From contig NZ_LMOZ01000002.1 of the NCBI RefSeq assembly GCF_001423695.1, positions 992,504 to 1,056,503 on the forward strand: DNA of 64,000 nt, read 5' to 3'. The notes under the pieces are model-generated. The model was given only the letters and a program-made list of their open reading frames with translations. It was not told the origin of the DNA and did not search any database. The stretch comes from Leifsonia sp. Leaf336 (lineage in GTDB: Bacteria > Actinomycetota > Actinomycetes > Actinomycetales > Microbacteriaceae). The position numbers were made by a program, and so were the translations under genes. Below are positions 1 through 64,000 of this stretch, in pieces (the first letter of the stretch is position 1; each line of letters opens with the position of its first letter).

Positions 1-605
1 CCCGGAGCGGCGAGCTCGGAGCCGGTGGTAAGGACGGCGACGCGCAGCCGCGCCCGCACAGTGACGGCCGTGACGCCCGCTGCGGCCAGCGCGGCCAGAT
101 GCCGCGGCGCGAGGCGCGTGCCAGCCCGTACGAGCACTTCGCCGCGGCGCAGGTCGCTGCCGCGTTCGCGCACGTACTCTCCGCGCTTCCGCGGCCGGCG
201 GATCTCGACGACGGCGCCCTCGAGGTCGTCGTCCCTGCCCAGCACCAGCTCGGTGTCCTCCACGGGCACGATCGCGTCGGCGCCGCTCGGGACGGGGGCT
301 CCTGTCATGATCCGGATGGCCGTGCCGGCGGCCAGGACGAGCGGCACCTCGTGCCCGGCGGGCACGTCGCCGGTGACCTCCAGCGCGACAGGGACGTGGG
401 CGACGTCGGCCGCGCGAACGGCGAAGCCGTCCATCTGCGAGTTACGGAACAGCGGCAGGTCGACCTCCGAGTGGACGTCCGACGCCGCGACCCGGCCGGC
501 TGCCTCGGCCAGCGGCACCGCCTCCACGTCGGGTTCCGCGGTCAGCGGCGCCAGGAGGCGGGTGACGTGTTCGACATGCTCCTCGACGCTGCGCGGTGGG
601 GTCAT
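1..605 (-). CDS. moeA: Molybdopterin molybdenumtransferase MoeA, N-terminal part (runs off the window)
   Basis: The reverse strand from the ATG at 605 reads without a stop to position 1, giving about 201 residues. They match the start of the MoeA/gephyrin family, which inserts molybdate into adenylylated molybdopterin in the cytoplasm. Visible landmarks are a DLPLFRNSQMDGFAVR-like stretch near residue 65 (family NSAMDGYA motif), a VTGDVPAG loop and the RIMTGAPVPSGAD motif near residue 115. The end in the window reads LTTGSELAAPG, the usual entry into the MoCF-binding domain. It starts 21 bases beyond the moeZ stop, so it probably ends a three-gene cofactor/enzyme operon. The C-terminal half is not visible. 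Confidence 0.9.
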   Translation of the reverse strand, partial: MTPPRSVEEHVEHVTRLLAPLTAEPDVEAVPLAEAAGRVAASDVHSEVDLPLFRNSQMDGFAVRAADVAHVPVALEVTGDVPAGHEVPLVLAAGTAIRIMTGAPVPSGADAIVPVEDTELVLGRDDDLEGAVVEIRRPRKRGEYVRERGSDLRRGEVLVRAGTRLAPRHLAALAAAGVTAVTVRARLRVAVLTTGSELAAP

Positions 606-626
606 GGGTTCAGTATCCCGCGATGG

Positions 627-1826
627 TCAGTAGCGCGGGAGGGCGGGGTCGATCTCGCGCGACCAGGCGTCCAGCCCTCCGGCGAGGACGACGCCGGGCA
701 CCCCGACGGCGTCGAGCGCGCGGCGGGCGGTCTCGGCGCGCACGCCGTGGTGGCAGACGATGACGAGGGGGTCGTCGCTCAACCGCTCCGCGACCCCCGC
801 GGCGTCGCGGATGACGACGTCGAGCGGCACCAGCAGCGAGCCGGGAAGCTCGGCGATGTCGGCCTCCCACGGCTCGCGCACGTCGAGCAGGGTGTGCGGC
901 TGCCCGGCGGCCAGGCGGGTGGCCAGCTCGGCTGCCGAGATGGAGGTCGCCGAGCTCAAGGTGGCCGAGCCGAAGGTCGCCGAAGTCGTGACCTCGGGCT
1001 CGGCGGCGATCCCACAGAACAGGTCGTAGTCGATCAACTCGGTGACCGGCTCCGCTTCGGGGTCGGCGGCGTACTCCAGCTCGCGGAACGTCCCGCGCAG
1101 CGCGTCGTGCACGATCACCCGGCCGAGCAGGAGGTCGCCCTCCCCGGTCACGACCTTGATCGCCTCGCTCGCCATCAGCGACCCGATCACCCCGCAGACG
1201 CTCGGGAGCACGCCGGCCTCCGCGCAGCTCGGCACCGTGCCGGGCTCGGGAGGCTGCGGGAAGAGGTCGCGGTAGTGCGGTCCGCGCCCGGCCCAGCTGA
1301 GGCCCGCCTGCCCGCCGAACCGGTGCACCGCGCCCCACACCACGGGCAGACCGGAGAGCAGGGCCGCGTCGTCCACCAGATAGCGCGTGGGGAAGTTGTC
1401 GCTGCCGTCGAGGACGAGGTCGAACCCGCTCAGGATGCGTTCGGCGTTCGCCGACGTGAGCCGCTCGGGGAACACCCGCACGGCGATCCCGGAGTCGATC
1501 GCCCGGATCGCGTCGGCCGCCGACGCCGTCTTCGGCCGGCCGAGGTCGCGCTCCCCGTGGATCGTCTGCCGGGGGAGGTTGCTCGCCTCCACGCTGTCGT
1601 CGTCGACGATCCCGATCGTGCCGAAGCCGGCGCCCGCCAGCAGCGGGAGCACTGCCGAGCCGAGGCCGCCGGCTCCCACGACGAGCACCCGGGCGGCGCG
1701 TAGGCGGCGCTGCGCGGTCTCGCCGAAGCCGGGGAGCTGCTCGGTGCGGGCATAGCGTGCACGGAGCTCCGACGGGAGCGCGGGGCCGGGCGCCACCAGG
1801 GCGGGCGGACGATCGGGGGAGGCCAT
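627..1826 (-). CDS. moeZ: MoeZ-like adenylyltransferase/sulfurtransferase (ThiF E1 domain plus rhodanese domain)
   Basis: A 399-residue protein. Residues about 25-265 form a ThiF/MoeB E1-like fold with the nucleotide loop GAGGLG (51-56) and a conserved cysteine in PSCAEAGVLP (Cys201). Residues about 295-399 form a rhodanese domain with active-site Cys358 in VCHHGVRA. In actinobacteria such fusions activate the C-terminus of MoaD-like and CysO-like sulfur carriers and pass sulfur to them for molybdopterin or cysteine synthesis. The paired CxxC zinc sites of E. coli MoeB are absent, as in mycobacterial MoeZ. The ATG at 1826 is chosen; an in-frame TTG at 1838 would add four residues. It lies between the molybdoenzyme gene and moeA on the same strand. 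Confidence 0.9.
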   Translation of the reverse strand: MASPDRPPALVAPGPALPSELRARYARTEQLPGFGETAQRRLRAARVLVVGAGGLGSAVLPLLAGAGFGTIGIVDDDSVEASNLPRQTIHGERDLGRPKTASAADAIRAIDSGIAVRVFPERLTSANAERILSGFDLVLDGSDNFPTRYLVDDAALLSGLPVVWGAVHRFGGQAGLSWAGRGPHYRDLFPQPPEPGTVPSCAEAGVLPSVCGVIGSLMASEAIKVVTGEGDLLLGRVIVHDALRGTFRELEYAADPEAEPVTELIDYDLFCGIAAEPEVTTSATFGSATLSSATSISAAELATRLAAGQPHTLLDVREPWEADIAELPGSLLVPLDVVIRDAAGVAERLSDDPLVIVCHHGVRAETARRALDAVGVPGVVLAGGLDAWSREIDPALPRY

Positions 1827-1848
1827 GGATCTAGTCAAGCACCGACCG

Positions 1849-3375
1849 CTAGGTGACGGTCACGCTGATCGTGTGCAGGCCGGTCGCGCCGTCGGGCACG
1901 ACGTCCTGCACCTTGGAGGTCTGCACGGTTCCGTGCGCGTCGGTGGCCCTGACCTTGATGGTGTGCGAGCCGGGCGTCGCGTGCCACGCGTACTTCCACT
2001 GCCGCCAGGTGTCGACCGAGATCGCGTCCGCGAGCGTCGCCGGCTGCCAGGCGCCTCCGTCGATCTGCACCTGCACGGCGCTGACGCCCACATGCTGCGA
2101 CCAGGCGACACCGGCCACGGCGACCGTGCCCGCCTTCACCTGCCGGCCGTCGCCGGGCACGTCGATGCGCGACTCCAGCTTGACGGGCCCGCGCTCCGAC
2201 CAGCCGCGGTCGGTCCAGTACGACGTGGCCTTGTCGTACCGGGTCACCTCCAGCTCGACCACCCACTTGGTCGCCGAGACGTACCCGTACAGGCCGGGCA
2301 CGACCATCCGCACCGGATAGCCGTGCTCGAGCGGGAGCGGCTGGCCGTTCATCCCGACGGCCAGGATCGCGTTGCGCTCGTCGGTCAGCGCCTCCAGCGG
2401 CGTGCCGGCCGTCCAGCCGTCCTGACTGCGCGAGAGCACCATGTCGGCGTCGGCCGACGGCTTGGCCCGCGCGAGCAGATGCCGGATCGGATAGCCGAGC
2501 CAGAGCGCGTTGCTGATCAAGTCGCCGCCGACCTCGTTGGAGACGCAGGTGAGGGTCGTGATCGACTCCTCCAGCGGCAGGGCGAGCAGCTCGGCGAAGG
2601 TCAGCTCCACCTCCTCCTCCACCATCCCTGTGATCCTCAGCTTCCAGTCCTGCGGCTGGATGCCGGGGATCTGCAGCGCGGTGTCGATGCGGTAGAAGTC
2701 GGCGTTCGGGGTGATGAGCGGCGACAGCCCCGCGACGTCGAACGAGGCGCCGGCCGGCACCGCGGGCGCCGCGACGGCGGCCTTCGGAAGATGGAAGGCG
2801 GCGCGCGCCGCGGCGGCAGCGCGGTACCCGCCCGCGATCACCTGGCCGACGATCGCCGCGAGGATGCCGCCGAGGGCGGTGCCGGTGGTCGCCGCGACGA
2901 ACCGGCGCCGGGTGACGGCGCCGTCCGGTGCGATCCGGGTCGGCTCCGTGCCGCGCAGGAGGCCGATCAGCCAGCCGAGGAAGAGGATGCCGACCAGGGC
3001 GGCCAGCGCCGACGGCAGCACGTCGACGATGCTGCCTCCGGCGCGGGTGATCGCGGCGAATGCGCCGAGGACCCCGCCCACGCCGATCAGCACGCGGCCG
3101 AGGGGAGGCCGGCGCAGTTCGACCCAGCCGGCCAGGCCGCCGCCCACCACCAGGGCGACCGTCAGCGAGACGATGAGGAACGCCTTGTCGCCCGTGCCGA
3201 ACACCCCGATGACGGCGTTCTTGAGCCACGCGGGCGTGAGGTCGATCAGCAGCGAGCCGACGACCAGGATCGGGCTGCCGTCCTGCACACCGACGGCACT
3301 GACGATCTCCGCCGCTCCGACGCCGGCGGCCACGCTCGCGGCTCCCGCCGCAGCGGCCCGCCAGAACGCTCTCAT
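1849..3375 (-). CDS. Membrane-anchored molybdopterin-dependent oxidoreductase, sulfite-oxidase family
   Basis: A 508-residue protein. The first ~140 residues contain four or five hydrophobic segments. A TRRRF motif follows at about 155-159 with another hydrophobic stretch, resembling an internal Tat signal. Residues about 205-400 are the SUOX/YedY-type molybdopterin domain, with the cofactor cysteine in TLTCVSNEVGG (Cys277) and the NGQPLPLEHGYPVRMVVPG substrate-site region. The last ~100 residues look like the Mo-co dimerization domain. The catalytic part is therefore probably outside the membrane. The substrate is unknown. It heads a block with moeZ and moeA, so enzyme and cofactor genes are linked. 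Confidence 0.88.
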   Translation of the reverse strand: MRAFWRAAAAGAASVAAGVGAAEIVSAVGVQDGSPILVVGSLLIDLTPAWLKNAVIGVFGTGDKAFLIVSLTVALVVGGGLAGWVELRRPPLGRVLIGVGGVLGAFAAITRAGGSIVDVLPSALAALVGILFLGWLIGLLRGTEPTRIAPDGAVTRRRFVAATTGTALGGILAAIVGQVIAGGYRAAAAARAAFHLPKAAVAAPAVPAGASFDVAGLSPLITPNADFYRIDTALQIPGIQPQDWKLRITGMVEEEVELTFAELLALPLEESITTLTCVSNEVGGDLISNALWLGYPIRHLLARAKPSADADMVLSRSQDGWTAGTPLEALTDERNAILAVGMNGQPLPLEHGYPVRMVVPGLYGYVSATKWVVELEVTRYDKATSYWTDRGWSERGPVKLESRIDVPGDGRQVKAGTVAVAGVAWSQHVGVSAVQVQIDGGAWQPATLADAISVDTWRQWKYAWHATPGSHTIKVRATDAHGTVQTSKVQDVVPDGATGLHTISVTVT

Positions 3376-3446
3376 GGGGGAAGGATACGCATGCGATCCG
3401 GTGGATACGCCGAGCGTTCCTGGAGGCTGTGACAGGCTTGGGCACT

Positions 3447-6002
3447 ATGGCCTCCCTGCGCGTCGACGACCTCCCCGGCTGGACCGGCCCCGGCTCCGTC
3501 GGGGAGGACGCCGTCTACGAGGCGTTCGTGGCCTGGGCCGAGGGCACGGGGATCACCCTCTACCCCGCTCAGGACGAGTCGCTCATCGAGATCGCGGGAG
3601 GCTCCAACCTGATCCTCTCCACGCCCACCGGCACGGGCAAATCGTTGGTCGCCGTCGGCGCGCACTTCGCCGCGCTGGCCCGCGGTGACCGCAGCTTTTA
3701 CACGGCGCCGATCAAGGCGCTCGTCTCCGAGAAGTTCTTCGCCCTCGTCGATGTCTTCGGCGCGGAGAACGTCGGGATGATGACCGGGGACTCCTCGGTC
3801 AACGCCGACGCGGCGATCATCTGCTGCACCGCGGAGATCCTCGCCAACCTCGCCCTGCGGCAGGGGGAGGACACGCCCGTCGGCCAGGTCGTCATGGACG
3901 AGTTCCACTTCTACTCCGACCCGGACCGCGGCTGGGCCTGGCAGGTGCCGCTGCTGCTGCTGTCGCGCGCGCAGTTCGTGCTCATGTCGGCCACGCTCGG
4001 CGACGTGACGGCGCTGGCCGCCGACCTGAGCCGCCGCACCGGCCGCGAGACCGCGACCGTCACCGGCGTCGAGCGCCCGGTGCCGCTGCACTACTACTAC
4101 GAGCTGACGCCCGTCCACGACACGGTGGAGGACCTCCTGCACACCGGGCAGGCGCCGATCTACATCGTGCACTTCTCGCAGCTCGCCGCCCTCGAGCGCG
4201 CCCAGTCGCTCTCCAGCGCCAAGATCGCCACCCGGGAGCAGCGCGACGCGATCGCCGACGCGATCGGCGGGTTCCGGTTCACGACCTCGTTCGGCCGCAC
4301 GCTCTCGCGACTGCTGCGCCAGGGCATCGGCGTGCACCACGCGGGGATGCTGCCCAAGTACCGCCGGCTCGTCGAGCAGCTGGCCCAGCGCGGGATGCTG
4401 CGCGTGATCTGCGGCACCGACACCCTCGGTGTCGGTATCAACGTGCCGATCCGCACGGTGCTGCTGACGGCCCTCACCAAGTTCGACGGCACCCGGATGC
4501 GGCAGCTCAACGCCCGCGAGTTCCACCAGATCGCCGGCCGGGCAGGCCGTGCGGGCTACGACACGGCGGGGACCGTCGTCGTGCAGGCGCCCGAGCACGA
4601 GAGCGAGAACGCCAAAGCGCTCGAGAAGGCCGGCGACGACCCCAAGAAGCGCCGCAAGATCGTGCGCAAGAAGGCGCCGGAGGGGTTCGTCTCCTGGGGC
4701 GAGCCGTCCTTCCGCAAGCTCGTGGAGGCCGAGCCCGAGACCCTGACGTCGTCGATGCAGATCACCAGCGCGATGCTGATCAACGTGATCGGCCGCGGCG
4801 GCGACGTGTTCGGGCACGTCCGCGACCTGGTGTTCGACAACCACGAGCCGTGGAAGCGCCAGCTCGCCCTCGCACGTCGCGCCCTCGGCCTCTACCGCTC
4901 GCTCGTGACCGCCGGAGTCGTGGAGGTCGTCGACGGCGAGATCCGGCTCACGGTCGACCTCCAGCCCAACTTCGCCCTCAACCAGCCGCTCTCGCCGTTC
5001 GCGCTCGCCGCCTTCGAGCTGTTCGACGTCGAGTCGCCCACCTACGCGCTCGACATCGTCTCGGTGGTGGAGGCCACCCTCGACGACCCGAGGCCGGTCC
5101 TGTCCGCGCAGCAGTTCCAGGCACGCGGCGAGGCTGTAGCGGCCATGAAGGCCGAGGGCATCGAGTACGACGAGCGCATGGAGGCGCTCGAATCGGTCAC
5201 GCACCCCAAGCCGCACGAGGAGCTGCTCAACGAGGCGTTCGCCACCTACGCCTCCAGCCAGCCCTGGGTCGCCGACTTCGAGCTGAGCCCCAAGGCGGTC
5301 GTCCGCGACCTCTACGAGCGGGCCATGACGTTCGGCGAGTTCATCGCGTTCTACAAGCTCGCGCGGTCGGAGGGCGTCGTGCTGCGCTACCTCTCCGACG
5401 CCTACCGCGCCCTGAACCAGACCGTTCCGCTCGACCTCCGCACTGAGGAGCTGCGCGACATCGTCGAGTGGATCGGCGAGCTGGTGCGGCAGGTCGACTC
5501 CAGCCTCCTCGACGAGTGGGAGGAGCTCGTGCACCCCGACGCCGCGAAGCACGCCGCCGAGACGGGCGAGCTCGCGCCTCCCGCGCCCCGCACGGTCACG
5601 GCCAACCGCCGGGCGTTCTTCGTGCTGGTGCGCAACGAGCTGTTCCGCCGGGTACAGCTCGCGGCCCTCGACCGCGTGCAGGAGCTCGGCGTGCTCGAGA
5701 ACGAGGCGGCGGCGCTCGCCGACGCGACGGCGGCGTCGTTCACCGAACTGCAGTGGGACGAGGCCCTGGAGGCCTATTACGCCGAGCACGACGAGATCCT
5801 CACCGACGCGTCGGCCCGCTCGGCCGCGATGATCGTCGTCGACGAGGGCCCGGCCGAGTCGGAGGGCCTCTGGCGGGTGCGCCAGATCATCGCCGATCCG
5901 GCGGGGGACCACGACTGGGGGATCGCCGCGGAGGTGCTGCTGGCCGATTCCGCGCGGGCGGGCGCCGCCGTCATCCGGGTAACGGGTGTGGACCGACTGT
6001 GA
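3447..6002 (+). CDS. Ski2-like DEAD/DEAH-box RNA helicase with DUF3516-type C-terminus
   Basis: An 851-residue helicase. Walker A is STPTGTGKS (58-66), motif II is VMDEFHFY (DEFH at 151-154), motif III is SATLGD (181-186) and motif VI is HQIAGRAGRAGYD in the second RecA domain. The GHHAGMLP-like segment (GVHHAGMLPKYRR) is typical of Ski2/Mtr4 proteins. The ~400-residue helical C-terminus fits actinobacterial DUF3516 helicases, likely acting in RNA processing or decay. The ATG at 3447 is used; a GTG at 3429 is closer to a GGAGG (3422-3426) but spaced only two bases from it. The gene is divergent from the molybdoenzyme gene. Confidence 0.88.
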   Translation: MASLRVDDLPGWTGPGSVGEDAVYEAFVAWAEGTGITLYPAQDESLIEIAGGSNLILSTPTGTGKSLVAVGAHFAALARGDRSFYTAPIKALVSEKFFALVDVFGAENVGMMTGDSSVNADAAIICCTAEILANLALRQGEDTPVGQVVMDEFHFYSDPDRGWAWQVPLLLLSRAQFVLMSATLGDVTALAADLSRRTGRETATVTGVERPVPLHYYYELTPVHDTVEDLLHTGQAPIYIVHFSQLAALERAQSLSSAKIATREQRDAIADAIGGFRFTTSFGRTLSRLLRQGIGVHHAGMLPKYRRLVEQLAQRGMLRVICGTDTLGVGINVPIRTVLLTALTKFDGTRMRQLNAREFHQIAGRAGRAGYDTAGTVVVQAPEHESENAKALEKAGDDPKKRRKIVRKKAPEGFVSWGEPSFRKLVEAEPETLTSSMQITSAMLINVIGRGGDVFGHVRDLVFDNHEPWKRQLALARRALGLYRSLVTAGVVEVVDGEIRLTVDLQPNFALNQPLSPFALAAFELFDVESPTYALDIVSVVEATLDDPRPVLSAQQFQARGEAVAAMKAEGIEYDERMEALESVTHPKPHEELLNEAFATYASSQPWVADFELSPKAVVRDLYERAMTFGEFIAFYKLARSEGVVLRYLSDAYRALNQTVPLDLRTEELRDIVEWIGELVRQVDSSLLDEWEELVHPDAAKHAAETGELAPPAPRTVTANRRAFFVLVRNELFRRVQLAALDRVQELGVLENEAAALADATAASFTELQWDEALEAYYAEHDEILTDASARSAAMIVVDEGPAESEGLWRVRQIIADPAGDHDWGIAAEVLLADSARAGAAVIRVTGVDRL

Positions 6003-6009
6003 CGGTTTG

Positions 6010-6031
6010 ACGCACGCGAGACGCGCGTGCG
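6010..6031. terminator. GC-rich hairpin after the helicase gene
   Basis: CGCACGCG and CGCGTGCG form an inverted repeat around a short loop, eight bases after the helicase stop codon. It could end helicase transcription or sit in the pit promoter region. A TTGACG hexamer overlaps its left edge. No T-run follows, as is usual in such GC-rich genomes. Confidence 0.4.
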
Positions 6032-6065
6032 AGCATCTACACGGTCGCTTCACGGCACCAGGCAC

Positions 6066-6087
6066 TCCGCATGAACCTCCGGTGAAC
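6066..6087 (-). promoter_or_regulatory. PHO-box-like tandem 11-mers upstream of pit
   Basis: Read on the minus strand, two directly adjacent 11-base units appear: GTTCACCGGAG and GTTCATGCGGA. Both begin GTTCA and repeat at exactly 11 bases. This is the arrangement described for PhoP direct-repeat units in Streptomyces (consensus beginning G-G/T-TCA-YYY). The site ends 38 bases before the GTG start of a phosphate transporter. Regulation by a PhoR-PhoP system is inferred; the regulator is not in the window. Confidence 0.5.
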
Positions 6088-6125
6088 TCTTGCCGGCCGT
6101 CCGTCTCCACACGCGAAAGAAACCG

Positions 6126-7334
6126 GTGGATCTCACCCTCATCATCGTGCTGGTCATCGCGCTGGCCCTCTTCTTCGATTTCACCAACGGGTTCCACGAC
6201 ACGGCGAACGCGATGGCGACCCCGATCGCGACCGGGGCCATGCGCCCGAAGGTCGCCGTCGCGCTGGCCGCGGTGCTGAACCTGGTCGGTGCGTTCCTCT
6301 CCACGGAGGTGGCGAAGACCATCTCCGGCGGCATCATCAACGAAGGCCCGGGCGGCGTCCTCATCTCGCCGCAGCTGATCTTCGCCGGCCTGGTGGGCGC
6401 CATCGTCTGGAACATGGTCACCTGGCTCTACGGCCTCCCCTCGTCGTCCAGCCACGCCCTCTTCGGCGGCCTCATCGGCGCCGCGATCGTCGGGGCGGGG
6501 CTCGGCTCGGTGAACTTCCTGGTCGTCCTCGAGAAGGTCGTGCTGCCTGCGGTGATCGCGCCGTTCACGGCCGGTGTCGTCGCCTACGCGGCCACCAAGC
6601 TCGCCTACGCCATCACGCGGCGCTACGACGGCCGTCCCGACGGGCGGGGAGGCTTCCGCTACGGCCAGATCTTCTCGTCGTCCTTGGTCGCCCTCGCCCA
6701 CGGCACGAACGACGCGCAGAAGACGATGGGCGTCATCACGCTGCTGCTGATCTCCGCGAACCTGCTCCCGGCCGGCAGCGGTCCGCCCTTCTGGGTCGTG
6801 GTCTCGTGCGCGCTCGCGATCGCGATCGGCACCTACTCCGGCGGCTGGCGGATCATCCGCACGCTCGGCCGCGGTCTCACCGAGGTGAAGCCGGCGCAGG
6901 GCTTCGCCGCAGAGACCAGCACGGCCGCCACCATCCTGGCCTCCAGCCACCTCGGCTTCGCCCTCTCCACCACCCAGGTCGCCTCCGGCTCGGTGATCGG
7001 CTCCGGTCTCGGCCGCCGCGGGTCGTCGGTCCGCTGGGGCACGGCGGGCCGCATCGCCATCGGCTGGGTGCTCACCCTCCCGTCGGCGGGGATCGTCGGC
7101 GCCGTCGCGGCCCTGATCGCGACGCTCGGCCCGGTGGGCATCGCCATCGACACGATCGTCGGCGTCGCTGTCGTCACGTTCATCTTCTGGCGGTCGCGCC
7201 GCAACCAGGTGTCCAGCGAGAACGCGGTGGCGCCCGTGCAGGGCCGGAGCGACGTCGCCGCCTCCGGACGCGTCGTGAAGATCAAGAAGGTCAAGCCGCT
7301 CAAGAAGGAGCGCGGCCGGAGGGAGTCCGCATGA
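6126..7334 (+). CDS. pit: Low-affinity inorganic phosphate transporter, PiT family
   Basis: A 402-residue polytopic membrane protein of the Pit/PHO-4 family, which moves phosphate (often with divalent metal) using the proton or sodium gradient. Both signature repeats are present: FTNGFHDTANAMAT near residue 20 and ALAHGTNDAQKTMGV near residue 200. About ten hydrophobic helices are evident and the tail is lysine/arginine rich. I chose the GTG at 6126 because it leads directly into the first membrane helix; a TTG at 6090 would add twelve non-conserved residues. The PHO-box-like repeat lies just upstream, and the stop overlaps the next start (ATGA). Confidence 0.92.
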   Translation: MDLTLIIVLVIALALFFDFTNGFHDTANAMATPIATGAMRPKVAVALAAVLNLVGAFLSTEVAKTISGGIINEGPGGVLISPQLIFAGLVGAIVWNMVTWLYGLPSSSSHALFGGLIGAAIVGAGLGSVNFLVVLEKVVLPAVIAPFTAGVVAYAATKLAYAITRRYDGRPDGRGGFRYGQIFSSSLVALAHGTNDAQKTMGVITLLLISANLLPAGSGPPFWVVVSCALAIAIGTYSGGWRIIRTLGRGLTEVKPAQGFAAETSTAATILASSHLGFALSTTQVASGSVIGSGLGRRGSSVRWGTAGRIAIGWVLTLPSAGIVGAVAALIATLGPVGIAIDTIVGVAVVTFIFWRSRRNQVSSENAVAPVQGRSDVAASGRVVKIKKVKPLKKERGRRESA

Positions 7335-7663
7335 GCGCGTTCCTGTCGTTCGTCGTGGTGTTCGCGGCCTCCATCATCGGCGCCTGCGTCATCGTGGGCT
7401 TCTACTCGCTCGGCACCCGGCTGCTGGCCGTCGCCGGCCGCGCTCTGTTCGTCGAGCCGGCCGAGTTCACCGACGCGATCACCGTGATCACGCCGGAGGA
7501 GGCCGCGAAGGCGCAGAAGAAGGCCGAGAAAGCGCGTCGCAAGAACCCGCTCAGCGACGGACAGAAGCGCGCGGCCCTGGCCGGCGCGTACGCCTGCTTC
7601 GTGCTCTGCGGCGCCGGCGTGCTCTACGGCCTGTACCTGATCATCCCGTACTTCCACCAGTGA
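7331..7663 (+). CDS. Small two-helix membrane protein co-transcribed with pit
   Basis: A 110-residue protein beginning at an ATGA overlap with pit, so translation is very likely coupled. It has one hydrophobic segment at residues about 5-27, a charged middle region rich in Lys/Ala (about 55-75) and a second membrane segment at about 82-106. Proteins of this layout commonly follow pit in actinobacteria. A role as an accessory or stabilizing subunit of the transporter is inferred from position only; I recognize no catalytic motif. Confidence 0.8.
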   Translation: MSAFLSFVVVFAASIIGACVIVGFYSLGTRLLAVAGRALFVEPAEFTDAITVITPEEAAKAQKKAEKARRKNPLSDGQKRAALAGAYACFVLCGAGVLYGLYLIIPYFHQ

Positions 7664-7666
7664 GCT

Positions 7667-7683
7667 GAGCCGCTCGGCGGCTC
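7667..7683. terminator. Short hairpin in convergent junction
   Basis: GAGCCG and CGGCTC flank a five-base loop between the convergent pit operon and the uracil permease gene, which are only 28 bases apart. A weak bidirectional terminator is plausible. Confidence 0.35.
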
Positions 7684-7691
7684 GGATCGCC

Positions 7692-8969
7692 TCAGGCGGT
7701 GCCGCGGACTCGCGCGATGCCGTTCATCACGTGGTAGACGACGATCGCGGCGATGGCGCCGAGCGCGATGCCGTTGAACGTCAGCTGCCCGAGGTTCAGC
7801 GTGAAGTCGCCGATGCCGATGATCAGCGCGGTCGCCGCGGTGAACTGGTTGACCGGCTTCGAGAAGTCGACCTTGTTGTCGAGCCAGATCTTCACGCCGA
7901 TGATGCCGATCAGGCCGTACAGCGCCGTCGTGACCCCGCCCAGCACGCCGGCCGGGATCGTGTTGATCACCGCGCCGACCTTGGGGGACAGGCCGAGCAG
8001 CACCGCGACGATGCCGGCCACCCAGTACGCCGCCGTGGAGTAGACGCGCGTCGCGGCCATCACGCCGATGTTCTCGCCGTACGTGGTCGTTCCCGAGCCT
8101 CCGAAGAAGCCGGCGATCGTGGTCGCGAGACCGTCGGCGAAGAGCGCCCGTCCCGTGAGCTTGTTGACCGAGGGGTCGGTCAGCTGGGCGACGCCGCGGA
8201 TGTGGCCGACGTTCTCGGCGATCAGCACGAGCACGACCGGGAGGAAGGCGGGCAGGATGCCCCACGTCGCGGCGGGGGCGGTGAACGGGTTCGCCGGCAG
8301 GGTGAAGTGCGGGAGGCCGATCCACGGCGCGGCTGCGACCTTGCTGAAGTCCACCTGGCCGACGATCACCGCGAACACGTAGCCGACGACGACGCCCAGG
8401 AAGATCGACAGCCTCCCGAGCATCCCGCGGAACAGCACCGTGCACAGGATCACGGCCGCCAGCGTCACGAGGGCGGTGACCGGCGCCTGCATGAAGTTGT
8501 TCTTGGCCGCGGGGGCGAGGTTGAAGCCGATCAGCGCCACGATCGCGCCGGCGACGATCGGAGGCATCAGCCCGTCGATCCACTTGGTGCCGGTCGCGAC
8601 GACGATCAGACCGACGATCGCGAGCAGGAGGCCGGTGACGACGATGCCGAACAGGGCCGACGGCATGCCGTGCGCCTTCGTCGCCGCCACGATCGGCACG
8701 ATGAACGCGAACGACGAGCCCAGGTAGCTGGGGAGCCGGTTGCGCGTGATCAGCAGGAAGAGCATCGTGCCGACGCCGGAGAACAGCAGCGTCGTGCTCG
8801 GTGGGAACCCGGTGAGCAGCGGCACGAGGAAGGTCGCTCCGAACATCGCGACGACGTGCTGGGCGCCGAGCCCGATCGTGCGCGGCCAGGTCAGCCGCTC
8901 GCCGGGCAGCACGATCTCGTGCGCCCCGACCTTCTTGCCGTCTCCGTGCAGCTTCCAGGGCAGAGCCAT
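7692..8969 (-). CDS. uraA: Uracil permease, NCS2 family
   Basis: A 425-residue membrane protein of the NAT/NCS2 family with about 12-14 hydrophobic segments. It carries the uracil-permease hallmarks QHVVAMFGATFLVPLLTG near residue 38, a VLIAENVGHI segment in TM8 (the UraA substrate Glu/His region) and GGSGTTTYGENIGVMAATRV in TM10. It likely imports uracil by proton symport. The ATG at 8969 is selected; it is preceded by AAGGAC, and the next 42 upstream codons are not family-like. It is divergent from a second nucleobase permease. Confidence 0.9.
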   Translation of the reverse strand: MALPWKLHGDGKKVGAHEIVLPGERLTWPRTIGLGAQHVVAMFGATFLVPLLTGFPPSTTLLFSGVGTMLFLLITRNRLPSYLGSSFAFIVPIVAATKAHGMPSALFGIVVTGLLLAIVGLIVVATGTKWIDGLMPPIVAGAIVALIGFNLAPAAKNNFMQAPVTALVTLAAVILCTVLFRGMLGRLSIFLGVVVGYVFAVIVGQVDFSKVAAAPWIGLPHFTLPANPFTAPAATWGILPAFLPVVLVLIAENVGHIRGVAQLTDPSVNKLTGRALFADGLATTIAGFFGGSGTTTYGENIGVMAATRVYSTAAYWVAGIVAVLLGLSPKVGAVINTIPAGVLGGVTTALYGLIGIIGVKIWLDNKVDFSKPVNQFTAATALIIGIGDFTLNLGQLTFNGIALGAIAAIVVYHVMNGIARVRGTA

Positions 8970-9073
8970 GCGTGTCCTTATCGTGTCGGGAGGGGAATTA
9001 GGCTGGTACGGCGCTGTGACATCGCTCCGAATGCGCCACGAGCCAAACCTCATCGATACTACGGGAGACCACC

Positions 9074-10519
9074 ATTTCCGCTTCGACTTCCACACCCACG
9101 CCGACGGCCAAGGGCCGTCTGGACCGGTTCTTCGAGATCACGTCCCGCGGCACCACTTGGGCGACGGAGATCCGCGGCGGCCTGCTCACGTTCGTGACGA
9201 TGGCCTACATCGTCATCCTCAACCCGATCATCCTGAGCTCGACGCCCGACGTGACGGGCCACTCGCTCGGTTTCGAGCAGGTCGGCGCCGTCACCGCCCT
9301 GAGCGCCGGCGTCATGACCGTGCTCTTCGGCCTGGTCGCCCGGCTGCCGTTCGCGTTCGCGGCCGGCCTCGGCATCAACTCGTTCCTCGCGGTGAACGTC
9401 GTCAAGGTGCTCACCTGGCAGGAGGCGATGGGCCTCGTCGTCATCAACGGCCTGATCATCGTCCTGCTCGCCGCCACCGGCCTCCGTCGCCTCATCTTCA
9501 ACGCGGTCCCGCCGCAGCTGAAGACGGCCATCACCGTCGGCATCGGTCTCTTCATCGCCTTCATCGGCTTCGTCGACAGCGGGTTCGTGCGCAGCACAAA
9601 GGCGGCCTCGCCTCCCGTTCAGCTGGGGGAGGCCGGATCCATCGCCACGCTTCCGACGCTGGTGTTCCTCATCGCCCTGGTGATCATGGGCGTGCTGATG
9701 GCGCGCAAGGTGAAGGGCGCCCTGCTCATCGGCATCGTCGCGGCGACCGTCGTCGCCATCATCATCGAGGCGATCTTCCACCTCGGCTCGTCGGCGAAGA
9801 ACCCGGAGGGGTGGAACCTCTCCGTGCCGCAGCTGCCGACGTCGTTCGTCTCCGTGCCGAATCTCAGCCTCGTCGGCCAGTTCGACCTCTTCGGATCGTT
9901 CGCCCGCATCGGCGGACTCGCGGCAATCATGCTCGTCTTCACGCTCGTGTTCACCAACTTCTTCGACGCGATGGGCTCGATGACCGGCCTCGCGCGCAGC
10001 GCCGGTCTCGCGAATGAAGACGGAACCTTCCCGCGGCTGCAGTCCGCGCTCATCGTGGAGGGTGTGGGCGCCGTGGTCGGCGGTGGCACCTCGGCCTCGT
10101 CCAACACCGTGTTCGTCGAGTCGGCCTCCGGCATCGGCGAGGGCGCGAAGACCGGCTTCGCGAGCGTCGTCACCGGTGTGCTGTTCCTGCTCGCCATGTT
10201 CTTCACGCCGCTGACGAGCGTCGTCCCGAGCGAGGTCGCCGCAGCGGCGCTGGTGATCGTCGGCGCGCTGATGGTTGTGCAGATCCGCCACATCGACTTC
10301 CACGAGTTCTCCAGCACCCTGCCCGTCTTCCTGACGATCATCGTCATGCCGCTGACCTACTCGATCGCGAACGGCATCGGCGTGGGCTTCATCTCGTGGG
10401 TGCTGATCCGCTCGCTGTCGGGCAAGGCCCGCGAGATCAGCCCGCTGCTCTGGATCGTCGCGGCCGGCTTCCTGGTCTACTTCGCGCGCGGTCCGATCGA
10501 GACGCTTCTCCCGCACTGA
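9074..10519 (+). CDS. AzgA-type nucleobase permease with a non-canonical (ATT) start
   Basis: A 481-residue protein of the AzgA/PbuG branch of NCS2, expected to import adenine, guanine or hypoxanthine. The conserved N-terminus LDRFFEITSRGTTWATEIRG leads into TFVTMAYIVILNPII, and the family motif GLGINSFLAVNVV follows. That N-terminus lies in an open frame beginning after a stop at 9017-9019, yet this frame holds no ATG, GTG or TTG before the GTG at 9194. An ATT at 9074 is preceded by GGGAG (9063-9067) at six bases, so I place the start there. A base-call error of one nucleotide would give ATG. Divergent from uraA. Confidence 0.8.
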   Translation: MSASTSTPTPTAKGRLDRFFEITSRGTTWATEIRGGLLTFVTMAYIVILNPIILSSTPDVTGHSLGFEQVGAVTALSAGVMTVLFGLVARLPFAFAAGLGINSFLAVNVVKVLTWQEAMGLVVINGLIIVLLAATGLRRLIFNAVPPQLKTAITVGIGLFIAFIGFVDSGFVRSTKAASPPVQLGEAGSIATLPTLVFLIALVIMGVLMARKVKGALLIGIVAATVVAIIIEAIFHLGSSAKNPEGWNLSVPQLPTSFVSVPNLSLVGQFDLFGSFARIGGLAAIMLVFTLVFTNFFDAMGSMTGLARSAGLANEDGTFPRLQSALIVEGVGAVVGGGTSASSNTVFVESASGIGEGAKTGFASVVTGVLFLLAMFFTPLTSVVPSEVAAAALVIVGALMVVQIRHIDFHEFSSTLPVFLTIIVMPLTYSIANGIGVGFISWVLIRSLSGKAREISPLLWIVAAGFLVYFARGPIETLLPH

Positions 10520-10528
10520 GCCGGCTCC

Positions 10529-10564
10529 CCGGGTAACCCCTGAGCACAACCGGGGGTTACCCGG
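10529..10564 (+). terminator. Perfect 12-bp stem terminator
   Basis: CCGGGTAACCCC (10529-10540) pairs perfectly with GGGGTTACCCGG (10553-10564) around a 12-base loop, ten bases after the permease stop. It is well placed to stop transcription before the small membrane-protein gene. Confidence 0.7.
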
Positions 10565-10600
10565 ATGTGCTCGGGGCGACGGCATCGCTTGACTGGATGC

Positions 10601-10903
10601 ATGACGACAACCAGTCCCAACCCCTACACGACCGCACCGGCCCGCACGCTCAGCATCACCAGCTTCGCGCTCGGACTGGCGTCGATCGTCTTCAGCTGGA
10701 CCTTCCTCGCACCCATCGCCGGTCTCGTCCTCGGGATCCTCGCCCTCGGCCGCGAGCCGCAGGGCCGCACCTTCGCCATCTGGGGGATCGTGCTCAACGC
10801 GGTCATGCTCGCCGGCATCCTGATCGGCCTGCTGATCGCCGTGGTCGGCTTCGGCGTGGGGCTCGCGTTCCTGCCGGTCCACTGGGGCGTCTCGCACCTC
10901 TGA
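10601..10903 (+). CDS. DUF4190-type small membrane protein
   Basis: A 100-residue protein with a Thr/Pro-rich N-terminus followed by two hydrophobic helices (about residues 17-50 and 58-92). The segment GLVLGILALGREPQGRTFAIWGIVLN is typical of DUF4190, a two-helix domain of unknown function common in actinobacteria. The ATG at 10601 starts the family-like part; an in-frame GTG 36 bases upstream would add residues lying in the terminator-adjacent region. No function is known. Confidence 0.75.
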   Translation: MTTTSPNPYTTAPARTLSITSFALGLASIVFSWTFLAPIAGLVLGILALGREPQGRTFAIWGIVLNAVMLAGILIGLLIAVVGFGVGLAFLPVHWGVSHL

Positions 10904-10938
10904 TCGAAGGCTCCTGCGCGGCCTGCGAGAATGGAGGG

Positions 10939-11622
10939 ATGGAACCGTCCCCTCTCGTCCGGCCGCGCAGCTTCGTCATCCGAGGCAGGAAGACGGAAGC
11001 CCAGGCGCGGGCCATCGATGAGCACTGGGGCGCGTTCGGCATCGACTTCGACGGCTCGCCGCTCGACCTCGACACGATCTTCGGGCGTTCGGCGCCGCGC
11101 GTGGTCGAGATCGGCTTCGGCAACGGAGAGAACCTCCTCACCCTCGCCGCGCGCCATCCGGAACGCGACTTCGTCGGGATCGAGGTGCACGGCGCGGGCG
11201 TCGGCCGTGTGCTCGCCGCTGCGCACGAGCAGGGGCTCACGAACATCCGGGTCGTGCGCCACGACGCGGTGGAGGTGTTCGAGCGGGGGCTCGGCGCCGA
11301 CAGCGTGGACGAGGTCCTGATCTTCTTCCCCGACCCGTGGCCGAAGGCGCGCCACCACCGCAGGCGGCTCGTGCAGCCCGACGTCGTGCGGCTTCTCGTC
11401 GGCGCGTTGAAGCCGACCGGTGTGCTTCGGCTCGCGACCGACTGGGAGCCCTACGCCGAGCACATGATCGACGTCCTCGACGCCGAGCCCGCCCTGGTCA
11501 ACGTCGCGGGTGCCGGCGGGTTCATCCCGCGACCGGACGAACGACCTGTGACCAAGTTCGAGCGCCGCGGCGAGCGGCTCGGGCACGAGATCTTCGACCT
11601 GGAGTACCGCCCGCGCGGTTGA
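10939..11622 (+). CDS. trmB: tRNA (guanine-N7-)-methyltransferase TrmB
   Basis: A 227-residue SAM-dependent methyltransferase that makes m7G46 in tRNA variable loops. The SAM loop EIGFGNGENLL is near residue 54, followed by DFVGIEVHGAG. The TrmB-specific block FFPDPWPKARHHRRRL sits near residue 133, and the C-terminal TKFERRGERLGHEIFDLEY matches the family end. Length is normal. A GGAGGG abuts the ATG with no spacer, and a GAGAAT hexamer lies six bases upstream of the ATG, so leaderless initiation is as likely as SD-led initiation. Confidence 0.92.
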   Translation: MEPSPLVRPRSFVIRGRKTEAQARAIDEHWGAFGIDFDGSPLDLDTIFGRSAPRVVEIGFGNGENLLTLAARHPERDFVGIEVHGAGVGRVLAAAHEQGLTNIRVVRHDAVEVFERGLGADSVDEVLIFFPDPWPKARHHRRRLVQPDVVRLLVGALKPTGVLRLATDWEPYAEHMIDVLDAEPALVNVAGAGGFIPRPDERPVTKFERRGERLGHEIFDLEYRPRG

Positions 11623-11649
11623 GCGACGCTCCCGTGTGATGATGGGCGC

Positions 11650-13092
11650 ATGACCTCCGAGTCCACGCTCCCCGTCGCCACCGGCAGCGACGCCTCCGCC
11701 CAGCAGGCCACCGGCATCCCGCAGACCGTCGCCGCCCTCCGCGCCGCCTTCGATGCCGGCCGCACCAAGCCGCTGCGGTGGAGGCTGGCACAGCTCGACG
11801 GTCTCCGCCGCATGCTCACCGAGCGCGCAGCCGAGTTCGAGGACGCCCTCCTGGAGGACCTCGCCAAGAACCCGACGGAGTCGCAGATCGCCGAGCTGGG
11901 CTTCGTCGTGGGCGAGATCGACCACATGCGGCGCAACCTGCGGCGCTGGCTGCGACCGCGTCGCGTCGCGGTCCCCGGCGCGCTCATGCCGGCCAGGGCG
12001 CAGGTCGTGCTGGAGCCGGTCGGCGTCGTGCTCGTGATCGCCCCGTGGAACTACCCCGTGCAGCTTCTGCTCGCTCCACTCGTCGGTGCGCTGGCCGCGG
12101 GCAATGCTGTCGTCCTCAAGCCGAGCGAGCTGGCGCCGGCGACCTCCGCAGCCATGGCTCGGCTCGTGCCCCAGTACCTCGACCCGACGGCGGTGGCCGT
12201 CGTGGAAGGCGCCGTCGACGAGACCACCGCGCTGCTCGCCGAGCGCTGGGACCACATCTTCTTCACGGGCAACGGCCGGGTCGGTCGCATCGTCGCCGCC
12301 GCGGCGGCCGAGCACCTCACTCCGGTCACTCTGGAGCTGGGCGGCAAGTCGCCCGTCTACGTGGACGACTCGGTCGACCTCGCGGCCGCGGCCAGGCGGA
12401 TCGCCTGGGGCAAGTTCATGAACGCCGGCCAGACCTGCGTCGCTCCCGACTACATCCTGGCCTCCCGCACGGTGGCCGGCCGGCTCGCCGACGAGCTGTC
12501 CACCGCGTTGCGCGCGCTCTACGGGGACGACCCCGCGCAGAGCCCGGACTACGGGAGGATCGTCAACGAGCGGCAGTTCGATCGGCTGTCCGGCCTGCTG
12601 GGCGCGGGGCGCACCGCGGTCGGCGGAGAATCCGACGCGGCCTCCCGGTACCTCGCGCCGACCGTGCTCATCGACGTGCCGCGCGACTCCGCGGTGATGG
12701 GCGAGGAGATCTTCGGCCCGGTGCTGCCGATCGTGACGGTCGACGGCCTCGACGACGCGATCGCGTTCATCCGGAGCGGCGACAAGCCGCTCGCGCTGTA
12801 CCTGTTCAGCGAGCGACGGGAGGTGCGCAGGCGTTTCCTCACCGACACCAGCTCCGGCGCGGTCGGCTTCGGCGTGCCCGCGGCGCATCTCGCCGTCGGC
12901 GGCCTCCCGTTCGGCGGCGTCGGCGAGAGCGGCTCCGGCGCGTACCACGGGCGCCGTTCGCTGGAGACGTTCAGTCACGAGAAGGCCGTGCTGTCGAAGC
13001 CGCTCGCACCCGACACATTGCAGCTGATCTACCCTCCGTACACCGAGGCGAAGGACCGCTTCGCGCGCGGTCTGCTGCGCAAACTGGGCTGA
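11650..13092 (+). CDS. Aldehyde dehydrogenase, class-3-like
   Basis: A 480-residue NAD(P)-dependent aldehyde dehydrogenase. General base Glu229 lies in LELGGKSP and the catalytic thiol Cys263 in [11 protein letters not shown]. The [21 protein letters not shown] segment (about 132-151) and the C-terminal region with [21 protein letters not shown] are characteristic of the class 3/AldH group acting on fatty or aromatic aldehydes. The substrate cannot be set from sequence. It follows trmB by 27 bases and may be co-transcribed with it. A 26-bp palindrome lies just downstream. Confidence 0.9.
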
Positions 13093-13119
13093 GCGCGGCC
13101 GCTCTCGACAGCGTGTCGA

Positions 13120-13145
13120 ACATCGTCCGGGATCCCGGACGATGT
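13120..13145. terminator. Perfect 26-bp palindrome downstream of the aldehyde dehydrogenase
   Basis: ACATCGTCCGGGA is followed directly by its exact reverse complement, with no spacer. It begins 28 bases after the aldehyde dehydrogenase stop and lies about 98 bases before aspA. It may act as a terminator hairpin (with a small loop) or as a dimeric protein operator. A TAGGCT hexamer at 13173-13178 is a possible aspA -10 element. Confidence 0.5.
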
Positions 13146-13242
13146 GTCCATCTCGCGTGCAGTCACCAGGGGTAGGCTCGGCACTGCCGGGCGCCACGAA
13201 CGGCCGGCGGACCCCCGAAAAGCCAACGCACAACGAGAGGCA

Positions 13243-14853
13243 ATGGAGCCAAGCGTGGATTCCACAGCAACGATGGACGAACCGAAGACTCACCCGATCC
13301 CCGTCATCGACACCACCAACGGCGTCGCCGTCGTGGACGCGTCCGAGAACGTGTCCGACGTGCCGACCCCGAGCGCGGAGGGGCGCCCGACCCGCGTGGA
13401 GACCGACTCGCTCGGCAGCCGCGAGATCCCCGCCGACGCGTACTGGGGAGTGCACACCTCGCGCGCCCTCGAGAACTTCCCGATCGCCAAGCGGCCCATC
13501 TCGGTCTACCCGGATCTCATCGTCGCTCTGGCCGCCGTCAAGCAGGCCGCCGCGCGCGCCAACCTCGAGATCGGCGTGCTGGAGCAGCACAAGGCCGATC
13601 TCATCGACCGCGCCTGCCAGCTCATCATCGACGGCAAGTTCCACGACCAGTTCGTGGTCGGCGTCATGCAGGGCGGGGCCGGTACCTCGACGAACATGAA
13701 CGCGAACGAGGTCATCGCCAACATCGCGCTCGAACTCGACGGCCGCCCCAAGGGCGACTACGCCCGCATCAGCCCGATCGACGACGTCAACCGCAGCCAG
13801 AGCACCAACGACACGTACCCGACCGCGATCAAGATCGGCCTCACCTTCGCACTCGGGCACCTGCTCGACGAGCTGGCCCTCCTGCGCGACTCCTTCGCCG
13901 CCAAAGGTCGCGAGTTCCGCCACATCCTCAAGGTCGGCCGCACCCAGCTGCAGGACGCCGTGCCGATGACCCTCGGCCAGGAGTTCCACGGCTTCGCCAC
14001 CACCCTCACCGAGGACCACGCCCGGCTCACCGAGACCAAGTGGCTGCTGGCCGAGATCAACCTCGGCGCGACGGCGATCGGTACGGGCATCACCGCCGAC
14101 CCGGGCTACGCCGCCGCAGCCGTGCGCCACCTCAACCTGATCACCGGGCTCAACCTCGAGACGGCGCCCGACCTGATCGAGTCGACCAGCGACGCGGGCG
14201 CCTTCATGTCGTTCTCCGGGTCGCTCAAGCGCAGCGCCATCAAGCTGTCGAAGATCTGCAACGACCTCCGCCTGCTGTCGTCCGGTCCGCAGGCGGGTCT
14301 CGGCGAGATCAACCTCCCGCCGCGCCAGGCCGGCTCCAGCATCATGCCGGGCAAGGTCAACCCCGTCATCCCGGAGGTCGTGAACCAGGTCGCGTTCTCG
14401 GTCGCCGGAGCCGACGTCACGGTCACGATGGCTGCCGAGGGCGGGCAGCTGCAGCTGAACGCCTTCGAGCCCGTGATCGCACACTCGCTGCTGCAGAGCA
14501 TCACGTGGATGGCGCAGGCGTTCCACACGCTTCGGGTCAACTGCGTCGACGGCATCACCGCCAACGAGGAGCGCCTCGGCGCCATGGTGGGCTCGTCGGT
14601 CGGCGTGATCACCGCGCTCACGCCGCACATCGGCTACGCCGCCGCGGCCGCGCTGGCGAAGTCGGCGCTGCTGACCGGACACAACGTCGCCGACCTGGTC
14701 GTGGAGGCCAAGCTGATGAGCCGCGACGAGGTCACCCGACTGCTGTCGCCCGCGCGCCTGAGCGGACTGGAGGCGATCACCACCTCCATCCCGATCGTCG
14801 AGGCCGAGGCCATCGAGAAGGCCGAGAAGGAACGCGCCGCGCGCCCCGAATAG
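13243..14853 (+). CDS. aspA: Aspartate ammonia-lyase
   Basis: A 536-residue member of the fumarase/aspartase superfamily. The signature GSSIMPGKVNP lies at about residue 365, TSTNMNANEVIAN near 147 and the SQSTNDTYPTAIKIG block near 186. The Asn/Thr pattern and the extended C-terminus fit aspartase rather than fumarase C, so the expected reaction is L-aspartate to fumarate plus ammonia. The N-terminus is about 50 residues longer than in E. coli and low in conservation. The ATG at 13243 follows GAGAGG by two bases; a GTG at 13255 has GGAG at a better distance, so the true start may be 12 bases downstream. Confidence 0.9.
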   Translation: MEPSVDSTATMDEPKTHPIPVIDTTNGVAVVDASENVSDVPTPSAEGRPTRVETDSLGSREIPADAYWGVHTSRALENFPIAKRPISVYPDLIVALAAVKQAAARANLEIGVLEQHKADLIDRACQLIIDGKFHDQFVVGVMQGGAGTSTNMNANEVIANIALELDGRPKGDYARISPIDDVNRSQSTNDTYPTAIKIGLTFALGHLLDELALLRDSFAAKGREFRHILKVGRTQLQDAVPMTLGQEFHGFATTLTEDHARLTETKWLLAEINLGATAIGTGITADPGYAAAAVRHLNLITGLNLETAPDLIESTSDAGAFMSFSGSLKRSAIKLSKICNDLRLLSSGPQAGLGEINLPPRQAGSSIMPGKVNPVIPEVVNQVAFSVAGADVTVTMAAEGGQLQLNAFEPVIAHSLLQSITWMAQAFHTLRVNCVDGITANEERLGAMVGSSVGVITALTPHIGYAAAAALAKSALLTGHNVADLVVEAKLMSRDEVTRLLSPARLSGLEAITTSIPIVEAEAIEKAEKERAARPE

Positions 14854-14879
14854 CCCGCAGCGTCTCCGCCACCTCCGCC

Positions 14880-14934
14880 GAGGGGCACGTCGTTGTCGCT
14901 TTCGCCCGCGAAAAGCGACAACCACGTGCCCCTC
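14880..14934. repeat. Convergent-junction palindrome, copy 1
   Basis: Arms GAGGGGCACGTCGTTGTCGC... (14880-14905) and its near reverse complement (14908-14934) pair over about 26 bases with one mismatch and one bulge. The element lies between convergent aspA and the hydrolase gene. Closely similar copies occur at 34878-34936 and 51657-51713, also in convergent junctions. It is probably a bidirectional terminator, possibly a dispersed repeat family. Confidence 0.85.
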
Positions 14935-14968
14935 GACGCTCGAAGGGCCGACGCTCGAAGGGCGTTGC

Positions 14969-15877
14969 TCAGCGGGACTCGGACTCCCGGAAGAGGGCGA
15001 TCATGTCGCGCGCGAGCTGGTTCGGCGCCGTCTCGCACGGGCTGTGCCCCGTGCGGTAGACCGCCAGGCGCGCGCGCAGAGCGGTCGCGTTCGCGGCGTG
15101 CAGGTGCGTCGGCCACAGGTCGTGGTCGCCGGTCGCCACCAGCACGGGGAGGCCGATGGCGGCGACCCGGGCGCGCACGTCCGGCACGTGCTTCATCAGA
15201 CCGACGATGTCGTCGACGCTGGAACGGCGCGTGAGCGCGAACCGTGACCGCACGAACGCCAGGCGCGTCGGCCCGACCTTGTTCTTGTTGGTGACGATGC
15301 CCCAGATCATCAGGCCGGCGCCCTGGCGTCCGTTCAGGAACCAGCTCAGCCAGCCGATGACCCGTACGCCGCGGAACGCCTGTCCCGGCTCCGGCGGCGA
15401 GGTGAGCAGAGTCAGGGTGAGGAACAGCTCGGGGTGGTCGACGAGCGCGAGCTCGGCGAGGATCCCGGCGAAGGAGTAGCCGAGCACGTGCGCCGGCGCG
15501 CCGTCGCGCAGGAACGCCACGAAGTCGGCGACGAGCAGGTCGTAGGTGTACCGGCCTCCCGCTGCCGGGCCCGCCTGAGCGGACTCGTACTGCCCGGCGA
15601 GATCGTAGCTCTGCACGTAGTAGCCCGCGGCCACGAGGATCGGCGCGAGGAGGTAGAAGTCCTCCTTCGATCCCGTCGCGCCCGGCACCAGCACGACGCG
15701 GGGATCGGCCGGGTCGCCGAGCGACACCACGGCGAGCTCGCCGCTGGGCGCCCGGAAGCGCGAGAAGGTCGCACCGACGGGTGCGATCGACCAGTCGATG
15801 TCGGGGAGGACGGCGTCGAGGCGCGACGCCTCGTCGCCTCCGCCCGCGACCCCGGGGCGCTTCTCGCCGATCGACAT
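14969..15877 (-). CDS. Alpha/beta hydrolase
   Basis: A 302-residue alpha/beta-hydrolase-fold protein. The oxyanion-region segment VVLVPGATGSKEDFYLLAP is near residue 60, the nucleophile elbow GYSFAG near 138 (Ser in G-Y-S-F-A-G), and a C-terminal VLVATGDHDLWPTHLHAA plus TGHSPCE segment supplies the likely Asp and His of the triad. There is no signal peptide, so it is cytoplasmic. Substrate is unknown; candidates are esters or lipid-like compounds. It is convergent with aspA across palindrome copy 1. Confidence 0.82.
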   Translation of the reverse strand: MSIGEKRPGVAGGGDEASRLDAVLPDIDWSIAPVGATFSRFRAPSGELAVVSLGDPADPRVVLVPGATGSKEDFYLLAPILVAAGYYVQSYDLAGQYESAQAGPAAGGRYTYDLLVADFVAFLRDGAPAHVLGYSFAGILAELALVDHPELFLTLTLLTSPPEPGQAFRGVRVIGWLSWFLNGRQGAGLMIWGIVTNKNKVGPTRLAFVRSRFALTRRSSVDDIVGLMKHVPDVRARVAAIGLPVLVATGDHDLWPTHLHAANATALRARLAVYRTGHSPCETAPNQLARDMIALFRESESR

Positions 15878-15939
15878 GCATTCACGCTAGCCGACGGATC
15901 CGCCCGGCGTCGGCGATCCGGCGGAATGTGACCGACGGG

Positions 15940-16815
15940 TCAGGTCACGCGGCAGTACGTCGTGAGGTAGCCGATGCCGCCGATCGACACCGTGACCGTT
16001 GAGCGGTCGCGGAGGAACACCGGGGGAGTGCGGGAGTATCCCGCGCCTCCCGGGCTGCCGGTGGAGATCAGCGTGCCCGGCTGGATGGTCGCCGACCGCG
16101 ACAGGAACTCGATGATCTCGGCGACCGAGCGCACCATGTCGGCGGTGGAGGCGTCTTGCAGGATGGCGCCGTCGACGTTCGTCGTGAGCCACAGGTCCTG
16201 CGGGTCGGCGATCTCGTCGGCCGTGACCACCACCGGGCCGTTGGGGGTGAACCCGTCGAACGACTTGCACCGCGACCACTGCGCCTCAGAGAACTGGAGG
16301 TCGCGCGCGGTGATGTCGTTGACGACGGTGTAGCCCCACACGTAGTCGAGGGCGTCGCGCACCGAGACGTTGCGCGCCGGCTTGCCGATGATGACGCCGA
16401 GCTCGGCCTCGTAGTCGACCTGGGTGGTGAGGTCCTCCGGCCACGCGGTCGTGCCTCCATGCCCGGCGAGGGAGTTCGGCCACAGCGAGAACACCGTCGC
16501 CGCCTTCTCGCTGCGCAGCTTGAGCTCGGAGGCGTGCGCCGCGTAGTTCGCGCCGATCGCGATGACCTGCGGAGGGCGCAGCACGGCCGACGCGTGACGC
16601 AGCTCGTGAACGGGCACGAGCGGCGTGCCCGTCGTCACCGCTTCGTCGACGATCGCGCGGATCTCGGCGAGGGCTTCGTCGCCGCGCTCGATGAGCTCTT
16701 GGAGGTCGCGGGGAGGTTCGGCCAGGAACTCGTCGAGGAAGAGGGCCCCGTCTCCGATGACGGCGGCCAGGCGGGGCGGCGAGTCCGAGGTGGTGCTGAG
16801 GTGCGAGAATCTCAC
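15940..16815 (-). CDS. Fumarylacetoacetate hydrolase-family protein
   Basis: A 291-residue FAH-superfamily enzyme. The family core IAIGANYAAHASEL is near residue 100. The metal-binding residues are in VDYEAELGVIIGKPARN (Glu/Glu/Asp set) and in GYTVVNDITARDLQ. The C-terminal SIGGIGYLTTYCRV is also typical. Relatives hydrolyse or decarboxylate acylpyruvates and 2-oxo-hept-4-ene-dioates. The start is taken at the GTG at 16815 (VRFSHLST); a TTG nine bases upstream is possible. It stands between a hydrolase and a glycosyltransferase on the same strand with gaps of 60-75 bases, so co-transcription is uncertain. Confidence 0.88.
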   Translation of the reverse strand: MRFSHLSTTSDSPPRLAAVIGDGALFLDEFLAEPPRDLQELIERGDEALAEIRAIVDEAVTTGTPLVPVHELRHASAVLRPPQVIAIGANYAAHASELKLRSEKAATVFSLWPNSLAGHGGTTAWPEDLTTQVDYEAELGVIIGKPARNVSVRDALDYVWGYTVVNDITARDLQFSEAQWSRCKSFDGFTPNGPVVVTADEIADPQDLWLTTNVDGAILQDASTADMVRSVAEIIEFLSRSATIQPGTLISTGSPGGAGYSRTPPVFLRDRSTVTVSIGGIGYLTTYCRVT

Positions 16816-16888
16816 ACTGTCCAACCTATCGGTCGAACGGGTGAGGACACGAACTGCGCGGTCGGGCGAAACGCGCAGAACCCCGCGG

Positions 16889-17653
16889 TCACGCCATGGC
16901 GCCCGGGGCGTCCTCGGTGTGCTCCTCCTGCCAGCGGCGGCGCGCGGCTCTGCGTCGCCACGGCGTCTCCTCCGGCAGGTGCATCCGCAGTGTGCCGAAT
17001 GCCCAGCGGATGCGCCGCCCGAACCCCCGCCAGGTCGAGAAGGGGCGCGCGGAGATGCCCACCAGGAGCCGCTCGTCGTAGCGCACGACCACGCCGGGGT
17101 CGAGGTGGATGGCGAGGTCGAGGTCGTCGTGCACCTCGCGCAGCCCGCTGTGCACGTGGCCGCGCACGTCGCGCCAGACCTCCCGGCGCATCGCGAAGTT
17201 GGAGCCGAAGATCGGCGGGTGCCCGAGCCAGATCTCCATCGACCAGAAGTAGCCGCCGATGTAGAGCAGCTGGCCCAGCCCGGCCACGAACGTGTTGCCG
17301 TCGTAGAACACGCCCGGTCCGGTGAGCACGCCGATCGCCGGGGCGTCGACGAACTCGGCCTCGATGTGCAGCAGCCAGTCGACCGGCGGGCGGGAGTCGG
17401 CGTCGAGGCGCGCGATGATGTCGCCGGTGGCCGCGTCGTATCCCGTGGCGGAGGCGGGGAAGATGCCGCGGACGGGCTGCTGGAGCACCCGGGCGCCTCC
17501 CGCGACGGCGACGGCGGCCGTGTCGTCGGTGCTGCCGTTGTCGACGACGATGATCTCGTCGGCCGGCCGGAGCTGCGCCGCCAGGTCGGCGAGGCACCGC
17601 TGCAGCATCCCGGCATCGTCGAGTGCGGGGATCACGACGGTGATCGAGGGCAC
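16889..17653 (-). CDS. Glycosyltransferase family 2
   Basis: A 254-residue GT-A-fold glycosyltransferase. It opens with ITVVIPALDDAGMLQRCL and has DEIIVVDNGSTDDT (about 32-45), then the metal-binding DAD in ARLDADSRPPVDW (about 84). An FGSNFAMRREVW acceptor-region motif (about 150) and HDDLDLAIHL follow. No membrane helix is obvious beyond one hydrophobic patch near residue 125. It probably transfers a sugar to a cell-surface or lipid acceptor; neither donor nor acceptor can be named. It is flanked by the ada-alkA fusion and the FAH-family gene on the same strand. Confidence 0.85.
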   Translation of the reverse strand: MPSITVVIPALDDAGMLQRCLADLAAQLRPADEIIVVDNGSTDDTAAVAVAGGARVLQQPVRGIFPASATGYDAATGDIIARLDADSRPPVDWLLHIEAEFVDAPAIGVLTGPGVFYDGNTFVAGLGQLLYIGGYFWSMEIWLGHPPIFGSNFAMRREVWRDVRGHVHSGLREVHDDLDLAIHLDPGVVVRYDERLLVGISARPFSTWRGFGRRIRWAFGTLRMHLPEETPWRRRAARRRWQEEHTEDAPGAMA

Positions 17654-17705
17654 GAGAACGCTCTCCCTCCGCGACCGGTTCTTCGATTGTGTTGCGTTCG
17701 TGATC

Positions 17706-19388
17706 CTACGCTGCGCGCGGACCCGGAGCCACGCGCGCGGCCGCGCGTGCCGCTTTGGCCTCCTGCTGCGCCGCGTGGGCGCTCTGCCACAGATGCATCC
17801 CCGCGTAGCTGCGCCACGGCGACCAGCTCGCGCCGCGCGCGGCCAGCAGTTTGGGGTCGTCCGGCAGCCCCAGGCGGGCGGCGCCCTGCCGCAGGGCGAG
17901 GTCGCCGGTCAGCAGCACGTCCGGGCTCCCCAGCACGCGCAAGGCGACGTAACCGGCCGTCCAGGCCCCGATGCCCGGGAGCGCCAGCAGCCGTTCCTCC
18001 AGCTCGGCGCGCGATTCGCCCACGTCGATTACGAGGGAGCCGTCGGCGAGCGCCGTCGCCGCGCCGACGATCGCATCGATGCGCTTGCCCGGCCCGCGGA
18101 GCACGTCGCGACCGTGTTCGGCGATGGCCGTGGAGGTCGGGAAGAGCCGGGTGAACCCGCCGACCGACACCGGCTCGCCGAGCGCCTCCGTGAGTCGTGC
18201 GAGCGCGGTGCGCGCCGCGGGCACCGAGATCTGCTGCCCGATGAGAGCGCGGAACAGGATCTCCTCCGGATCGACCGCTCCCGGCACCCGGATGCCGGGA
18301 GTCGCAGCGACGGACGCCGCCAGCGCCGGGTCCGCGGCGAGTGCCGTGTCGATCGCCTCCGCGTCGGCGTCGAGGTCGAGGAGCCGCCGGACCCGCGCCA
18401 CCAGCGGCGCGAGGTCCGCCATGTCGGAGAGGTCGGCCTCGCACTCGACGGCGGGCGCGTCGGCGTCGCCGGAGAGCGTCAGGCGCAGGGCGGCCGGCCC
18501 GTGCGGGAGGCGCAGCGCCCGGCTGTAGGAGGGGAGGGCGCCATCGGCGTCCGATGTGCCGCCCACGGCCGCCTCCATCCCCGCGATGGCCCTCGCGCCG
18601 AGGAACGCGAGCACCCGGGCACCGTCGAAGGGCGCGCGGGCCGGCAGGCGCAGGCGGAGGGAGGACGCGTTCGCAGCGCCGGGTGTCAGCGGCCCGTGCG
18701 CGATGCCGGGGCGCCGCCGGGCGGAGGCCCGGATCGCACCGGGGGCGACGTGGTAGACGTCGGCCATCGTCTCGTTGAACTGCCGCACGCTCGAGAAGCC
18801 GGCGGCGAAGGCCACATCGGTGATCGGCATATCGGTGCCGGCCAGGAGGAGCCGTGCGGTCTGGGCGCGGTGGGCGCGCGCCAGAGCGAGCGGGCCGGCG
18901 CCGAGCTCGGACGTGAGCACCCGGCCGAGGTGGCGAGGGGTGTAGCCGAGCCGGTGCGCGAGCCCCGGCACGCCCTCCCGCTCCACCGTGCCGTCGGCGA
19001 TGAGCCGCATGGCGCGGGCGGCCAGGTCGTCGCGGACGTTCCATTCCGGCGAGCCGGGAACGGCGTCGGGGAGGCAGCGCTTGCAGGCGCGCAGGCCGGC
19101 CTCGTGGGCGGCCGCGGCCGTCAGGTAGAACGTGACGTTGTCCGCCTTCGGCGTCACGGCCGGGCAGCTGGGCCGGCAGTAGATGCCGGTCGAGTGCACG
19201 CCGGTGATGAACTGGCCGTCGAAGCGGGAGTCGCGGGCGCTCATCGCCCGGTAGCGCTGGGCGAAGACGGGGTCGGCCAGCCGTTCCTCCGAGGTGCGGC
19301 GTTCCTCCGCGGTGCGCCTGCGCTGGGTCGACCGTCGGCTCCCTGCCTCCGTCGACCTCTGCTGCGGGCGTCCCGTGGTGTTCGTCAT
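17706..19388 (-). CDS. Ada-type regulator fused to AlkA DNA glycosylase
   Basis: A 560-residue fusion for alkylation repair. Residues about 35-115 form the Ada zinc domain with four cysteines (Cys71, Cys75, Cys102, Cys105), which accepts methyl groups from DNA phosphotriesters. Residues about 120-220 form an AraC-type helix-turn-helix region. Residues about 265-545 are the AlkA-like 3-methyladenine glycosylase with helix-hairpin-helix [13 protein letters not shown] and probable catalytic Asp496 in [11 protein letters not shown]. There is no Cys-based O6-methyltransferase domain. The start is the ATG at 19388 preceded by GGAGGA; upstream in-frame codons are not conserved-looking. It is likely self-inducible by methylation. 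Confidence 0.9.
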
Positions 19389-19480
19389 TCCTCCAGCGTG
19401 CCACCGCCCACCGACAAACCGATAGCGGAAATCGGACATCACCGCGACGGCGCCGATCGGGGCCGAGGCGGCCCGGCCGT

Positions 19481-19486
19481 TAGCAT
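19481..19486 (+). promoter_or_regulatory. Probable -10 of a leaderless glcD-type transcript
   Basis: TAGCAT ends six bases before the GTG start, the distance expected if transcription begins at the start codon. No Shine-Dalgarno-like sequence precedes this GTG. Confidence 0.5.
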
Positions 19487-19492
19487 GACAGC

Positions 19493-20881
<1,389 letters not shown>

Positions 20882-20887
20882 GCGCAC

Positions 20888-20950
20888 ATTCGTGACGAAT
20901 GCCGACTTTCGTGCCGCCGAACGCAACATTCGTGACGAATGTCGGGACCT
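20888..20950. promoter_or_regulatory. Twin palindromic sites, 50 bp apart
   Basis: ATTCGTGACGAAT occurs at 20888-20900 and again at 20938-20950. Each is a six-base inverted repeat about a single central base. The second copy extends to the 17-base palindrome ACATTCGTGACGAATGT. Spacing is 50 bases, about five helical turns. Position after glcD and upstream of the FKBP gene suggests tandem operators for the latter. The binding protein is unknown. Confidence 0.55.
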
Positions 20951-21092
20951 TGCCGTTTAAAGACTCGACGCCCGGTGGTGCGGCGATGCCTGCAACGCTC
21001 CCGGGCCGTCGAGTTATGCGTATAGCCTGACGCAGGCGGGCGGGAAACGCAAGGCTTTTGACGCAAGCCGCTCGCACCGCTTGGATGGTCTC

Positions 21093-21467
21093 ATGGCAGA
21101 GAACACCAACGAGAAGCCCGAAGTCGACGCCCCGGAGGGCCCGGCTCCCACGACGCTCGAGATCGTGGACATCGTCGAGGGCTCCGGCCCGGAGGCGACC
21201 CCCGGTTCCAAGGTCGACGTGCACTACCTGGGCGTCGAGTACGAGTCCGGCGAGGAGTTCGACTCCTCTTGGAGCCGCGGGCAGTCCATCAACTTCCCGC
21301 TCAACAACCTGATCAAGGGCTGGCAGGACGGCATCCCCGGCATGAAGGTCGGCGGCCGTCGCAAGCTCACCGTTCCTCCGGCGCTCGCCTACGGCCCGGC
21401 CGGCGGCGGTCACCCGCTCTCGGGCAAGACCCTCATCTTCGTGATCGATCTGCTCGGCGTCAGCTGA
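21093..21467 (+). CDS. FKBP-type peptidyl-prolyl cis-trans isomerase
   Basis: A 124-residue single-domain FKBP that interconverts cis and trans X-Pro bonds. The fold is recognizable from VDVHYLGVEY, FDSSWSRGQSINFPL, the active-site IKGWQDGIPGMKVGGRRKL, and PALAYGP followed by the closing LIFVIDLLGV strand. The first ~18 residues are acidic and flexible, with no signal peptide, so it is cytoplasmic. The ATG at 21093 is chosen. TTGACG at 21058-21063 followed 17 bases later by TTGGAT would place transcription near the ATG itself. Confidence 0.93.
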   Translation: MAENTNEKPEVDAPEGPAPTTLEIVDIVEGSGPEATPGSKVDVHYLGVEYESGEEFDSSWSRGQSINFPLNNLIKGWQDGIPGMKVGGRRKLTVPPALAYGPAGGGHPLSGKTLIFVIDLLGVS

Positions 21468-21483
21468 GCTCGCCTCGCGAACG

Positions 21484-21520
21484 CGAAGGGCACGCATCCG
21501 TTTCGGGTGCGTGCCCTTCG
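21484..21520. terminator. 17-bp stem terminator in convergent junction
   Basis: CGAAGGGCACGCATCCG (21484-21500) pairs with CGGGTGCGTGCCCTTCG (21504-21520) with one mismatch around a TTT loop. It sits between the convergent FKBP and CMD-family genes. Its outer bases resemble the three-copy palindrome family, but the inner part is different and shorter. Confidence 0.75.
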
Positions 21521-21534
21521 GCGTTGTGGCGCTG

Positions 21535-22014
21535 TCAGAGCGCCGGCGGCCGCATGTGGGTCGGGATGGCGATCCGGTTCCAGATGTTGATCGTGCCGAT
21601 CGCGAGGATGAGGTCGGCGAACCCCTGCTCGCCGAACTCGGCGACCGAACGCGTGTAGAGCTCGTCGCTCACGCCGCCTTGGTGGATGAGCGTGACCGCC
21701 TCCGTGAGCTCCAGCGCGGTGCGCTCGCGGGGCGTGAACCACGGCGACTCCCGCCAGGCGCTGACGGCGAACACCTTGCGGAGCGGGTAGCCGCCGTCGG
21801 TGAGGTCGACGGAGTGCATGTCGACGCAGTAGGTGCAGCCGTTGATCTGGGAGGCGCGGAGTTTGATCAGGTCGCCGAGCGGTTCTTCGACGGCCTTCGC
21901 GACGTAGCCGTCGAGGTTGATGACCTTGCGGTAGCCCTCGGCGACGACGGAGGAGATCTGAACGCGTTCGGTGGTCTGTTCGGTGGTCTGGGTCTGTTCT
22001 GCGGTGTCGGTCAT
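21535..22014 (-). CDS. Carboxymuconolactone decarboxylase (AhpD-like) family protein
   Basis: A 159-residue all-helical CMD/AhpD-superfamily protein. The redox/catalytic CxxC is in INGCTYCVDMHS (about residue 55), followed by a conserved His three residues after the second Cys. The rest (WRESPWFTPRERTALELTEAVTL) matches alkylhydroperoxidase AhpD-like relatives. It may reduce peroxides or act as a thiol-disulfide partner; the substrate is unknown. The ATG at 22014 begins a low-complexity Thr/Gln-rich leader of about 20 residues. It is divergent from a MocR regulator, the classic arrangement for regulator and target. Confidence 0.85.
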   Translation of the reverse strand: MTDTAEQTQTTEQTTERVQISSVVAEGYRKVINLDGYVAKAVEEPLGDLIKLRASQINGCTYCVDMHSVDLTDGGYPLRKVFAVSAWRESPWFTPRERTALELTEAVTLIHQGGVSDELYTRSVAEFGEQGFADLILAIGTINIWNRIAIPTHMRPPAL

Positions 22015-22035
22015 GGCTCCACCGTAGGAGTGGCG

Positions 22036-22058
22036 ATTGGTTGGATGTAAGCTCCAAT
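22036..22058. promoter_or_regulatory. Inverted repeat in the CMD/MocR divergent promoter
   Basis: TTGGA (22041-22045) and TCCAA (22053-22057) form an inverted repeat, nested in ATTGG...CCAAT. It lies between two divergent genes of which one encodes a MocR regulator. An operator for that regulator is a reasonable inference. Confidence 0.4.
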
Positions 22059-22104
22059 TCGATCGATTCGTATCAGTCCATTCCGGCGAGCGGGGAGGTG
22101 CGCA

Positions 22105-23559
22105 ACGGAGATCCACGTCCCCATCGACGGCAGGGGCGACCGCGCAGAGCGCGTCTACCGCCACCTGCGCGACGCTGTGCTCGACGGCCGGCTGCGCCGC
22201 GGCGAGCGGCTGCCCGCCACGCGGGAGCTGGCGGAGCGGCTCGGCGTCTCGCGCAGCACGGTCTCGACCGCCTACGAGCGGTTAACCGCGGAGGGCTACC
22301 TGGTGGCGCGCGTCGGGTCCGGCACTTTCGTCGCCCTTCCGGCCTCCGTCGCGGCGGCGGCCTCGTCGCGCGGCGCCGGCGCCGGCCGGGCCGGATCGGG
22401 CGGCCGCGCCCTGCCGGCGCCCGCGTGGCGCGACCTCGCCGACCCGCTCTGGGTGGAGCCGCGCCCCATCGCCTACGACTTCAGTGTCGGCTCGCCGGAT
22501 CCCGCGCTGTTCTCGCACGACGCCTGGCGACGGAGCGTGGCCGCAGCGCTCCGCGGTCCCGCGCTGCGCCGTGCTCACTACGCCGACCCGTCCGGGCTCG
22601 AGCGTCTCCGCGCCGGCATCGCCCGCCACCTCGGTCTCTCGCGGTCGGTGGCGGCGACTGTGGACGAGGTCGTGGTGACCAGTGGCGCGCAGCAGGCGTT
22701 CGACCTGCTCGGCCGCACCCTGCTGAGGCCGGGTGACACGGTGGCGGTGGAGGATCCCGGCTATCCGCCCGTCCGGCAGCTGCTGGAGCTGCTCGGCGCG
22801 CGCGTCGTCCCGGTCCCGGTGGACGAGCACGGCCTGCGGGTCGACCTCCTGCCGTCAGCCCGGATGGTCTACGTGACCCCGTCGCACCAGTTCCCGCTCG
22901 GGGGAGTGCTGTCGCTGGAGCGCCGCACGGCGCTGCTCGACTGGGCGCGCCGGCACGACGCGGTCGTCATCGAGGACGACTACGACAGCGAGTTCCGCTT
23001 CGGCGCCCGCGCACTCGACCCGTTGCAGCGCCTCGACGGGGAGGGACGCGTCGTCTACGTCGGGACCTTCTCCAAGACCATGCTGCCGGGCCTCCGGCTC
23101 GGGTTCGTGGTCGCGCCGCCGTCGCTCGTCCCCGCACTGCGGAGCGCGAAGCGGCTGACCGACTGGCACAACGACGTCGTGACCCAGACGGCGATGGCGA
23201 GCCTGCTCGACTCCGGCGCGTTCGCCGCGCACGTGCGGAGGGCGAGCCGCGTCTACGAGGAGCGGCACGCGCTGATCGGGCGGGAGGCCGCTGCGCTGCT
23301 GCGGGGGAGGCTCGAGGCGGTGCCGTCGGCGGCCGGCCTCCACCTCGCCCTGGTGCCGGGAGCCGACGTGTCCTTCGATTCCGCACGCGTGGCCGAGGCC
23401 GCCGCGACCGCGGGGGTCGCCGTGCAGCCGCTGCCGCGCTTCGCCGTGACCGCGGGCTGGGAGGGCCTCCTGCTGGGGTTCGGCTCGATCGCCGCCGAGG
23501 ACATCCCCGACGGCATGCGTCTGCTGGCGGAGGCGGCCGGCCGCACCCACGCGTGGTGA
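22105..23559 (+). CDS. MocR/PdxR-family regulator (GntR HTH plus aminotransferase-like domain), apparent ACG start
   Basis: A 484-residue regulator. Residues about 10-85 form a GntR winged helix (RVYRHLRDAVLDGRLRRGER, then RELAERLGVSRSTVSTAYE). Residues about 130-480 are a fold-type-I aminotransferase-like domain with the PLP lysine in GTFSKTMLPGLRLGF. Members bind PLP or an aminated PLP adduct and control vitamin B6, GABA or amine metabolism. The first standard start codon in frame (GTG 22177) would delete most of the first DNA-binding helix. An ACG at 22105 follows GGGGAGG (22092-22098) by six bases and precedes EIHVPIDG, so I place the start there. Confidence 0.82.
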   Translation, partial: TEIHVPIDGRGDRAERVYRHLRDAVLDGRLRRGERLPATRELAERLGVSRSTVSTAYERLTAEGYLVARVGSGTFVALPASVAAAASSRGAGAGRAGSGGRALPAPAWRDLADPLWVEPRPIAYDFSVGSPDPALFSHDAWRRSVAAALRGPALRRAHYADPSGLERLRAGIARHLGLSRSVAATVDEVVVTSGAQQAFDLLGRTLLRPGDTVAVEDPGYPPVRQLLELLGARVVPVPVDEHGLRVDLLPSARMVYVTPSHQFPLGGVLSLERRTALLDWARRHDAVVIEDDYDSEFRFGARALDPLQRLDGEGRVVYVGTFSKTMLPGLRLGFVVAPPSLVPALRSAKRLTDWHNDVVTQTAMASLLDSGAFAAHVRRASRVYEERHALIGREAAALLRGRLEAVPSAAGLHLALVPGADVSFDSARVAEAAATAGVAVQPLPRFAVTAGWEGLLLGFGSIAAEDIPDGMRLLAEAAGRTHAW

Positions 23560-23580
23560 CGGCCGGCCGCTGCGCCTTGC

Positions 23581-23626
23581 CAGATCGCCGACGACGTCAG
23601 CTCGCCGACGACGTCAGATCGCCGAC
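23581..23626. repeat. 17-bp tandem repeat across the SDR stop codon
   Basis: A 17-base unit (CAGATCGCCGACGACGT) is present at 23581-23597, again with one change at 23598-23614, and as 12 bases at 23615-23626. The stop codon of the minus-strand SDR gene (23614-23616) falls at a unit boundary. The period is not a multiple of three. Confidence 0.85.
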
Positions 23627-24372
23627 CAGCCGCCGTCCGAGGCGAGCACCACGCCCGAGATGTTGGCCGAGTCGTCGCTCAGCAGCCAGGTGATCGCCGC
23701 GGCCAGCTTCTCCGGCTCGGCCACCGGAGGCACGTTGGTCTGCATGATCGGGCCGAGGCGCTCGCCGGCCAGCTGCGACTTGAACGCTCCGTCGACGTTC
23801 GTGAGGACGCCGCCGGGCGCGACGGCGTTGGTGCGGACGCCGTTCGGGGCGTAGAAGACGCTGGTGCTCTTGGTGAGTCCGATGACCGCGTGCTTGGAGG
23901 CCGTGTACGCCGCACCCGCCGCCGAGCCGCGGAGGCCGGCCTCGGACGACACGTTGACGATCGAGCCGCTGCCGGCCTCCACCATCAGCGGGAGCACGGC
24001 GCGGCTCAGGCGCATGATCGCCGTGACGTTGACCAGGAACACCCGGTCCCAGGTGGCGTCGTCGACCTCGGCGGCCGGGAGGAAGCCGTCCATGATGCCG
24101 GCGATGTTCGCGAGCGCGTCGACGCGCCCGCCCGCGGCTTCGAGGACCGAGGCGATCGTCTCCTCGCTGGAGACGTCGCCGGCGACCGTGACGATGTCGA
24201 GCCCCGGGTTCTCCTCGACGAGGGCGGTGAGACGCTCGGCGGAGATGTCGCTGCCGACCACACGCGCGCCCTCGGAGGCGAGGCGCAGCGCGGTCGCCTT
24301 GCCGATGCCGGAGCCCGCTCCGGTGACGATCGCGGTCTTGCCGGCGAAGCGGCCGGTTCCATTGCTGCTCAT
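23614..24372 (-). CDS. Short-chain dehydrogenase/reductase
   Basis: A 252-residue classical SDR. The nucleotide motif TGAGSGIGKA is at 17-26, NIAG at 89-92, the catalytic Ser in VNVSSEAG (142/143), Tyr156 and Lys160 in YTASK. The end SGVVLASDGGWSAI fits the family. Asp42 after the second strand (VVGSDIS) suggests NAD preference. It probably oxidizes an alcohol or reduces a ketone; the substrate is unknown. The ATG at 24372 has GGAG eight bases upstream. It is divergent from a TetR regulator that likely controls it. Confidence 0.9.
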   Translation of the reverse strand: MSSNGTGRFAGKTAIVTGAGSGIGKATALRLASEGARVVGSDISAERLTALVEENPGLDIVTVAGDVSSEETIASVLEAAGGRVDALANIAGIMDGFLPAAEVDDATWDRVFLVNVTAIMRLSRAVLPLMVEAGSGSIVNVSSEAGLRGSAAGAAYTASKHAVIGLTKSTSVFYAPNGVRTNAVAPGGVLTNVDGAFKSQLAGERLGPIMQTNVPPVAEPEKLAAAITWLLSDDSANISGVVLASDGGWSAI

Positions 24373-24436
24373 ACTGCTGTACTCCTTGACTGTCGATGTC
24401 GTCGTCGGCGCTCGAACAAGCGTCGATGTATTTATA

Positions 24437-24447
24437 GCACTGAGTGC
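24437..24447. promoter_or_regulatory. Palindrome in the SDR/TetR divergent promoter
   Basis: GCACTGAGTGC is a perfect five-base inverted repeat around one base, immediately downstream of a TATAGC-like -10 candidate and close to the TetR start. It is a plausible TetR operator controlling both genes. Confidence 0.45.
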
Positions 24448-24460
24448 CACAATGGAGACC

Positions 24461-25069
24461 ATGAGTTCGCTGGAAGCCGAAACCGCCCCGCGCCGACGCG
24501 GCCGCCCCGCCGACGTCGACCCCGACCGGGTCGCCCTGCTGGCGCTCCGTCACTTCGCCGAGCACGGCTACGACGCGACCACCATGGACGAGATCGCGGC
24601 GGTCGCCGGGATCGGTCGGCGCACCCTCTTCCGGTACTTCCCGTCCAAGCCCGACCTCGTCTGGGGCGGGTTGGAGCCGGTGGTCGGGCGCATGCGCGCG
24701 GTGCTGGAGGCCGCGACGCCGGACGAGTCGGCGCGCGACGTGATCGCCCGCGCCATGACCGCGTCGCTCGACCTCGATGCCGAGCACATCGAGGCGACCC
24801 GCCTCCGGCTGCGGCTGATGGCCTCCGACCCTGCGCTGATCGGATTCGGCGTCACCCGGCTCGGCGCGAACCACGACATCCTGGCCGAGTTCATCGCCGA
24901 CCGGCTCGGTGTGGAGGCCGACGGCCTGCGCGCCCAGGTCATGGCGGACGCGATCAGCTCGGCGAACTTCTCGGCCCTGCTGTGGTGGGCCGTGCGCGGC
25001 GCCGACGACGACCCGGCGGCGACCGCCGTGGCCGCACTCGACGACGTGTTGCGAGGGCTGCCCGACTGA
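24461..25069 (+). CDS. TetR-family transcriptional regulator
   Basis: A 202-residue TetR-type repressor. The N-terminal helix-turn-helix reads [36 protein letters not shown] in pieces (about residues 25-62), followed by an all-helical ligand domain with no recognizable effector site. The helix-turn-helix with RTLFRYF resembles MftR/TetR_17-like regulators. ATG at 24461 is used (GGAG just upstream); an ATG nine bases earlier is also in frame. It is divergent from the SDR gene by about 88 bases, so auto- and cross-regulation are likely. Confidence 0.9.
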
Positions 25070-25114
25070 GCGGGCGCCGCCCGCGACGACGCGGGTGAAG
25101 ACCCGTCTCTCTGG

Positions 25115-25120
25115 TAGACT
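25115..25120 (+). promoter_or_regulatory. Probable rpsO -10 element
   Basis: TAGACT matches the actinobacterial TAnnnT -10 well and lies 88 bases before the rpsO start, leaving room for a conventional leader with AAAGGGG as ribosome site at about 25193-25199. Confidence 0.5.
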
Positions 25121-25208
25121 CTTCAGGTTGCCGTCAAACGGCCGCGGACAAAGAGAGCCCAGGCACAAGGCCCCGGGCACCGCGCAACGAGTGAAAGGGG
25201 ATCCCTCT

Positions 25209-25478
25209 ATGGCACTGGATGCAGAGACCAAGAAGGCGATCATCGACGAGTACGCTACCCACCCCGGTGACACCGGATCCCCCGAGGTTCAGGTCGCCAT
25301 CCTGACCAAGCGGATCAAGGACCTCACCGAGCACCTCAAGGAGCACAAGCACGACCACCACTCGCGTCGTGGCCTGCTCCTCCTGGTCGGTCAGCGTCGC
25401 CGCCTGCTCGGCTACCTGTCCGACATCGACATCAACCGCTACCGCGCCCTCATCGAGCGCCTGGGGCTGCGTCGATAA
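25209..25478 (+). CDS. rpsO: 30S ribosomal protein S15
   Basis: An 89-residue S15, the exact usual length. Diagnostic stretches are [39 protein letters not shown] and the end [13 protein letters not shown]. It binds 16S rRNA early in 30S assembly. It is preceded by a TAGACT promoter element and AAAGGGG ribosome site. Its stop codon lies in a short tandem duplication (25469-25499). In many bacteria pnp follows directly; here pnp is 2.85 kb away with three unrelated genes between. Confidence 0.98.
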
Positions 25479-25514
25479 AAGACAGCGTCGATAAAGACAG
25501 CGTCGACAACGACG
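25469..25514 (+). repeat. Tandem duplication spanning the rpsO stop codon
   Basis: GCGTCGATAAAAGACA (25469-25484) is followed by GCGTCGATAAAGACA (25485-25499) and a degenerate third copy beginning GCGTCGACAA. The rpsO TAA at 25476-25478 is inside the first unit. Confidence 0.8.
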
Positions 25515-25543
25515 ATCGTCGATCGATAACGCGATCTTCTTGC

Positions 25544-25577
25544 GAACGGGCCGTCACCTTCGGGTGGCGGCCCGTTC
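25544..25577. terminator. rpsO/ltrA convergent terminator with TTCG loop
   Basis: GAACGGGCCGTCACC and GGTGGCGGCCCGTTC form a 15-bp stem with one G-T type mismatch capped by TTCG, a very stable tetraloop. It separates rpsO from convergent ltrA. Confidence 0.8.
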
Positions 25578-25592
25578 CGCGTCTCCGGCGGG

Positions 25593-26786
25593 TCAGCTCG
25601 CGGCCGCCGCCGACCGCTTCGCCGCCACGGACCGGTCGACCAGCGTCGCTGCGACGAGGGCGGCAGCGACCAGAGCGATCACAACGGTGACGCCCGCGAG
25701 CCCGATCACGGGGGAGGCCAGTGGCGCGGCGAGCACCAGCAGCACCGCGATCCCCGTCTTCAGCGGCCGGATGACGACCTCCGGCACCAGCGGCGCGTGC
25801 AGCACGTACAGCATGATCAGGAACACCACCACCGGCACCGCGACGGCGTACTCGACGGCGACGTCCGAGACGTGGGCGTGCGCCGCGCCGCGCTGCACGG
25901 CGACCTCCAGTCCGGCGCCGAGCGCGGCGAGCGACGCGAACACGAAGTAGTGGCCGTAACCCCAGTAGAACGATCTGTTGCGGTTCGACTGGAGGCCCTC
26001 CGCCGCCGGCTCGAGGAAGTACAGCCACCACAGCGCGAACAGCAGCACGAGCCCGGCCGCCGCGATGACGACCAGCGCGGGGGAGACGCCGTGGGCCGCG
26101 AGACCGCTCTGCACGCCGATCGCCGACGCCGAGACCGACTCGCCGAGCACGATGATCGTGAACAACCCGTAGCGTTCGGCGATGTGGTGCGGGTGCCAGG
26201 AGGTCATCCCCGGCCGCTCCGCCCACACCGGCACCACCAGCTCCAGGAGGGCGGCGAGCAGGAACGTCCACAGCTTCCACTCGACGGGGAGGAAACCCCA
26301 GGCGATCCAGAGCACCTGCACGGCGGCGATCCCCACCGCGTACCGGGTCGCGGTCGCGCGACCGTCGGGATGTTCGATCGCCGCCCGCACCCATTGCGCG
26401 ACCATCGCGAGCCGCATGATGACGTAGCCGATGATGATGGCGGTGAAATCCGCGAGCTCGAACGCGGCGGGGACGCCGGCCGCGAGCACCAGGACGCCGC
26501 CCATCTGCAAGAGCGTCATGAGTCGGTACGGCACGTCGTCGGTGTCGTACGCCGAGGCGAACCAGGTGAAGTTCATCCACGCCCACCAGATGGCGAAGAA
26601 CACCATGAGATAAGGGCCGAGCTTCTCCAGGAGGTGTCCCTGCTCGCTCGCGCGGGCGAGCTGAGCCGACACCTGGGCGATCGCGACGACGAACGTGAGA
26701 TCGAAGAGCAGCTCCAGCGGACTGGAGACGCGGTGCTCCTCATCGGTCGAGCGCCCGGACATCGGGACGCGGAAGGCGATGCTCAT
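25593..26786 (-). CDS. ltrA: Low temperature requirement protein A (LtrA) family membrane protein
   Basis: A 397-residue polytopic protein with about 11 hydrophobic helices. The family marker is SPLELLFDLTFVVAIAQVSAQL near the N-terminus, followed by WWAWMNFTWFASAYDTDD and, mid-protein, HIAERYGLFTIIVLGESV. LtrA was named for a Listeria cold-growth locus; its biochemical function is unknown. I take the ATG at 26786: a TATGCT hexamer lies seven bases upstream, indicating a leaderless message. Earlier in-frame ATGs would overlap the divergent vanZ gene. It is convergent with rpsO. Confidence 0.85.
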   Translation of the reverse strand: MSIAFRVPMSGRSTDEEHRVSSPLELLFDLTFVVAIAQVSAQLARASEQGHLLEKLGPYLMVFFAIWWAWMNFTWFASAYDTDDVPYRLMTLLQMGGVLVLAAGVPAAFELADFTAIIIGYVIMRLAMVAQWVRAAIEHPDGRATATRYAVGIAAVQVLWIAWGFLPVEWKLWTFLLAALLELVVPVWAERPGMTSWHPHHIAERYGLFTIIVLGESVSASAIGVQSGLAAHGVSPALVVIAAAGLVLLFALWWLYFLEPAAEGLQSNRNRSFYWGYGHYFVFASLAALGAGLEVAVQRGAAHAHVSDVAVEYAVAVPVVVFLIMLYVLHAPLVPEVVIRPLKTGIAVLLVLAAPLASPVIGLAGVTVVIALVAAALVAATLVDRSVAAKRSAAAAS

Positions 26787-26804
26787 GTGCGCAAGCATAG
26801 GAGG
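26787..26804. promoter_or_regulatory. 18-bp divergent leaderless promoter, ltrA/vanZ
   Basis: Only 18 bases separate the two start codons. AAGCAT (26793-26798, plus) lies six bases before the vanZ ATG, and TATGCT (minus strand, 26794-26799) lies seven bases before the ltrA ATG. The two hexamers overlap by five bases. The same geometry recurs at dapD/dapE. Confidence 0.55.
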
Positions 26805-27218
26805 ATGCGCCATCGTCTCCTCCTCGCGGTCATCGGGCTCTACCTGCTGGCGGTCGCCTGGATCACGCTGAACCCGTCTCCCGGCGACCCCAAGCGCAAC
26901 GCGTTCCTGGAGGGGCTGCTCGCGGCGTTCGCGGCCACGCCCGCGCTCGCGTGGATCGACTACGACGTCGTCGAGTTCACGGCGAACGTTCTGCTGTTCG
27001 TGCCGATGGGCGTGCTGCTCGCCCTGCTGCTCGGCCGCGGCCGGCGCTGGCTCGCCCTCTCGCTCGGCGTGGCGGCCTCGCTGACGATCGAGTTCATCCA
27101 GCTCTTCGAGCCCGCGCGGGTCAGCGACGCCAGGGACATCGTCGCCAACAGCCTGGGTGCGATCATCGGGATCGGCCTGGTGGTAGTGGCATCCCGCCCA
27201 CGGCCGAGCGCCGCCTGA
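26805..27218 (+). CDS. VanZ-like membrane protein
   Basis: A 137-residue protein with four hydrophobic helices. The conserved VanZ-family parts are WITLNPSPGD near residue 20, the DVVEFTANVLLFVPMGVLLALLL segment (about 53-76) and SLTIEFIQLFEPARVSDARDIVANSLGAIIG in pieces. Family members occur in teicoplanin-resistance clusters but most, as here, have no resistance genes nearby and unknown function. The start codon immediately follows AGGAGG with no spacer; a -10-like AAGCAT six bases upstream suggests leaderless initiation. The fructosamine-kinase-like gene begins six bases later. Confidence 0.85.
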   Translation: MRHRLLLAVIGLYLLAVAWITLNPSPGDPKRNAFLEGLLAAFAATPALAWIDYDVVEFTANVLLFVPMGVLLALLLGRGRRWLALSLGVAASLTIEFIQLFEPARVSDARDIVANSLGAIIGIGLVVVASRPRPSAA

Positions 27219-27223
27219 GTACC

Positions 27224-28000
27224 GTGGACACCGTGCGCACGATCGTGAAGGACCGCCCGGACGCGCCCGCCCTCTTCTTCGAGGCCGAGGCCGCGGGCCT
27301 CCGGTGGCTCGCCGCAGCCGAGCGTGACGGAGGCGCCAGGATCGTCCGTGTCGCGGACGTCGGCCCCGGGCGGATCGAGCTCGAGCACATCGACGCGAGC
27401 CGCCCGACCGCGGCCGCCGCGCGAGCCTTCGGCGCCGCGCTCGCCGCCACCCACGCCGCGGGGGCCGCCGCGTTCGGCGCCCCGCCCGACGGCTGGAGCG
27501 GCCCGCTCTTCATCGGCCGTCGCCCGCTCCCGGTCGCCCACGAATCGACCTGGGGCCGCTTCTACGCGCGCGACCGCGTCCGGCCCTACCTCGACCCGGC
27601 CGAAGCGGCCGGCAACCTGACCCCGCTGCAGCGCCGCGACGTGGAGGCCGCCCTCGGCCGCGTGGAGGCCGGCGACTTCGATGACGACGAGCCTCCCGCG
27701 CGCCTGCACGGCGACCTCTGGAACGGCAACGTGCTGTGGTCGCCGGAGGGTGCCGTCCTCATCGACCCGGCGGCGCACGGAGGCCACCGCGAGACCGACC
27801 TCGCGATGCTCGACTTATTCGGCGCGCCCTTCCTCGACGACATCCTCGAAGCCTACGACGACGTCCGCCCCCTCCGCATCGGCTGGCGGGATCGCGTCCC
27901 GCTGCACCAGCTGCATCCGCTCGCGGTGCACGCCGCCGGCCACGGCCCGTCCTACGGGGCGGCGCTCGCCGAGGCGGCGCGGGCGACGCTCGCGCTCTGA
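27224..28000 (+). CDS. Fructosamine kinase-like protein
   Basis: A 258-residue kinase of the fructosamine/ketosamine-3-kinase family (aminoglycoside phosphotransferase-like fold). The catalytic loop LHGDLWNGNVLW (about 161-172) and the metal loop LIDPAAHGGHRETDLAML (about 178-195) are intact; the N-terminal lobe has the Lys/Glu region FFEAEAAGLRWLAAA and LEHID. Known members phosphorylate sugars bound to protein amines, starting deglycation. Two close GTG codons (27224, 27233) could start the protein. It is probably co-transcribed with vanZ. Confidence 0.87.
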   Translation: MDTVRTIVKDRPDAPALFFEAEAAGLRWLAAAERDGGARIVRVADVGPGRIELEHIDASRPTAAAARAFGAALAATHAAGAAAFGAPPDGWSGPLFIGRRPLPVAHESTWGRFYARDRVRPYLDPAEAAGNLTPLQRRDVEAALGRVEAGDFDDDEPPARLHGDLWNGNVLWSPEGAVLIDPAAHGGHRETDLAMLDLFGAPFLDDILEAYDDVRPLRIGWRDRVPLHQLHPLAVHAAGHGPSYGAALAEAARATLAL

Positions 28001-28009
28001 TCCGGCGAT

Positions 28010-28318
28010 TCCCGGCGTCTCCACCGGCATCACTGATAGGATTCCGATGGTCGGCCGAACGCCGACTGGTGGAGCAGGCTGGCAGGAGCTGGTCCTCGGT
28101 GGTGGTATCCGGATGCGTCGCACGGTGTTTATCGAGCGTGACGTAACCGTGTATTTCTACTGATGGCCAGACGGGCTCAGCCCACGCACCCGCATGGGAT
28201 GCCGCGTACACGGACAGCCGTGTCGAACTGCCTGCTCGCTCCTAGGCCCGCGCTGCGCACTCCGCGCACGAGGGCAATGTGGAGTCGCGCCCAGACGGGG
28301 CTGCGACGTTAAACAAAG
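28010..28318 (+). ncRNA. Long structured leader of pnp (candidate Actino-pnp RNA)
   Basis: This 330-base stretch before pnp holds no gene. A TAGGAT -10 element (28037-28042) would start a leader of about 280 bases. Visible hairpins are GTCGGC-CGAAC-GCCGAC (28050-28066) and CACGGT/ACCGTG (28121-28126 with 28146-28151). Actino-pnp RNA is a published conserved motif in the 5' region of actinobacterial pnp genes; assignment here rests on position and base-pairing potential, not on a covariance search. It may be an RNase III/PNPase autocontrol site. Confidence 0.4.
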
Positions 28319-28330
28319 GAGAAAGACCTC

Positions 28331-30646
28331 TTGGAAGGTCCCGAAATCAAATTCGCCGAAGCCGTTCTCGACAACGGACGCTTCGGCACCCGCACCGTCC
28401 GGTTCGAGACCGGACGCCTCGCCCAGCAGGCGCAGGGCGCCGTCGCCGCCTACCTCGACGAGGAGACCATGCTGCTGAGCGCGACGAGCGCCAGCAAGCA
28501 CCCGAAGGACAACTTCGACTTCTTCCCGCTGACCGTCGACGTCGAGGAGCGCTCGTACGCCGCCGGCAAGATCCCCGGTTCGTTCTTCCGTCGTGAGGGC
28601 CGCCCCTCGACCGAGGCCATCCTGGTCTGCCGCCTGATCGACCGCCCGCTGCGCCCGTCGTTCGTCGACGGCCTCCGCAACGAGGTCCAGATCGTCATCA
28701 CCGTCCTCAGCATCGCGCCGGAGGAGTTCTACGACGCTCTGGCCATCAACGCCGCGAGCGCCTCCACCCAGATCTCCGGTCTGCCCTTCTCCGGCCCGAT
28801 CGCAGGCGTGCGCCTCGCGCTCATGCCGGGCAACGGCCAGCACGAAGACCAGTGGATCGCGTTCCCGAAGGCCTCGCAGCTCGAGGAGGCCGTGTTCGAC
28901 CTCGTCGTCGCCGGCCGCGTCCTCACCAACGAAGACGGCTCGGAGGGCGACGTCGCGATCATGATGGTCGAGGCCGAGGCCACCGAGGGCAGCTGGAACC
29001 TCATCCAGGCCGGTGCCGTCAAGCCGAGCGAGGAGGTCGTCGCCCAGGGTCTGGAGGCGGCCAAGCCGTTCATCCGCCAGCTGGTCGCCGCGCAGACCGT
29101 GCTCGCCTCGCAGTCCGCGAAGGCGATCGCCGACTACCCCGTGTTCCTGCCGTACTCGAAGGAGACCTACGACAACGTCGCCGGCCTCGCCTACGACGAG
29201 CTGGTGAACGTCTACCAGATCGCCGACAAGGTCGAGCGCCAGAACGCCGACGACGCCCTCAAGGAGCGCGTCAAGGTCGCCCTCACCGAGAAGGTGGAGG
29301 CCGGTGTGCTCGACGCGGAGGTGCTCTCGCAGTTCTCCGCGGCGTACAAGTCGGTGTCCAAGGTGGTCATGCGCGGCCGTGTGCTGCGCGAGGGCATCCG
29401 CATCGACGGCCGTGGCCTGACCGACATCCGCCCGCTCGACGCCGAGGTGCAGGTCATCCCGCGCGTCCACGGTTCGGCGATCTTCCAGCGCGGCGAGACT
29501 CAGATCCTGGGTGTCACCACGCTGAACATGCTCAAGATGGAGCAGCAGATCGACTCGCTGTCGCCGGTCACCAAGAAGCGCTACCTGCACCACTACAACT
29601 TCCCGCCCTACTCGACCGGTGAGACCGGCCGTGTCGGTTCGCCGAAGCGTCGCGAGATCGGGCACGGCTTCCTGGCCGAGCGCGCGCTCGTGCCGGTGCT
29701 GCCCAGCCGCGAGGAGTTCCCCTACGCGATCCGTCAGGTGTCCGAGGCGCTCAGCTCCAACGGGTCCACCTCGATGGGCTCGGTCTGCGCCTCCACCCTG
29801 TCGCTGCTGAACGCCGGTGTGCCGCTGCGCGCCCCGGTCGCCGGCATCGCCATGGGCCTGATCTCCGACGTCGTCGACGGTGAGACCCGCTACGCGGCGC
29901 TGACCGACATCCTGGGCGCGGAGGACGCGCTCGGCGACATGGACTTCAAGGTCGCCGGCACCAGCGAGTTCGTCACCGCGATCCAGCTCGACACCAAGCT
30001 CGACGGCATCCCGTCGTCGGTGCTCGCCGGCGCGCTCAAGCAGGCCAAGGATGCTCGTACGACCATCCTCAGCGTGCTGAACGCCGCGATCGACAGCCCG
30101 GACGAGATGGCCCCGACCGCGCCGCGCGTGATCTCGGTGCAGATCCCGGTCGACAAGATCGGCGAGCTGATCGGCCCGAAGGGCAAGACGATCAACGCGA
30201 TCCAGGACGAGACCGGCGCCGACATCTCCATCGAGGAGGACGGCACCGTCTACATCGGCGCTACCGACGGCCCGTCGGCCGAGGCGGCCCGCGCCCAGGT
30301 CAACGCGATCGCGAACCCGACGAACCCGGAGGTCGGCGAGCAGTTCCTCGGAACCGTCGTCAAGATCGCCGCGTTCGGTGCGTTCGTCTCGCTGCTGCCC
30401 GGCAAGGACGGCCTGCTGCACATCTCCGAGGTGCGCAAGCTCGCCGGTGGCAAGCGCGTCGAGAACGTGGAGGACGTGCTCGGCGTCGGCCAGAAGATCC
30501 TGGTCGAGATCACCAAGATCGACGACCGCGGAAAGCTGTCGCTCGCGCCGGTGCTCGCCGACGAGGCGGACACCCAGGGCCGCGACGCGGCGTCCGAGGG
30601 CCCGACCGAGCCCGCCGAGGGCGCTCCGGCGCCCGTCGAGAGCTGA
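28331..30646 (+). CDS. pnp: Polyribonucleotide nucleotidyltransferase (PNPase)
   Basis: A 771-residue phosphorolytic 3'-to-5' exoribonuclease. Two RNase PH domains (about 10-230 and 345-570) flank a helical linker; the second carries [15 protein letters not shown] and the [13 protein letters not shown] phosphate-site block. A KH domain with IGPKGKT begins near 596 and an S1 domain ([18 protein letters not shown]) near 668. The tail is acidic and Pro-rich. Start is the TTG at 28331, giving the family N-terminus [15 protein letters not shown] lies about ten bases upstream. It is preceded by a long leader. Confidence 0.97.
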
Positions 30647-30661
30647 GCTCCCGCCCCGCAC

Positions 30662-30698
30662 GCGAAGGCCGCGCCGACACTGTCGGCGCGGCCTTCGC
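30662..30698. terminator. pnp/lrp convergent terminator
   Basis: GCGAAGGCCGCGCCGACA and TGTCGGCGCGGCCTTCGC are perfect reverse complements separated by one base, giving a stem of about 17 pairs. It lies between convergent pnp and the Lrp-family gene. Confidence 0.8.
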
Positions 30699-30710
30699 CG
30701 TTCCTGCGGG

Positions 30711-31172
30711 TCAGTCGCGGGTGAGCAGCGGCCGCAGGCGGTATGGGATGAGCTCGCCCATGTCGAGGGAGGTCTCCGCCCGCACGACGCCGTCGGTCGA
30801 CTGGATGGCGCCGGTGATCCGGAACAGGTCCTCCGCGTCGGTGCAGACGACCCGCAGCAGCAGATCGGACTGCCCGGAGAGGCCGTGGGCCTGCACGATC
30901 TCGGGGATGCCGGCGAGGTGCTCGACGATCTCGGCGAGCTTCTGCTGCTGCACGTGCACGGTCACGAACGCCGCGAGCGGATAGCCGGCGGCGGTTGCCG
31001 AGATGCGGCGCTCGAACGACAGGAAGGCGCCGCTGCGCTCCAGTTCGGCGACCCGCGCCTGCACGGTGTTGCGGCTGAGGCCGAGGCGATCGGCGAGGGA
31101 GACATTGGTCGACCGCGGGTCGTCGGCGAGGGCGACGAGGATACGTCGGTCGGTGCTGTCGAACGTGCGCAT
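30711..31172 (-). CDS. Lrp/AsnC-family transcriptional regulator
   Basis: A 153-residue feast/famine regulator. The N-terminal helix-turn-helix covers about residues 5-50 (DRRILVALADDPRSTNVSLA, then RLGLSRNTVQARVAELE), and a RAM ligand-binding domain covers about 65-145 (AFVTVHVQQQKLAEIVEHL, then SGQSDLLLRVVCTD). It is divergent from the 2-oxoacid dehydrogenase operon, the same context as BkdR-type regulators, so control of that operon by branched-chain amino acids is inferred. TAGCTT lies seven bases before the ATG (31180-31185), suggesting a leaderless transcript. Confidence 0.9.
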   Translation of the reverse strand: MRTFDSTDRRILVALADDPRSTNVSLADRLGLSRNTVQARVAELERSGAFLSFERRISATAAGYPLAAFVTVHVQQQKLAEIVEHLAGIPEIVQAHGLSGQSDLLLRVVCTDAEDLFRITGAIQSTDGVVRAETSLDMGELIPYRLRPLLTRD

Positions 31173-31238
31173 AGTGTGAAAGCTAGCACCTCCTCGATCG
31201 CGCCGATAGTGCACTCTGCACGGTCGACACGCCGTTGG

Positions 31239-31267
31239 TTGTGCGTGGTGAACGGGGAGCGTAGCCT
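31239..31267 (+). promoter_or_regulatory. Promoter of the 2-oxoacid dehydrogenase operon
   Basis: TTGTGC (31239-31244) and TAGCCT (31262-31267) are spaced by 17 bases, a good vegetative promoter for this group. It lies in the 183-bp region between the divergent Lrp-family gene and the E1alpha gene. Confidence 0.5.
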
Positions 31268-31355
31268 TTCAAGCAATTCCGGCAAGGAGGCCGGAAGCCG
31301 GTCGTGCGCGCCACAAGCGGGCGGCCCGGACGCGAGAGTGAAGGTTGCGTGAACC

Positions 31356-32486
31356 GTGACGATCGACAATCAGCCCGACACCAGACTGGACGACGTCCAC
31401 CTTCCGGCAGGCGCGGACACCGTCCGTCTGCTGACTCCTGAGGGCGAGCGCGTCAGCGACGTCCGCTTCGACGCCTGGGTCTCCGACATCGGACCCGAAC
31501 AGCTCCTCGGCCTCTACGAGGACATGGTCGTCATCCGCCGCATCGATGCTGAGGCGACCGCCCTGCAGCGTCAGGGCGAGCTCGGCCTGTGGCCGCCGCT
31601 GCTCGGTCAGGAGGCCTCCCAGATCGGCTCCGGCCGTGCCCTCCGCCGCGACGACTTCGTCTTCTCCAGCTACCGCGAGCACGGCGTGGCGTACTGCCGC
31701 GGCGCCGGCCTCGTCGACCTGCTGCGTGTCTGGCGCGGCACGGCCCAGAGCGGGTGGAACCCGTACGACATCAACATGGCGACCCCGCAGGTCATCATCG
31801 GCGCGCAGACCCTGCACGCCACCGGATACGCCATCGGCATCCAGGCCGACGGCACCGACGCCGCCTCGATCGCGTACTTCGGCGACGGCGCGACCTCCGA
31901 GGGCGATGTCAACGAGGCGCTCATCTTCGCCGCGACCTACGCCGCCCCGGTCATCTTCTTCTGCCAGAACAACCAGTACGCGATCTCCGAGCCCGTCGGC
32001 CTCCAGGCGCAGCGCCCGATCGCCGAGCGCGCCCCGGGCTTCGGCGTCCCGAGCGTGCGCGTCGACGGCAACGACGTGCTCGCGGTCATGGCCGTGACGC
32101 GGTCCGCCCTCGACCGCGCCCGCAGCGGAGGCGGCCCGACCTTCATCGAGGCCGTCACCTACCGCATGGGGCCGCACACGACCGCCGACGACCCGAGCCG
32201 GTACCGCGACCCCGCCGAGCTCGACGAGTGGCGCAGTAAAGACCCGATCACCCGCCTGGAGGCGCACCTCGCCTCCGCGGGGATGCTGACTCCCGAGCGT
32301 CTCACCGCGATCCAGGAGCACGCCGACGCGGTCGCCTCCGAGATGCGGAAGGGTGTCGTCTCCCTCCAGGATCCCGACCCGATGACGGTCTTCGACAACG
32401 TCTACGCCGAGCCGCATACCGGGCTCGCCCGGGAGCGGGACCACTATTCGCGCTACCTGCGCACGTTCGTGGGCGGTGACCGATGA
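31356..32486 (+). CDS. 2-oxoacid (branched-chain/pyruvate) dehydrogenase E1 component, alpha subunit
   Basis: A 376-residue thiamine-diphosphate enzyme subunit. The cofactor motif is GDGATSEGDVNEALIFAATY (GDG at 176-178) ending in FFCQNNQYAIS; the phosphorylation-loop region YRMGPHTTADDPSRYR is present. It decarboxylates a 2-oxoacid with E1beta and passes the acyl group to E2. The sequence around HTTADDPSRYR favours the branched-chain class over pyruvate. GTG start at 31356, no clear ribosome site. The stop overlaps the next ATG (ATGA), so the three genes form an operon. Confidence 0.93.
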   Translation: MTIDNQPDTRLDDVHLPAGADTVRLLTPEGERVSDVRFDAWVSDIGPEQLLGLYEDMVVIRRIDAEATALQRQGELGLWPPLLGQEASQIGSGRALRRDDFVFSSYREHGVAYCRGAGLVDLLRVWRGTAQSGWNPYDINMATPQVIIGAQTLHATGYAIGIQADGTDAASIAYFGDGATSEGDVNEALIFAATYAAPVIFFCQNNQYAISEPVGLQAQRPIAERAPGFGVPSVRVDGNDVLAVMAVTRSALDRARSGGGPTFIEAVTYRMGPHTTADDPSRYRDPAELDEWRSKDPITRLEAHLASAGMLTPERLTAIQEHADAVASEMRKGVVSLQDPDPMTVFDNVYAEPHTGLARERDHYSRYLRTFVGGDR

Positions 32487-33493
32487 CAGCGCTCACCATG
32501 GTCAAGGCCATCAACGCCGGCCTCCGTCGCTCGCTGGCCGACGACGACAGGGTCGTGCTGATGGGGGAGGACATCGGCACCCTCGGCGGCGTGTTCCGCG
32601 TGACGGACGGCCTCCAGACCGAGTTCGGACCCCGTCGCGTCATGGACTCGCCGCTCGCCGAGTCGGGCATCCTGGGCACCGCCGTCGGGATGGCGTACCG
32701 CGGACTGCGACCGGTCGTCGAGATCCAGTTCGACGGCTTCGTCTACCCCGCCTTCGACCAGATCGTCAGTCAGGTCGCCCGCATGCACTACCGCACGGCG
32801 GGCGCCGTCCGCATGCCGATCACCATCCGCGTGCCGTTCGCGGGCGGCATCGGCGCGGCGGAGCACCACTCCGATTCGCCCGAGGCGTACTTCGCGCACA
32901 CCGCGGGCCTGCGCGTCGTGAGCCCGTCGACGCCGCAGGACGCGTACACGCTCATCCAGCAGGCGATCGCCTCCGACGACCCCGTGTTGTTCTTCGAGCC
33001 GAAGCGCCGCTACCACGCGAAGGGCGACGTCGATGAGCAGGCTCCGCTGCAGGACGCCCGCCCGATGGGAACCGCACGGGTCGTCGCCCCCGGCAACGAT
33101 GTCACGCTGGTGACCTACGGCGGCCTGGTGCAGCTGGCGACCGACGCCTCCCTGGCCGCGGCCGACGAGGGCGTGTCGGTGGAGGTCATCGACCTCCGGT
33201 CACTGTCTCCGCTCGACCTCGACACCGTGGCCGCCTCCGTGCGCAAGACCGGGCGTCTCGTCGTCACGCACGAGGCCGCGCTCTCCGGAGGACTGGGCGC
33301 CGAGATCTCGGCGTCGATCACCGAGCGCTGCTTCTACCACCTCGAGCACGCGCCCGTCCGGGTCACCGGCCACGACATCCCGTACCCGGCGGCGAAGCTG
33401 GAGGCCGCGCACCTGCCCGACCTCGACCGCATCCTCGACGGCATCGACCGCGCGATGGACCGCCCGAACTCGCTCAGCGGGGTGGAGGACTGA
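32483..33493 (+). CDS. 2-oxoacid dehydrogenase E1 component, beta subunit
   Basis: A 336-residue partner of the preceding alpha subunit. It contains VLMGEDIGTLGGVFRVTDGL near residue 26, SPLAESGILGTAVGMAYRGL near 56, EIQFDGFVYPAFDQIVSQVA near 79, and the C-terminal transketolase-like region with VEVIDLRSLSPLDLDT. It overlaps the alpha gene by four bases and the E2 gene by one base, indicating translational coupling. Confidence 0.94.
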   Translation: MTALTMVKAINAGLRRSLADDDRVVLMGEDIGTLGGVFRVTDGLQTEFGPRRVMDSPLAESGILGTAVGMAYRGLRPVVEIQFDGFVYPAFDQIVSQVARMHYRTAGAVRMPITIRVPFAGGIGAAEHHSDSPEAYFAHTAGLRVVSPSTPQDAYTLIQQAIASDDPVLFFEPKRRYHAKGDVDEQAPLQDARPMGTARVVAPGNDVTLVTYGGLVQLATDASLAAADEGVSVEVIDLRSLSPLDLDTVAASVRKTGRLVVTHEAALSGGLGAEISASITERCFYHLEHAPVRVTGHDIPYPAAKLEAAHLPDLDRILDGIDRAMDRPNSLSGVED

Positions 33494-34863
33494 TGGCGGT
33501 CAAGGACTTCGCCCTCCCGGATCTCGGTGAAGGGCTGACCGAGTCGGAGCTCGTGAGCTGGCACGTCGCCGTGGGCGACACCGTCCACCTGAACCAGATC
33601 ATCGCCGAGGTGGAGACCGCCAAAGCGCTCGTCGAGCTGCCCGCGCCGTACGCGGGCACGGTGTCGCGGCTGTACGTCGAGCCGGGCGTGACCGTCACGG
33701 TGGGGGAGCCTCTGGTCGCTTTCGAAGTGGCAGGCGCGCCCGGTAGCGATCCGGCTCCCGAGGAGGCCGGAGCGGCCTCCGCCGGTGCCCAGGACGACGC
33801 TCGGGAGCCGATGCTCGTCGGCTACGGCGCCCGACCCGACGCCAAGGGCAGGCCGGCACGCCGGGCTCGACCGGGCATCGTCTCGGCTGTCGCGGCGGAG
33901 GCTGTCGTGGCACCCGCTCCCGAACCCGCCGCGCCAGCCGCGGCGGCGCCGGCGATCGAGGTGCAGGAACGTCCGCGCGCGACCCCGCCCGTCCGCAAGC
34001 TGGCCCGTGAGCGCGGCATCGACCTCGCCGCGGTCACCGGTACGGGCGATCGCGGTCTCGTCACGCGCGCCGACCTCGACGCGTACCAGGCGTCGACCTC
34101 CACGACCACCGCACCGACCGCACCGACCGCACCGGCTGCGCCCGCCGCCGGACGCGAGGCACCCGACGAGGTCCGCATCCCGATCCGCGGCGTGCGCAAG
34201 GCGACGGCCGAGGCGATGGTCCGCAGCGCGTTCGGTGCACCGCAGGCCACCGTCTTCCTGACGGTCGACGTGACTCCGACGACCGAGCTCATCGAGCGGC
34301 TCCGGGCACGGCCCAACCTCGCGGAGGCACGGCCAGGCCTGCTCGCGGTGATCGCCAAGGCGCTCTGTCTGGCCGCCCGTCGCACGCCAGAGGTCAACTC
34401 GCGCTGGGACGACGCGGCTCAGGAGATCGTGCAACCCCGGGCCATCCACCTCGGCATCGCCGCGGCGACGCCGCGAGGCCTGATGGTGCCGATCGTCCGT
34501 GACGCCGACCGGCTCTCGCTCGCCGAACTCTCGGGCGCCATCCGCGAGCTCGCCACCACCGCACGGTCGGGCAAGACACCGCCGGCCGCTCTCACCGGCG
34601 GGACGATCACCATCACCAACGTCGGCGTCTTCGGCGTGGATGCGGGCACGCCGATCCTGACGCCGGGGGAGGCGGCCATCCTCGCCGTCGGCGCCGTGCG
34701 CCGCCAGCCCTGGGAGCACCAGGGCGGGATCGCCCTGCGCGACGTGCTGACGCTGGCCGTCACGTTCGACCACCGCATCGTCGATGGCGAGCAGGGCTCA
34801 CGCTTCCTCGCCGACGTCGGCCGGATCCTGGCCGACCCCGCGTCGGTCCTCACCCTCGTCTGA
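33493..34863 (+). CDS. 2-oxoacid dehydrogenase E2 component (lipoyl acyltransferase)
   Basis: A 456-residue E2. One lipoyl domain (1-77) has the lipoylated Lys44 in EVETAKALVE. A Pro/Ala-rich linker leads to a peripheral-subunit-binding domain (about 165-200, PVRKLARERGIDLAAVTGTG). A second linker contains three TAPTAP-like repeats. The catalytic domain (about 225-456) ends with FDHRIVDGEQGSRF, where His427 is the probable active-site base. No E3 gene follows, so a shared dihydrolipoamide dehydrogenase must be supplied from elsewhere. It ends the operon at palindrome copy 2. Confidence 0.94.
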   Translation: MAVKDFALPDLGEGLTESELVSWHVAVGDTVHLNQIIAEVETAKALVELPAPYAGTVSRLYVEPGVTVTVGEPLVAFEVAGAPGSDPAPEEAGAASAGAQDDAREPMLVGYGARPDAKGRPARRARPGIVSAVAAEAVVAPAPEPAAPAAAAPAIEVQERPRATPPVRKLARERGIDLAAVTGTGDRGLVTRADLDAYQASTSTTTAPTAPTAPAAPAAGREAPDEVRIPIRGVRKATAEAMVRSAFGAPQATVFLTVDVTPTTELIERLRARPNLAEARPGLLAVIAKALCLAARRTPEVNSRWDDAAQEIVQPRAIHLGIAAATPRGLMVPIVRDADRLSLAELSGAIRELATTARSGKTPPAALTGGTITITNVGVFGVDAGTPILTPGEAAILAVGAVRRQPWEHQGGIALRDVLTLAVTFDHRIVDGEQGSRFLADVGRILADPASVLTLV

Positions 34864-34877
34864 GAGTCGCGACCACC

Positions 34878-34936
34878 CCGAGGGGCACGTTGTCGTCGCT
34901 TTTCGCGCCGAAAAGCGACAACGACGTGCCCCTCGG
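34878..34936. repeat. Convergent-junction palindrome, copy 2
   Basis: Arms of 28 bases (34878-34905 and 34909-34936) pair with two mismatches around CGC. The right arm reads CGAAAAGCGACAACGACGTG then CCCCTCGG. It lies between the convergent E2 gene and dapD and is nearly identical to copy 1. Confidence 0.88.
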
Positions 34937-34944
34937 CGCTGCGG

Positions 34945-35934
34945 TCAGGCGTGGAGGTCGGCGTTCAGCTCGACGCCCGTGCCGGAGCGGCGGAGGACCT
35001 CCACGGCGCCGGTGAGCGAGTTGCGGCGGAACAGCAGGCCGGGCACGCCGGAGAGCTCGACGGCCTTCACCGTCTGCGGGCGCCCGTCGGCGGTCGGCGG
35101 GGAGTCGACCACGACGACCTTGGTTCCCGCCGTCACGTAGAGGCCGGCCTCCACGACGGTGTCGTCGCCGATCGAGATGCCGATGCCGGAGTTCGCGCCG
35201 AGCAGCGCGCGCTCGCCGATCGCGACGCGCTGCGTGCCGCCGCCCGAGAGCGTTCCCATGATGGAGGCGCCGCCGCCGACGTCGGAGCCGTCGCCGACGA
35301 CGACGCCCTGCGAGATGCGGCCCTCGACCATCGACGAGCCGAGCGTCCCCGCGTTGAAGTTGACGAAGCCCTCGTGCATCACGGTGGTGCCGGGAGCGAG
35401 ATGGGCGCCGAGCCGCACGCGTGAGGCGTCGGCGATGCGCACGCGGTCGGGCGTCACATAGTCGAGCAGACGCGGGAACTTGTCGATGCCGGTCACGTGG
35501 ATTCCGGCACGCTGCAGTCGCGGTCGCAGCCGCTCGAGGTCGGCCGGGAGGACGGGGCCGGCGTTGGTCCAGGCCACGATCGGCAGGTGGGCGAAGATGC
35601 CGTCGAGGTTCACCGTGTTCGGGCGGGCTAGGAGGTGCGACAGCAGGTGGAGGCGCAGGTAGGCGTCCGGGGTGGAGGCCGGGGCGGCGTCGAGCTCGAT
35701 CTCGACGGTCACGATGTCGATGCGCACATTGCGGCGCGCGTCGTCGCCGGCGAGCTCCTCGAGGTCGGCGGGCGCGATCCAGCGCTCGCGCCCGGCCGGG
35801 ATGCGGCCGAGCTTCGGCTCGGGGAACCAGGTGTCGAGCACCGTCCCGTCCGCGGCGATCGTCGCCAGGCCGTAGCCCCACGCGGAGCGGGCGTCCACGG
35901 ACGCGACGGACTCGTCAGGAAAGTCGGATGGCAT
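34945..35934 (-). CDS. dapD: Tetrahydrodipicolinate N-succinyltransferase DapD
   Basis: A 329-residue acyltransferase of the succinylase branch of lysine/meso-diaminopimelate synthesis. The C-terminal half is a left-handed beta helix of hexapeptide repeats ([40 protein letters not shown]), with the active-site glutamate region [13 protein letters not shown]. The length and the long N-terminal domain match the actinobacterial DapD type rather than the shorter E. coli form. The ATG at 35934 faces dapE across 18 bases, and a TAATCT hexamer seven bases upstream suggests a leaderless transcript. Confidence 0.93.
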
Positions 35935-35952
35935 AGCCCCTAGATTAGTAGG
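35935..35952. promoter_or_regulatory. 18-bp divergent leaderless promoter, dapD/dapE
   Basis: The 18 bases between the two starts contain CCCTAGATTAGTAGGG, itself an inverted repeat (CCCTA/TAGGG). TAGATT (35941-35946) is six bases before the dapE GTG. TAATCT on the minus strand (35942-35947) is seven bases before the dapD ATG. There is no room for ribosome sites. Confidence 0.65.
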
Positions 35953-37035
35953 GTGCCTCTCGACCTCACCGCCACGTCCATCGACCTCACGCGACAGATC
36001 TGCGACATCGAGTCGGTCTCGGGCGACGAGCGGACGCTCGCCGACGCCATCGTCGAGGCGCTCTCGCCGCTGCCGCACCTCGAGATCATCCGCGACGGCG
36101 ACACCGTCGTGGCGCGCACGAACCTGGGGCGCGAGCGCCGCGCGCTGATCGCCGGCCACATCGACACCGTCCCGCTCAACGGCAACCTGCCGACCCGCTT
36201 CGAGGACGAGGGCGGCGTCCGCTATCTCTGGGGCCGCGGCACCGTCGACATGAAGGCCGGCGTCGCCGTGCAGCTCAAGCTCGCTGCCGAGCTGACCGAC
36301 CCCGCGATCGACGTGACGTGGATGTGGTACGACCACGAGGAGGTCAACGCCGAGCTCAACGGTCTCGGCCGGCTCGCCCGCAACCGTCCCGACCTCTTCG
36401 TCGGCGACTTCGCCATCCTCGGTGAGCCGAGCAACGGCGTCGTCGAGGGCGGCTGCAACGGCAACCTGCGGGTGGAGGTCCGGGCCTACGGCCTGCGCGC
36501 GCACTCCGCCCGCGGCTGGGTGGGCGACAACGCCATCCACAAGATCGCGCCGGTCCTCGACCTCCTCGCGGGCTACACCGCACGCGAAGTGGAGGTCGAC
36601 GGGCTCGTGTACCGCGAGGGCCTCAACGCCGTCGGCATCTCGGGCGGAGTCGCGGGCAACATCATCCCCGACGAGGCCATGGTGCACGTCAACTACCGGT
36701 TCGCGCCCTCCCGCAGCTCGGAGGAGGCCATCGCCTACATGCACGAGCTGTTCGACGGCTACGAGATCACCGTGGTCGACCGGGCGGACGGCGCGCGGCC
36801 GGGGCTCGACGCCCCGCTGGCGCAGGAGTTCGTCGCCGCGGTCGGCGGCGTCGCGAAGCCCAAGTACGGCTGGACCGACGTGGCGCGGTTCAGCGCCCTC
36901 GGCATCCCCGCTGTCAACTACGGCCCCGGCGACCCGCTCAAGGCGCACGCCGACGACGAGCGCGTCGACGTGGAGCAGATCGTCTCGGTGGAGGCGGGCC
37001 TCCGTGCCTGGCTCAGCGGTCCCGGCGCCCGCTGA
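35953..37035 (+). CDS. dapE: Succinyl-diaminopimelate desuccinylase DapE
   Basis: A 360-residue M20-family zinc hydrolase that removes succinate from N-succinyl-LL-diaminopimelate. Probable metal ligands are His69 and Asp71 ([11 protein letters not shown]), Asp99 ([10 protein letters not shown]) and the Glu pair in [12 protein letters not shown] (129/130). The dimerization (lid) domain is at about 180-290. GTG start directly after a divergent promoter shared with dapD. Together the two genes give two steps of the same pathway. Confidence 0.93.
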
Positions 37036-37048
37036 GGCCGAGGAGGCC

Positions 37049-38248
37049 GTGGCCCCTCCCGCCGCACCCTGGTGGTCGCGGTGGTGGGTGCGGGTCCTCG
37101 CGATCTTCCTCGCCAGCCGGGTCGTCACCACCGTCATCCTGCTGATCTTCGCGGCGAACCAGGGCAAGAACCCGTGGACGGGCGCGCACCCCGACTACTT
37201 CTCGTACGCGACCATCTGGGACGGCCTCTGGTACAACATCGTCGCCGGCTGGGGGTATCCCGCTTCGCTGCCGGTGGCCGACGGTCACGTCACCGAGAAC
37301 GCGTGGGCCTTCCTGCCGGGCTATCCGTGGCTGGTCGACGCGGTCATGTTCGTCACCCGGCTGCCGTGGTCGCCGGCGGCCGTGCTCGTCTCGCTCGCGT
37401 GCGCTGCGGGAGCGGCCCTGGTGTTCTACCGGCTGCTGCTGCGCGTCGGGCTCGGCTCGTCGACCAGCCTGTTCGCCGTCGTGCTGTTCTGCGTCGCGCC
37501 GGTCTCACCGCTGTTCCAGGTCGCCTATGCCGAGTCGCTCTACCTCCTGCTGCTGGCGACCGCGCTGCTCCTGCTGGTTGAACGACGCTACGGCTGGCTG
37601 TTCCCGGTCGTCCTGGTGATGGCGTTCACCCGCCCGAGCGGGCTCGCGTTCGCGCTGGCCGTCGGCCTCCACGTGATCTATCGCTGGGTGCGCCGGAGGC
37701 GCGAGCCGTTCCCGATCCGGGAGCAGGCACTGAGCGCGGGCCTCGCGGTGTTCAGCGCGGTCGCGGGCCTGGCGTGGCCGGCGATCGCGGCCGTTGCCAC
37801 CGGCTCGGCGACCGCGTACACCGACACCGAGCTGGCCTGGCGCGCGCCGTACATCGGGTACACGCACCTGGTGCCGTTCACGCCGTGGTTCCAGGGCGCC
37901 GACTGGTGGGCGAGCGTGATGCTGGGCATCCCCGGCTGGGTCGGTGTCGTCGCCATGCTGCTGATCGTGGCGGTCTTCGCGGTGCTGCTCTTCTCGCCTC
38001 CCGTGCGCCGCCTGGGCGTCGACCTGCGGTTCTGGATCGCCGCCTACTCGCTCTACGTGCTCGCCGTGTTCTTCCCGCAGTCGAGCACCTTCCGGATCCT
38101 GATGCCGCTGTTCCCGCTGCTGGGTGTCGTCGCGCTGCCGAAGAGCCGCGTGTACCGGGTCGCGGTCGTCGTGCTCTGCCTGCTGCTGCAGGTGGGCTGG
38201 ATCGCGATCTGCTGGGGGGTGGACGGCGCCGACTGGTCGCCGCCGTGA
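37049..38248 (+). CDS. PIG-V-like integral membrane glycosyltransferase
   Basis: A 399-residue protein with about ten hydrophobic helices. The luminal-type loop [19 protein letters not shown] (about residue 52), with Trp-Asp, and the [13 protein letters not shown] segment resemble the PIG-V/mannosyltransferase family that uses polyprenyl-phosphate mannose. [18 protein letters not shown] and [12 protein letters not shown] are also typical. Donor and acceptor are not known. The start is a GTG with GAGGAGG just upstream; the spacing is short. It follows dapE by 13 bases and may be co-transcribed. Confidence 0.78.
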
Positions 38249-38364
38249 TCCACACGTAGGTCACGCTCGCGCGCGGCCCATTGCGCGGTGGGGTAGACGG
38301 GCGATTTCCCCCGCTCGCCCCGGATGTCGGATAATGGAGGAGACATCCACGAAAGGGGAGCTGC

Positions 38365-38538
38365 ATGGCGGCCATGAAGCCGAGGACCGGGGACGGGCCG
38401 ATGGAGGCTGTGAAGGAGGGACGGCTCATCATCGTGCGGGTGCCGCTCGAAGGTGGGGGACGCCTGGTCGTCTCCGTCAATGACGCGGAGGCAAAGGAGC
38501 TCCACGACGCTCTCGCGAGTGTCGTGAGCGCCTCCTGA
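38365..38538 (+). CDS. DUF3117 small conserved protein
   Basis: A 57-residue protein starting MAAMKPRTGDGPMEAVKEGR and containing RVPLEGGGRLVVSVNDAEA. Both segments are signatures of DUF3117, a small protein conserved through actinobacteria with no known function. A strong ribosome site AAAGGGGAG ends four bases before the ATG. In mycobacteria a homologue lies in the same general neighbourhood (dapE to mrp). A perfect 13-bp hairpin terminator follows, so it is probably a one-gene transcript. Confidence 0.9.
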   Translation: MAAMKPRTGDGPMEAVKEGRLIIVRVPLEGGGRLVVSVNDAEAKELHDALASVVSAS

Positions 38539-38552
38539 GGATCGACCCGAAC

Positions 38553-38582
38553 AGAAGAGGCCCCGATGCCGGGGCCTCTTCT
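38553..38582. terminator. Perfect 13-bp stem terminator
   Basis: AGAAGAGGCCCCG pairs with CGGGGCCTCTTCT around ATGC. It lies between the DUF3117 gene and the convergent O-methyltransferase gene. Confidence 0.85.
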
Positions 38583-38598
38583 TCGTGTCTGAGCCCCT

Positions 38599-39231
38599 CT
38601 ACGGCGTCAGCTTGGTGATCTGCAGCAGCCCGTCCGCCGCGGGGGACAGCGCGCTGATGACGGCGCCGGAGGCCGCGGTCTCGGTGATGAGGGTGCGGTA
38701 GCCCGTCGCGAGCGGGTCACGAGCGGCCGGATCGGCCACCCTGCCCCGCCAGAGGGCACGGGCCACGAGCACGGTGCCCCCGGGGCGCACCAGTCGGAGG
38801 CCGTGCTCGACGTACTCGATCACCGACTGCGGGTCGGCGTCGACGAAGACGATGTCGTACGAGTTCTCGTTCATCCGGGGGAGCACGTCGAGCGCCCGTC
38901 CGGTGATGAGCCGCACCCGGTTGGCCGAGATCCCGGCCTCGGTGAAGAACGTTCGCGCATGCTGCTGGTGGTCGACCTCGACGTCGATGCTGGTCAGCTG
39001 GGCCTGCGTGCCCCCGGTGAGGAGCCACAGGCCGGAGACACCGACACCGGTGCCGATCTCGACGATGTTCTCAGCGGCCGTCGCCGCGACCACGACGGCC
39101 ACCTGCGCGCCCGTGCTCGGGGCGATGGGCTCGACGCCCAGCTCGAGGGACTGCTGGCGAGCCCGCGTGATGACCTCGCTCTCGACGATGACGTCGTCGG
39201 CGAATCTCCAGTTCGAGTCCTTGTCTGACAC
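38599..39231 (-). CDS. SAM-dependent O-methyltransferase
   Basis: A 210-residue methyltransferase of the catechol/caffeoyl-CoA O-methyltransferase-like family (Methyltransf_24/3 type). Motif I is IVEIGTGVGVSGLWLL (about 56-71), the acidic SAM-ribose residue follows in LTSIDVEVDHQQ, and the metal/substrate Asp is in DIVFVDADPQS. Mycobacteria have a homologue next to sigE. GTG start with GGGAG five bases upstream. The methyl acceptor is unknown. It is divergent from the tatB-like gene. Confidence 0.87.
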   Translation of the reverse strand: MSDKDSNWRFADDVIVESEVITRARQQSLELGVEPIAPSTGAQVAVVVAATAAENIVEIGTGVGVSGLWLLTGGTQAQLTSIDVEVDHQQHARTFFTEAGISANRVRLITGRALDVLPRMNENSYDIVFVDADPQSVIEYVEHGLRLVRPGGTVLVARALWRGRVADPAARDPLATGYRTLITETAASGAVISALSPAADGLLQITKLTP

Positions 39232-39302
39232 TGTTCTCCCGTCGGGTGGCTCCCGACCCAGAATAGGCCCACGTAATCCAGCATTCGTGCAGCCGCGCGC
39301 GA

Positions 39303-39308
39303 TACTCT
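39303..39308 (+). promoter_or_regulatory. -10 of leaderless tatB-like gene
   Basis: TACTCT ends six bases before the GTG start at 39315, with no ribosome-site-like sequence between. Confidence 0.55.
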
Positions 39309-39314
39309 GTATGT

Positions 39315-39674
39315 GTGTTCGGCCTGACTCCGGAGAAACTCCTCATTATCGCGGTTATCGCCGCGTTCCTCATCGGTCCCGAGCGCCTGCCGCAGTACGC
39401 GGCCAAGTTCAGCCAGTTCATCCGTTCGATGCGCGACTTCGCCAATGGCGCGAAAGAACGTATGAAAGAAGAGATGGGCCCCGACTTCGACGACGTCGAC
39501 TGGAAGAAGCTCGATCCCCGGCAGTACGACCCGCGCCGGATCGTGCGCGAAGCCCTGATGGACGACACGCCGGCCCCGTCGGCGATCAAGCCGGTGACCC
39601 AGTCGGCGTACGCGCAGCGCAAGGGCGCCCTCCCCGCCGGGTCGGTGCCGCCCTTCGACGCGGAATCCACCTGA
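39315..39674 (+). CDS. tatB: Sec-independent protein translocase TatB-like subunit
   Basis: A 119-residue protein with a single N-terminal membrane helix and the TatA/B hinge: MFGLTPEKLLIIAVIAAFL, then IGPERLPQYAAKF. An amphipathic helix (about 22-55) and a charged, disordered tail follow. The position between the O-methyltransferase and mrp regions and the acidic residue in the N-terminus favour TatB over TatA. TatB binds Tat signal peptides with TatC; a likely client in this window is the Tat-like molybdoenzyme at 1849-3375. In mycobacteria tatB follows sigE, rseA and htrA, which are absent here. Confidence 0.85.
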   Translation: MFGLTPEKLLIIAVIAAFLIGPERLPQYAAKFSQFIRSMRDFANGAKERMKEEMGPDFDDVDWKKLDPRQYDPRRIVREALMDDTPAPSAIKPVTQSAYAQRKGALPAGSVPPFDAEST

Positions 39675-39732
39675 GCGCGGCAGAACACGCCTGATCGGCC
39701 CGGGTCGCGCCCCGATACGCCTGTGCATCCAA

Positions 39733-39738
39733 TACGAT
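39733..39738 (+). promoter_or_regulatory. -10 of leaderless MFS transporter gene
   Basis: TACGAT ends six bases before the ATG at 39745. Confidence 0.5.
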
Positions 39739-39744
39739 GCGGGA

Positions 39745-41124
39745 ATGATCGCAACGCAGCAGTCGCTGACCCGGTCGACTGTCGCCCGTTACGCCGTCGG
39801 ATCGCTCGGCACCGGAGGCTTCGCGACGCTCCCCGGGCTGGTCCTCGTCTACTACCTGACCGAGTCGCTGGGGGTCGCAGCGTTCGTCGCCGGTGCCGTC
39901 GTGACGGTCGCGAAGGTCTGGGACGTCATCATCGATCCGGTGATCGGCGCCCGGAGCGACCGGATGCTGGCCGCGCGCGGATCGCGCCGCCCGATGATGC
40001 TGGTGGGAGCCGTCGCGTTGCCGGTGTTCTTCCTGCTGACCTTCGCGGTTCCTCCCGGGACGCCGACGGCGCTGTCGGCGCTCTGGGTCTTCCTGGCCTT
40101 CGTCGTCACGGCGACGGCGTTCAGTCTGTTCCAGGTGCCGTACATCGCCCTCCCCGCTGAACTGGCCGCGGGCTACGACGAGCGCACGCGGCTGCTGACC
40201 TGGCGGGTGGTCGTGCTGACGTTCGCGATCCTGCTGTTCGGGGCCGGTGGGCCCGCGCTCCGCCAGCTCGGCGGCGGATCGGGGTTCTTCGCGTACTTCG
40301 TCATGGCGCTCGTGGCGGGGCTCGTGATCGGGGCGGGCATGTTCGTCTCCGCGTTCGTCGCTCCGCGCCAGCAGCCCGCCGCCGTGCTTCCTCCTCGCGA
40401 CAGCGTGCTGGTCACCCTCCGCACCAACTACGCGGCCGGGATCGGCGCCCTCCGCGACAGCCAGCCGTTCCGCGCACTCCTGCTGACGTTCCTCCTGCAG
40501 GGGCTCGCCACCGGGATGATGCTGACGGGTGCGAACTACGTCGCGACCTGGGTGCTGCACTCCGAAGACGCCGTGACGCTGCTCTTCCTCGCCCTGATCG
40601 GTCCGGCTCTCGTCATCACGCCGGTGTGGGGGATCGTGGCGCGCCGGATCGGCAAGGAGCGCGGGTTCCGGATCGCGAGCGTGCTCTTCGGGGTCGCCGC
40701 GCTGTCCATGGTGCTGCTGATCTGGTTCCCCGGCGCGTGGGTCTATGCATCGGTGGCCCTCGCCGGCGCCGCCTACGCCGGGATGCAGTCCCTCCCGATG
40801 TCGATGCTGCCCGACGTCATCTCGCACGACGCGCGCAGCAAGGGGCCGGGCCGCGCCGGGACGTTCGGCGGCATGTGGACCGCGGGGGAGACGACCGGCA
40901 TGGCCCTCGGGGCGGCGGCGTTCACCACGGTCATCGGCATCGCCGGTTACATCTCGGGCGCAGCGGACCCCTCGGCGGCGACGGCGGGCGTCAGCCAGCC
41001 GGCGAGCGCGGTCGCGGGCATCGTGCTGGCGTTCAGCCTCATCCCGGCGGCCATCGTCGCCGTCAGTCTCGTGCCGCTCGTCCGTTACCGGCTCCGGAAG
41101 GGAGACGTCGATGAGGTCCTTTGA
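39745..41124 (+). CDS. MFS_2 (glycoside-pentoside-hexuronide-type) transporter
   Basis: A 459-residue membrane transporter with 12 predicted helices. The cytoplasmic loop after helix 2 reads DPVIGARSDR (about 64-73), a hallmark of the GPH/MFS_2 cation:sugar symporters, and the mid-protein repeat region has FLFLAL-type helices. GMQSLPMSMLPDVISHDARSK near residue 350 is also characteristic (ALPxxxLPDxxD motif). Substrate is unknown. Its last 14 bases overlap the next gene, encoding a PLP decarboxylase, so transport and decarboxylation of one compound, such as an amine or lipid-like metabolite, may be coupled. Confidence 0.85.
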   Translation: MIATQQSLTRSTVARYAVGSLGTGGFATLPGLVLVYYLTESLGVAAFVAGAVVTVAKVWDVIIDPVIGARSDRMLAARGSRRPMMLVGAVALPVFFLLTFAVPPGTPTALSALWVFLAFVVTATAFSLFQVPYIALPAELAAGYDERTRLLTWRVVVLTFAILLFGAGGPALRQLGGGSGFFAYFVMALVAGLVIGAGMFVSAFVAPRQQPAAVLPPRDSVLVTLRTNYAAGIGALRDSQPFRALLLTFLLQGLATGMMLTGANYVATWVLHSEDAVTLLFLALIGPALVITPVWGIVARRIGKERGFRIASVLFGVAALSMVLLIWFPGAWVYASVALAGAAYAGMQSLPMSMLPDVISHDARSKGPGRAGTFGGMWTAGETTGMALGAAAFTTVIGIAGYISGAADPSAATAGVSQPASAVAGIVLAFSLIPAAIVAVSLVPLVRYRLRKGDVDEVL

Positions 41125-42580
41125 CGGCAACGCGATCCTCGCCCGGCTGTCGGCACTGCGCGCCGCCGACGCGCCGACCCACGGCGGCCACGTGCTCAGC
41201 TACGTGTACGACTCCGGTGTCGCCGAGCTCGACGAGCTGGCCGCGGCGGCCGTCCGCCTCGTGCAGCCGGTCAACGGGCTCGATCCCACCACCTTCACGT
41301 CGGTCGCCGTCATGGAGCGCGAGGTGCTCGGCTTCGCCCGGGAGCTCCTCCACGGCGGAGACGAGGTCGTCGGCTCGGTGACCTCCGGCGGCACCGAGTC
41401 GTGCCTCCTGGCCGTCAAGACCGCCCGCGAGGCCTGGCGCGCGGCGGGCGGCACCGGCCGGCCCCGGATCCTGGCTCCGGTGACCGTGCACGCGGCCTTC
41501 CACAAGGCGGCGGAGTACTTCGGCCTCGACCTCGATCTCGTGCCCGTCGACGCGCGCACCGGCCGGCTGGAGGCCCGCCGGCTGATCGAGCGGCTCGGGC
41601 CGGATGTCGCGCTGGCCGTCGTCTCCGCTCCGTCGTACCCGTACGGCTCCCTCGACCCGGTGGAGGAGGTGGCGGCGGCCTGCGACGAGGCCGGCGTCGA
41701 CCTCCACGTCGACGGGTGCATCGGCGGGTGGATCCTGCCGTTCTGGCGGGAGGCCGACGGGTCGGCGCTGCCCGCGTGGGACTTCCGGGTCGCCGGTGTC
41801 ACCAGCGTCTCCGCCGACCTCCACAAGTTCGGCTACGCGCCCAAGGGCGCGAGCGTGCTCCTGCAGCGCGGTCGCGACCGGCAGCGGCTGCAGTACTTCG
41901 CGACGACCGGCTGGCCCGGCTACCCGGTCGTGAACCCGACCCTGCTCGGGTCGAAATCGGCGGGCGCGCTCGCAGCGTCGTGGGCGATCATCCAAGCCCT
42001 CGGGGCCCGCGGTTTCGCCGAGCTCGCCGACGCGTGCCTGCACGCGACGCGGGCGCTGGCCGACATCGTCGGCGACATCGAGGGGCTGCGCGTCGTCGGC
42101 TCTCCCACGGGGCCGCTGCTGGCGGTGGCGACGGACGACGAACTGCCTGCCGACCGCCGCGTCGACCCGCACCAGTGGGCCGACCGGGCGCGATTGCGCG
42201 GATGGCACCTGCAGCTGCAGCCGGGGCTGACCCAGTCGGACGGCACCAGACTGCCTGCGACGACCCATCTGACGATCACGCCGGTCACCAAGGACCGGAT
42301 CGACGAGCTGGAGGCCGTTCTGCGGGCCTCGGCGGACGACGTGCGCGGCACGCCGCCCGTCGACGCGGAGGCGGCGCTGGCCGCCCTTCCGCCGCTCTCC
42401 GGCGCGCCGCTCGACTCGGACACCGCTGCCGGCATCCTGCGGGCGGTGGGGATCGCGGGCGACGCTCCGGGCCTCCCCAACGACCAGGCGCCGTTGCTCG
42501 CCCTGATCGAGGCGCTGCCGCGCCCGGTCACCGAGCGCCTCCTCATCGAGCTCCTCGCCCGCATCGTCGAGCCCTCCTGA
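41111..42580 (+). CDS. PLP-dependent decarboxylase/aldolase-like protein (sphingosine-1-phosphate lyase-like)
   Basis: A 489-residue fold-type-I PLP enzyme of the group II decarboxylase superfamily. TSGGTESCLLAVKTAR (91-106) binds the PLP phosphate, Asp201 (HVDGCIGGWILPF) contacts the ring nitrogen, and Lys239 in SADLHKFGYAPKG forms the Schiff base. The LHKFGYAPKGAS pattern and the overall layout resemble sphingosine-1-phosphate lyase and related aminotransferase-V-like proteins more than glutamate decarboxylase. The last ~80 residues are helical and variable. The ATG overlaps the MFS gene end. Substrate is unknown. Confidence 0.85.
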   Translation: MRSFDGNAILARLSALRAADAPTHGGHVLSYVYDSGVAELDELAAAAVRLVQPVNGLDPTTFTSVAVMEREVLGFARELLHGGDEVVGSVTSGGTESCLLAVKTAREAWRAAGGTGRPRILAPVTVHAAFHKAAEYFGLDLDLVPVDARTGRLEARRLIERLGPDVALAVVSAPSYPYGSLDPVEEVAAACDEAGVDLHVDGCIGGWILPFWREADGSALPAWDFRVAGVTSVSADLHKFGYAPKGASVLLQRGRDRQRLQYFATTGWPGYPVVNPTLLGSKSAGALAASWAIIQALGARGFAELADACLHATRALADIVGDIEGLRVVGSPTGPLLAVATDDELPADRRVDPHQWADRARLRGWHLQLQPGLTQSDGTRLPATTHLTITPVTKDRIDELEAVLRASADDVRGTPPVDAEAALAALPPLSGAPLDSDTAAGILRAVGIAGDAPGLPNDQAPLLALIEALPRPVTERLLIELLARIVEPS

Positions 42581-42587
42581 TCGGCGC

Positions 42588-42614
42588 GGGCTGACCCGCA
42601 TGGGCTGACCCGCA
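42588..42614. repeat. 14-bp tandem duplication after the decarboxylase gene
   Basis: GGGCTGACCCGCA occurs at 42588-42600 and 42602-42614, separated by one T. It lies seven bases after the stop codon, in the convergent junction with mrp. Confidence 0.8.
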
Positions 42615-42634
42615 CGGAGCGGCGGCTCGCGCGC

Positions 42635-43798
42635 TCAGCGGGTCGAGAGCGGGAGCTTGCGGCCGGGGAGGTCGCGCGGGCGCACGGCGAGCCCCGCCGC
42701 CACGGCGCGGATGGCGACGGCGGCAGGATCCTGCGGATCGGTGACCACGATGGGCGCACCCGCGTCGCCGCCGGCGCGCAACGGCACGCTGAGCGGCACG
42801 CTCGCGAGCAGCGGCACCGGCGCCTCCTGCCCGGCGCTCAGGCGTCGTGCGACCTCCGCACCGCCGCCGGAGCCGAACAGCTCCAGCACGCTGCCGTCGG
42901 GCTGCACCAGTCCCGCCATGTTCTCGACGACACCGACGATGCGCTGGCCGGTCTGCCGCGCGACCACGCCGCTGCGCTCCGCGACGTCGGCCGCCGCCGG
43001 CTGCGGGGTGGTCACGACGAGCACCTCGGCCTGCGGAAGCAGCTGCCCGACCGAGATCGCGACATCGCCGGTCCCCGGCGGCAGGTCGAGCAGCAGCACA
43101 TCGAGATCGCCGAAGAAGACGTCGCCGAGGAACTGCTGGATGGTCCGGTGCAGCATCGGGCCGCGCCAGGCGACAGCGGCGGAGGCCGAGTCGACGAACA
43201 TCCCGATCGAGATCACCTTCACGCCGTACGCCACCGGAGGCAGGATCATGTCGTCCACACGGGTGGGCCGCACCGCGACGCCGTCGGCGTCGGTCAGGCC
43301 GAGGAGGCCCGGCACCGAGAAGCCGTGCACGTCGGCGTCCACGACACCGACCCGCAAGCCGCGCTCGGCGAGGGCGACGGCGAGGTTCGCGGTGATCGTG
43401 GACTTGCCGACGCCGCCCTTGCCGCTGGTGACGGCGTAGATGCGCGTCAGCGAGTCCGGCGCGAACTGTGGTGTTCGGGAGGCGCGCCCTCCGCGCAGCT
43501 TCTCGGTGAGCGCCGCGCGCTCGGCGGGCGACATGACCGAGACGTCGACGGTCACGTTTGTTACGCCGGCCACGGCGGAGGTGGCCGCACGCACGTCGCG
43601 CTCGATGGCGTCGGCCGCAGGGCAGCCGACGATCGTGAGCTTCACCCGCACCGTCGCGTGGCCGGTGGGGTCGACCTCCACGCCGCCGATCATGTCGAGC
43701 TCGGTGACGGGTTTGCGGATCTCGGGGTCGAGCACGCCGCCCAGCGCCCGGCGGACGAGCTCCGCCAGGTCGGAGCCGGCGAGGTCGGGTTCAGGCAC
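42635..43798 (-). CDS. mrp: Mrp/NBP35-family P-loop ATPase (iron-sulfur carrier)
   Basis: A 387-residue protein. Residues about 8-90 form a MIP18/DUF59 domain (GVLDPEIRKPVTELDMIGGV, with a Cys in VGCPAADAI). Residues about 115-370 form the deviant-Walker ATPase, with GKGGVGKST at 126-134, DVHGFSVPGLLG and DVLLLDLPPGTGDVAI. Such proteins carry Fe-S clusters to apoproteins; the CxxC of the C-terminal region is absent here (VVENMAGLVQPDG replaces NMS...C), a feature also seen in other actinobacterial Mrp. The GTG at 43798 is chosen; the gene overlaps the DUF1003 stop by eight bases. Confidence 0.9.
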   Translation of the reverse strand: MPEPDLAGSDLAELVRRALGGVLDPEIRKPVTELDMIGGVEVDPTGHATVRVKLTIVGCPAADAIERDVRAATSAVAGVTNVTVDVSVMSPAERAALTEKLRGGRASRTPQFAPDSLTRIYAVTSGKGGVGKSTITANLAVALAERGLRVGVVDADVHGFSVPGLLGLTDADGVAVRPTRVDDMILPPVAYGVKVISIGMFVDSASAAVAWRGPMLHRTIQQFLGDVFFGDLDVLLLDLPPGTGDVAISVGQLLPQAEVLVVTTPQPAAADVAERSGVVARQTGQRIVGVVENMAGLVQPDGSVLELFGSGGGAEVARRLSAGQEAPVPLLASVPLSVPLRAGGDAGAPIVVTDPQDPAAVAIRAVAAGLAVRPRDLPGRKLPLSTR

Positions 43799-44330
43799 GC
43801 GCGCGTCCGCCCTCGCCCGTGCCGATCGGGCCGGGCTCGCCTTTCTCGAGGTCCTCCAGCAGGGCGCGCAGCTCGGCGCGGATGAAGTCTTTGGTGGCCA
43901 TGTCCTTGACCGCCAGGCGCAGCGCGACGACCTCCCTCGCGAGGTACTCGGTGTCGGCGAGGTTGCGCTCCGCACGCTGGCGGTCCTGCTCGATCTGCAC
44001 GCGGTCGCGGTCGTCCTGCCGGTTCTGCGCGAGCAGGATCAGCGGGGCGGCGTACGAGGCCTGCAGCGACAGCACCAGCGTGAGGGCGATGAATCCGAGT
44101 GCGGCCGAGTCGAACCGCCACGCGTTTGGGGCGAGCGTGTTCCACAGCATCCAGGCCGCCACGAAGATGGTCAGCCCCAGGACGAACCAGGGTGTGCCCA
44201 TGCCGCGTGCGATCCACTCCGTGAACCGGCCGAACCGGTCGCTCTGCTCGACCGGGTCGCGCCGGGGGAGCACCGATGTGCGGAGGCCCTTCGGGGCGTC
44301 CAGGCTCGCGTCCTGCCTACCTCGTGCCAC
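43791..44330 (-). CDS. DUF1003 membrane protein
   Basis: A 179-residue protein with two hydrophobic helices at about 48-66 and 75-95. The WMLWNTL and FDSAALGFIALTLVLSLQASYAA regions, followed by the conserved LAQNRQDDRDR, define DUF1003. A cytoplasmic charged coiled region (about 105-170) follows. It overlaps the MgtE-N/CBS gene upstream by 14 bases and mrp downstream by eight, so the three are translated together. In mycobacteria the same trio is adjacent. The function of DUF1003 is unknown; an accessory role to the magnesium-sensor-like protein is inferred. Confidence 0.88.
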   Translation of the reverse strand: MARGRQDASLDAPKGLRTSVLPRRDPVEQSDRFGRFTEWIARGMGTPWFVLGLTIFVAAWMLWNTLAPNAWRFDSAALGFIALTLVLSLQASYAAPLILLAQNRQDDRDRVQIEQDRQRAERNLADTEYLAREVVALRLAVKDMATKDFIRAELRALLEDLEKGEPGPIGTGEGGRARA

Positions 44331-45630
44331 TTCCGCCCCTCCTTCCGTTCACGATGCGGATACTGCCGGTCTCGTCGGACGGCGCCTTCACGGGCTCGTC
44401 CTCGTCTTGACTTCGCCAGTCGTCGGGGAGCAGATAGTCGAGGATGTCGTCGATGGTCACCACCCCGACGAGCCGATGCTTCTCGTCCACCACCGGGACC
44501 GAGACGAGGTTGTAGCTGGCCAGGATGCGCGACACCTCGGCCGCGGAGGTGTCGGCGGTCACCGGCTCCAGGCTGGGGTCGAGGAGCGTGCCGAGGCGCA
44601 CGTGCGGCGGGTAGCGCAGCATCCGCTGGAAGTGCACGATGCCGAGGAACCGTCCGGTGGGCGCCTCGTACGGCGGCAGTGTGACGCACACCGCGGCGCC
44701 GAGCGCGGGGGCGAGCTCGTGCCGGCGGATCAGCGCGAGCCCCTCCGCGACGGTGGCGTCGGCCGAGACGATGATCGGCTCGGTGGTCATGAGGCCGCCC
44801 GCGGTCTCCGGCGCGTAGGTCAGCAGCATGCGGACGTCGTCCGCCTCCTCCGGCTCCATCAGCTCCAGGAGGTGCTCGCCGCGCTCGTCGGAGAGCTGGG
44901 CGATCAGGTCGGCGGCGTCGTCGGGCTGCATCTGATCGAGCACGTCGGCAGCGCGGTCGTCGTCGAGCTGGGAGAGGATCTGCACCTGTTCGCTCTCGGG
45001 CATCTCCTCCAGCACGTCGGCCAGGCGGTCGTCGGGGAGCTCCTCGGCGACCTCCAGCATGCGCTGCTGCGGGAGGTCGAGCAGGGTGTTCGCGAGGTCG
45101 GCTGGCTTGAGCTCCGAGTAGGTCGCGATCAGCTGCTCGGCGGACTGCGCCTCGCCGCGGGCCTGCTTCTCGCGCACCTCGTTCCAGGTCGCGAAGGTGG
45201 TCGGGCCCTTGCCGAACGGGGAGGAGCCGGTCTTCGGGCGGCGCACGAAGAGCTGGCTGACCGCCCACTCGCCGGTGTCGGACTCCTCGATCGCGACATC
45301 CTCGATGGTCGCCTCGCCCGTGCCGTCGGTGAAGACGACCTTGCGGCCGAGCAGCTCGGCGATGACCCGCACCTCGCCGCCGCGCTGCTCGAATCGGCGC
45401 ACGTTGATCAGGCCGTTGGTGATGATCTGCCCACTCGAGATGCTGGTCACTCGACCGATCGAGAGGAACACGCGCCGCTTGCCCGGGATCTCCACGATGA
45501 GACCCACGACGCTGGGCGGATCGTCCTTGCGGTACACCACCAAGACGTCGCGGACGCGTCCGACCCGGTCGCCGACCGGATCGAACACGCTGGTGCCGGC
45601 CAGTCGGGCGACGAAGATGCGGGTGCTCAC
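44317..45630 (-). CDS. Soluble MgtE-N/CBS-domain protein with PRC-barrel-like N-terminus
   Basis: A 437-residue protein. The first ~150 residues form two small beta domains resembling PRC-barrels (VFDPVGDRVGRVRDVLVVYR and LGRKVVFTDGTGEATIEDV). Residues about 160-280 are an MgtE N-terminal superhelix (repeats such as LPDDRLADVLEEMPESEQVQ). Two CBS domains follow (about 285-405), with LMTTEPIIVSADATVAEGL. The membrane channel domain of MgtE is missing, so it cannot transport magnesium alone. Proteins like this are conserved next to DUF1003 and mrp in actinobacteria. GTG start; TAAGTT lies seven bases upstream (45638-45643), so likely leaderless. Confidence 0.87.
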   Translation of the reverse strand: MSTRIFVARLAGTSVFDPVGDRVGRVRDVLVVYRKDDPPSVVGLIVEIPGKRRVFLSIGRVTSISSGQIITNGLINVRRFEQRGGEVRVIAELLGRKVVFTDGTGEATIEDVAIEESDTGEWAVSQLFVRRPKTGSSPFGKGPTTFATWNEVREKQARGEAQSAEQLIATYSELKPADLANTLLDLPQQRMLEVAEELPDDRLADVLEEMPESEQVQILSQLDDDRAADVLDQMQPDDAADLIAQLSDERGEHLLELMEPEEADDVRMLLTYAPETAGGLMTTEPIIVSADATVAEGLALIRRHELAPALGAAVCVTLPPYEAPTGRFLGIVHFQRMLRYPPHVRLGTLLDPSLEPVTADTSAAEVSRILASYNLVSVPVVDEKHRLVGVVTIDDILDYLLPDDWRSQDEDEPVKAPSDETGSIRIVNGRRGGSGTR

Positions 45631-45686
45631 GACTAATAACTTAAGCCCTTCCGGCCGGGCGGACGGTGAGGATGGGACAATGAAGC

Positions 45687-46280
45687 ATGACCACTCCCAG
45701 CCCGCTCGGCGGACGAAACCGGATGCTCTTCCCGACCATGCCCCGGGGAGAGGTCGTGGCCACGTATGAGACCTACCTCGACGCGCAGCAGGCCGTAGAC
45801 GTCCTGGCCCGCGCCGACTTCCCCGTCGACAAGGTGTCGATCGTCGGCAGCGACCTCAAGAGCGTGGAGCGCGTGACCGGAAAGCTGACCTGGGGCCGCG
45901 TGGCGCTGGCGGGTGCGGCCTCGGGAGCCTGGCTCGGCATCTTCTTCGGCCTCCTGCTGCTCATCTTCTCGCCGACCGTGAGCTACGCCTTCGTGATCGC
46001 GGCGGTGCTCATCGGCGCCGGATTCGGCATGCTGTTCGGCGTCGTGTCCTACGCGATCAACCGCCGCCGACGCGACTACACATCGGTGATGCAGGTGATC
46101 GCCACGAGCTACTCGGTGCTGGTCGACCCCGATCTCGTCAACCGGGCGCGCAACCTCCTCGGCGGCGAACCCGACATCGCCCCGGCGCCGGGAGGCTGGA
46201 CGCAGCCGCAGCACCCGTCCGACCCGCCGCCCGCTCCGAGCGCGGGCGACGACGGCCTCCCGCCGGCGCCGCCCGCCTGA
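45687..46280 (+). CDS. General stress protein 17M-like domain membrane protein
   Basis: A 197-residue protein. Residues about 20-65 match the GspM/YflT fold (VVATYETYLDAQQAVDVLA, then DFPVDKVSIVGSDL). Two membrane helices separated by a tight turn occupy about 68-122, with a Gly-rich GAASGAWLGIFFGLLLLIF segment. The C-terminal ~45 residues are Pro-rich and disordered. An equivalent gene sits near mrp in mycobacteria. Function unknown; homology suggests a stress-related envelope protein. GACAAT lies five bases before the ATG and may be its -10 element. Confidence 0.82.
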   Translation: MTTPSPLGGRNRMLFPTMPRGEVVATYETYLDAQQAVDVLARADFPVDKVSIVGSDLKSVERVTGKLTWGRVALAGAASGAWLGIFFGLLLLIFSPTVSYAFVIAAVLIGAGFGMLFGVVSYAINRRRRDYTSVMQVIATSYSVLVDPDLVNRARNLLGGEPDIAPAPGGWTQPQHPSDPPPAPSAGDDGLPPAPPA

Positions 46281-46338
46281 GTCGTCCGGAGGGTGGCGCA
46301 CGCGGGGTGCTCGGGCGCAAGATGTCGATGAGGACAGC

Positions 46339-48159
46339 ATGGAAGCCGAGAACCCGAGAACCGTGGCGCCCGCCTCGGAGGCCGCACTGCGCGCGCAGTT
46401 CGACACCCTCGCCGCGATGGCCGAGGACCTGGCGGGCCACTTCGCGCCCGGACCGCTGCTGGAGCGCATCCTGCGCCACACCCTCGAGCTGCTCGACTGC
46501 GACAGCGGCTCGATCTGCACCGTCGACGAGGCCTCCGGCACGTACCGCAAAGACGTCGACCTCGGTGTCGGCTGCCAGTCCGGCACGACGTTCCCACTTG
46601 ATGAGGGCGTGACCGGGGAGGTCGTGCGCGCACGCTCCACGGTCCTGTTCGACGAGTACGGGCAGGTGCGCGGAGGCCACATCCAGGGAGCCGATCGCGA
46701 CCTCCTGCACGCGACGATCGGGGTCCCGATCCGCTGGAACGACGCCATCATCGGCGCCGTCGTGGTCTTCAGCCGGGAGGCCGGGCGACGTTTCACCTCG
46801 GAGGAGGCCTCCCTGGTGGAGCGCTTCGCGGCGCACGCGGGCATCGCGATCACCAATGCCCGCCTGCACGCCATCGCGGCCGAGCGGTCGCAGGAGGCCG
46901 CGGTCGCCAGCGAGCGGGAGCGCGTGGTCCGCGACGTCCACGACACCGTCGGGCGCGGCCTCGCCGATATCCTCCTCCGGCTCGACGAGGCGGAGCGGCG
47001 CCTCGCGGTGGGGGAGCCCGCCGGTGAGGCGCTCGCCCAGGCTCGGCGTGCGGCCCGCTCCGCGCTGAGCGAGACTCAGCGCACCGTGCTCGGTCTCGGG
47101 CCCGAGCAGCTCGACGGCCGTTCGCTCAGCGAGGCGATCGCCCTCGAGCTGGCGTGGGCGGAGTCGGCCGCTGGGCTCAGCACCCGGCTGGTCGTCGTCG
47201 GCGAGCCCGGCGCGCTCGCGCCGGAGACGGTCCGGCAGCTGTTCCGGATCGTACAGGAGTCGCTCACCAACGTGGTCGAGCACGCGTCGGCGCATCGCGT
47301 GCGCGTCGGGCTCGTCTACGGCGAGCGCGAGGTCACGGCGCTCATCGAGGACGACGGCCGCGGATTCGACGTCACGGGCCTCAGCCGTCCGCCGAACCGA
47401 CCGCTGCGCGGCCTGGGCCTGCAGGGGCTCGCCGCCCGCGCCGAGCACCTCGGCGGCAGCGTGCACGTCGAGTCCACGCCGCAGTGGGGCACGCGGGTGC
47501 GGGCCGAGCTGCCCGTCGCCGCGCTGTCGCCCGAGCCCGACCGGTCGCGGTGGCGGCTGCTGATCGTGCACCCCATCCCACTGATCCGTTCGGGGCTGGT
47601 GCGCTCGCTCGCGCTGGCCGAGCCCGACATCCAGGTGGTCGCGGAGGTCGGCGACGCCGAGGCGGCGATGGAGGCGTTCGATCTGCTGCGGCCCGACGTC
47701 GTCCTCTCCGCTCTCGATCTGCCGCACGTCGACGGTACGCAGTTGACCTCCCACCTGCGCGCGGTGGACGACGAGGTGCGGGTGGTGCTGCTGATCGGGT
47801 CGATCGCCGATGACCGGCTGATCGGTGCGGCGGGCGTCGGAGCCGCCGGCTTCGTCGAGCTGAGCGCCGAGCCCGCGTCGATCGCGCGCGCGGTCGTCGC
47901 GGCGGCGCGGGGCGACCTCCTGCTCAGCCCCGAGATCCTGAGCCGATTCTCGATCTCGCTCACGGGCGGCCCCGAGCCGCTGACCGCCCGCGAGCGGGAG
48001 GTGCGCACTCTCGTCGAGCAAGGGATCACCGACAAGGCCATCGCGGCCGAGCTGCACCTCTCGGTGAAGACTGTCGAGAAGCATGTCGGAGCGCTGCTGC
48101 GCAAGACGGGTGCGGCGAACCGCACCGCGCTGGCCGGGCTCGCCTCCGGCCGCCGCTGA
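46339..48159 (+). CDS. Histidine kinase fused to degenerate receiver and LuxR-type HTH
   Basis: A 606-residue fusion. Residues about 20-175 are a GAF domain. A HisKA_3 dimerization region follows with His201 in RDVHDTVGRGL. The HATPase has Asn311 in QESLTNVVEHA, the G1 box DDGRGFD (338-344) and GLGLQGL near 358, so the kinase looks intact. Residues about 405-530 align with a NarL-type receiver, but the acidic pair is His411-Pro412, the phospho-acceptor aspartate position is Ala458, and the conserved Lys is Leu508. Residues 548-604 are a LuxR/GerE helix-turn-helix (LTAREREVRTLVEQGITDKA). Output is probably controlled by GAF ligand or conformation rather than receiver phosphorylation. No separate regulator is adjacent. 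Confidence 0.9.
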   Translation: MEAENPRTVAPASEAALRAQFDTLAAMAEDLAGHFAPGPLLERILRHTLELLDCDSGSICTVDEASGTYRKDVDLGVGCQSGTTFPLDEGVTGEVVRARSTVLFDEYGQVRGGHIQGADRDLLHATIGVPIRWNDAIIGAVVVFSREAGRRFTSEEASLVERFAAHAGIAITNARLHAIAAERSQEAAVASERERVVRDVHDTVGRGLADILLRLDEAERRLAVGEPAGEALAQARRAARSALSETQRTVLGLGPEQLDGRSLSEAIALELAWAESAAGLSTRLVVVGEPGALAPETVRQLFRIVQESLTNVVEHASAHRVRVGLVYGEREVTALIEDDGRGFDVTGLSRPPNRPLRGLGLQGLAARAEHLGGSVHVESTPQWGTRVRAELPVAALSPEPDRSRWRLLIVHPIPLIRSGLVRSLALAEPDIQVVAEVGDAEAAMEAFDLLRPDVVLSALDLPHVDGTQLTSHLRAVDDEVRVVLLIGSIADDRLIGAAGVGAAGFVELSAEPASIARAVVAAARGDLLLSPEILSRFSISLTGGPEPLTAREREVRTLVEQGITDKAIAAELHLSVKTVEKHVGALLRKTGAANRTALAGLASGRR

Positions 48160-48197
48160 ATCGCGGTCGCGGGCTGCAGGTCGCCGCTGCCCGGGCG

Positions 48198-48231
48198 GGG
48201 AATCCCTACCCGGCGGATGGGGGATCCTCCC
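48198..48231. promoter_or_regulatory. Paired small palindromes upstream of the aldolase operon
   Basis: GGGAATCCC (48198-48206) and GGGGGATCCTCCC (48219-48231) lie about 20 bases apart. A TAGCCT -10 candidate follows at 48255-48260. They could be operator sites for the adjacent LuxR-output fusion protein; this is inferred from position. Confidence 0.35.
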
Positions 48232-48285
48232 GTGTCGCGGCGGGACCGCGGCAGCCTAGCCTCCAAGTGGACGAGGAGGTCGGTC

Positions 48286-49146
48286 ATGCCCGTGGTATCC
48301 CTGAAGGAGATCGTCGACAGGGCGTTCGAGGGCCGCTACGGCGTCCCCGCGATCAACATCGTGAACGACCTGACGCTGGAGGCCGTGCTGGCCGGAGCGG
48401 TCGAAGCGCACTCGCCGGTGATCGTGCAGACCTCGGTGAAGACGGTCAAGTCGATCGGCTCCGACGTCCTCTTCGCGATGTGGGAGGCCATGACCGCCGG
48501 CATCGAGGTGCCGGTCACCCTGCACCTCGACCACTGCCCGGAGCGCGCGGTCATCACCGAGTGCCTCGACCGCGGCTGGAACTCGGTGCTGTTCGACGCC
48601 TCCACCCTCACGGTCGAGGAGAACCAGCGCCAGACGGTCGAGGTGGTCGCCGAGGCCCGCAGGCACGGTGCGCACGTCGAGGGCGAGATCGAGGCGATCA
48701 AGGGCGTGGAGGACGGAATCGGCGCCGACACCGAACCGCGCAGGCAGAGCCTGGAGACCGCCGTCACCTTCATCCGCGAGACCGGCGTCGACGTCTTCGC
48801 GCCGTCGATCGGCAACGCGCACGGCGTGTACTCGGCGACCCCCGAGCTTGATTTCGAGCGGGTGACCGAACTGGTGGAGGCGACCGGCGTGCCGATCGCC
48901 CTGCACGGCGGCAGCGGGATGACGGACGCGCAGTTCCACGACCTGATCTCGCGCGGCTGCGCCAAGGTGAACATCTCCACGGCCCTCAAGATCGAGTTCA
49001 TGAAATCGAGCCTGGCGTTCCTCAAGGGCGCGGAGGCCGCGGACAAGTGGGACCCGCCCTCACTGTTCCGCGACGTTCGTGGGCACATCGTCGACCTGAC
49101 GACGGGGCTCGCCGCGACGTTCGGCAGCGCGGGCAAGGCGTGGTGA
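48286..49146 (+). CDS. Class II ketose-bisphosphate aldolase
   Basis: A 286-residue class II aldolase. The catalytic Asp and first zinc ligand are in HLDHCPE (Asp82, His83), further ligands in GNAHGVY (His179) and ALHGGSGM (His207); the phosphate-binding loop NISTALK follows. The sequence is closer to the tagatose/ketose-bisphosphate (GatY/FbaA-like) group than to housekeeping Fba, which it probably supplements. It cleaves or forms a C-C bond with dihydroxyacetone phosphate. A good ribosome site GAGGAGG precedes the ATG. It begins an operon with HAD, dhaL and dhaK. Confidence 0.9.
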   Translation: MPVVSLKEIVDRAFEGRYGVPAINIVNDLTLEAVLAGAVEAHSPVIVQTSVKTVKSIGSDVLFAMWEAMTAGIEVPVTLHLDHCPERAVITECLDRGWNSVLFDASTLTVEENQRQTVEVVAEARRHGAHVEGEIEAIKGVEDGIGADTEPRRQSLETAVTFIRETGVDVFAPSIGNAHGVYSATPELDFERVTELVEATGVPIALHGGSGMTDAQFHDLISRGCAKVNISTALKIEFMKSSLAFLKGAEAADKWDPPSLFRDVRGHIVDLTTGLAATFGSAGKAW

Positions 49147-49150
49147 GCCG

Positions 49151-49927
49151 ATGCCCGCGCTGATCTTCGACTGCGACGGCGTGCTCGCAGACACCGAGCG
49201 CAACGGGCACCTGCCGGCGTTCAACCAGACCTTCGCCGAGTTCGGGGTGCCGGTGCACTGGAGCGACGACGACTACCGGCAGAAGGTCCTGATCGGGGGA
49301 GGCAAGGAACGGATGGCCAGCACCCTCACGCCCGAGTTCGTCGCCGCGAACGGCCTCCCGGCCGACGAGGAAGGGCAGCGCGCTCTGCTCGCCGAGTGGC
49401 ACAAGCGCAAGACGGCCATCTACACCGACCTGGTGGCGACGGGGGCCCTTCCGGGGCGACCGGGCATCGCCCGGATCGTGCAGGAGGCCGCGGACGCGGG
49501 CTGGACGCTGGCCGTGGCCTCCACCTCGGCCGAGCCATCGGTGCGCGCGGTGCTCGTGCACGCGGTCGGCGATACCCTCGCCGAACGGTTCTCGGTGTTC
49601 GCGGGCGACATCGTCGCGCACAAGAAGCCGGCGCCCGACATCTACCTGCTGGCTCTCGAGCGCCTCGGAATCGGGCCAGACGACGCAGTCGTGGTGGAGG
49701 ACAGCGGCAACGGCGTGCGGTCTGCGATCGACGCGGGGCTGCGAACGCTCGTGACCGTGAGCGCCTACACCACCGAGGAGGACTTCAGCGGAGCCTCCCT
49801 CGTCGTGTCGTCGCTGGGCGATGCCGACGAACCCGCCGAGGTGCTCGCCGCACCGGTCGGCGTGAAGCCGGGACCGCTGGTGGAACTCTCGGACATCGCG
49901 GCGGTCCTCGACCGTCCGCGCCCCTGA
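49151..49927 (+). CDS. HAD-superfamily hydrolase, CbbY/beta-phosphoglucomutase-like
   Basis: A 258-residue HAD phosphatase, subfamily IA. Motif 1 is IFDCDGVLADTE (nucleophile Asp7/general acid Asp9 region), motif 2 lies in AVASTSAEPS, motif 3 is Lys in HKKPAPDIYL and motif 4 is VVVEDSGNGVRSA. A helical cap spans about 15-85. It likely removes phosphate from, or isomerizes, a small sugar phosphate of the same pathway as its operon neighbours. It starts four bases after the aldolase stop. Confidence 0.9.
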   Translation: MPALIFDCDGVLADTERNGHLPAFNQTFAEFGVPVHWSDDDYRQKVLIGGGKERMASTLTPEFVAANGLPADEEGQRALLAEWHKRKTAIYTDLVATGALPGRPGIARIVQEAADAGWTLAVASTSAEPSVRAVLVHAVGDTLAERFSVFAGDIVAHKKPAPDIYLLALERLGIGPDDAVVVEDSGNGVRSAIDAGLRTLVTVSAYTTEEDFSGASLVVSSLGDADEPAEVLAAPVGVKPGPLVELSDIAAVLDRPRP

Positions 49928-49952
49928 TCGGACGCACACGCAAGGAGTGGAC

Positions 49953-50597
49953 ATGACCCAGAGCTTCGATGACGTCGAGTTCGTCGTGCGCACGATCGCG
50001 CAGACAGCCGTCGACAACGAGAAGGCGTTCGGCGACCTCGACTCGGTCGTCGGGGACGGCGACTTCGGTTTCTCGCTCGCCCGGGGCTTCGAGATCGTCC
50101 TGGCGGACTGGGACGGTTACGACCGCAGTGACATCGGCACCTTTCTGCAGAAGGTCGCCATGGCGATCACCAGCCGCATCGGCGGAACGTCCGGGCCGAT
50201 CTGGGGCACGGCGTTCCTGCGCGCTGCGACGGTCTCCAAAGGCAAAGACACGCTGACGGGCGAGGAGGCGGTCGCGATGCTGCGCGCGGCGATCGAGGGC
50301 ATCAAAGCCCGCGGGAACGCCGATGTCGGCGACAAGACCCTCCTCGACGCCCTCGTCCCGATGACCGACACCATCGAGTCCGGCGTGCAGGCCGGCACCG
50401 ACAGCGACGACATCGTCGCGGCGGCCGCCGTGTCCGCCCGGGAGGCCGCCGACGCGACCGTGACCATGCAGGCCATGCGCGGTCGCGCTGCCTACACAGG
50501 CGAGCGCAGCATCGGCTCGCCCGATCCGGGGGCCGTCGCGGTCGCGGTCATCCTCGAACGACTCGCACCCGCGTGGCCCGACCGGCCGCGCGGGTGA
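49953..50597 (+). CDS. dhaL: Dihydroxyacetone kinase subunit DhaL-like
   Basis: A 214-residue nucleotide-binding kinase subunit. The magnesium/nucleotide aspartates correspond to Asp30, Asp35 and Asp37 in DLDSVVGDGDFG, matching E. coli DhaL numbering, and GGTSGPIWGTAFLRA is the second conserved loop. The usual GDGDHG is GDGDFG, a change that may reflect a different kinase subtype. No DhaM (PTS phosphotransfer) gene is present, so ATP may be used directly. AAGGAG lies five bases before the ATG. Works with DhaK below. Confidence 0.9.
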   Translation: MTQSFDDVEFVVRTIAQTAVDNEKAFGDLDSVVGDGDFGFSLARGFEIVLADWDGYDRSDIGTFLQKVAMAITSRIGGTSGPIWGTAFLRAATVSKGKDTLTGEEAVAMLRAAIEGIKARGNADVGDKTLLDALVPMTDTIESGVQAGTDSDDIVAAAAVSAREAADATVTMQAMRGRAAYTGERSIGSPDPGAVAVAVILERLAPAWPDRPRG

Positions 50598-50654
50598 ACC
50601 GGCCGGACCCGGCACGCACGTTCCACGAACCCACACCCGAAGGAGCAGTTCCCC

Positions 50655-51650
50655 ATGAAGAAGTTCGTCAACGATCCGCTGAAGTACGTCCCCGACATGC
50701 TGAAGGGCATCGCGCTCGCCAATCCGGACACGCTGCGCTATGTGCCGGAGTACAACCTGATCATGCGGGCGGACGCCCCGCGCGACGACAAGGTCTCGAT
50801 CGTCCAGGGCTCCGGTTCCGGTCACGAGCCGGCGCACGTCCTCACTGTCGGCAAGGGGATGCTCGACGGCGCCTGCCCGGGAGACGTGTTCGCCGCGCCG
50901 CCGATGGACTACGTGTACGAGACCACCAAACTGCTCGCCTCGCCGAAAGGCGTGCTGCTGCTGGTGAACAACTACACGGGCGACAAGATGGCGTTCGACA
51001 TGGCCCAGGAGATGAGCCTCGCGGACGGCGTGAACGTCCGGACACTCTTCATCGACGACGATGTCGCCGTCCAGGACTCCACGTACACGGTCGGCCGCCG
51101 CGGCGTCGCAGGCAACTTCTTCGTGATGAAGGCGGTCGGCGCGGCGTCCGAGGCCGGGGCCGATCTCGACGAGGTCGTCCGGATCGGCGAGAAGGTCAAC
51201 TCGGTCACCCGGACGATGGGCCTCGCGCTCACCGCGTGCACGCCGCCGGCGAAAGGATCGCCGCTGTTCGAGCTCGGCGACGACGAGATCGAGATCGGCG
51301 TCGGCATCCACGGCGAGCCCGGTCGGAGGCGCGCGAAGATCGAGCCCTCGGATGCGCTCGTCGACATCCTGCTCGACCCGGTGGTGGCCGACCTGCCGTT
51401 CGAGCGCGGCGACCGGGTCGCGCTCATGGTCAACGGCCTCGGCGGTACGCCGATCAGCGAGCTCTACATCGCGTACGGCCACGCGCACGAGCAGCTCGCG
51501 GCGAAGGGCATCACCGTCGGCCGCAGCTACGTGGGGGAGTACTGCACCTCGCTCGACATGGCGGGTGCATCGATCACGCTCGTCCGTCTCGACGACGAGA
51601 TCGAGAGCCTCCTCGCCGCGCCCGCCGAGATCGGTCTCCGCATCTTCTGA
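50655..51650 (+). CDS. dhaK: Dihydroxyacetone (or related ketose) kinase subunit DhaK
   Basis: A 331-residue substrate-binding subunit. His219 in IGVGIHGEPG is the covalent hemiaminal-forming histidine that binds the ketose carbonyl. QGSGSGHEPAHVLTVGKGML near residue 51 and the DVFAAPPMDYVYETTK segment are standard DhaK. With DhaL it phosphorylates dihydroxyacetone or a short ketose such as erythrulose. A 57-base gap with AAGGAGC-like ribosome site separates it from dhaL. The operon ends at palindrome copy 3. Confidence 0.92.
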   Translation: MKKFVNDPLKYVPDMLKGIALANPDTLRYVPEYNLIMRADAPRDDKVSIVQGSGSGHEPAHVLTVGKGMLDGACPGDVFAAPPMDYVYETTKLLASPKGVLLLVNNYTGDKMAFDMAQEMSLADGVNVRTLFIDDDVAVQDSTYTVGRRGVAGNFFVMKAVGAASEAGADLDEVVRIGEKVNSVTRTMGLALTACTPPAKGSPLFELGDDEIEIGVGIHGEPGRRRAKIEPSDALVDILLDPVVADLPFERGDRVALMVNGLGGTPISELYIAYGHAHEQLAAKGITVGRSYVGEYCTSLDMAGASITLVRLDDEIESLLAAPAEIGLRIF

Positions 51651-51656
51651 GCGGCT

Positions 51657-51713
51657 CGAAGGGCACGTCGTTGTCGCTTCCCGCGTCGAGAAGCGAAAAC
51701 GACGTGCCCTTCG
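51657..51713. repeat. Convergent-junction palindrome, copy 3
   Basis: Arms CGAAGGGCACGTCGTTGTCG... (51657-51680) and its partner (51690-51713) pair over 24 bases with one mismatch. It lies between convergent dhaK and the aminopeptidase gene. Sequence matches copies 1 and 2 except for small substitutions. Confidence 0.86.
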
Positions 51714-51716
51714 GCG

Positions 51717-53246
51717 TCAGCTCAGGCGGCGGACCCAGGCCTCCACGTCGTCCGCAGTGCGGGGGAGGGCGATCGAGAGGTTCTCGGCGCCGTCGGCCGT
51801 GACGAGGATGTTGTCCTCGATGCGCACGCCGATGCCGCGGAAGCGCTCCGGCACCGTCAGGTCGTCGGGCTGGAAGTACAGCCCGGGCTCGATGGTGAAG
51901 ACCATGCCGGGCTCGAGCACGCCGTCGAGGTACAGCTCGCGCCGGGCCTGCGCGCAGTCGTGCACGTCGAGCCCGAGGTGGTGGCTGGTGCCGTGCACCA
52001 TGTACCGCCGGTGGTGCTGGTTGTCGACCTGCAGCGCCTCTTCGGCGGTCACCGGCAGCAGCCCCCACTCGGCCGTCCGGCGAGCGATGACGGCCATCGC
52101 CGTCGCGTGGATCTCGCGGAACCGGATGCCGGGACGCACGATGGCGAACGCGGCGTCGGCGGCCTCCCTCACCGTCTCGTAGACCAGCCGCTGGGTCTCG
52201 GTGAAGGTGCCGTCGATGGGGAAGGTCCGGGTGATGTCGGCGGTGTAGTAGCTGTCGACCTCCACTCCCGCGTCGAGCAGGATGAGGTCGCCCGGCACCA
52301 CGGGACCGTCGTTGCGCGTCCAGTGCAGGATGCAGGCGTGCGGGCCACTCGCGGCGATGGTGTCGTAGCCGACCGCGTTGCCGTCCGCGCGGGCGCGGCC
52401 GTTGAAGACGCCCTCCACGAGCCGCTCGCCGCGCGGGTGCGCGACGATGCGGGGGAGGTCGCCGATCACGTCGTCGAAGCCGGCGGCGGTCGCCGCGATG
52501 GCCGCCCGCAGCTCCGCGACCTCGAAGGCGTCCTTGACCAGGCGCAGCTCGGACAGGTCGCGGGCGAGCGCGTCGTCGTCCCCGTGGTCCTCCGGGTCGA
52601 GGTCGGCACCCGCCTCGGCGGCGAGGACCAAGCGCGTCGCATCGACCCGGTCGGTCAGCTCGGGGTCGGCCTCGCGCAGCACGAGAGTGGAGGCGTCGAC
52701 CGCGTCGAGGACGGCCTCCACGTCGGCGATGCCGCGGGTCGGCAGGCCGAGGTCGCCGGCGACCTGCGCGAGCGACGGGCGGGGCCCGATCCAGAACTCG
52801 CCGATCTCGGGGTTGGCGTAGAACTCGTCGGAGTCGCGCCCAGCGCGCTCCCGGAAGTAGAGGGTCGCCTCGTGGCCCGACCCCGTCGGCTCGAGCACCA
52901 GCACGCTGCCCGGCTCGGAGTCGGAGCCCCAGCCGGTCAGGTGCGCGAATGCCGAGTGCGCCCGGAACGGGAAGTCGGTGTCGTTGGAACGCTGCTTGAG
53001 CCGCCCAGCGGGGATGATCAGCCGACGCCCCGGGTACAGCTCCGACACGCGGGCGCGGCGCGCAGCGGCGTAGGAGGCCTGCTCGCGGGCGCCGGGGATG
53101 ACCTCCGGCCGCTCCGCCCAGTTGCTGCCGATGTACTCGCGGAACGCATCGGAACCCGGCGTTGTCGACCGGTTCGAGGTCGCGCGCGGGGCGTCCTGCT
53201 CGGTGGGGGCGGGTGCGGTGGTGTTCTCGGACGACATGCCCACCAT
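51717..53246 (-). CDS. pepP: Xaa-Pro aminopeptidase (M24B)
   Basis: A 509-residue metallopeptidase. The N-terminal aminopeptidase-P domain (about 60-200) precedes a pita-bread M24 domain. Metal ligands are the Asp pair in LLDAGVEVDSYYTADITRTF, His in MVHGTSHHLGLDVHD, Glu in FTIEPGLYF and Glu in GVRIEDNILVT. It removes N-terminal residues preceding proline. The first ~40 residues are Thr/Pro-rich and probably flexible. I favour the ATG at 53246 because AGGAG lies seven bases upstream; an ATG at 53237 is also in frame. It is divergent from the PHP gene. Confidence 0.92.
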   Translation of the reverse strand: MVGMSSENTTAPAPTEQDAPRATSNRSTTPGSDAFREYIGSNWAERPEVIPGAREQASYAAARRARVSELYPGRRLIIPAGRLKQRSNDTDFPFRAHSAFAHLTGWGSDSEPGSVLVLEPTGSGHEATLYFRERAGRDSDEFYANPEIGEFWIGPRPSLAQVAGDLGLPTRGIADVEAVLDAVDASTLVLREADPELTDRVDATRLVLAAEAGADLDPEDHGDDDALARDLSELRLVKDAFEVAELRAAIAATAAGFDDVIGDLPRIVAHPRGERLVEGVFNGRARADGNAVGYDTIAASGPHACILHWTRNDGPVVPGDLILLDAGVEVDSYYTADITRTFPIDGTFTETQRLVYETVREAADAAFAIVRPGIRFREIHATAMAVIARRTAEWGLLPVTAEEALQVDNQHHRRYMVHGTSHHLGLDVHDCAQARRELYLDGVLEPGMVFTIEPGLYFQPDDLTVPERFRGIGVRIEDNILVTADGAENLSIALPRTADDVEAWVRRLS

Positions 53247-53257
53247 TCTTCCACTCC

Positions 53258-53263
53258 TAGGAT
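53258..53263 (+). promoter_or_regulatory. -10 of leaderless PHP gene
   Basis: TAGGAT ends seven bases before the ATG at 53271, supporting that start over the ATG at 53262. Confidence 0.45.
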
Positions 53264-53270
53264 GGAGGGC

Positions 53271-54137
53271 ATGGCTGCGCAGCGACGGTTCCGCGGGCCC
53301 GTCGACCTCCACACGCACTCGAGCGTGTCGGACGGCACGGAGACCCCCGCCGAGCTCGTGCGCGCCGCCGCCGTTGCCGGGCTGGGCACGGTCGCCCTGA
53401 CCGACCACGACTCGACGGCCGGGTGGGCGGCTGCCGCCGCCGCGGGCGCCGAGGTCGGAGTGACGGTGATTCCGGGGATGGAATTGTCGACCCGCGTCGA
53501 GTTCGCCAGCGTCCACATGCTCGGCTACCTCTTCGACCCCGCGAACGACGCGCTCGTCGCCGAGACGCTGCGCATCCGCGAGGGCCGCATGCGTCGCGCG
53601 GAGGACATGGTGCGCCGCATCGCGGAGGACTACGACGTCACCTGGGACGACGTGCTCGCCCAGGCCACCGAGGGCGCGACGGTCGGCCGTCCGCACATCG
53701 CCGACGCGCTCGTGGCCCGCGGTCTGGCGGAAGACCGCAGCGCGGCGTTCGCGGGCATCCTGCACTGGCGCAGCGGGTACTTCCAGCCGCATTACGCCCC
53801 CGACCCGATGACCGGGGTCCGTCTGATCCGCGGCGCGGGCGGCGTGCCCGTGCTGGCGCACCCCGCGACGAGCAGCCGCGGCGTCATCCCGGAGCAGCGC
53901 CTCCGGAGGCTGGTGGAGGCCGGCCTGTTCGGGCTCGAGCTCGACCACCGCGAGAACCGGCCGGAGGGCGTGGCCGAGTTGCGCCGCTACGCCGAGAAGT
54001 ACGGCCTCGCGATCACCGGCTCCAGCGACTACCACGGCGCCGGCAAGCCGAACCGTTTGGGGGAGAACACGACGGATCCCGCCGTCGTCGACCGCATGAT
54101 CGAAGAAGCGACAGGCGCGGCGCCCTTCTACGGATGA
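53271..54137 (+). CDS. PHP-domain phosphoesterase
   Basis: A 288-residue PHP (polymerase and histidinol phosphatase) protein. Metal ligands are visible in VDLHTHSSVSDG (His14/His16), LTDHDS, a C-terminal ELDHRENRP and GSSDYHG. Its size and the inserted helical lid (about 85-165) match YciV/RNase AM-like nucleoside bisphosphate phosphatases that degrade pAp or short RNA 5' ends. The exact substrate is inferred. The start is taken at 53271, with an alternative ATG nine bases upstream. Confidence 0.88.
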   Translation: MAAQRRFRGPVDLHTHSSVSDGTETPAELVRAAAVAGLGTVALTDHDSTAGWAAAAAAGAEVGVTVIPGMELSTRVEFASVHMLGYLFDPANDALVAETLRIREGRMRRAEDMVRRIAEDYDVTWDDVLAQATEGATVGRPHIADALVARGLAEDRSAAFAGILHWRSGYFQPHYAPDPMTGVRLIRGAGGVPVLAHPATSSRGVIPEQRLRRLVEAGLFGLELDHRENRPEGVAELRRYAEKYGLAITGSSDYHGAGKPNRLGENTTDPAVVDRMIEEATGAAPFYG

Positions 54138-54187
54138 GCGGAACCTGCCGTTAGCCTGGTCCGCGGGGATCGGGAAGCGAGGTTCGA

Positions 54188-55342
54188 GTGGCTCGGCGAG
54201 TCTGGATGTCTTCGATCGCGGTCGCGGCGCTGATCTGCGCCCTCACCGTGGCCGGCGGCGCGGCACCCGCGAACGCGGACAACTACCCCTCCTGGAACGA
54301 CGTGGCGGCGGCGAAGGCCAACGCCGCGGCGGCGCAAGCGGAGGTGGACCGGATCAACGGTCTCCTGACCTCCCTGCAGACCGCTGCCAATGCCGCGGGC
54401 GACCTGGCCGTCAAGCGCCTCGGCGAGTACGGGCAGGCGGAGGCCGCGTTGAAGTCGGCGACGGAGAAGGCGCAGGACATCGCCCAGCAGGCCCAGGCAG
54501 CCGCAGCGAAGGCCGATCAGCTCCGTGCGCAGAGCGGCAAGTTCGCGGCGCAGCTGACGCGCTCGGGGACCTCCGACGTGTCGATCCGGCTGTTCCTGGG
54601 CGGTGCAGGGTCGCCGAGCGCGTCCGCGACGGCCGCCTCCCGTCCCTCGCTGCTTTATCAGCTCGGCGCGGTGTCCAAGCTCGCCGACCAGGCCTCCAGC
54701 CTGTTCGCCCAGGCAGCGGCGCAGAAGAACGCCGCCGCCGCGCTCAGCGAGCAGGCGAATGCGGCGCAGAAGATCCGCGACCAGCTCGACAAGGACGCGC
54801 AGAAGGCGCTGCAGGTCGCCACCGCGGCCAAGGCGGCGGCCGATGCGCAGCTCGCCGACCAGAAGCAGCACGCGAACACCTTGTACGCGCAGCTGGCGTC
54901 GTTGCAGAACACCGAGGCGTCGGTGGAGCAGCAGTACGCCGCGGGTGTCGCCGCCGCCGAGGCTGCGAAGCAGGCGGCCAACAGCGGTGGAGGCTCCGAC
55001 GGCTTCGCGCCTCCGCCCGGGATGAACGTCGACCCGGCGGCGGCGCAGGCCTACGCCTCCAGTCGCCTCGGCGCGTTCGGCTGGGGGCAGGACCAGATGG
55101 GCTGCCTCATCAAGCTGTGGAACCACGAGTCGGGCTGGCGCGCGGACGCGTACAACAGCTCGAGCGGCGCCTACGGCATCCCGCAGTCGCTGCCGGCGAG
55201 CAAGATGGCCTCAGCAGGCTCCGACTGGATGACCAACCAGAACACGCAGGTGAACTGGGGACTCGACTACATCAACCGCGCCTACGGCTCGCCCTGCGCC
55301 GCGTGGAACTTCGAGATGAGCCACGACCCCAACTGGTACTGA
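54188..55342 (+). CDS. Secreted coiled-coil protein with lytic-transglycosylase-like C-terminus
   Basis: A 384-residue exported protein. A Sec signal peptide occupies about 1-30 (SIAVAALICALTVAGGAAP, cleavage near ANA-DN). An Ala/Gln-rich coiled coil follows to about residue 275, resembling the RipA/FtsX-partner hydrolase architecture. The last ~95 residues form a small lysozyme-like domain with the probable catalytic Glu in LWNHESGWRADAYN and GAYGIPQSLPASKM, similar to aggregation-promoting-factor/transglycosylase domains. It should act on peptidoglycan at the cell wall. GTG start; a tandem duplication covers its stop codon. Confidence 0.88.
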   Translation: MARRVWMSSIAVAALICALTVAGGAAPANADNYPSWNDVAAAKANAAAAQAEVDRINGLLTSLQTAANAAGDLAVKRLGEYGQAEAALKSATEKAQDIAQQAQAAAAKADQLRAQSGKFAAQLTRSGTSDVSIRLFLGGAGSPSASATAASRPSLLYQLGAVSKLADQASSLFAQAAAQKNAAAALSEQANAAQKIRDQLDKDAQKALQVATAAKAAADAQLADQKQHANTLYAQLASLQNTEASVEQQYAAGVAAAEAAKQAANSGGGSDGFAPPPGMNVDPAAAQAYASSRLGAFGWGQDQMGCLIKLWNHESGWRADAYNSSSGAYGIPQSLPASKMASAGSDWMTNQNTQVNWGLDYINRAYGSPCAAWNFEMSHDPNWY

Positions 55343-55361
55343 TCGTCTGGTACTGATCGTC
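55334..55361 (+). repeat. 14-bp tandem duplication across the transglycosylase stop codon
   Basis: TGGTACTGATCGTC is repeated exactly at 55334-55347 and 55348-55361. The first copy holds the last two codons (Trp-Tyr) and the TGA at 55340-55342. Confidence 0.9.
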
Positions 55362-55380
55362 GCGGGAGCGGACGGACAGG

Positions 55381-55414
55381 ACACGCCGCCTGCCCTGGAG
55401 GGCAGACGGCGTGT
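55381..55414. terminator. 16-bp stem terminator in convergent junction
   Basis: ACACGCCGCCTGCCCT and AGGGCAGACGGCGTGT pair with one mismatch around GG, between the transglycosylase-like gene and the convergent DEAD-box gene. Confidence 0.78.
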
Positions 55415-55433
55415 AGGTCAGATCGTTCGGAGG

Positions 55434-56900
55434 TCAGCTCGCGGGCGTCGCGGTCGAGCCGCCCCGCGAACGACGGCGGCGCCGGCGCGGCGCGCTGTTG
55501 CCGTCGTGGTGCTGCGAACCGCCGCCATCGTGGGTGCCCGTGGCCGGAGCCTTCTGCTCGCCGTCGGGAGCCGTGCTGACCGCGGCCGCCTCGCCGCCGG
55601 ACGCCGCGCCCGTGCGGGTGCGACGGCGGTTGCGCGAGCGGCCCTCGCCCTGGTTGGCCGGGCCGGTCGAGCCGCGACGGGCGCCGTCCTGATTCTCGGG
55701 AGCCTTGACCGCGGGGGTCGACTTGAGTCGGCCCTTCGCGCCCTCCGGGATGCCGAGGTCGCTGTACAGGTGCGGCGACGACGAGTAGGTCTCGGTCGGC
55801 TCGGGCTGGCCGAACTCGAGGGCGCGGTTGATGAGCGCCCACTTGTGGAGGTCTTCCCAGTCGACGAAGGTGACCGCGACACCCGTCTTGCCCGCACGGC
55901 CGGTGCGGCCGGCGCGGTGCAGGTACGTCTTCTCGTCGTCCGGGATGGTGTGGTTGATGACGTGGGTGACGTCATCGACGTCGATGCCGCGCGCGGCGAC
56001 GTCCGTGGCGATCAGCACGTCTTTCTTGCCGGCCTTGAACGCGGCCATGGCGCGCTCGCGCTGCTCCTGGTTGAGGTCGCCGTGCACGGCGGCGGTGTTG
56101 AAGCCGCGGTCGCCGAGCTCCTCCACGAGCTTGGCCGCCGCCCGCTTGGTGCGCGTGAAGATCACGGTCTTGCCGCGGCCCTCGGCCTGGAGGATGCGCG
56201 CCACCACCTCGTCCTTGTCGAGCGAGTGGGCGCGGTAGATGAGGTGCTTGATGTTGGCCTGGACCTGGCCCTCGTCGGGGTCGGTCGCGCGGATGTGGAT
56301 CGGTCGCGTCATGAACCGGCGCGCCAGCGCCACGATCGGGCCGGGCATCGTCGCCGAGAAGAGCATCGTGTGACGGGTCGCCGGGGTCTGCGCGAACAGC
56401 TTCTCGATGTCGGAGAGGAAGCCGAGGTCGAGCATCTTGTCGGCCTCGTCGAGCACCATCTCGCGGACGTTGGAGAGGTTGAGGAGGCGCTGCCCTGCGA
56501 GGTCGAGCAGACGGCCGGGAGTGCCGACCACGATCTGCGCGCCCGCCTTGAGCTGGGCGACCTGCCCCTCGTACGCCTTGCCGCCGTAGATGGCGGTGAC
56601 GGTGGTGGGGCGGTTGGAGGCGGCTTGCTCGAGGTCTTCGTAGACCTGGACGGCGAGCTCGCGGGTGGGGACCACGACGAGCGCCTGGACGCCGGGGGCC
56701 GGGTCGAGCCCGAGCCGCTGGATGATCGGGAGGCCGAAGCCGAAGGTCTTGCCGGTTCCCGTCTTGGCCTGACCGATGATGTCCTGGCCGTCGAGGGCGA
56801 GCGGGATGGTCTGCGTCTGGATGGGGAACGGCTCGACGATGCCCTTGCTTGCGAGGGCGTCCACCATGTCCTGGTCGATATTGAGTTCGGAGAAAGTCAC
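55434..56900 (-). CDS. DEAD-box RNA helicase
   Basis: A 488-residue ATP-dependent RNA helicase. The Q motif is in VEPFPIQTQTIP, Walker A is AKTGTGKT (45-52), then PTRELA, TPGRLLDL, VLDEADKML (DEAD), FSATMP and HRAGRTGRAG. The last ~110 residues are low-complexity, rich in Gly, Ser and Arg, ending in a run of arginines, a typical RNA-binding tail. It likely unwinds structured RNA in ribosome assembly or mRNA decay. GTG start at 56900; a weak AGG ribosome site lies about ten bases upstream. Confidence 0.94.
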   Translation of the reverse strand: MTFSELNIDQDMVDALASKGIVEPFPIQTQTIPLALDGQDIIGQAKTGTGKTFGFGLPIIQRLGLDPAPGVQALVVVPTRELAVQVYEDLEQAASNRPTTVTAIYGGKAYEGQVAQLKAGAQIVVGTPGRLLDLAGQRLLNLSNVREMVLDEADKMLDLGFLSDIEKLFAQTPATRHTMLFSATMPGPIVALARRFMTRPIHIRATDPDEGQVQANIKHLIYRAHSLDKDEVVARILQAEGRGKTVIFTRTKRAAAKLVEELGDRGFNTAAVHGDLNQEQRERAMAAFKAGKKDVLIATDVAARGIDVDDVTHVINHTIPDDEKTYLHRAGRTGRAGKTGVAVTFVDWEDLHKWALINRALEFGQPEPTETYSSSPHLYSDLGIPEGAKGRLKSTPAVKAPENQDGARRGSTGPANQGEGRSRNRRRTRTGAASGGEAAAVSTAPDGEQKAPATGTHDGGGSQHHDGNSAPRRRRRRSRGGSTATPAS

Positions 56901-57010
56901 GTAAATAAGGCCTGTCGGTCGAAAAGTGGGTCCACGCCCTGTCTCTCTTCTCAGGCGCAGGGCCGTCGATCCTGCGCCGACGGCACCACAAGCTTAGTGG
57001 ACCTCCCCGT

Positions 57011-57016
57011 TACACT
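57011..57016 (+). promoter_or_regulatory. -10 of leaderless ferritin-like gene
   Basis: TACACT ends seven bases before the GTG at 57024. No ribosome site is present. Confidence 0.5.
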
Positions 57017-57023
57017 GCTGTAC

Positions 57024-57764
57024 GTGTCAACGTGGTTCACCAGACGCCGACCCGCGGTCGAGCTTCCCCGCCTCGCTCCGCGCGCTCCGCGGCCGCCGTC
57101 CGTGCGCGTCGACCTGCACGAGGTGATGCCCGACCTCCTGCCCTACCTGGGCCAGGCGGCCTACCTGCAGCTGGAGCAGTTCCAGACCCTCTCGAGGGTC
57201 GCAGCGGACACCGACGCGCCGGGGGCCAAAAGCACGGACGCGCTGCGTGCGAAGGAGGCCGTCGCGGTCGCCGCGGGCCTGGCGCTGTCGAAGCACCAGG
57301 GCATCGTGGCCGAGATCCGTCGCCGCGGCGACGAGCCCTCCGCGGTCATGCGCCCGTTCGCCGACGAGATCGAGGGCTTCCGCGCGCTGCTGATCGGCGC
57401 CGACTGGCGGGAGACCCTGCTCGCCGCGCTGATGACGGGCGGCCTCCTCGACGACTTCTTCATCCGCTTGGCGGCCGGCCTGCCCGGCGACGTCGGGCCG
57501 CGTGTGGCCCAGCTGCTCGGTGCGGACTCGGGGCAGGAGGGCCTCCTGGAGGTGCTGCGCCGCGAGATCGAGGCCGACCCGCAGCTCGGATCGCGGCTGG
57601 CCATGTGGGGCCGCCGGCTGGTGGGCGACACCCTGCTGGTTGCGCGCTCGGCCCTCCACCTGTCGGGCAATCGCGTGGCGGACGACGAGCGCATCGAGCC
57701 GATCTTCACCGAGCTGATCGCCGCGCACACGCGCCGCATGGACGCGCTGGGCTTGACCGCCTGA
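57024..57764 (+). CDS. Ferritin-like-fold protein (MiaE-like)
   Basis: A 246-residue, mostly helical protein. After a basic Pro-rich leader (1-30), four long helices carry an E...ExxH-like pattern: QAAYLQLEQFQTLSR, KEAVAVAAGLALSKHQGIV (Glu and His), and a later set in LEVLRREIEADPQL and LVARSALHL. This fits the ferritin-like domain related to tRNA-hydroxylase MiaE found widely in actinobacteria. A di-iron site is plausible but the ligand set is not certain. The reaction is unknown. Its stop codon lies inside an eight-base tandem repeat. Confidence 0.8.
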   Translation: MSTWFTRRRPAVELPRLAPRAPRPPSVRVDLHEVMPDLLPYLGQAAYLQLEQFQTLSRVAADTDAPGAKSTDALRAKEAVAVAAGLALSKHQGIVAEIRRRGDEPSAVMRPFADEIEGFRALLIGADWRETLLAALMTGGLLDDFFIRLAAGLPGDVGPRVAQLLGADSGQEGLLEVLRREIEADPQLGSRLAMWGRRLVGDTLLVARSALHLSGNRVADDERIEPIFTELIAAHTRRMDALGLTA

Positions 57765-57785
57765 CCGCCTGACCGCCTGACCGCC
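57754..57785 (+). repeat. Four copies of an 8-bp repeat at the ferritin-like gene stop codon
   Basis: TGACCGCC is repeated four times without interruption. The stop codon is the first three bases of the second unit (57762-57764). Since eight is not divisible by three, gain or loss of a unit upstream of the stop would change the C-terminus. Confidence 0.92.
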
Positions 57786-57795
57786 TGGCCGCGGT

Positions 57796-57878
57796 CAACG
57801 GAGGAATTGCGGCCGATATCGGCGCGGATCTCCTCCGTTGCCCACGCATCGAGCGCGCTCGCGGGCGGATCTCCTCCG
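57796..57878. repeat. Composite inverted and direct repeats in convergent junction
   Basis: CAACGGAGGA (57796-57805) and TCCTCCGTTG (57831-57840) form a stem enclosing the 12-base palindrome GCCGATATCGGC (57812-57823). In addition GCGGATCTCCTCCG is directly repeated at 57824-57837 and 57865-57878. The region separates the ferritin-like gene from the convergent small membrane-protein gene. Confidence 0.65.
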
Positions 57879-57901
57879 CTCGCGACGCAGGCCCGCGCGC
57901 G

Positions 57902-58204
57902 TCAGCGGGCGACGGCGCCCTTGGCGAGCGTGTGCAGCAGCCTGTCGTCGTGGTTCGTGCGCACGCGCCCGATGACCAGGTCGGCGATCACGACGATCGC
58001 CGCGGTGCCGAGGAGGGTGATCCACCAGATCCAGCCGCCGTTCCACTTGAGACCGGCCCAGGTGAGGGCGACCCAGAGGACGCACGCGGCGCTCACCCCG
58101 AGGGCCGGGATCAGCACCGAGCCGTGTGTGTGACGGTGGGGCAGGAGGTACCGGGCGCCGAGGCCGAGGATAGCGCCGGCGAGCGCGATGAAGAGCAGTT
58201 CCAC
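57902..58204 (-). CDS. Small membrane protein (three helices)
   Basis: A 100-residue protein with three hydrophobic helices at about 1-20, 30-50 and 55-79. A His-rich turn LPHRHTHG separates the first two. I do not recognize the family; actinobacteria commonly carry such a gene next to DUF3107. The C-terminal 20 residues are charged. It starts 10 bases after the DUF3107 stop on the same strand, so the two are likely an operon. Confidence 0.72.
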   Translation of the reverse strand: MELLFIALAGAILGLGARYLLPHRHTHGSVLIPALGVSAACVLWVALTWAGLKWNGGWIWWITLLGTAAIVVIADLVIGRVRTNHDDRLLHTLAKGAVAR

Positions 58205-58214
58205 GGTCGGGAAT

Positions 58215-58439
58215 CTAGCCGACGAAGCCGATACGGCGCGACTCCTCGGTGCCGACCTCGACGTACGCGATGCCGGCGGTCGGGACGATGTAGACGCGGC
58301 CCTTGTCGTCGGAGAGCTTGAGGATGCCGGTGCCGCTGGTGAGACCGGCCTGGATCTGCTCGGTGAGCTCCTCGGCCGACTGGGTCGACTCGAAGCTGAG
58401 CTCGCGGGGGGCGTTGACGATTCCGATGCGGATCTCCAC
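58215..58439 (-). CDS. DUF3107 small conserved protein
   Basis: A 74-residue protein with the DUF3107 features: MEIRIGIVNAPRELSFES, a middle LTEQIQAGL helix, LKLSDDKGRVYIVPTAGIAY and the C-terminal VGTEESRRIGFVG. It is an ATP-binding-independent, uncharacterized actinobacterial family; mycobacterial homologues lie close to adnAB, as here. ATG with AAAGGCAC-like ribosome site upstream. Function unknown. Confidence 0.9.
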   Translation of the reverse strand: MEIRIGIVNAPRELSFESTQSAEELTEQIQAGLTSGTGILKLSDDKGRVYIVPTAGIAYVEVGTEESRRIGFVG

Positions 58440-58535
58440 GGGATTGTGCCTTTCGAATCAGACCGGCGGTTGCGAGTTCAGACTACGGCACACGGCTCGC
58501 GGGGCTCGGTCGCGTTCTCTGTCGGCGGACGCCGA

Positions 58536-58541
58536 TACCGT
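58536..58541 (+). promoter_or_regulatory. -10 of leaderless adnA
   Basis: TACCGT ends seven bases before the ATG at 58549; AAGGA lies too close to that ATG to be a normal ribosome site. Confidence 0.45.
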
Positions 58542-58548
58542 GAAGGAC

Positions 58549-61500
58549 ATGACAGCCCGAGGTTTCCGACCGCGCATCGACGATGCCGACCGGGTCCTCG
58601 CTCTCGACCCGGCTCAGCGGGAGGTCCTCGAGCTCCCCGACGGAGTGTCGGCCGCGGTGCTCGGCGCGCCGGGCACCGGCAAGACCTCCGTCCTCGTGGA
58701 GGCGATCGCCGAGCGCGTGCACGAACGCGGCTATGCGGCCTCAGAGGTCCTGGCGCTGAGCGCATCGCGGGCCTCCGCCACGGCGCTGCGCGACCGCATC
58801 GCGCTCCGACTGGGCGTGCCGACGCCCGGCCCGCTGGCCCGCACAGCCACGTCGCTCGCGTTCCAGCTGGTCGGCGCGCAGGCGAAGCGGCACGGCTGGG
58901 AGCCGCCGCGGCTGCTGACCGGCGGCGATCAGGACCAGATCATCGCCGAGCTGCTGAACGGCCACCTCGAAGACGGCACGGGGCCGGTCTGGCCGGCGTC
59001 GCTCGGCCCGGAGGTCCGCATCCTGCGCGGCTTCCGCACCGAGCTGCGCGAGCTGATCGGCCGTTGCGCGGAGCGTGGCGTCTCGCCGGCGCGGCTGGCC
59101 GAGCTCGGCGCCGTGACCGGTCGCGACGAGTGGAGGGCGGCCTCCCGGTTCATCGCCGAGTACCAGACGGTGCTCGACAGCTTCCGCGGCGGTTACGTCG
59201 ACTCCGCCGAGCTGATCGCCTCCGCCGTGCCGGTCGTGCGCGAGGGCAGCTCGCTCGACGGGTTGAGGGCGCTGTTCGTCGACGACCTCCAGGAGGCCAC
59301 GGTCGCCACGATCGCGCTGCTGCGGGCCGTCGCCGCCCGCGGCATCGCGGTGATCGCGTTCGGCGACCCCGACGTCGCCTCCACCACCTTCCGCGGGGCC
59401 GAGGTGTCCGCCCTCGGCCAGCTCGGCACGCGCCTCGGCGTGCCCGTCACCCGCGTCGTGCTGGGCACTGCCCATCGGCAGACCCCCGTGCTGCGCGAGC
59501 TGACCTCCCGCGTCACCGACCGCATCGGCGCCGCGGCGGCAGGTGTGCACCGGGTCGCGGCGCCTGCTCGGCAGCCCGCGGAGGACGCAGGGCCCGAGGT
59601 CGTCGTCGTGCGGGCGTCGTCCGCTCCCGCCGAGGCGGCCCGGCTGGCCCGCCTGCTGCGCGAGCGCCGGCTCATCGACGGAGTGCCGTGGAGCAGCATG
59701 GCCGTCGTCGTGCGATCGGGCGCGCACATCCCCGGCCTTGCCCGATCGCTCGCCGTCGCCGAGGTGCCGACGACCACCAGCATCGCGGGCCGGCCGCTGC
59801 GCGACGACTACGCGGCCCGCCAGCTCGTCACGATCGCGGGTGTCGCACTGGGCGCCGAGCCGCTGACTCCGGAGGTCGCGACCGAGCTTCTGCTCGGCCC
59901 GTTCGGCGGCCTCGACGCGGTCAGCCTGCGGCGCCTGCGCCTCGCGCTGCGCCAGGAGGAGCTCGCCGGCGACGGCAACCGGCCGGGCGACGACCTCCTG
60001 GTCGAGGCGCTCGCGGCCCCTGCTCACTTCGCGACCATCGACTCGTCGCCCGCCCGTCGTGCGACGCGGCTCGCCGAGACGCTGCGCGGCTGCCGCGAGA
60101 AGGCCGCGGCCGGAGCGACGATCGAGGAACTGCTCTGGCACGCCTGGGAGCGCAGCGGCCTCGCCGCCCGCTGGCTGGAGCAGTCGGAGCGATCGGGCAT
60201 CGTCGCCGACGAGGCCGACCGGCACCTCGACGGCGTCGTGGCGCTGTTCACCGCCGCCCGCCGCTTCGTCGAGAGGTCGCCCGAGCGTCCCGCCGCCGAC
60301 TTCGTGGTCGAACTGCTCGGCGCCGAGGTGCCGGAGGATACGCTCGCGGCTCGCACAACCGGCGACGCGGTCCTCGTCTGCACGCCCAGTGCCACGGTCG
60401 GGCGCGAGTTCGAGGTGGTCGCGGTCGCCGGCCTCCAAGAGAGCGTGTGGCCCAATCTCCGGCTGCGCGGTTCGCTCCTGCACCCGCAGGAGCTCGACGA
60501 CGCCCTCGCCGGACGCGCGCCGGAGACCGCCGACGAGCGTGCGGAGGTGCTGAGCGACGAGCTGCGGATGTTCGCCCTCGCCGTCTCCCGCGCGCGCCGC
60601 CAGGTGCTGCTGACCGCCACCGCCAACGACGACGAGCAGCCGTCGCCGTTCCTGCGGCTGGCCGCCGAGCTCGCCGTCGACGACGACGACCCGGGCATCC
60701 ATCCGCTCTCGCTGCGCGGCATGGTCGGCCGGTTGCGAGGCCGTCTGGTCACGACCGGGTCGCCCGACGCCGCCGACGCCCTGGCGCGCCTGGCGGAGGC
60801 CGGTGTCGAGGGCGCCGACCCCGCCGACTGGTACGGGCTCGTGGAGCCGTCGACGACCGAGCCGCTGGTCGACCTGGACGACCCCGAGGCGGTGGTGAAA
60901 GTGTCCCCATCGCGTCTCGGCACGTTCGAGAAGTCGCCGCTGGTGTGGTTCGTCGACGAGATGGCCGCGTCGCCGAGCGGGCTCGCGGCCGGCATCGGCA
61001 CCGTGGTGCACGCCGTGCTGGAGGAGGCGACAGCGGCGGGCGACGACCACGTCGAGACGGACGTGGACGCGCTGTGGGCCGGTATCGAGCGCCGTTGGAC
61101 CCAGCTGCAGTTCGAGTCGCCGTGGATCGAGGAGCGCGAGCGCCGCCGCACCCGCGGGCTGGTCGCGGGCGTCTCGGAGTATCTGCGCGACTTCCGGCGC
61201 GCGGGGGGCCGGCTGCTCGGCTCCGAGGGCGCCTTCGAGCTCGACCTGGGGCGGGCCCGGATCAGCGGCAAGATCGACCGGGTCGAGGAGACGCCGGACG
61301 GCGCTGTCGTGATCGTCGACTTGAAGACGGGCCGCAGCGTTCCGACCGCCGCCGAGACGGCCTCCCACGCCCAGCTCGGCGCGTATCAGCTCGCGTTGGA
61401 GCACGGCGCGGTGGAGGCCGGGGAACGGCCTCCGGGAGGCGCGAAGCTGCTCTTCGTGGCCAAGGGTGTGCGTGGCAAGGCATACCGCGAGGTCGTGCAG

Positions 61501-61665
61501 GACCGCGTCGACGAAGAGGCGCTGCGACGTCTGGAGGAGCGGGTGGCCGCCGCCGCCGAGGGGATGGCCGGCGCGACCTTCGCCGGAGTCGTCGACCTCG
61601 GCGACCGGGACCCGCACGCCGCGTACGGGTATCGCATCCATCTGGTTCCGGCGGTCAGCGCGTGA
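58549..61665 (+). CDS. adnA: AdnA-like subunit of a DNA double-strand-break helicase-nuclease
   Basis: A 1038-residue UvrD/RecB-like protein. Walker A is GAPGTGKT (39-46). Motif II reads FVDDLQEA (Asp245-Asp246), lacking the usual Asp-Glu, and motif III reads GDPDVASTTFRGA without the standard Gln. This weakened motor matches the mycobacterial AdnA pattern. The C-terminal ~200 residues are a PD-(D/E)XK nuclease with GKIDRVEETPDGAVVIVDLK. With AdnB it should resect broken DNA ends in place of RecBCD/AddAB. The ATG at 58549 is used; a GTG nine bases upstream is in frame. The next gene starts 13 bases after the stop. Confidence 0.9.
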   Translation: MTARGFRPRIDDADRVLALDPAQREVLELPDGVSAAVLGAPGTGKTSVLVEAIAERVHERGYAASEVLALSASRASATALRDRIALRLGVPTPGPLARTATSLAFQLVGAQAKRHGWEPPRLLTGGDQDQIIAELLNGHLEDGTGPVWPASLGPEVRILRGFRTELRELIGRCAERGVSPARLAELGAVTGRDEWRAASRFIAEYQTVLDSFRGGYVDSAELIASAVPVVREGSSLDGLRALFVDDLQEATVATIALLRAVAARGIAVIAFGDPDVASTTFRGAEVSALGQLGTRLGVPVTRVVLGTAHRQTPVLRELTSRVTDRIGAAAAGVHRVAAPARQPAEDAGPEVVVVRASSAPAEAARLARLLRERRLIDGVPWSSMAVVVRSGAHIPGLARSLAVAEVPTTTSIAGRPLRDDYAARQLVTIAGVALGAEPLTPEVATELLLGPFGGLDAVSLRRLRLALRQEELAGDGNRPGDDLLVEALAAPAHFATIDSSPARRATRLAETLRGCREKAAAGATIEELLWHAWERSGLAARWLEQSERSGIVADEADRHLDGVVALFTAARRFVERSPERPAADFVVELLGAEVPEDTLAARTTGDAVLVCTPSATVGREFEVVAVAGLQESVWPNLRLRGSLLHPQELDDALAGRAPETADERAEVLSDELRMFALAVSRARRQVLLTATANDDEQPSPFLRLAAELAVDDDDPGIHPLSLRGMVGRLRGRLVTTGSPDAADALARLAEAGVEGADPADWYGLVEPSTTEPLVDLDDPEAVVKVSPSRLGTFEKSPLVWFVDEMAASPSGLAAGIGTVVHAVLEEATAAGDDHVETDVDALWAGIERRWTQLQFESPWIEERERRRTRGLVAGVSEYLRDFRRAGGRLLGSEGAFELDLGRARISGKIDRVEETPDGAVVIVDLKTGRSVPTAAETASHAQLGAYQLALEHGAVEAGERPPGGAKLLFVAKGVRGKAYREVVQDRVDEEALRRLEERVAAAAEGMAGATFAGVVDLGDRDPHAAYGYRIHLVPAVSA

Positions 61666-61678
61666 GGGGTCTGCAGAA

Positions 61679-64000
61679 GTGAACGACGACGGACTCCTCG
61701 ACCTCGCCGACGAGCAGCCGGGGCTCGACCTCGTCGAGCTGGCGTTCGCCTCGGCCTCCGCCGAGACAGTGCCCTCCCGTCCGGCACGCCGGCTGAGCGC
61801 CGCCGAGATCGCCGAGGCTCTGGGCCTCCCGCGCCCCACACCGCAGCAGGAGGCGGTGATCGAGGCCCCGCTCGCGCCGGCGATCGTCGTCGCGGGAGCA
61901 GGCAGCGGCAAGACCGAGACGATGGCGAACCGGGTGGTCTGGCTGCTCGCAAACGGGCTCGTACGGGTGCCGGAGATCCTCGGGTTGACGTTCACGCGCA
62001 AGGCCGCGGGCGAGCTCGCCGAGCGCGTGCGGCGCCGGATCGAGCAGCTGGCCGCCTCCGGGCTCACCGACGTGGTCTTCGATCCGTTCGATGCCCCCGA
62101 GATCGCCACCTACAACGCCTTCGCCAACGCGATCTTCCGCGAGAACGCGCTGCTCATCGGGCGTGAGCCGGAGTCGGCGGTGCTCAGCGAGGCGTCGGCC
62201 TGGCAGCTGGCGCGCCGCACGGTCGTCGCCAGCTCGGACGACCGGCTGGTCGAGCTCGACAAGAGCGTCGACGCGGTCACCACCGCCGTGCTCGAGCTCA
62301 GCAGGGCGCTGAGCGAGAACGTGGCCGACGCGCACGACGTGCACCGCATGGTCGAGGGCTTCGGGCGGCTGCTGGAGCTCCCGACCGGCAGCGGCCGGGT
62401 GAAAGACGCCTACGCCTCGGTGCGCACGGCCGTCGCCGCGGTGGGGTCGCTGCCTCCGCTGCTCGACCTCGCCGAGCGGTTCGCCGACGAGAAGCGTCGC
62501 CGCGGCTTCGTCGAGTATTCGGACCAGGTCGCGCTCGCCCTGTCGGTCTGCGAGCGGATCCAGTCGGTGGTCGAGGACTACCGCCGCCGGTACCGCGTCG
62601 TGCTCCTCGACGAGTACCAGGACACATCGGTGGTGCAGACCAGACTCCTCGCCGCGCTGTTCGCGGGGGAGGCCGTGATGGCGGTCGGCGACCCGCACCA
62701 GTCGATCTACGGCTGGCGCGGCGCGAGCGCCGCCAACCTCGGCCGGTTCCCGATGGACTTCGCCGGGAGCAGAGATGGCGCGGCGTCGTACGCGCTGAGC
62801 ACCAGCTGGCGCAATCCGACGCGCGTGCTCGACGCGGCGAACACGCTCGTCGCGCCGCTCTCGGCCGGATCGCCGGTGCACGTCGAGCTGCTTCAGCCTC
62901 GCCCCGGCGCGATGGCGGGAGAGCTCGATCACGTGTTCGAGCAGACCGTGGAGGACGAGGCGGCGGCGATCGCGGAATGGCTGCGCGCGCGGCTGGCCCA
63001 GCGGGATCGCACCGGGCTGCCGCCGTCCGCCGCCCTGCTCTGCCGGTCGATCAAGAAGATCGACGCGTTCACGGGCGCGCTCGCGGAGCGGGGCGTTCCG
63101 TACCATGTGCTCGGTCTCGGCGGCCTCCTGGAGCAGCCGGTGGTCGCCGACCTGGTGTCCGCGTTGCGGGTCATGCACGACCCGACGGCCGGCTCCGAAC
63201 TGATCCGGCTGCTGACCGGGGCCCGCTGGCGCGTAGGCTCGCGCGACATCGCGGCCCTGCGCCGCGTCGCGAGTTGGCTCGCGGCTCGCGATCATCGCTT
63301 CCAGACCCTCGACCCGGAGGTCCGCGAACGGTTGCGCGGCTCGGTGGTGGCGGAGGAGTCGGCCTCGCTGGTCGACGCCCTTGACTTCGTGGTGGAGGCG
63401 CCGGACGGCCATGGTCAGCTCTCGGCGTTCAGCGCCGTCGGGCTGGAGCGCCTCCGCGCGGCCGGGCGGCAGCTCGACCAGTTGCGCTCGCGCGCAGGGC
63501 TCGACCTCCTCGACCTGGTCACGCTCGTGCAGCAGGAGCTGCGGCTCGACATCGAGGTCGCGGCCAACGAGTCGGCGCAGCTCGGACAGGCCTCCCTCGA
63601 CGCCTTCGCGGAGCAGGTGGCCTCGTACCTCGCCAGCGACGACAGGGCGACGCTGGGCTCCTTCCTCGCGTGGCTGGCCGAGGCCGAGCAGCGCGACAAC
63701 CTCGCGCCCCGCAGCGAGGACGCCGAGCCGGGCACCGTGCAGATCCTCACGATCCACGGTGCGAAAGGGCTGGAGTGGGACGCCGTGGCGGTGCCGCGAC
63801 TGGTCGACGGCGAGCTGCCGGGGCCGCCGCAGAGCAAACGCGGCTGGCTGGCGTTCGGCCAGCTGCCCAACGAGTTCCGAGGCGACTCGGCCGAGCTGCC
63901 TGTGCTGCCGTGGCGCACCGCGGAAGACCAGAAGCAGGTCGACGAGGCGATCTCCGCCTTCGAGGCCGCCAACGTGAGCAGACACCTCGACGAGCAGCGC
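61679..64000 (+). CDS. adnB: AdnB-like helicase-nuclease subunit (partial, runs off the window)
   Basis: The first 774 residues of a UvrD-type helicase. Walker A is AGAGSGKTE (72-80), motif Ia TFTRKAAGELAERV, motif II VVLLDEYQDTS, motif III GDPHQSIYGWRGA and later QILTIHGAKGLEWD (motif V). All motor motifs are canonical, in contrast to the upstream subunit, so this is the active translocase. The C-terminal nuclease domain lies outside the window. GTG start at 61679 with GAGGGG about ten bases upstream; it is translated from the same message as adnA. Confidence 0.92.
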   Translation, partial: MNDDGLLDLADEQPGLDLVELAFASASAETVPSRPARRLSAAEIAEALGLPRPTPQQEAVIEAPLAPAIVVAGAGSGKTETMANRVVWLLANGLVRVPEILGLTFTRKAAGELAERVRRRIEQLAASGLTDVVFDPFDAPEIATYNAFANAIFRENALLIGREPESAVLSEASAWQLARRTVVASSDDRLVELDKSVDAVTTAVLELSRALSENVADAHDVHRMVEGFGRLLELPTGSGRVKDAYASVRTAVAAVGSLPPLLDLAERFADEKRRRGFVEYSDQVALALSVCERIQSVVEDYRRRYRVVLLDEYQDTSVVQTRLLAALFAGEAVMAVGDPHQSIYGWRGASAANLGRFPMDFAGSRDGAASYALSTSWRNPTRVLDAANTLVAPLSAGSPVHVELLQPRPGAMAGELDHVFEQTVEDEAAAIAEWLRARLAQRDRTGLPPSAALLCRSIKKIDAFTGALAERGVPYHVLGLGGLLEQPVVADLVSALRVMHDPTAGSELIRLLTGARWRVGSRDIAALRRVASWLAARDHRFQTLDPEVRERLRGSVVAEESASLVDALDFVVEAPDGHGQLSAFSAVGLERLRAAGRQLDQLRSRAGLDLLDLVTLVQQELRLDIEVAANESAQLGQASLDAFAEQVASYLASDDRATLGSFLAWLAEAEQRDNLAPRSEDAEPGTVQILTIHGAKGLEWDAVAVPRLVDGELPGPPQSKRGWLAFGQLPNEFRGDSAELPVLPWRTAEDQKQVDEAISAFEAANVSRHLDEQR

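Follow-up and report, generated by a model that had tools for sequence, protein, structure and literature searches.

A protein that carries a histidine kinase, a receiver stripped of its catalytic residues and a DNA-binding domain in one chain raises the question of what the kinase is kept for and how a signal reaches the DNA. Such a protein is encoded by Leifsonia sp. Leaf336 within a 64,000-nucleotide stretch of DNA (the window), where the gene and its domains are arranged as follows.

46339..48159, forward strand: fused regulator gene, 606 aa, domain order GAF - HisKA_3 - HATPase_c - pseudo-receiver - LuxR/GerE helix-turn-helix
46456..46851, forward strand: GAF sensor domain (GAF_2), residues 40-171; Pfam match over cut-off
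46912..47112, forward strand: HisKA_3 dimerisation/phospho-acceptor domain, residues 192-258; Pfam match over cut-off; His201 at 46939-46941; Arg206
47233..47520, forward strand: HATPase_c ATP-binding domain, residues 299-394; Pfam match over cut-off; Asn311, DDGRGF, GLGL
47560..47877, forward strand: pseudo-receiver (Response_reg), residues 408-513; Pfam match over cut-off; His411-Pro412, Ala458 (47710-47712), Ile486, Leu508
47977..48141, forward strand: LuxR/GerE helix-turn-helix, residues 547-601; Pfam match over cut-off

The answer that we favour, and consider probable from sequence comparison, is that the protein is a GAF-sensing activator dedicated to a single operon, which was derived from a fused two-component system and has kept its kinase as an in-cis modulator.

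The reading frame (46339-48159) begins with ATG and contains zero internal stops, and the claim of a first-pass annotation that kinase, pseudo-receiver and helix-turn-helix (HTH) form one polypeptide is borne out by this single 606-aa frame with its five Pfam domains, in which sensor and DNA-binding domain are joined in one chain. The HTH was rightly called intact (GerE, residues 547-601, over the Pfam cut-off), and it is recognised by sequence, together with the receiver fold, as being of the NarL/FixJ type (Pfam, PDB search). In the GAF domain, Tyr69, Lys71, Asp74, Cys79, Tyr107 and His114 are unvarying in 13 aligned full-length members and may line the candidate ligand pocket. Full-length matches to the regulator (E below 1e-200) occur in 8 of 60 related genomes searched and are patchy in its own genus (6/28 genomes), and some match, mostly to separate kinases or regulators, is present in 54 of the 60. 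In a scan of GTDB contigs, fused relatives were found in Leifsonia (the nearest named relatives), other Microbacteriaceae, Puerhibacterium, Cryobacterium, Propionibacteriaceae and Tessaracoccus, with two Streptomyces records and one Cellulomonas record cut or broken. The closest relative is 88% identical. A frameshift or an assembly join, of which the annotation had warned near residue 400, is ruled out because the fusion forms one ORF in several genera. Isolated apparent breaks among the relatives were seen in L048/L021, which are near-identical records, and in L057 and L059, where the frame changes, in L059 with low-complexity sequence. The L048 regulator (near 8299, equal to L021) is from Microbacterium sp. 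STN6 and has one in-frame stop inside GAF with the remainder open, and may represent either a pseudogene or a sequencing error. The family set comprised 53 ORFs with strong GAF and HTH matches, 46 of them distinct and 40 of these 46 with a receiver; residue counts were limited to ORFs with GAF above 90 bits and HTH above 60 bits, and L057, L058, L059, L183/L184 and the Actinomycetospora loci were left out of them. The piece of L048 behind its stop is included among the 46 rows and among the 38 rows for position 206, and was omitted from the counts of His201 and Asn311 by acceptor and from the pairwise dN/dS set.

When aligned with six ordinary response regulators, the active-site columns of the Leaf336 receiver read His411-Pro412, Ala458, Ile486 and Leu508 in place of D-D, D, T and K, which confirms the losses originally annotated. 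The domain is recognised as a receiver and all five of its active-site residues are replaced, and in excerpts of a review a receiver match without one or more of these five residues is defined as a pseudo-receiver (PMC12632262). The expectation that the residues might be lost throughout the family holds for the switch Lys (508), which is found in 0/39 receivers having a residue there, but not for the acceptor position 458, which among 40 receivers is Asp in 22, Asn in 8, His in 3, Gly in 3, Ala in 2 and Pro in 2; homologues with Asp at 458, which the annotation had named as evidence against its own reading, therefore do exist and include the 88% relative. The first acidic position (411) is His in 28 and Asp in 8 of the 40 receivers, and position 486 is Thr in 4/40 and Ser in 1/40. 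Because the closest relative has Asp458, Ala458 of the Leaf336 regulator is evidently a recent local change, and on a tree built from GAF and HTH the acceptor state at 458 switches at least five times. Of all domains the receiver is conserved least, with an average pairwise identity of 0.50 vs 0.62 for GAF and 0.68 for HTH; its dN/dS against the 88% relative is 0.22, and it appears to remain constrained. Seven rows of genus g148 keep Asp411-Asp412 together with Asp458. The same review points out that phosphorylation can persist after replacements at DD, T or K (PMC12632262). Since 22/40 receivers keep the acceptor Asp and the seven g148 rows the acidic pair, some relatives may still be phosphorylated to a residual extent, a point against the reading that we favour.

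The His, N box and G boxes of a phosphorelay-type kinase are present in the regulator, so that the annotated His201, Asn311 and glycine boxes (DDGRGF and GLGL included) stand. His201 and Asn311 are conserved in 38/39 kinase-bearing members and, when sorted by acceptor, both are kept in 21/21 members with Asp458 and in 16/17 without it. All five domains have a dN/dS below 0.4 in the six comparisons with the Leaf336 gene; for the DHp and ATPase domains it is 0.08-0.29 in seven acceptor-less pairs and 0.08-0.50 in six other full-length pairs, some dS values being saturated, and it does not exceed 0.50 in any domain of any full-length pair with usable dS. As His201, Asn311 and low dN/dS are retained without the acceptor, the kinase is, by these measures, kept for something other than Asp458. 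The conserved His201, Asn311 and glycine boxes are at the same time what a working phosphodonor would show, and this counts against the reading that we favour.

A His variant of the phosphatase motif is known, which gives the form DxxxQ/H. Excerpts of the source on HisKA_3 kinases give the Gln of DxxxQ as their phosphatase motif (PMC3510030). At the corresponding position 206, Arg is found in 31/38 family members and Gln in 7/38; the Leaf336 regulator carries Arg206, so the DxxxQ/H motif is absent from it. A scan of 38 loci of other kinases gave 33 H-box matches in 30 of them, one match perhaps being due to chance, and all 33 have Gln (28) or His (5), with Arg in 0/33. The rows with Gln206 are exactly the seven g148 rows with Asp411-Asp412 and Asp458 (7/7 against 0/31), and because all of them lie on one tree branch, the correlation counts as a single event, on which phosphatase Gln and metal pocket appear to have been lost together. 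The broken Streptomyces record L059 has Arg206 with Asp-Arg. The combination of Asp-Asp, Asp458 and phosphatase Gln in the g148 rows, like Asp458 in 22/40 receivers and in the 88% relative, would be expected if a residual in-cis phosphorelay ran from His201 to the attached receiver, either through an alternative residue or through Asp458 in relatives, with Ala458 as a local loss. Such a relay is, however, unlikely in view of the switch Lys missing from 39/39 receivers, the scarcity of Thr (4/40) and Ser (1/40), the His at the first acidic position in 28/40, and the at least five acceptor changes that took place on the tree without a relaxed kinase. The claim that the usual phosphotransfer does not reach the receiver of the Leaf336 protein is supported, most strongly by the relatives at the same operon that have dropped kinase and receiver entirely and nevertheless keep the operator.

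The likely target of the regulator lies directly behind it, in an operon that the first-pass annotation missed together with its conservation and its operator.

48286..49146, forward strand: class II ketose-bisphosphate aldolase, first gene behind the operator; Pfam match over cut-off, all NCBIfam names under theirs
49151..49927, forward strand: HAD-family phosphatase; profile match
49947..50597, forward strand: DhaL; over NCBIfam cut-off
50655..51650, forward strand: DhaK; over NCBIfam cut-off

The same gene order adjoins the regulator in 11 of the 16 loci of the contig scan (L044-L059; the L052 contig stops after DhaL). The regulator sits behind DhaK in L051 and L053. In L050 the order of DhaK and DhaL is reversed and both are distant, and in L055 and L057 a distant aldolase is found 1.3-2.3 kb further on. 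Among 349 Microbacteriaceae genomes the GAF regulator is present in 27 and the HAD gene in 42, and among 394 genomes of the class they are present in 12 and 14, respectively; every genome with the regulator also has the HAD gene (27/27 and 12/12; hypergeometric P 7e-30 and 4e-21, values that ignore ancestry). The regulator is directly beside the operon in 25/27 Microbacteriaceae genomes, in one of them behind it, the exceptions being L164, about 8.5 kb off, and G368, where the two are on separate contigs; like L164, the relative L206 is set apart from its operon, the distances of the two being 5-9 kb. Fifteen HAD genomes lack a GAF match, and in one of these, G256, a diverged GAF-HTH protein, L195, adjoins the operon. 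Aldolase-HAD operons with neither regulator nor operator were also found (L186-L194, L196-L198, L207, L208, L214 and L215), 13/16 of them with a DhaL and DhaK match. A DhaM-like PTS subunit is encoded at G000:C1:1319768-1320127, far from the dhaLK genes of the same genome. The gene at 44317-45630 (reverse strand) encodes a 437-aa PRC-barrel/MgtE_N/CBS protein, with PRC under cut-off, which matches only the first part of a magnesium transporter model; beside it lie genes for a YflT-domain and a DUF1003 protein, and the close Leifsonia relatives L044 and L045 show the same arrangement. An Actinomycetospora relative, L061 (7494-9041), has GAF, ATPase and HTH without HisKA_3 and stands away from a DHA operon. 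The large subunit of a diol/glycerol dehydratase is encoded near it, at this one of the six such loci inspected, and this neighbour hints at a triose or polyol ligand.

The following elements were located between the regulator and the aldolase.

48193..48210, forward strand: conserved candidate operator site A, GGGCGGGGAATCCCTACC; 20.1 bits, best of the 64-kb window, this locus being in the training set
48216..48233, reverse strand: second candidate operator site B, inverted; 7.6 bits, beginning 23 bp after the start of site A
48257..48262, forward strand: putative -10-like hexamer TAGCCT, picked by eye; similar hexamers are similarly placed in related loci

The operator motif, ATGGGGGGTTTCCCTACC (18 bits), was derived with a Gibbs sampler from the 200 bp before the aldolase in 36 loci and applied as a PWM. 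In 12/13 regulator-bearing loci outside the training set, at most one of 200 shuffles was as good, four of the held-out loci (L168, L201, L203 and L205) being near kin of training loci. All five held-out GAF-HTH loci score 17.6-27.2 bits with 0/200 shuffles as good in each, and the held-out L170 (GAF-receiver-HTH) reaches only 9.3 bits, with 13/200 shuffles as good. The operons without regulator score at most 5.3 bits in 16/16 cases (best L208, 12/200 shuffles as good), ten of the 16 having more distant aldolases. A second site above the 99% background level, 19-27 bp away, is present in 28/41 full-length loci vs 1/5 GAF-HTH loci, which is no more than suggestive of kinase loss going with a single operator site (Fisher p 0.055, ancestry uncorrected); in the 28 full-length loci the second site recurs at a spacing of 21-24 bp. 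A pattern search of the genome for a wider regulon returned 8 sites, this operator included, vs 11 in the reversed control; since these matches are no more than in the control, the HTH looks dedicated to this operon, and no other targets are claimed. A consensus scan of 48140-48320 for a sigma-70 promoter or a terminator found none, the same as in shuffles. If TAGCCT is the -10 element, the candidate sites would centre near -67 and -44, a usual position for an activator.

Shortened or altered regulators occur naturally at the same locus. Kinase and receiver are both gone in five GAF-HTH-only relatives (L161, L169, L171, L177 and L185), the kinase alone is gone in L170 (GAF-receiver-HTH), L209 is full length with His201 changed to Ala and Asn311 to Arg, and L195 is the diverged GAF-HTH protein, whose middle is unrecognised; L161, L170, L171, L209 and L195 were confirmed by Pfam, and L169, L177 and L185 were typed by family profiles alone. 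By parsimony on the GAF and HTH tree, from which L195 and L209 were omitted, the short forms need 3 changes. A single clade of the six short rows is rejected (AU p 0.007), as is one of the five GAF-HTH rows (p 0.031), in tests whose groups were named after the tree was seen. The placement of L161 and L170 is less sure because they are on long branches, for which both were flagged. All five GAF-HTH loci keep the candidate operator without a kinase.

These forms bear on two further explanations. The kinase could act in trans on a separate response regulator, the HTH of the same protein serving as a DNA tether or having a function of its own, much as the first-pass annotation had offered as its second option, and the conserved kinase residues (38/39 members), the purifying selection on a kinase without an in-cis acceptor and the 34 other receiver matches in the genome count in its favour. 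The proposal has so far found no support, however, and we judge it improbable: as annotated, no partner regulator gene is adjacent, only one of the 35 receiver matches of the genome lying in the window, namely the protein's own, and among the same-contig matches listed the nearest other one is found at C2:1079121, some 23 kb beyond the window end. The kinase is moreover missing, by 3 changes on the tree, from six relatives that retain the operon, five of which have lost the receiver too and show a clear operator, and, with no more operator matches in the genome than in the control, the HTH looks dedicated to one operon. Alternatively, kinase and receiver could be a functionless relic heading for deletion, with the GAF and HTH ends sufficing, as the GAF-HTH forms at the same operon and the low identity of the receiver would suggest; a dN/dS of at most 0.50 in all domains of all full-length pairs with usable dS and the lack of drift of His201 and Asn311 in 38/39 kinase-bearing members make this very unlikely.

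According to the reading that we favour, the protein would activate transcription of the aldolase-HAD-DhaL-DhaK operon, to which it is dedicated, and would descend from the fusion of a histidine kinase with a NarL-type regulator. The metabolite sensed by its cytosolic GAF domain would most likely be a C3/C4 ketose or a pathway intermediate, and the signal would pass to the HTH by a conformational change via the kinase dimer and the pseudo-receiver, with no Asp phosphorylation involved. The HTH would then bind the inverted sites at 48193-48210 and 48216-48233, which come from comparative genomics and which would lie upstream of a promoter without sigma-70 consensus. The kinase core, being under selection, is probably a dimerising module, and its ATP or phospho-His state may tune DNA binding in cis. 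The order of losses, on a tree whose root is not fixed, may have started with the switch Lys, followed by the metal pocket and the phosphatase Gln and then repeatedly by the acceptor Asp, and in several lineages the last step would have been the complete removal of kinase and receiver. The kinase module would be optional, because in several lineages a GAF-HTH protein would serve the same operator by itself. It is conceivable, although the balance is somewhat against it, that a kinase no longer donating to any Asp became an in-cis allosteric module, whose ATP or phospho-His status sets the state of pseudo-receiver and HTH and in which Gln was traded for a conserved Arg. The suggestion of a one-component, GAF-sensing transcription factor that is built on a kinase scaffold gains from the relatives that lost both kinase and receiver and keep the operator, and would extend to the Leaf336 protein itself by inference.

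Several known systems resemble parts of this regulator. Residues 406-602 match the receiver and HTH of NarL/FixJ regulators (VraR, NarL and DevR; PDB search), from which the Leaf336 protein differs in lacking acceptor Asp, acidic pair, Thr and Lys and in having a kinase fused in front. The His and Asn are conserved in its DHp and ATPase domains, which are like those of the HisKA_3 kinase DesK (PDB search), and its GAF input is like that of DevS, which it matches weakly; unlike DesK and DevS, the Leaf336 kinase is fused to a pseudo-receiver and HTH, has Arg for the Gln of DxxxQ and has no adjacent cognate regulator. Hybrid two-component systems of Bacteroides likewise unite sensor, kinase, receiver and HTH in a single polypeptide that is encoded next to catabolic genes, and have membrane sensors, a working receiver and an AraC-type HTH, whereas the Leaf336 regulator is HisKA_3, LuxR-type and receiver-dead. 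Dihydroxyacetone kinase operons are regulated by DhaR, an AAA+ enhancer-binding protein with a sigma-54 interaction domain, and by DhaS, which is of the TetR type. The proposed control of dhaKL genes is a likeness to both, and no Pfam match to the AAA+ domain of DhaR or the TetR-type domain of DhaS was found in the 606-aa regulator. GAF-LuxR factors are also a known kind of regulator, and among the matches listed from the open-licence literature none dealt with this regulator or with control of a dhaKL operon by a GAF/LuxR protein.

Pseudo-receivers and aspartate-less receivers such as JadR1, RitR and BldM share with the Leaf336 protein the receiver fold without catalytic residues and the DNA-binding output (PMC12632262, PMC4395418). 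Of the 20 pseudo-receivers that the review covers, all but two are orphans without a known kinase, whereas here the kinase is in the same chain (PMC12632262). The hybrid kinases ShkA and CikA, as described there, do combine kinase and pseudo-receiver in one chain, but their pseudo-receiver gates the kinase, and in the Leaf336 protein a LuxR HTH provides the output, without a true receiver behind it (PMC12632262). Pseudo-receivers and hybrid kinases are known kinds already, and the combination with its operon and the graded series did not appear among the matches listed from the open-licence literature: a pseudo-receiver joined to its would-be kinase in a single polypeptide, with one candidate target operon and a defined operator next to it, and with matched natural forms that are complete with a mostly intact pocket, complete with a dead pocket, kinase-dead, kinase-deleted or GAF-HTH only. 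With these forms, the roles of the pseudo-receiver and of the acceptor-less kinase are directly testable on one type of DNA site. If the kinase has indeed become an in-cis allosteric module, the family would represent a distinct route from two-component to one-component regulation, caught at several stages.
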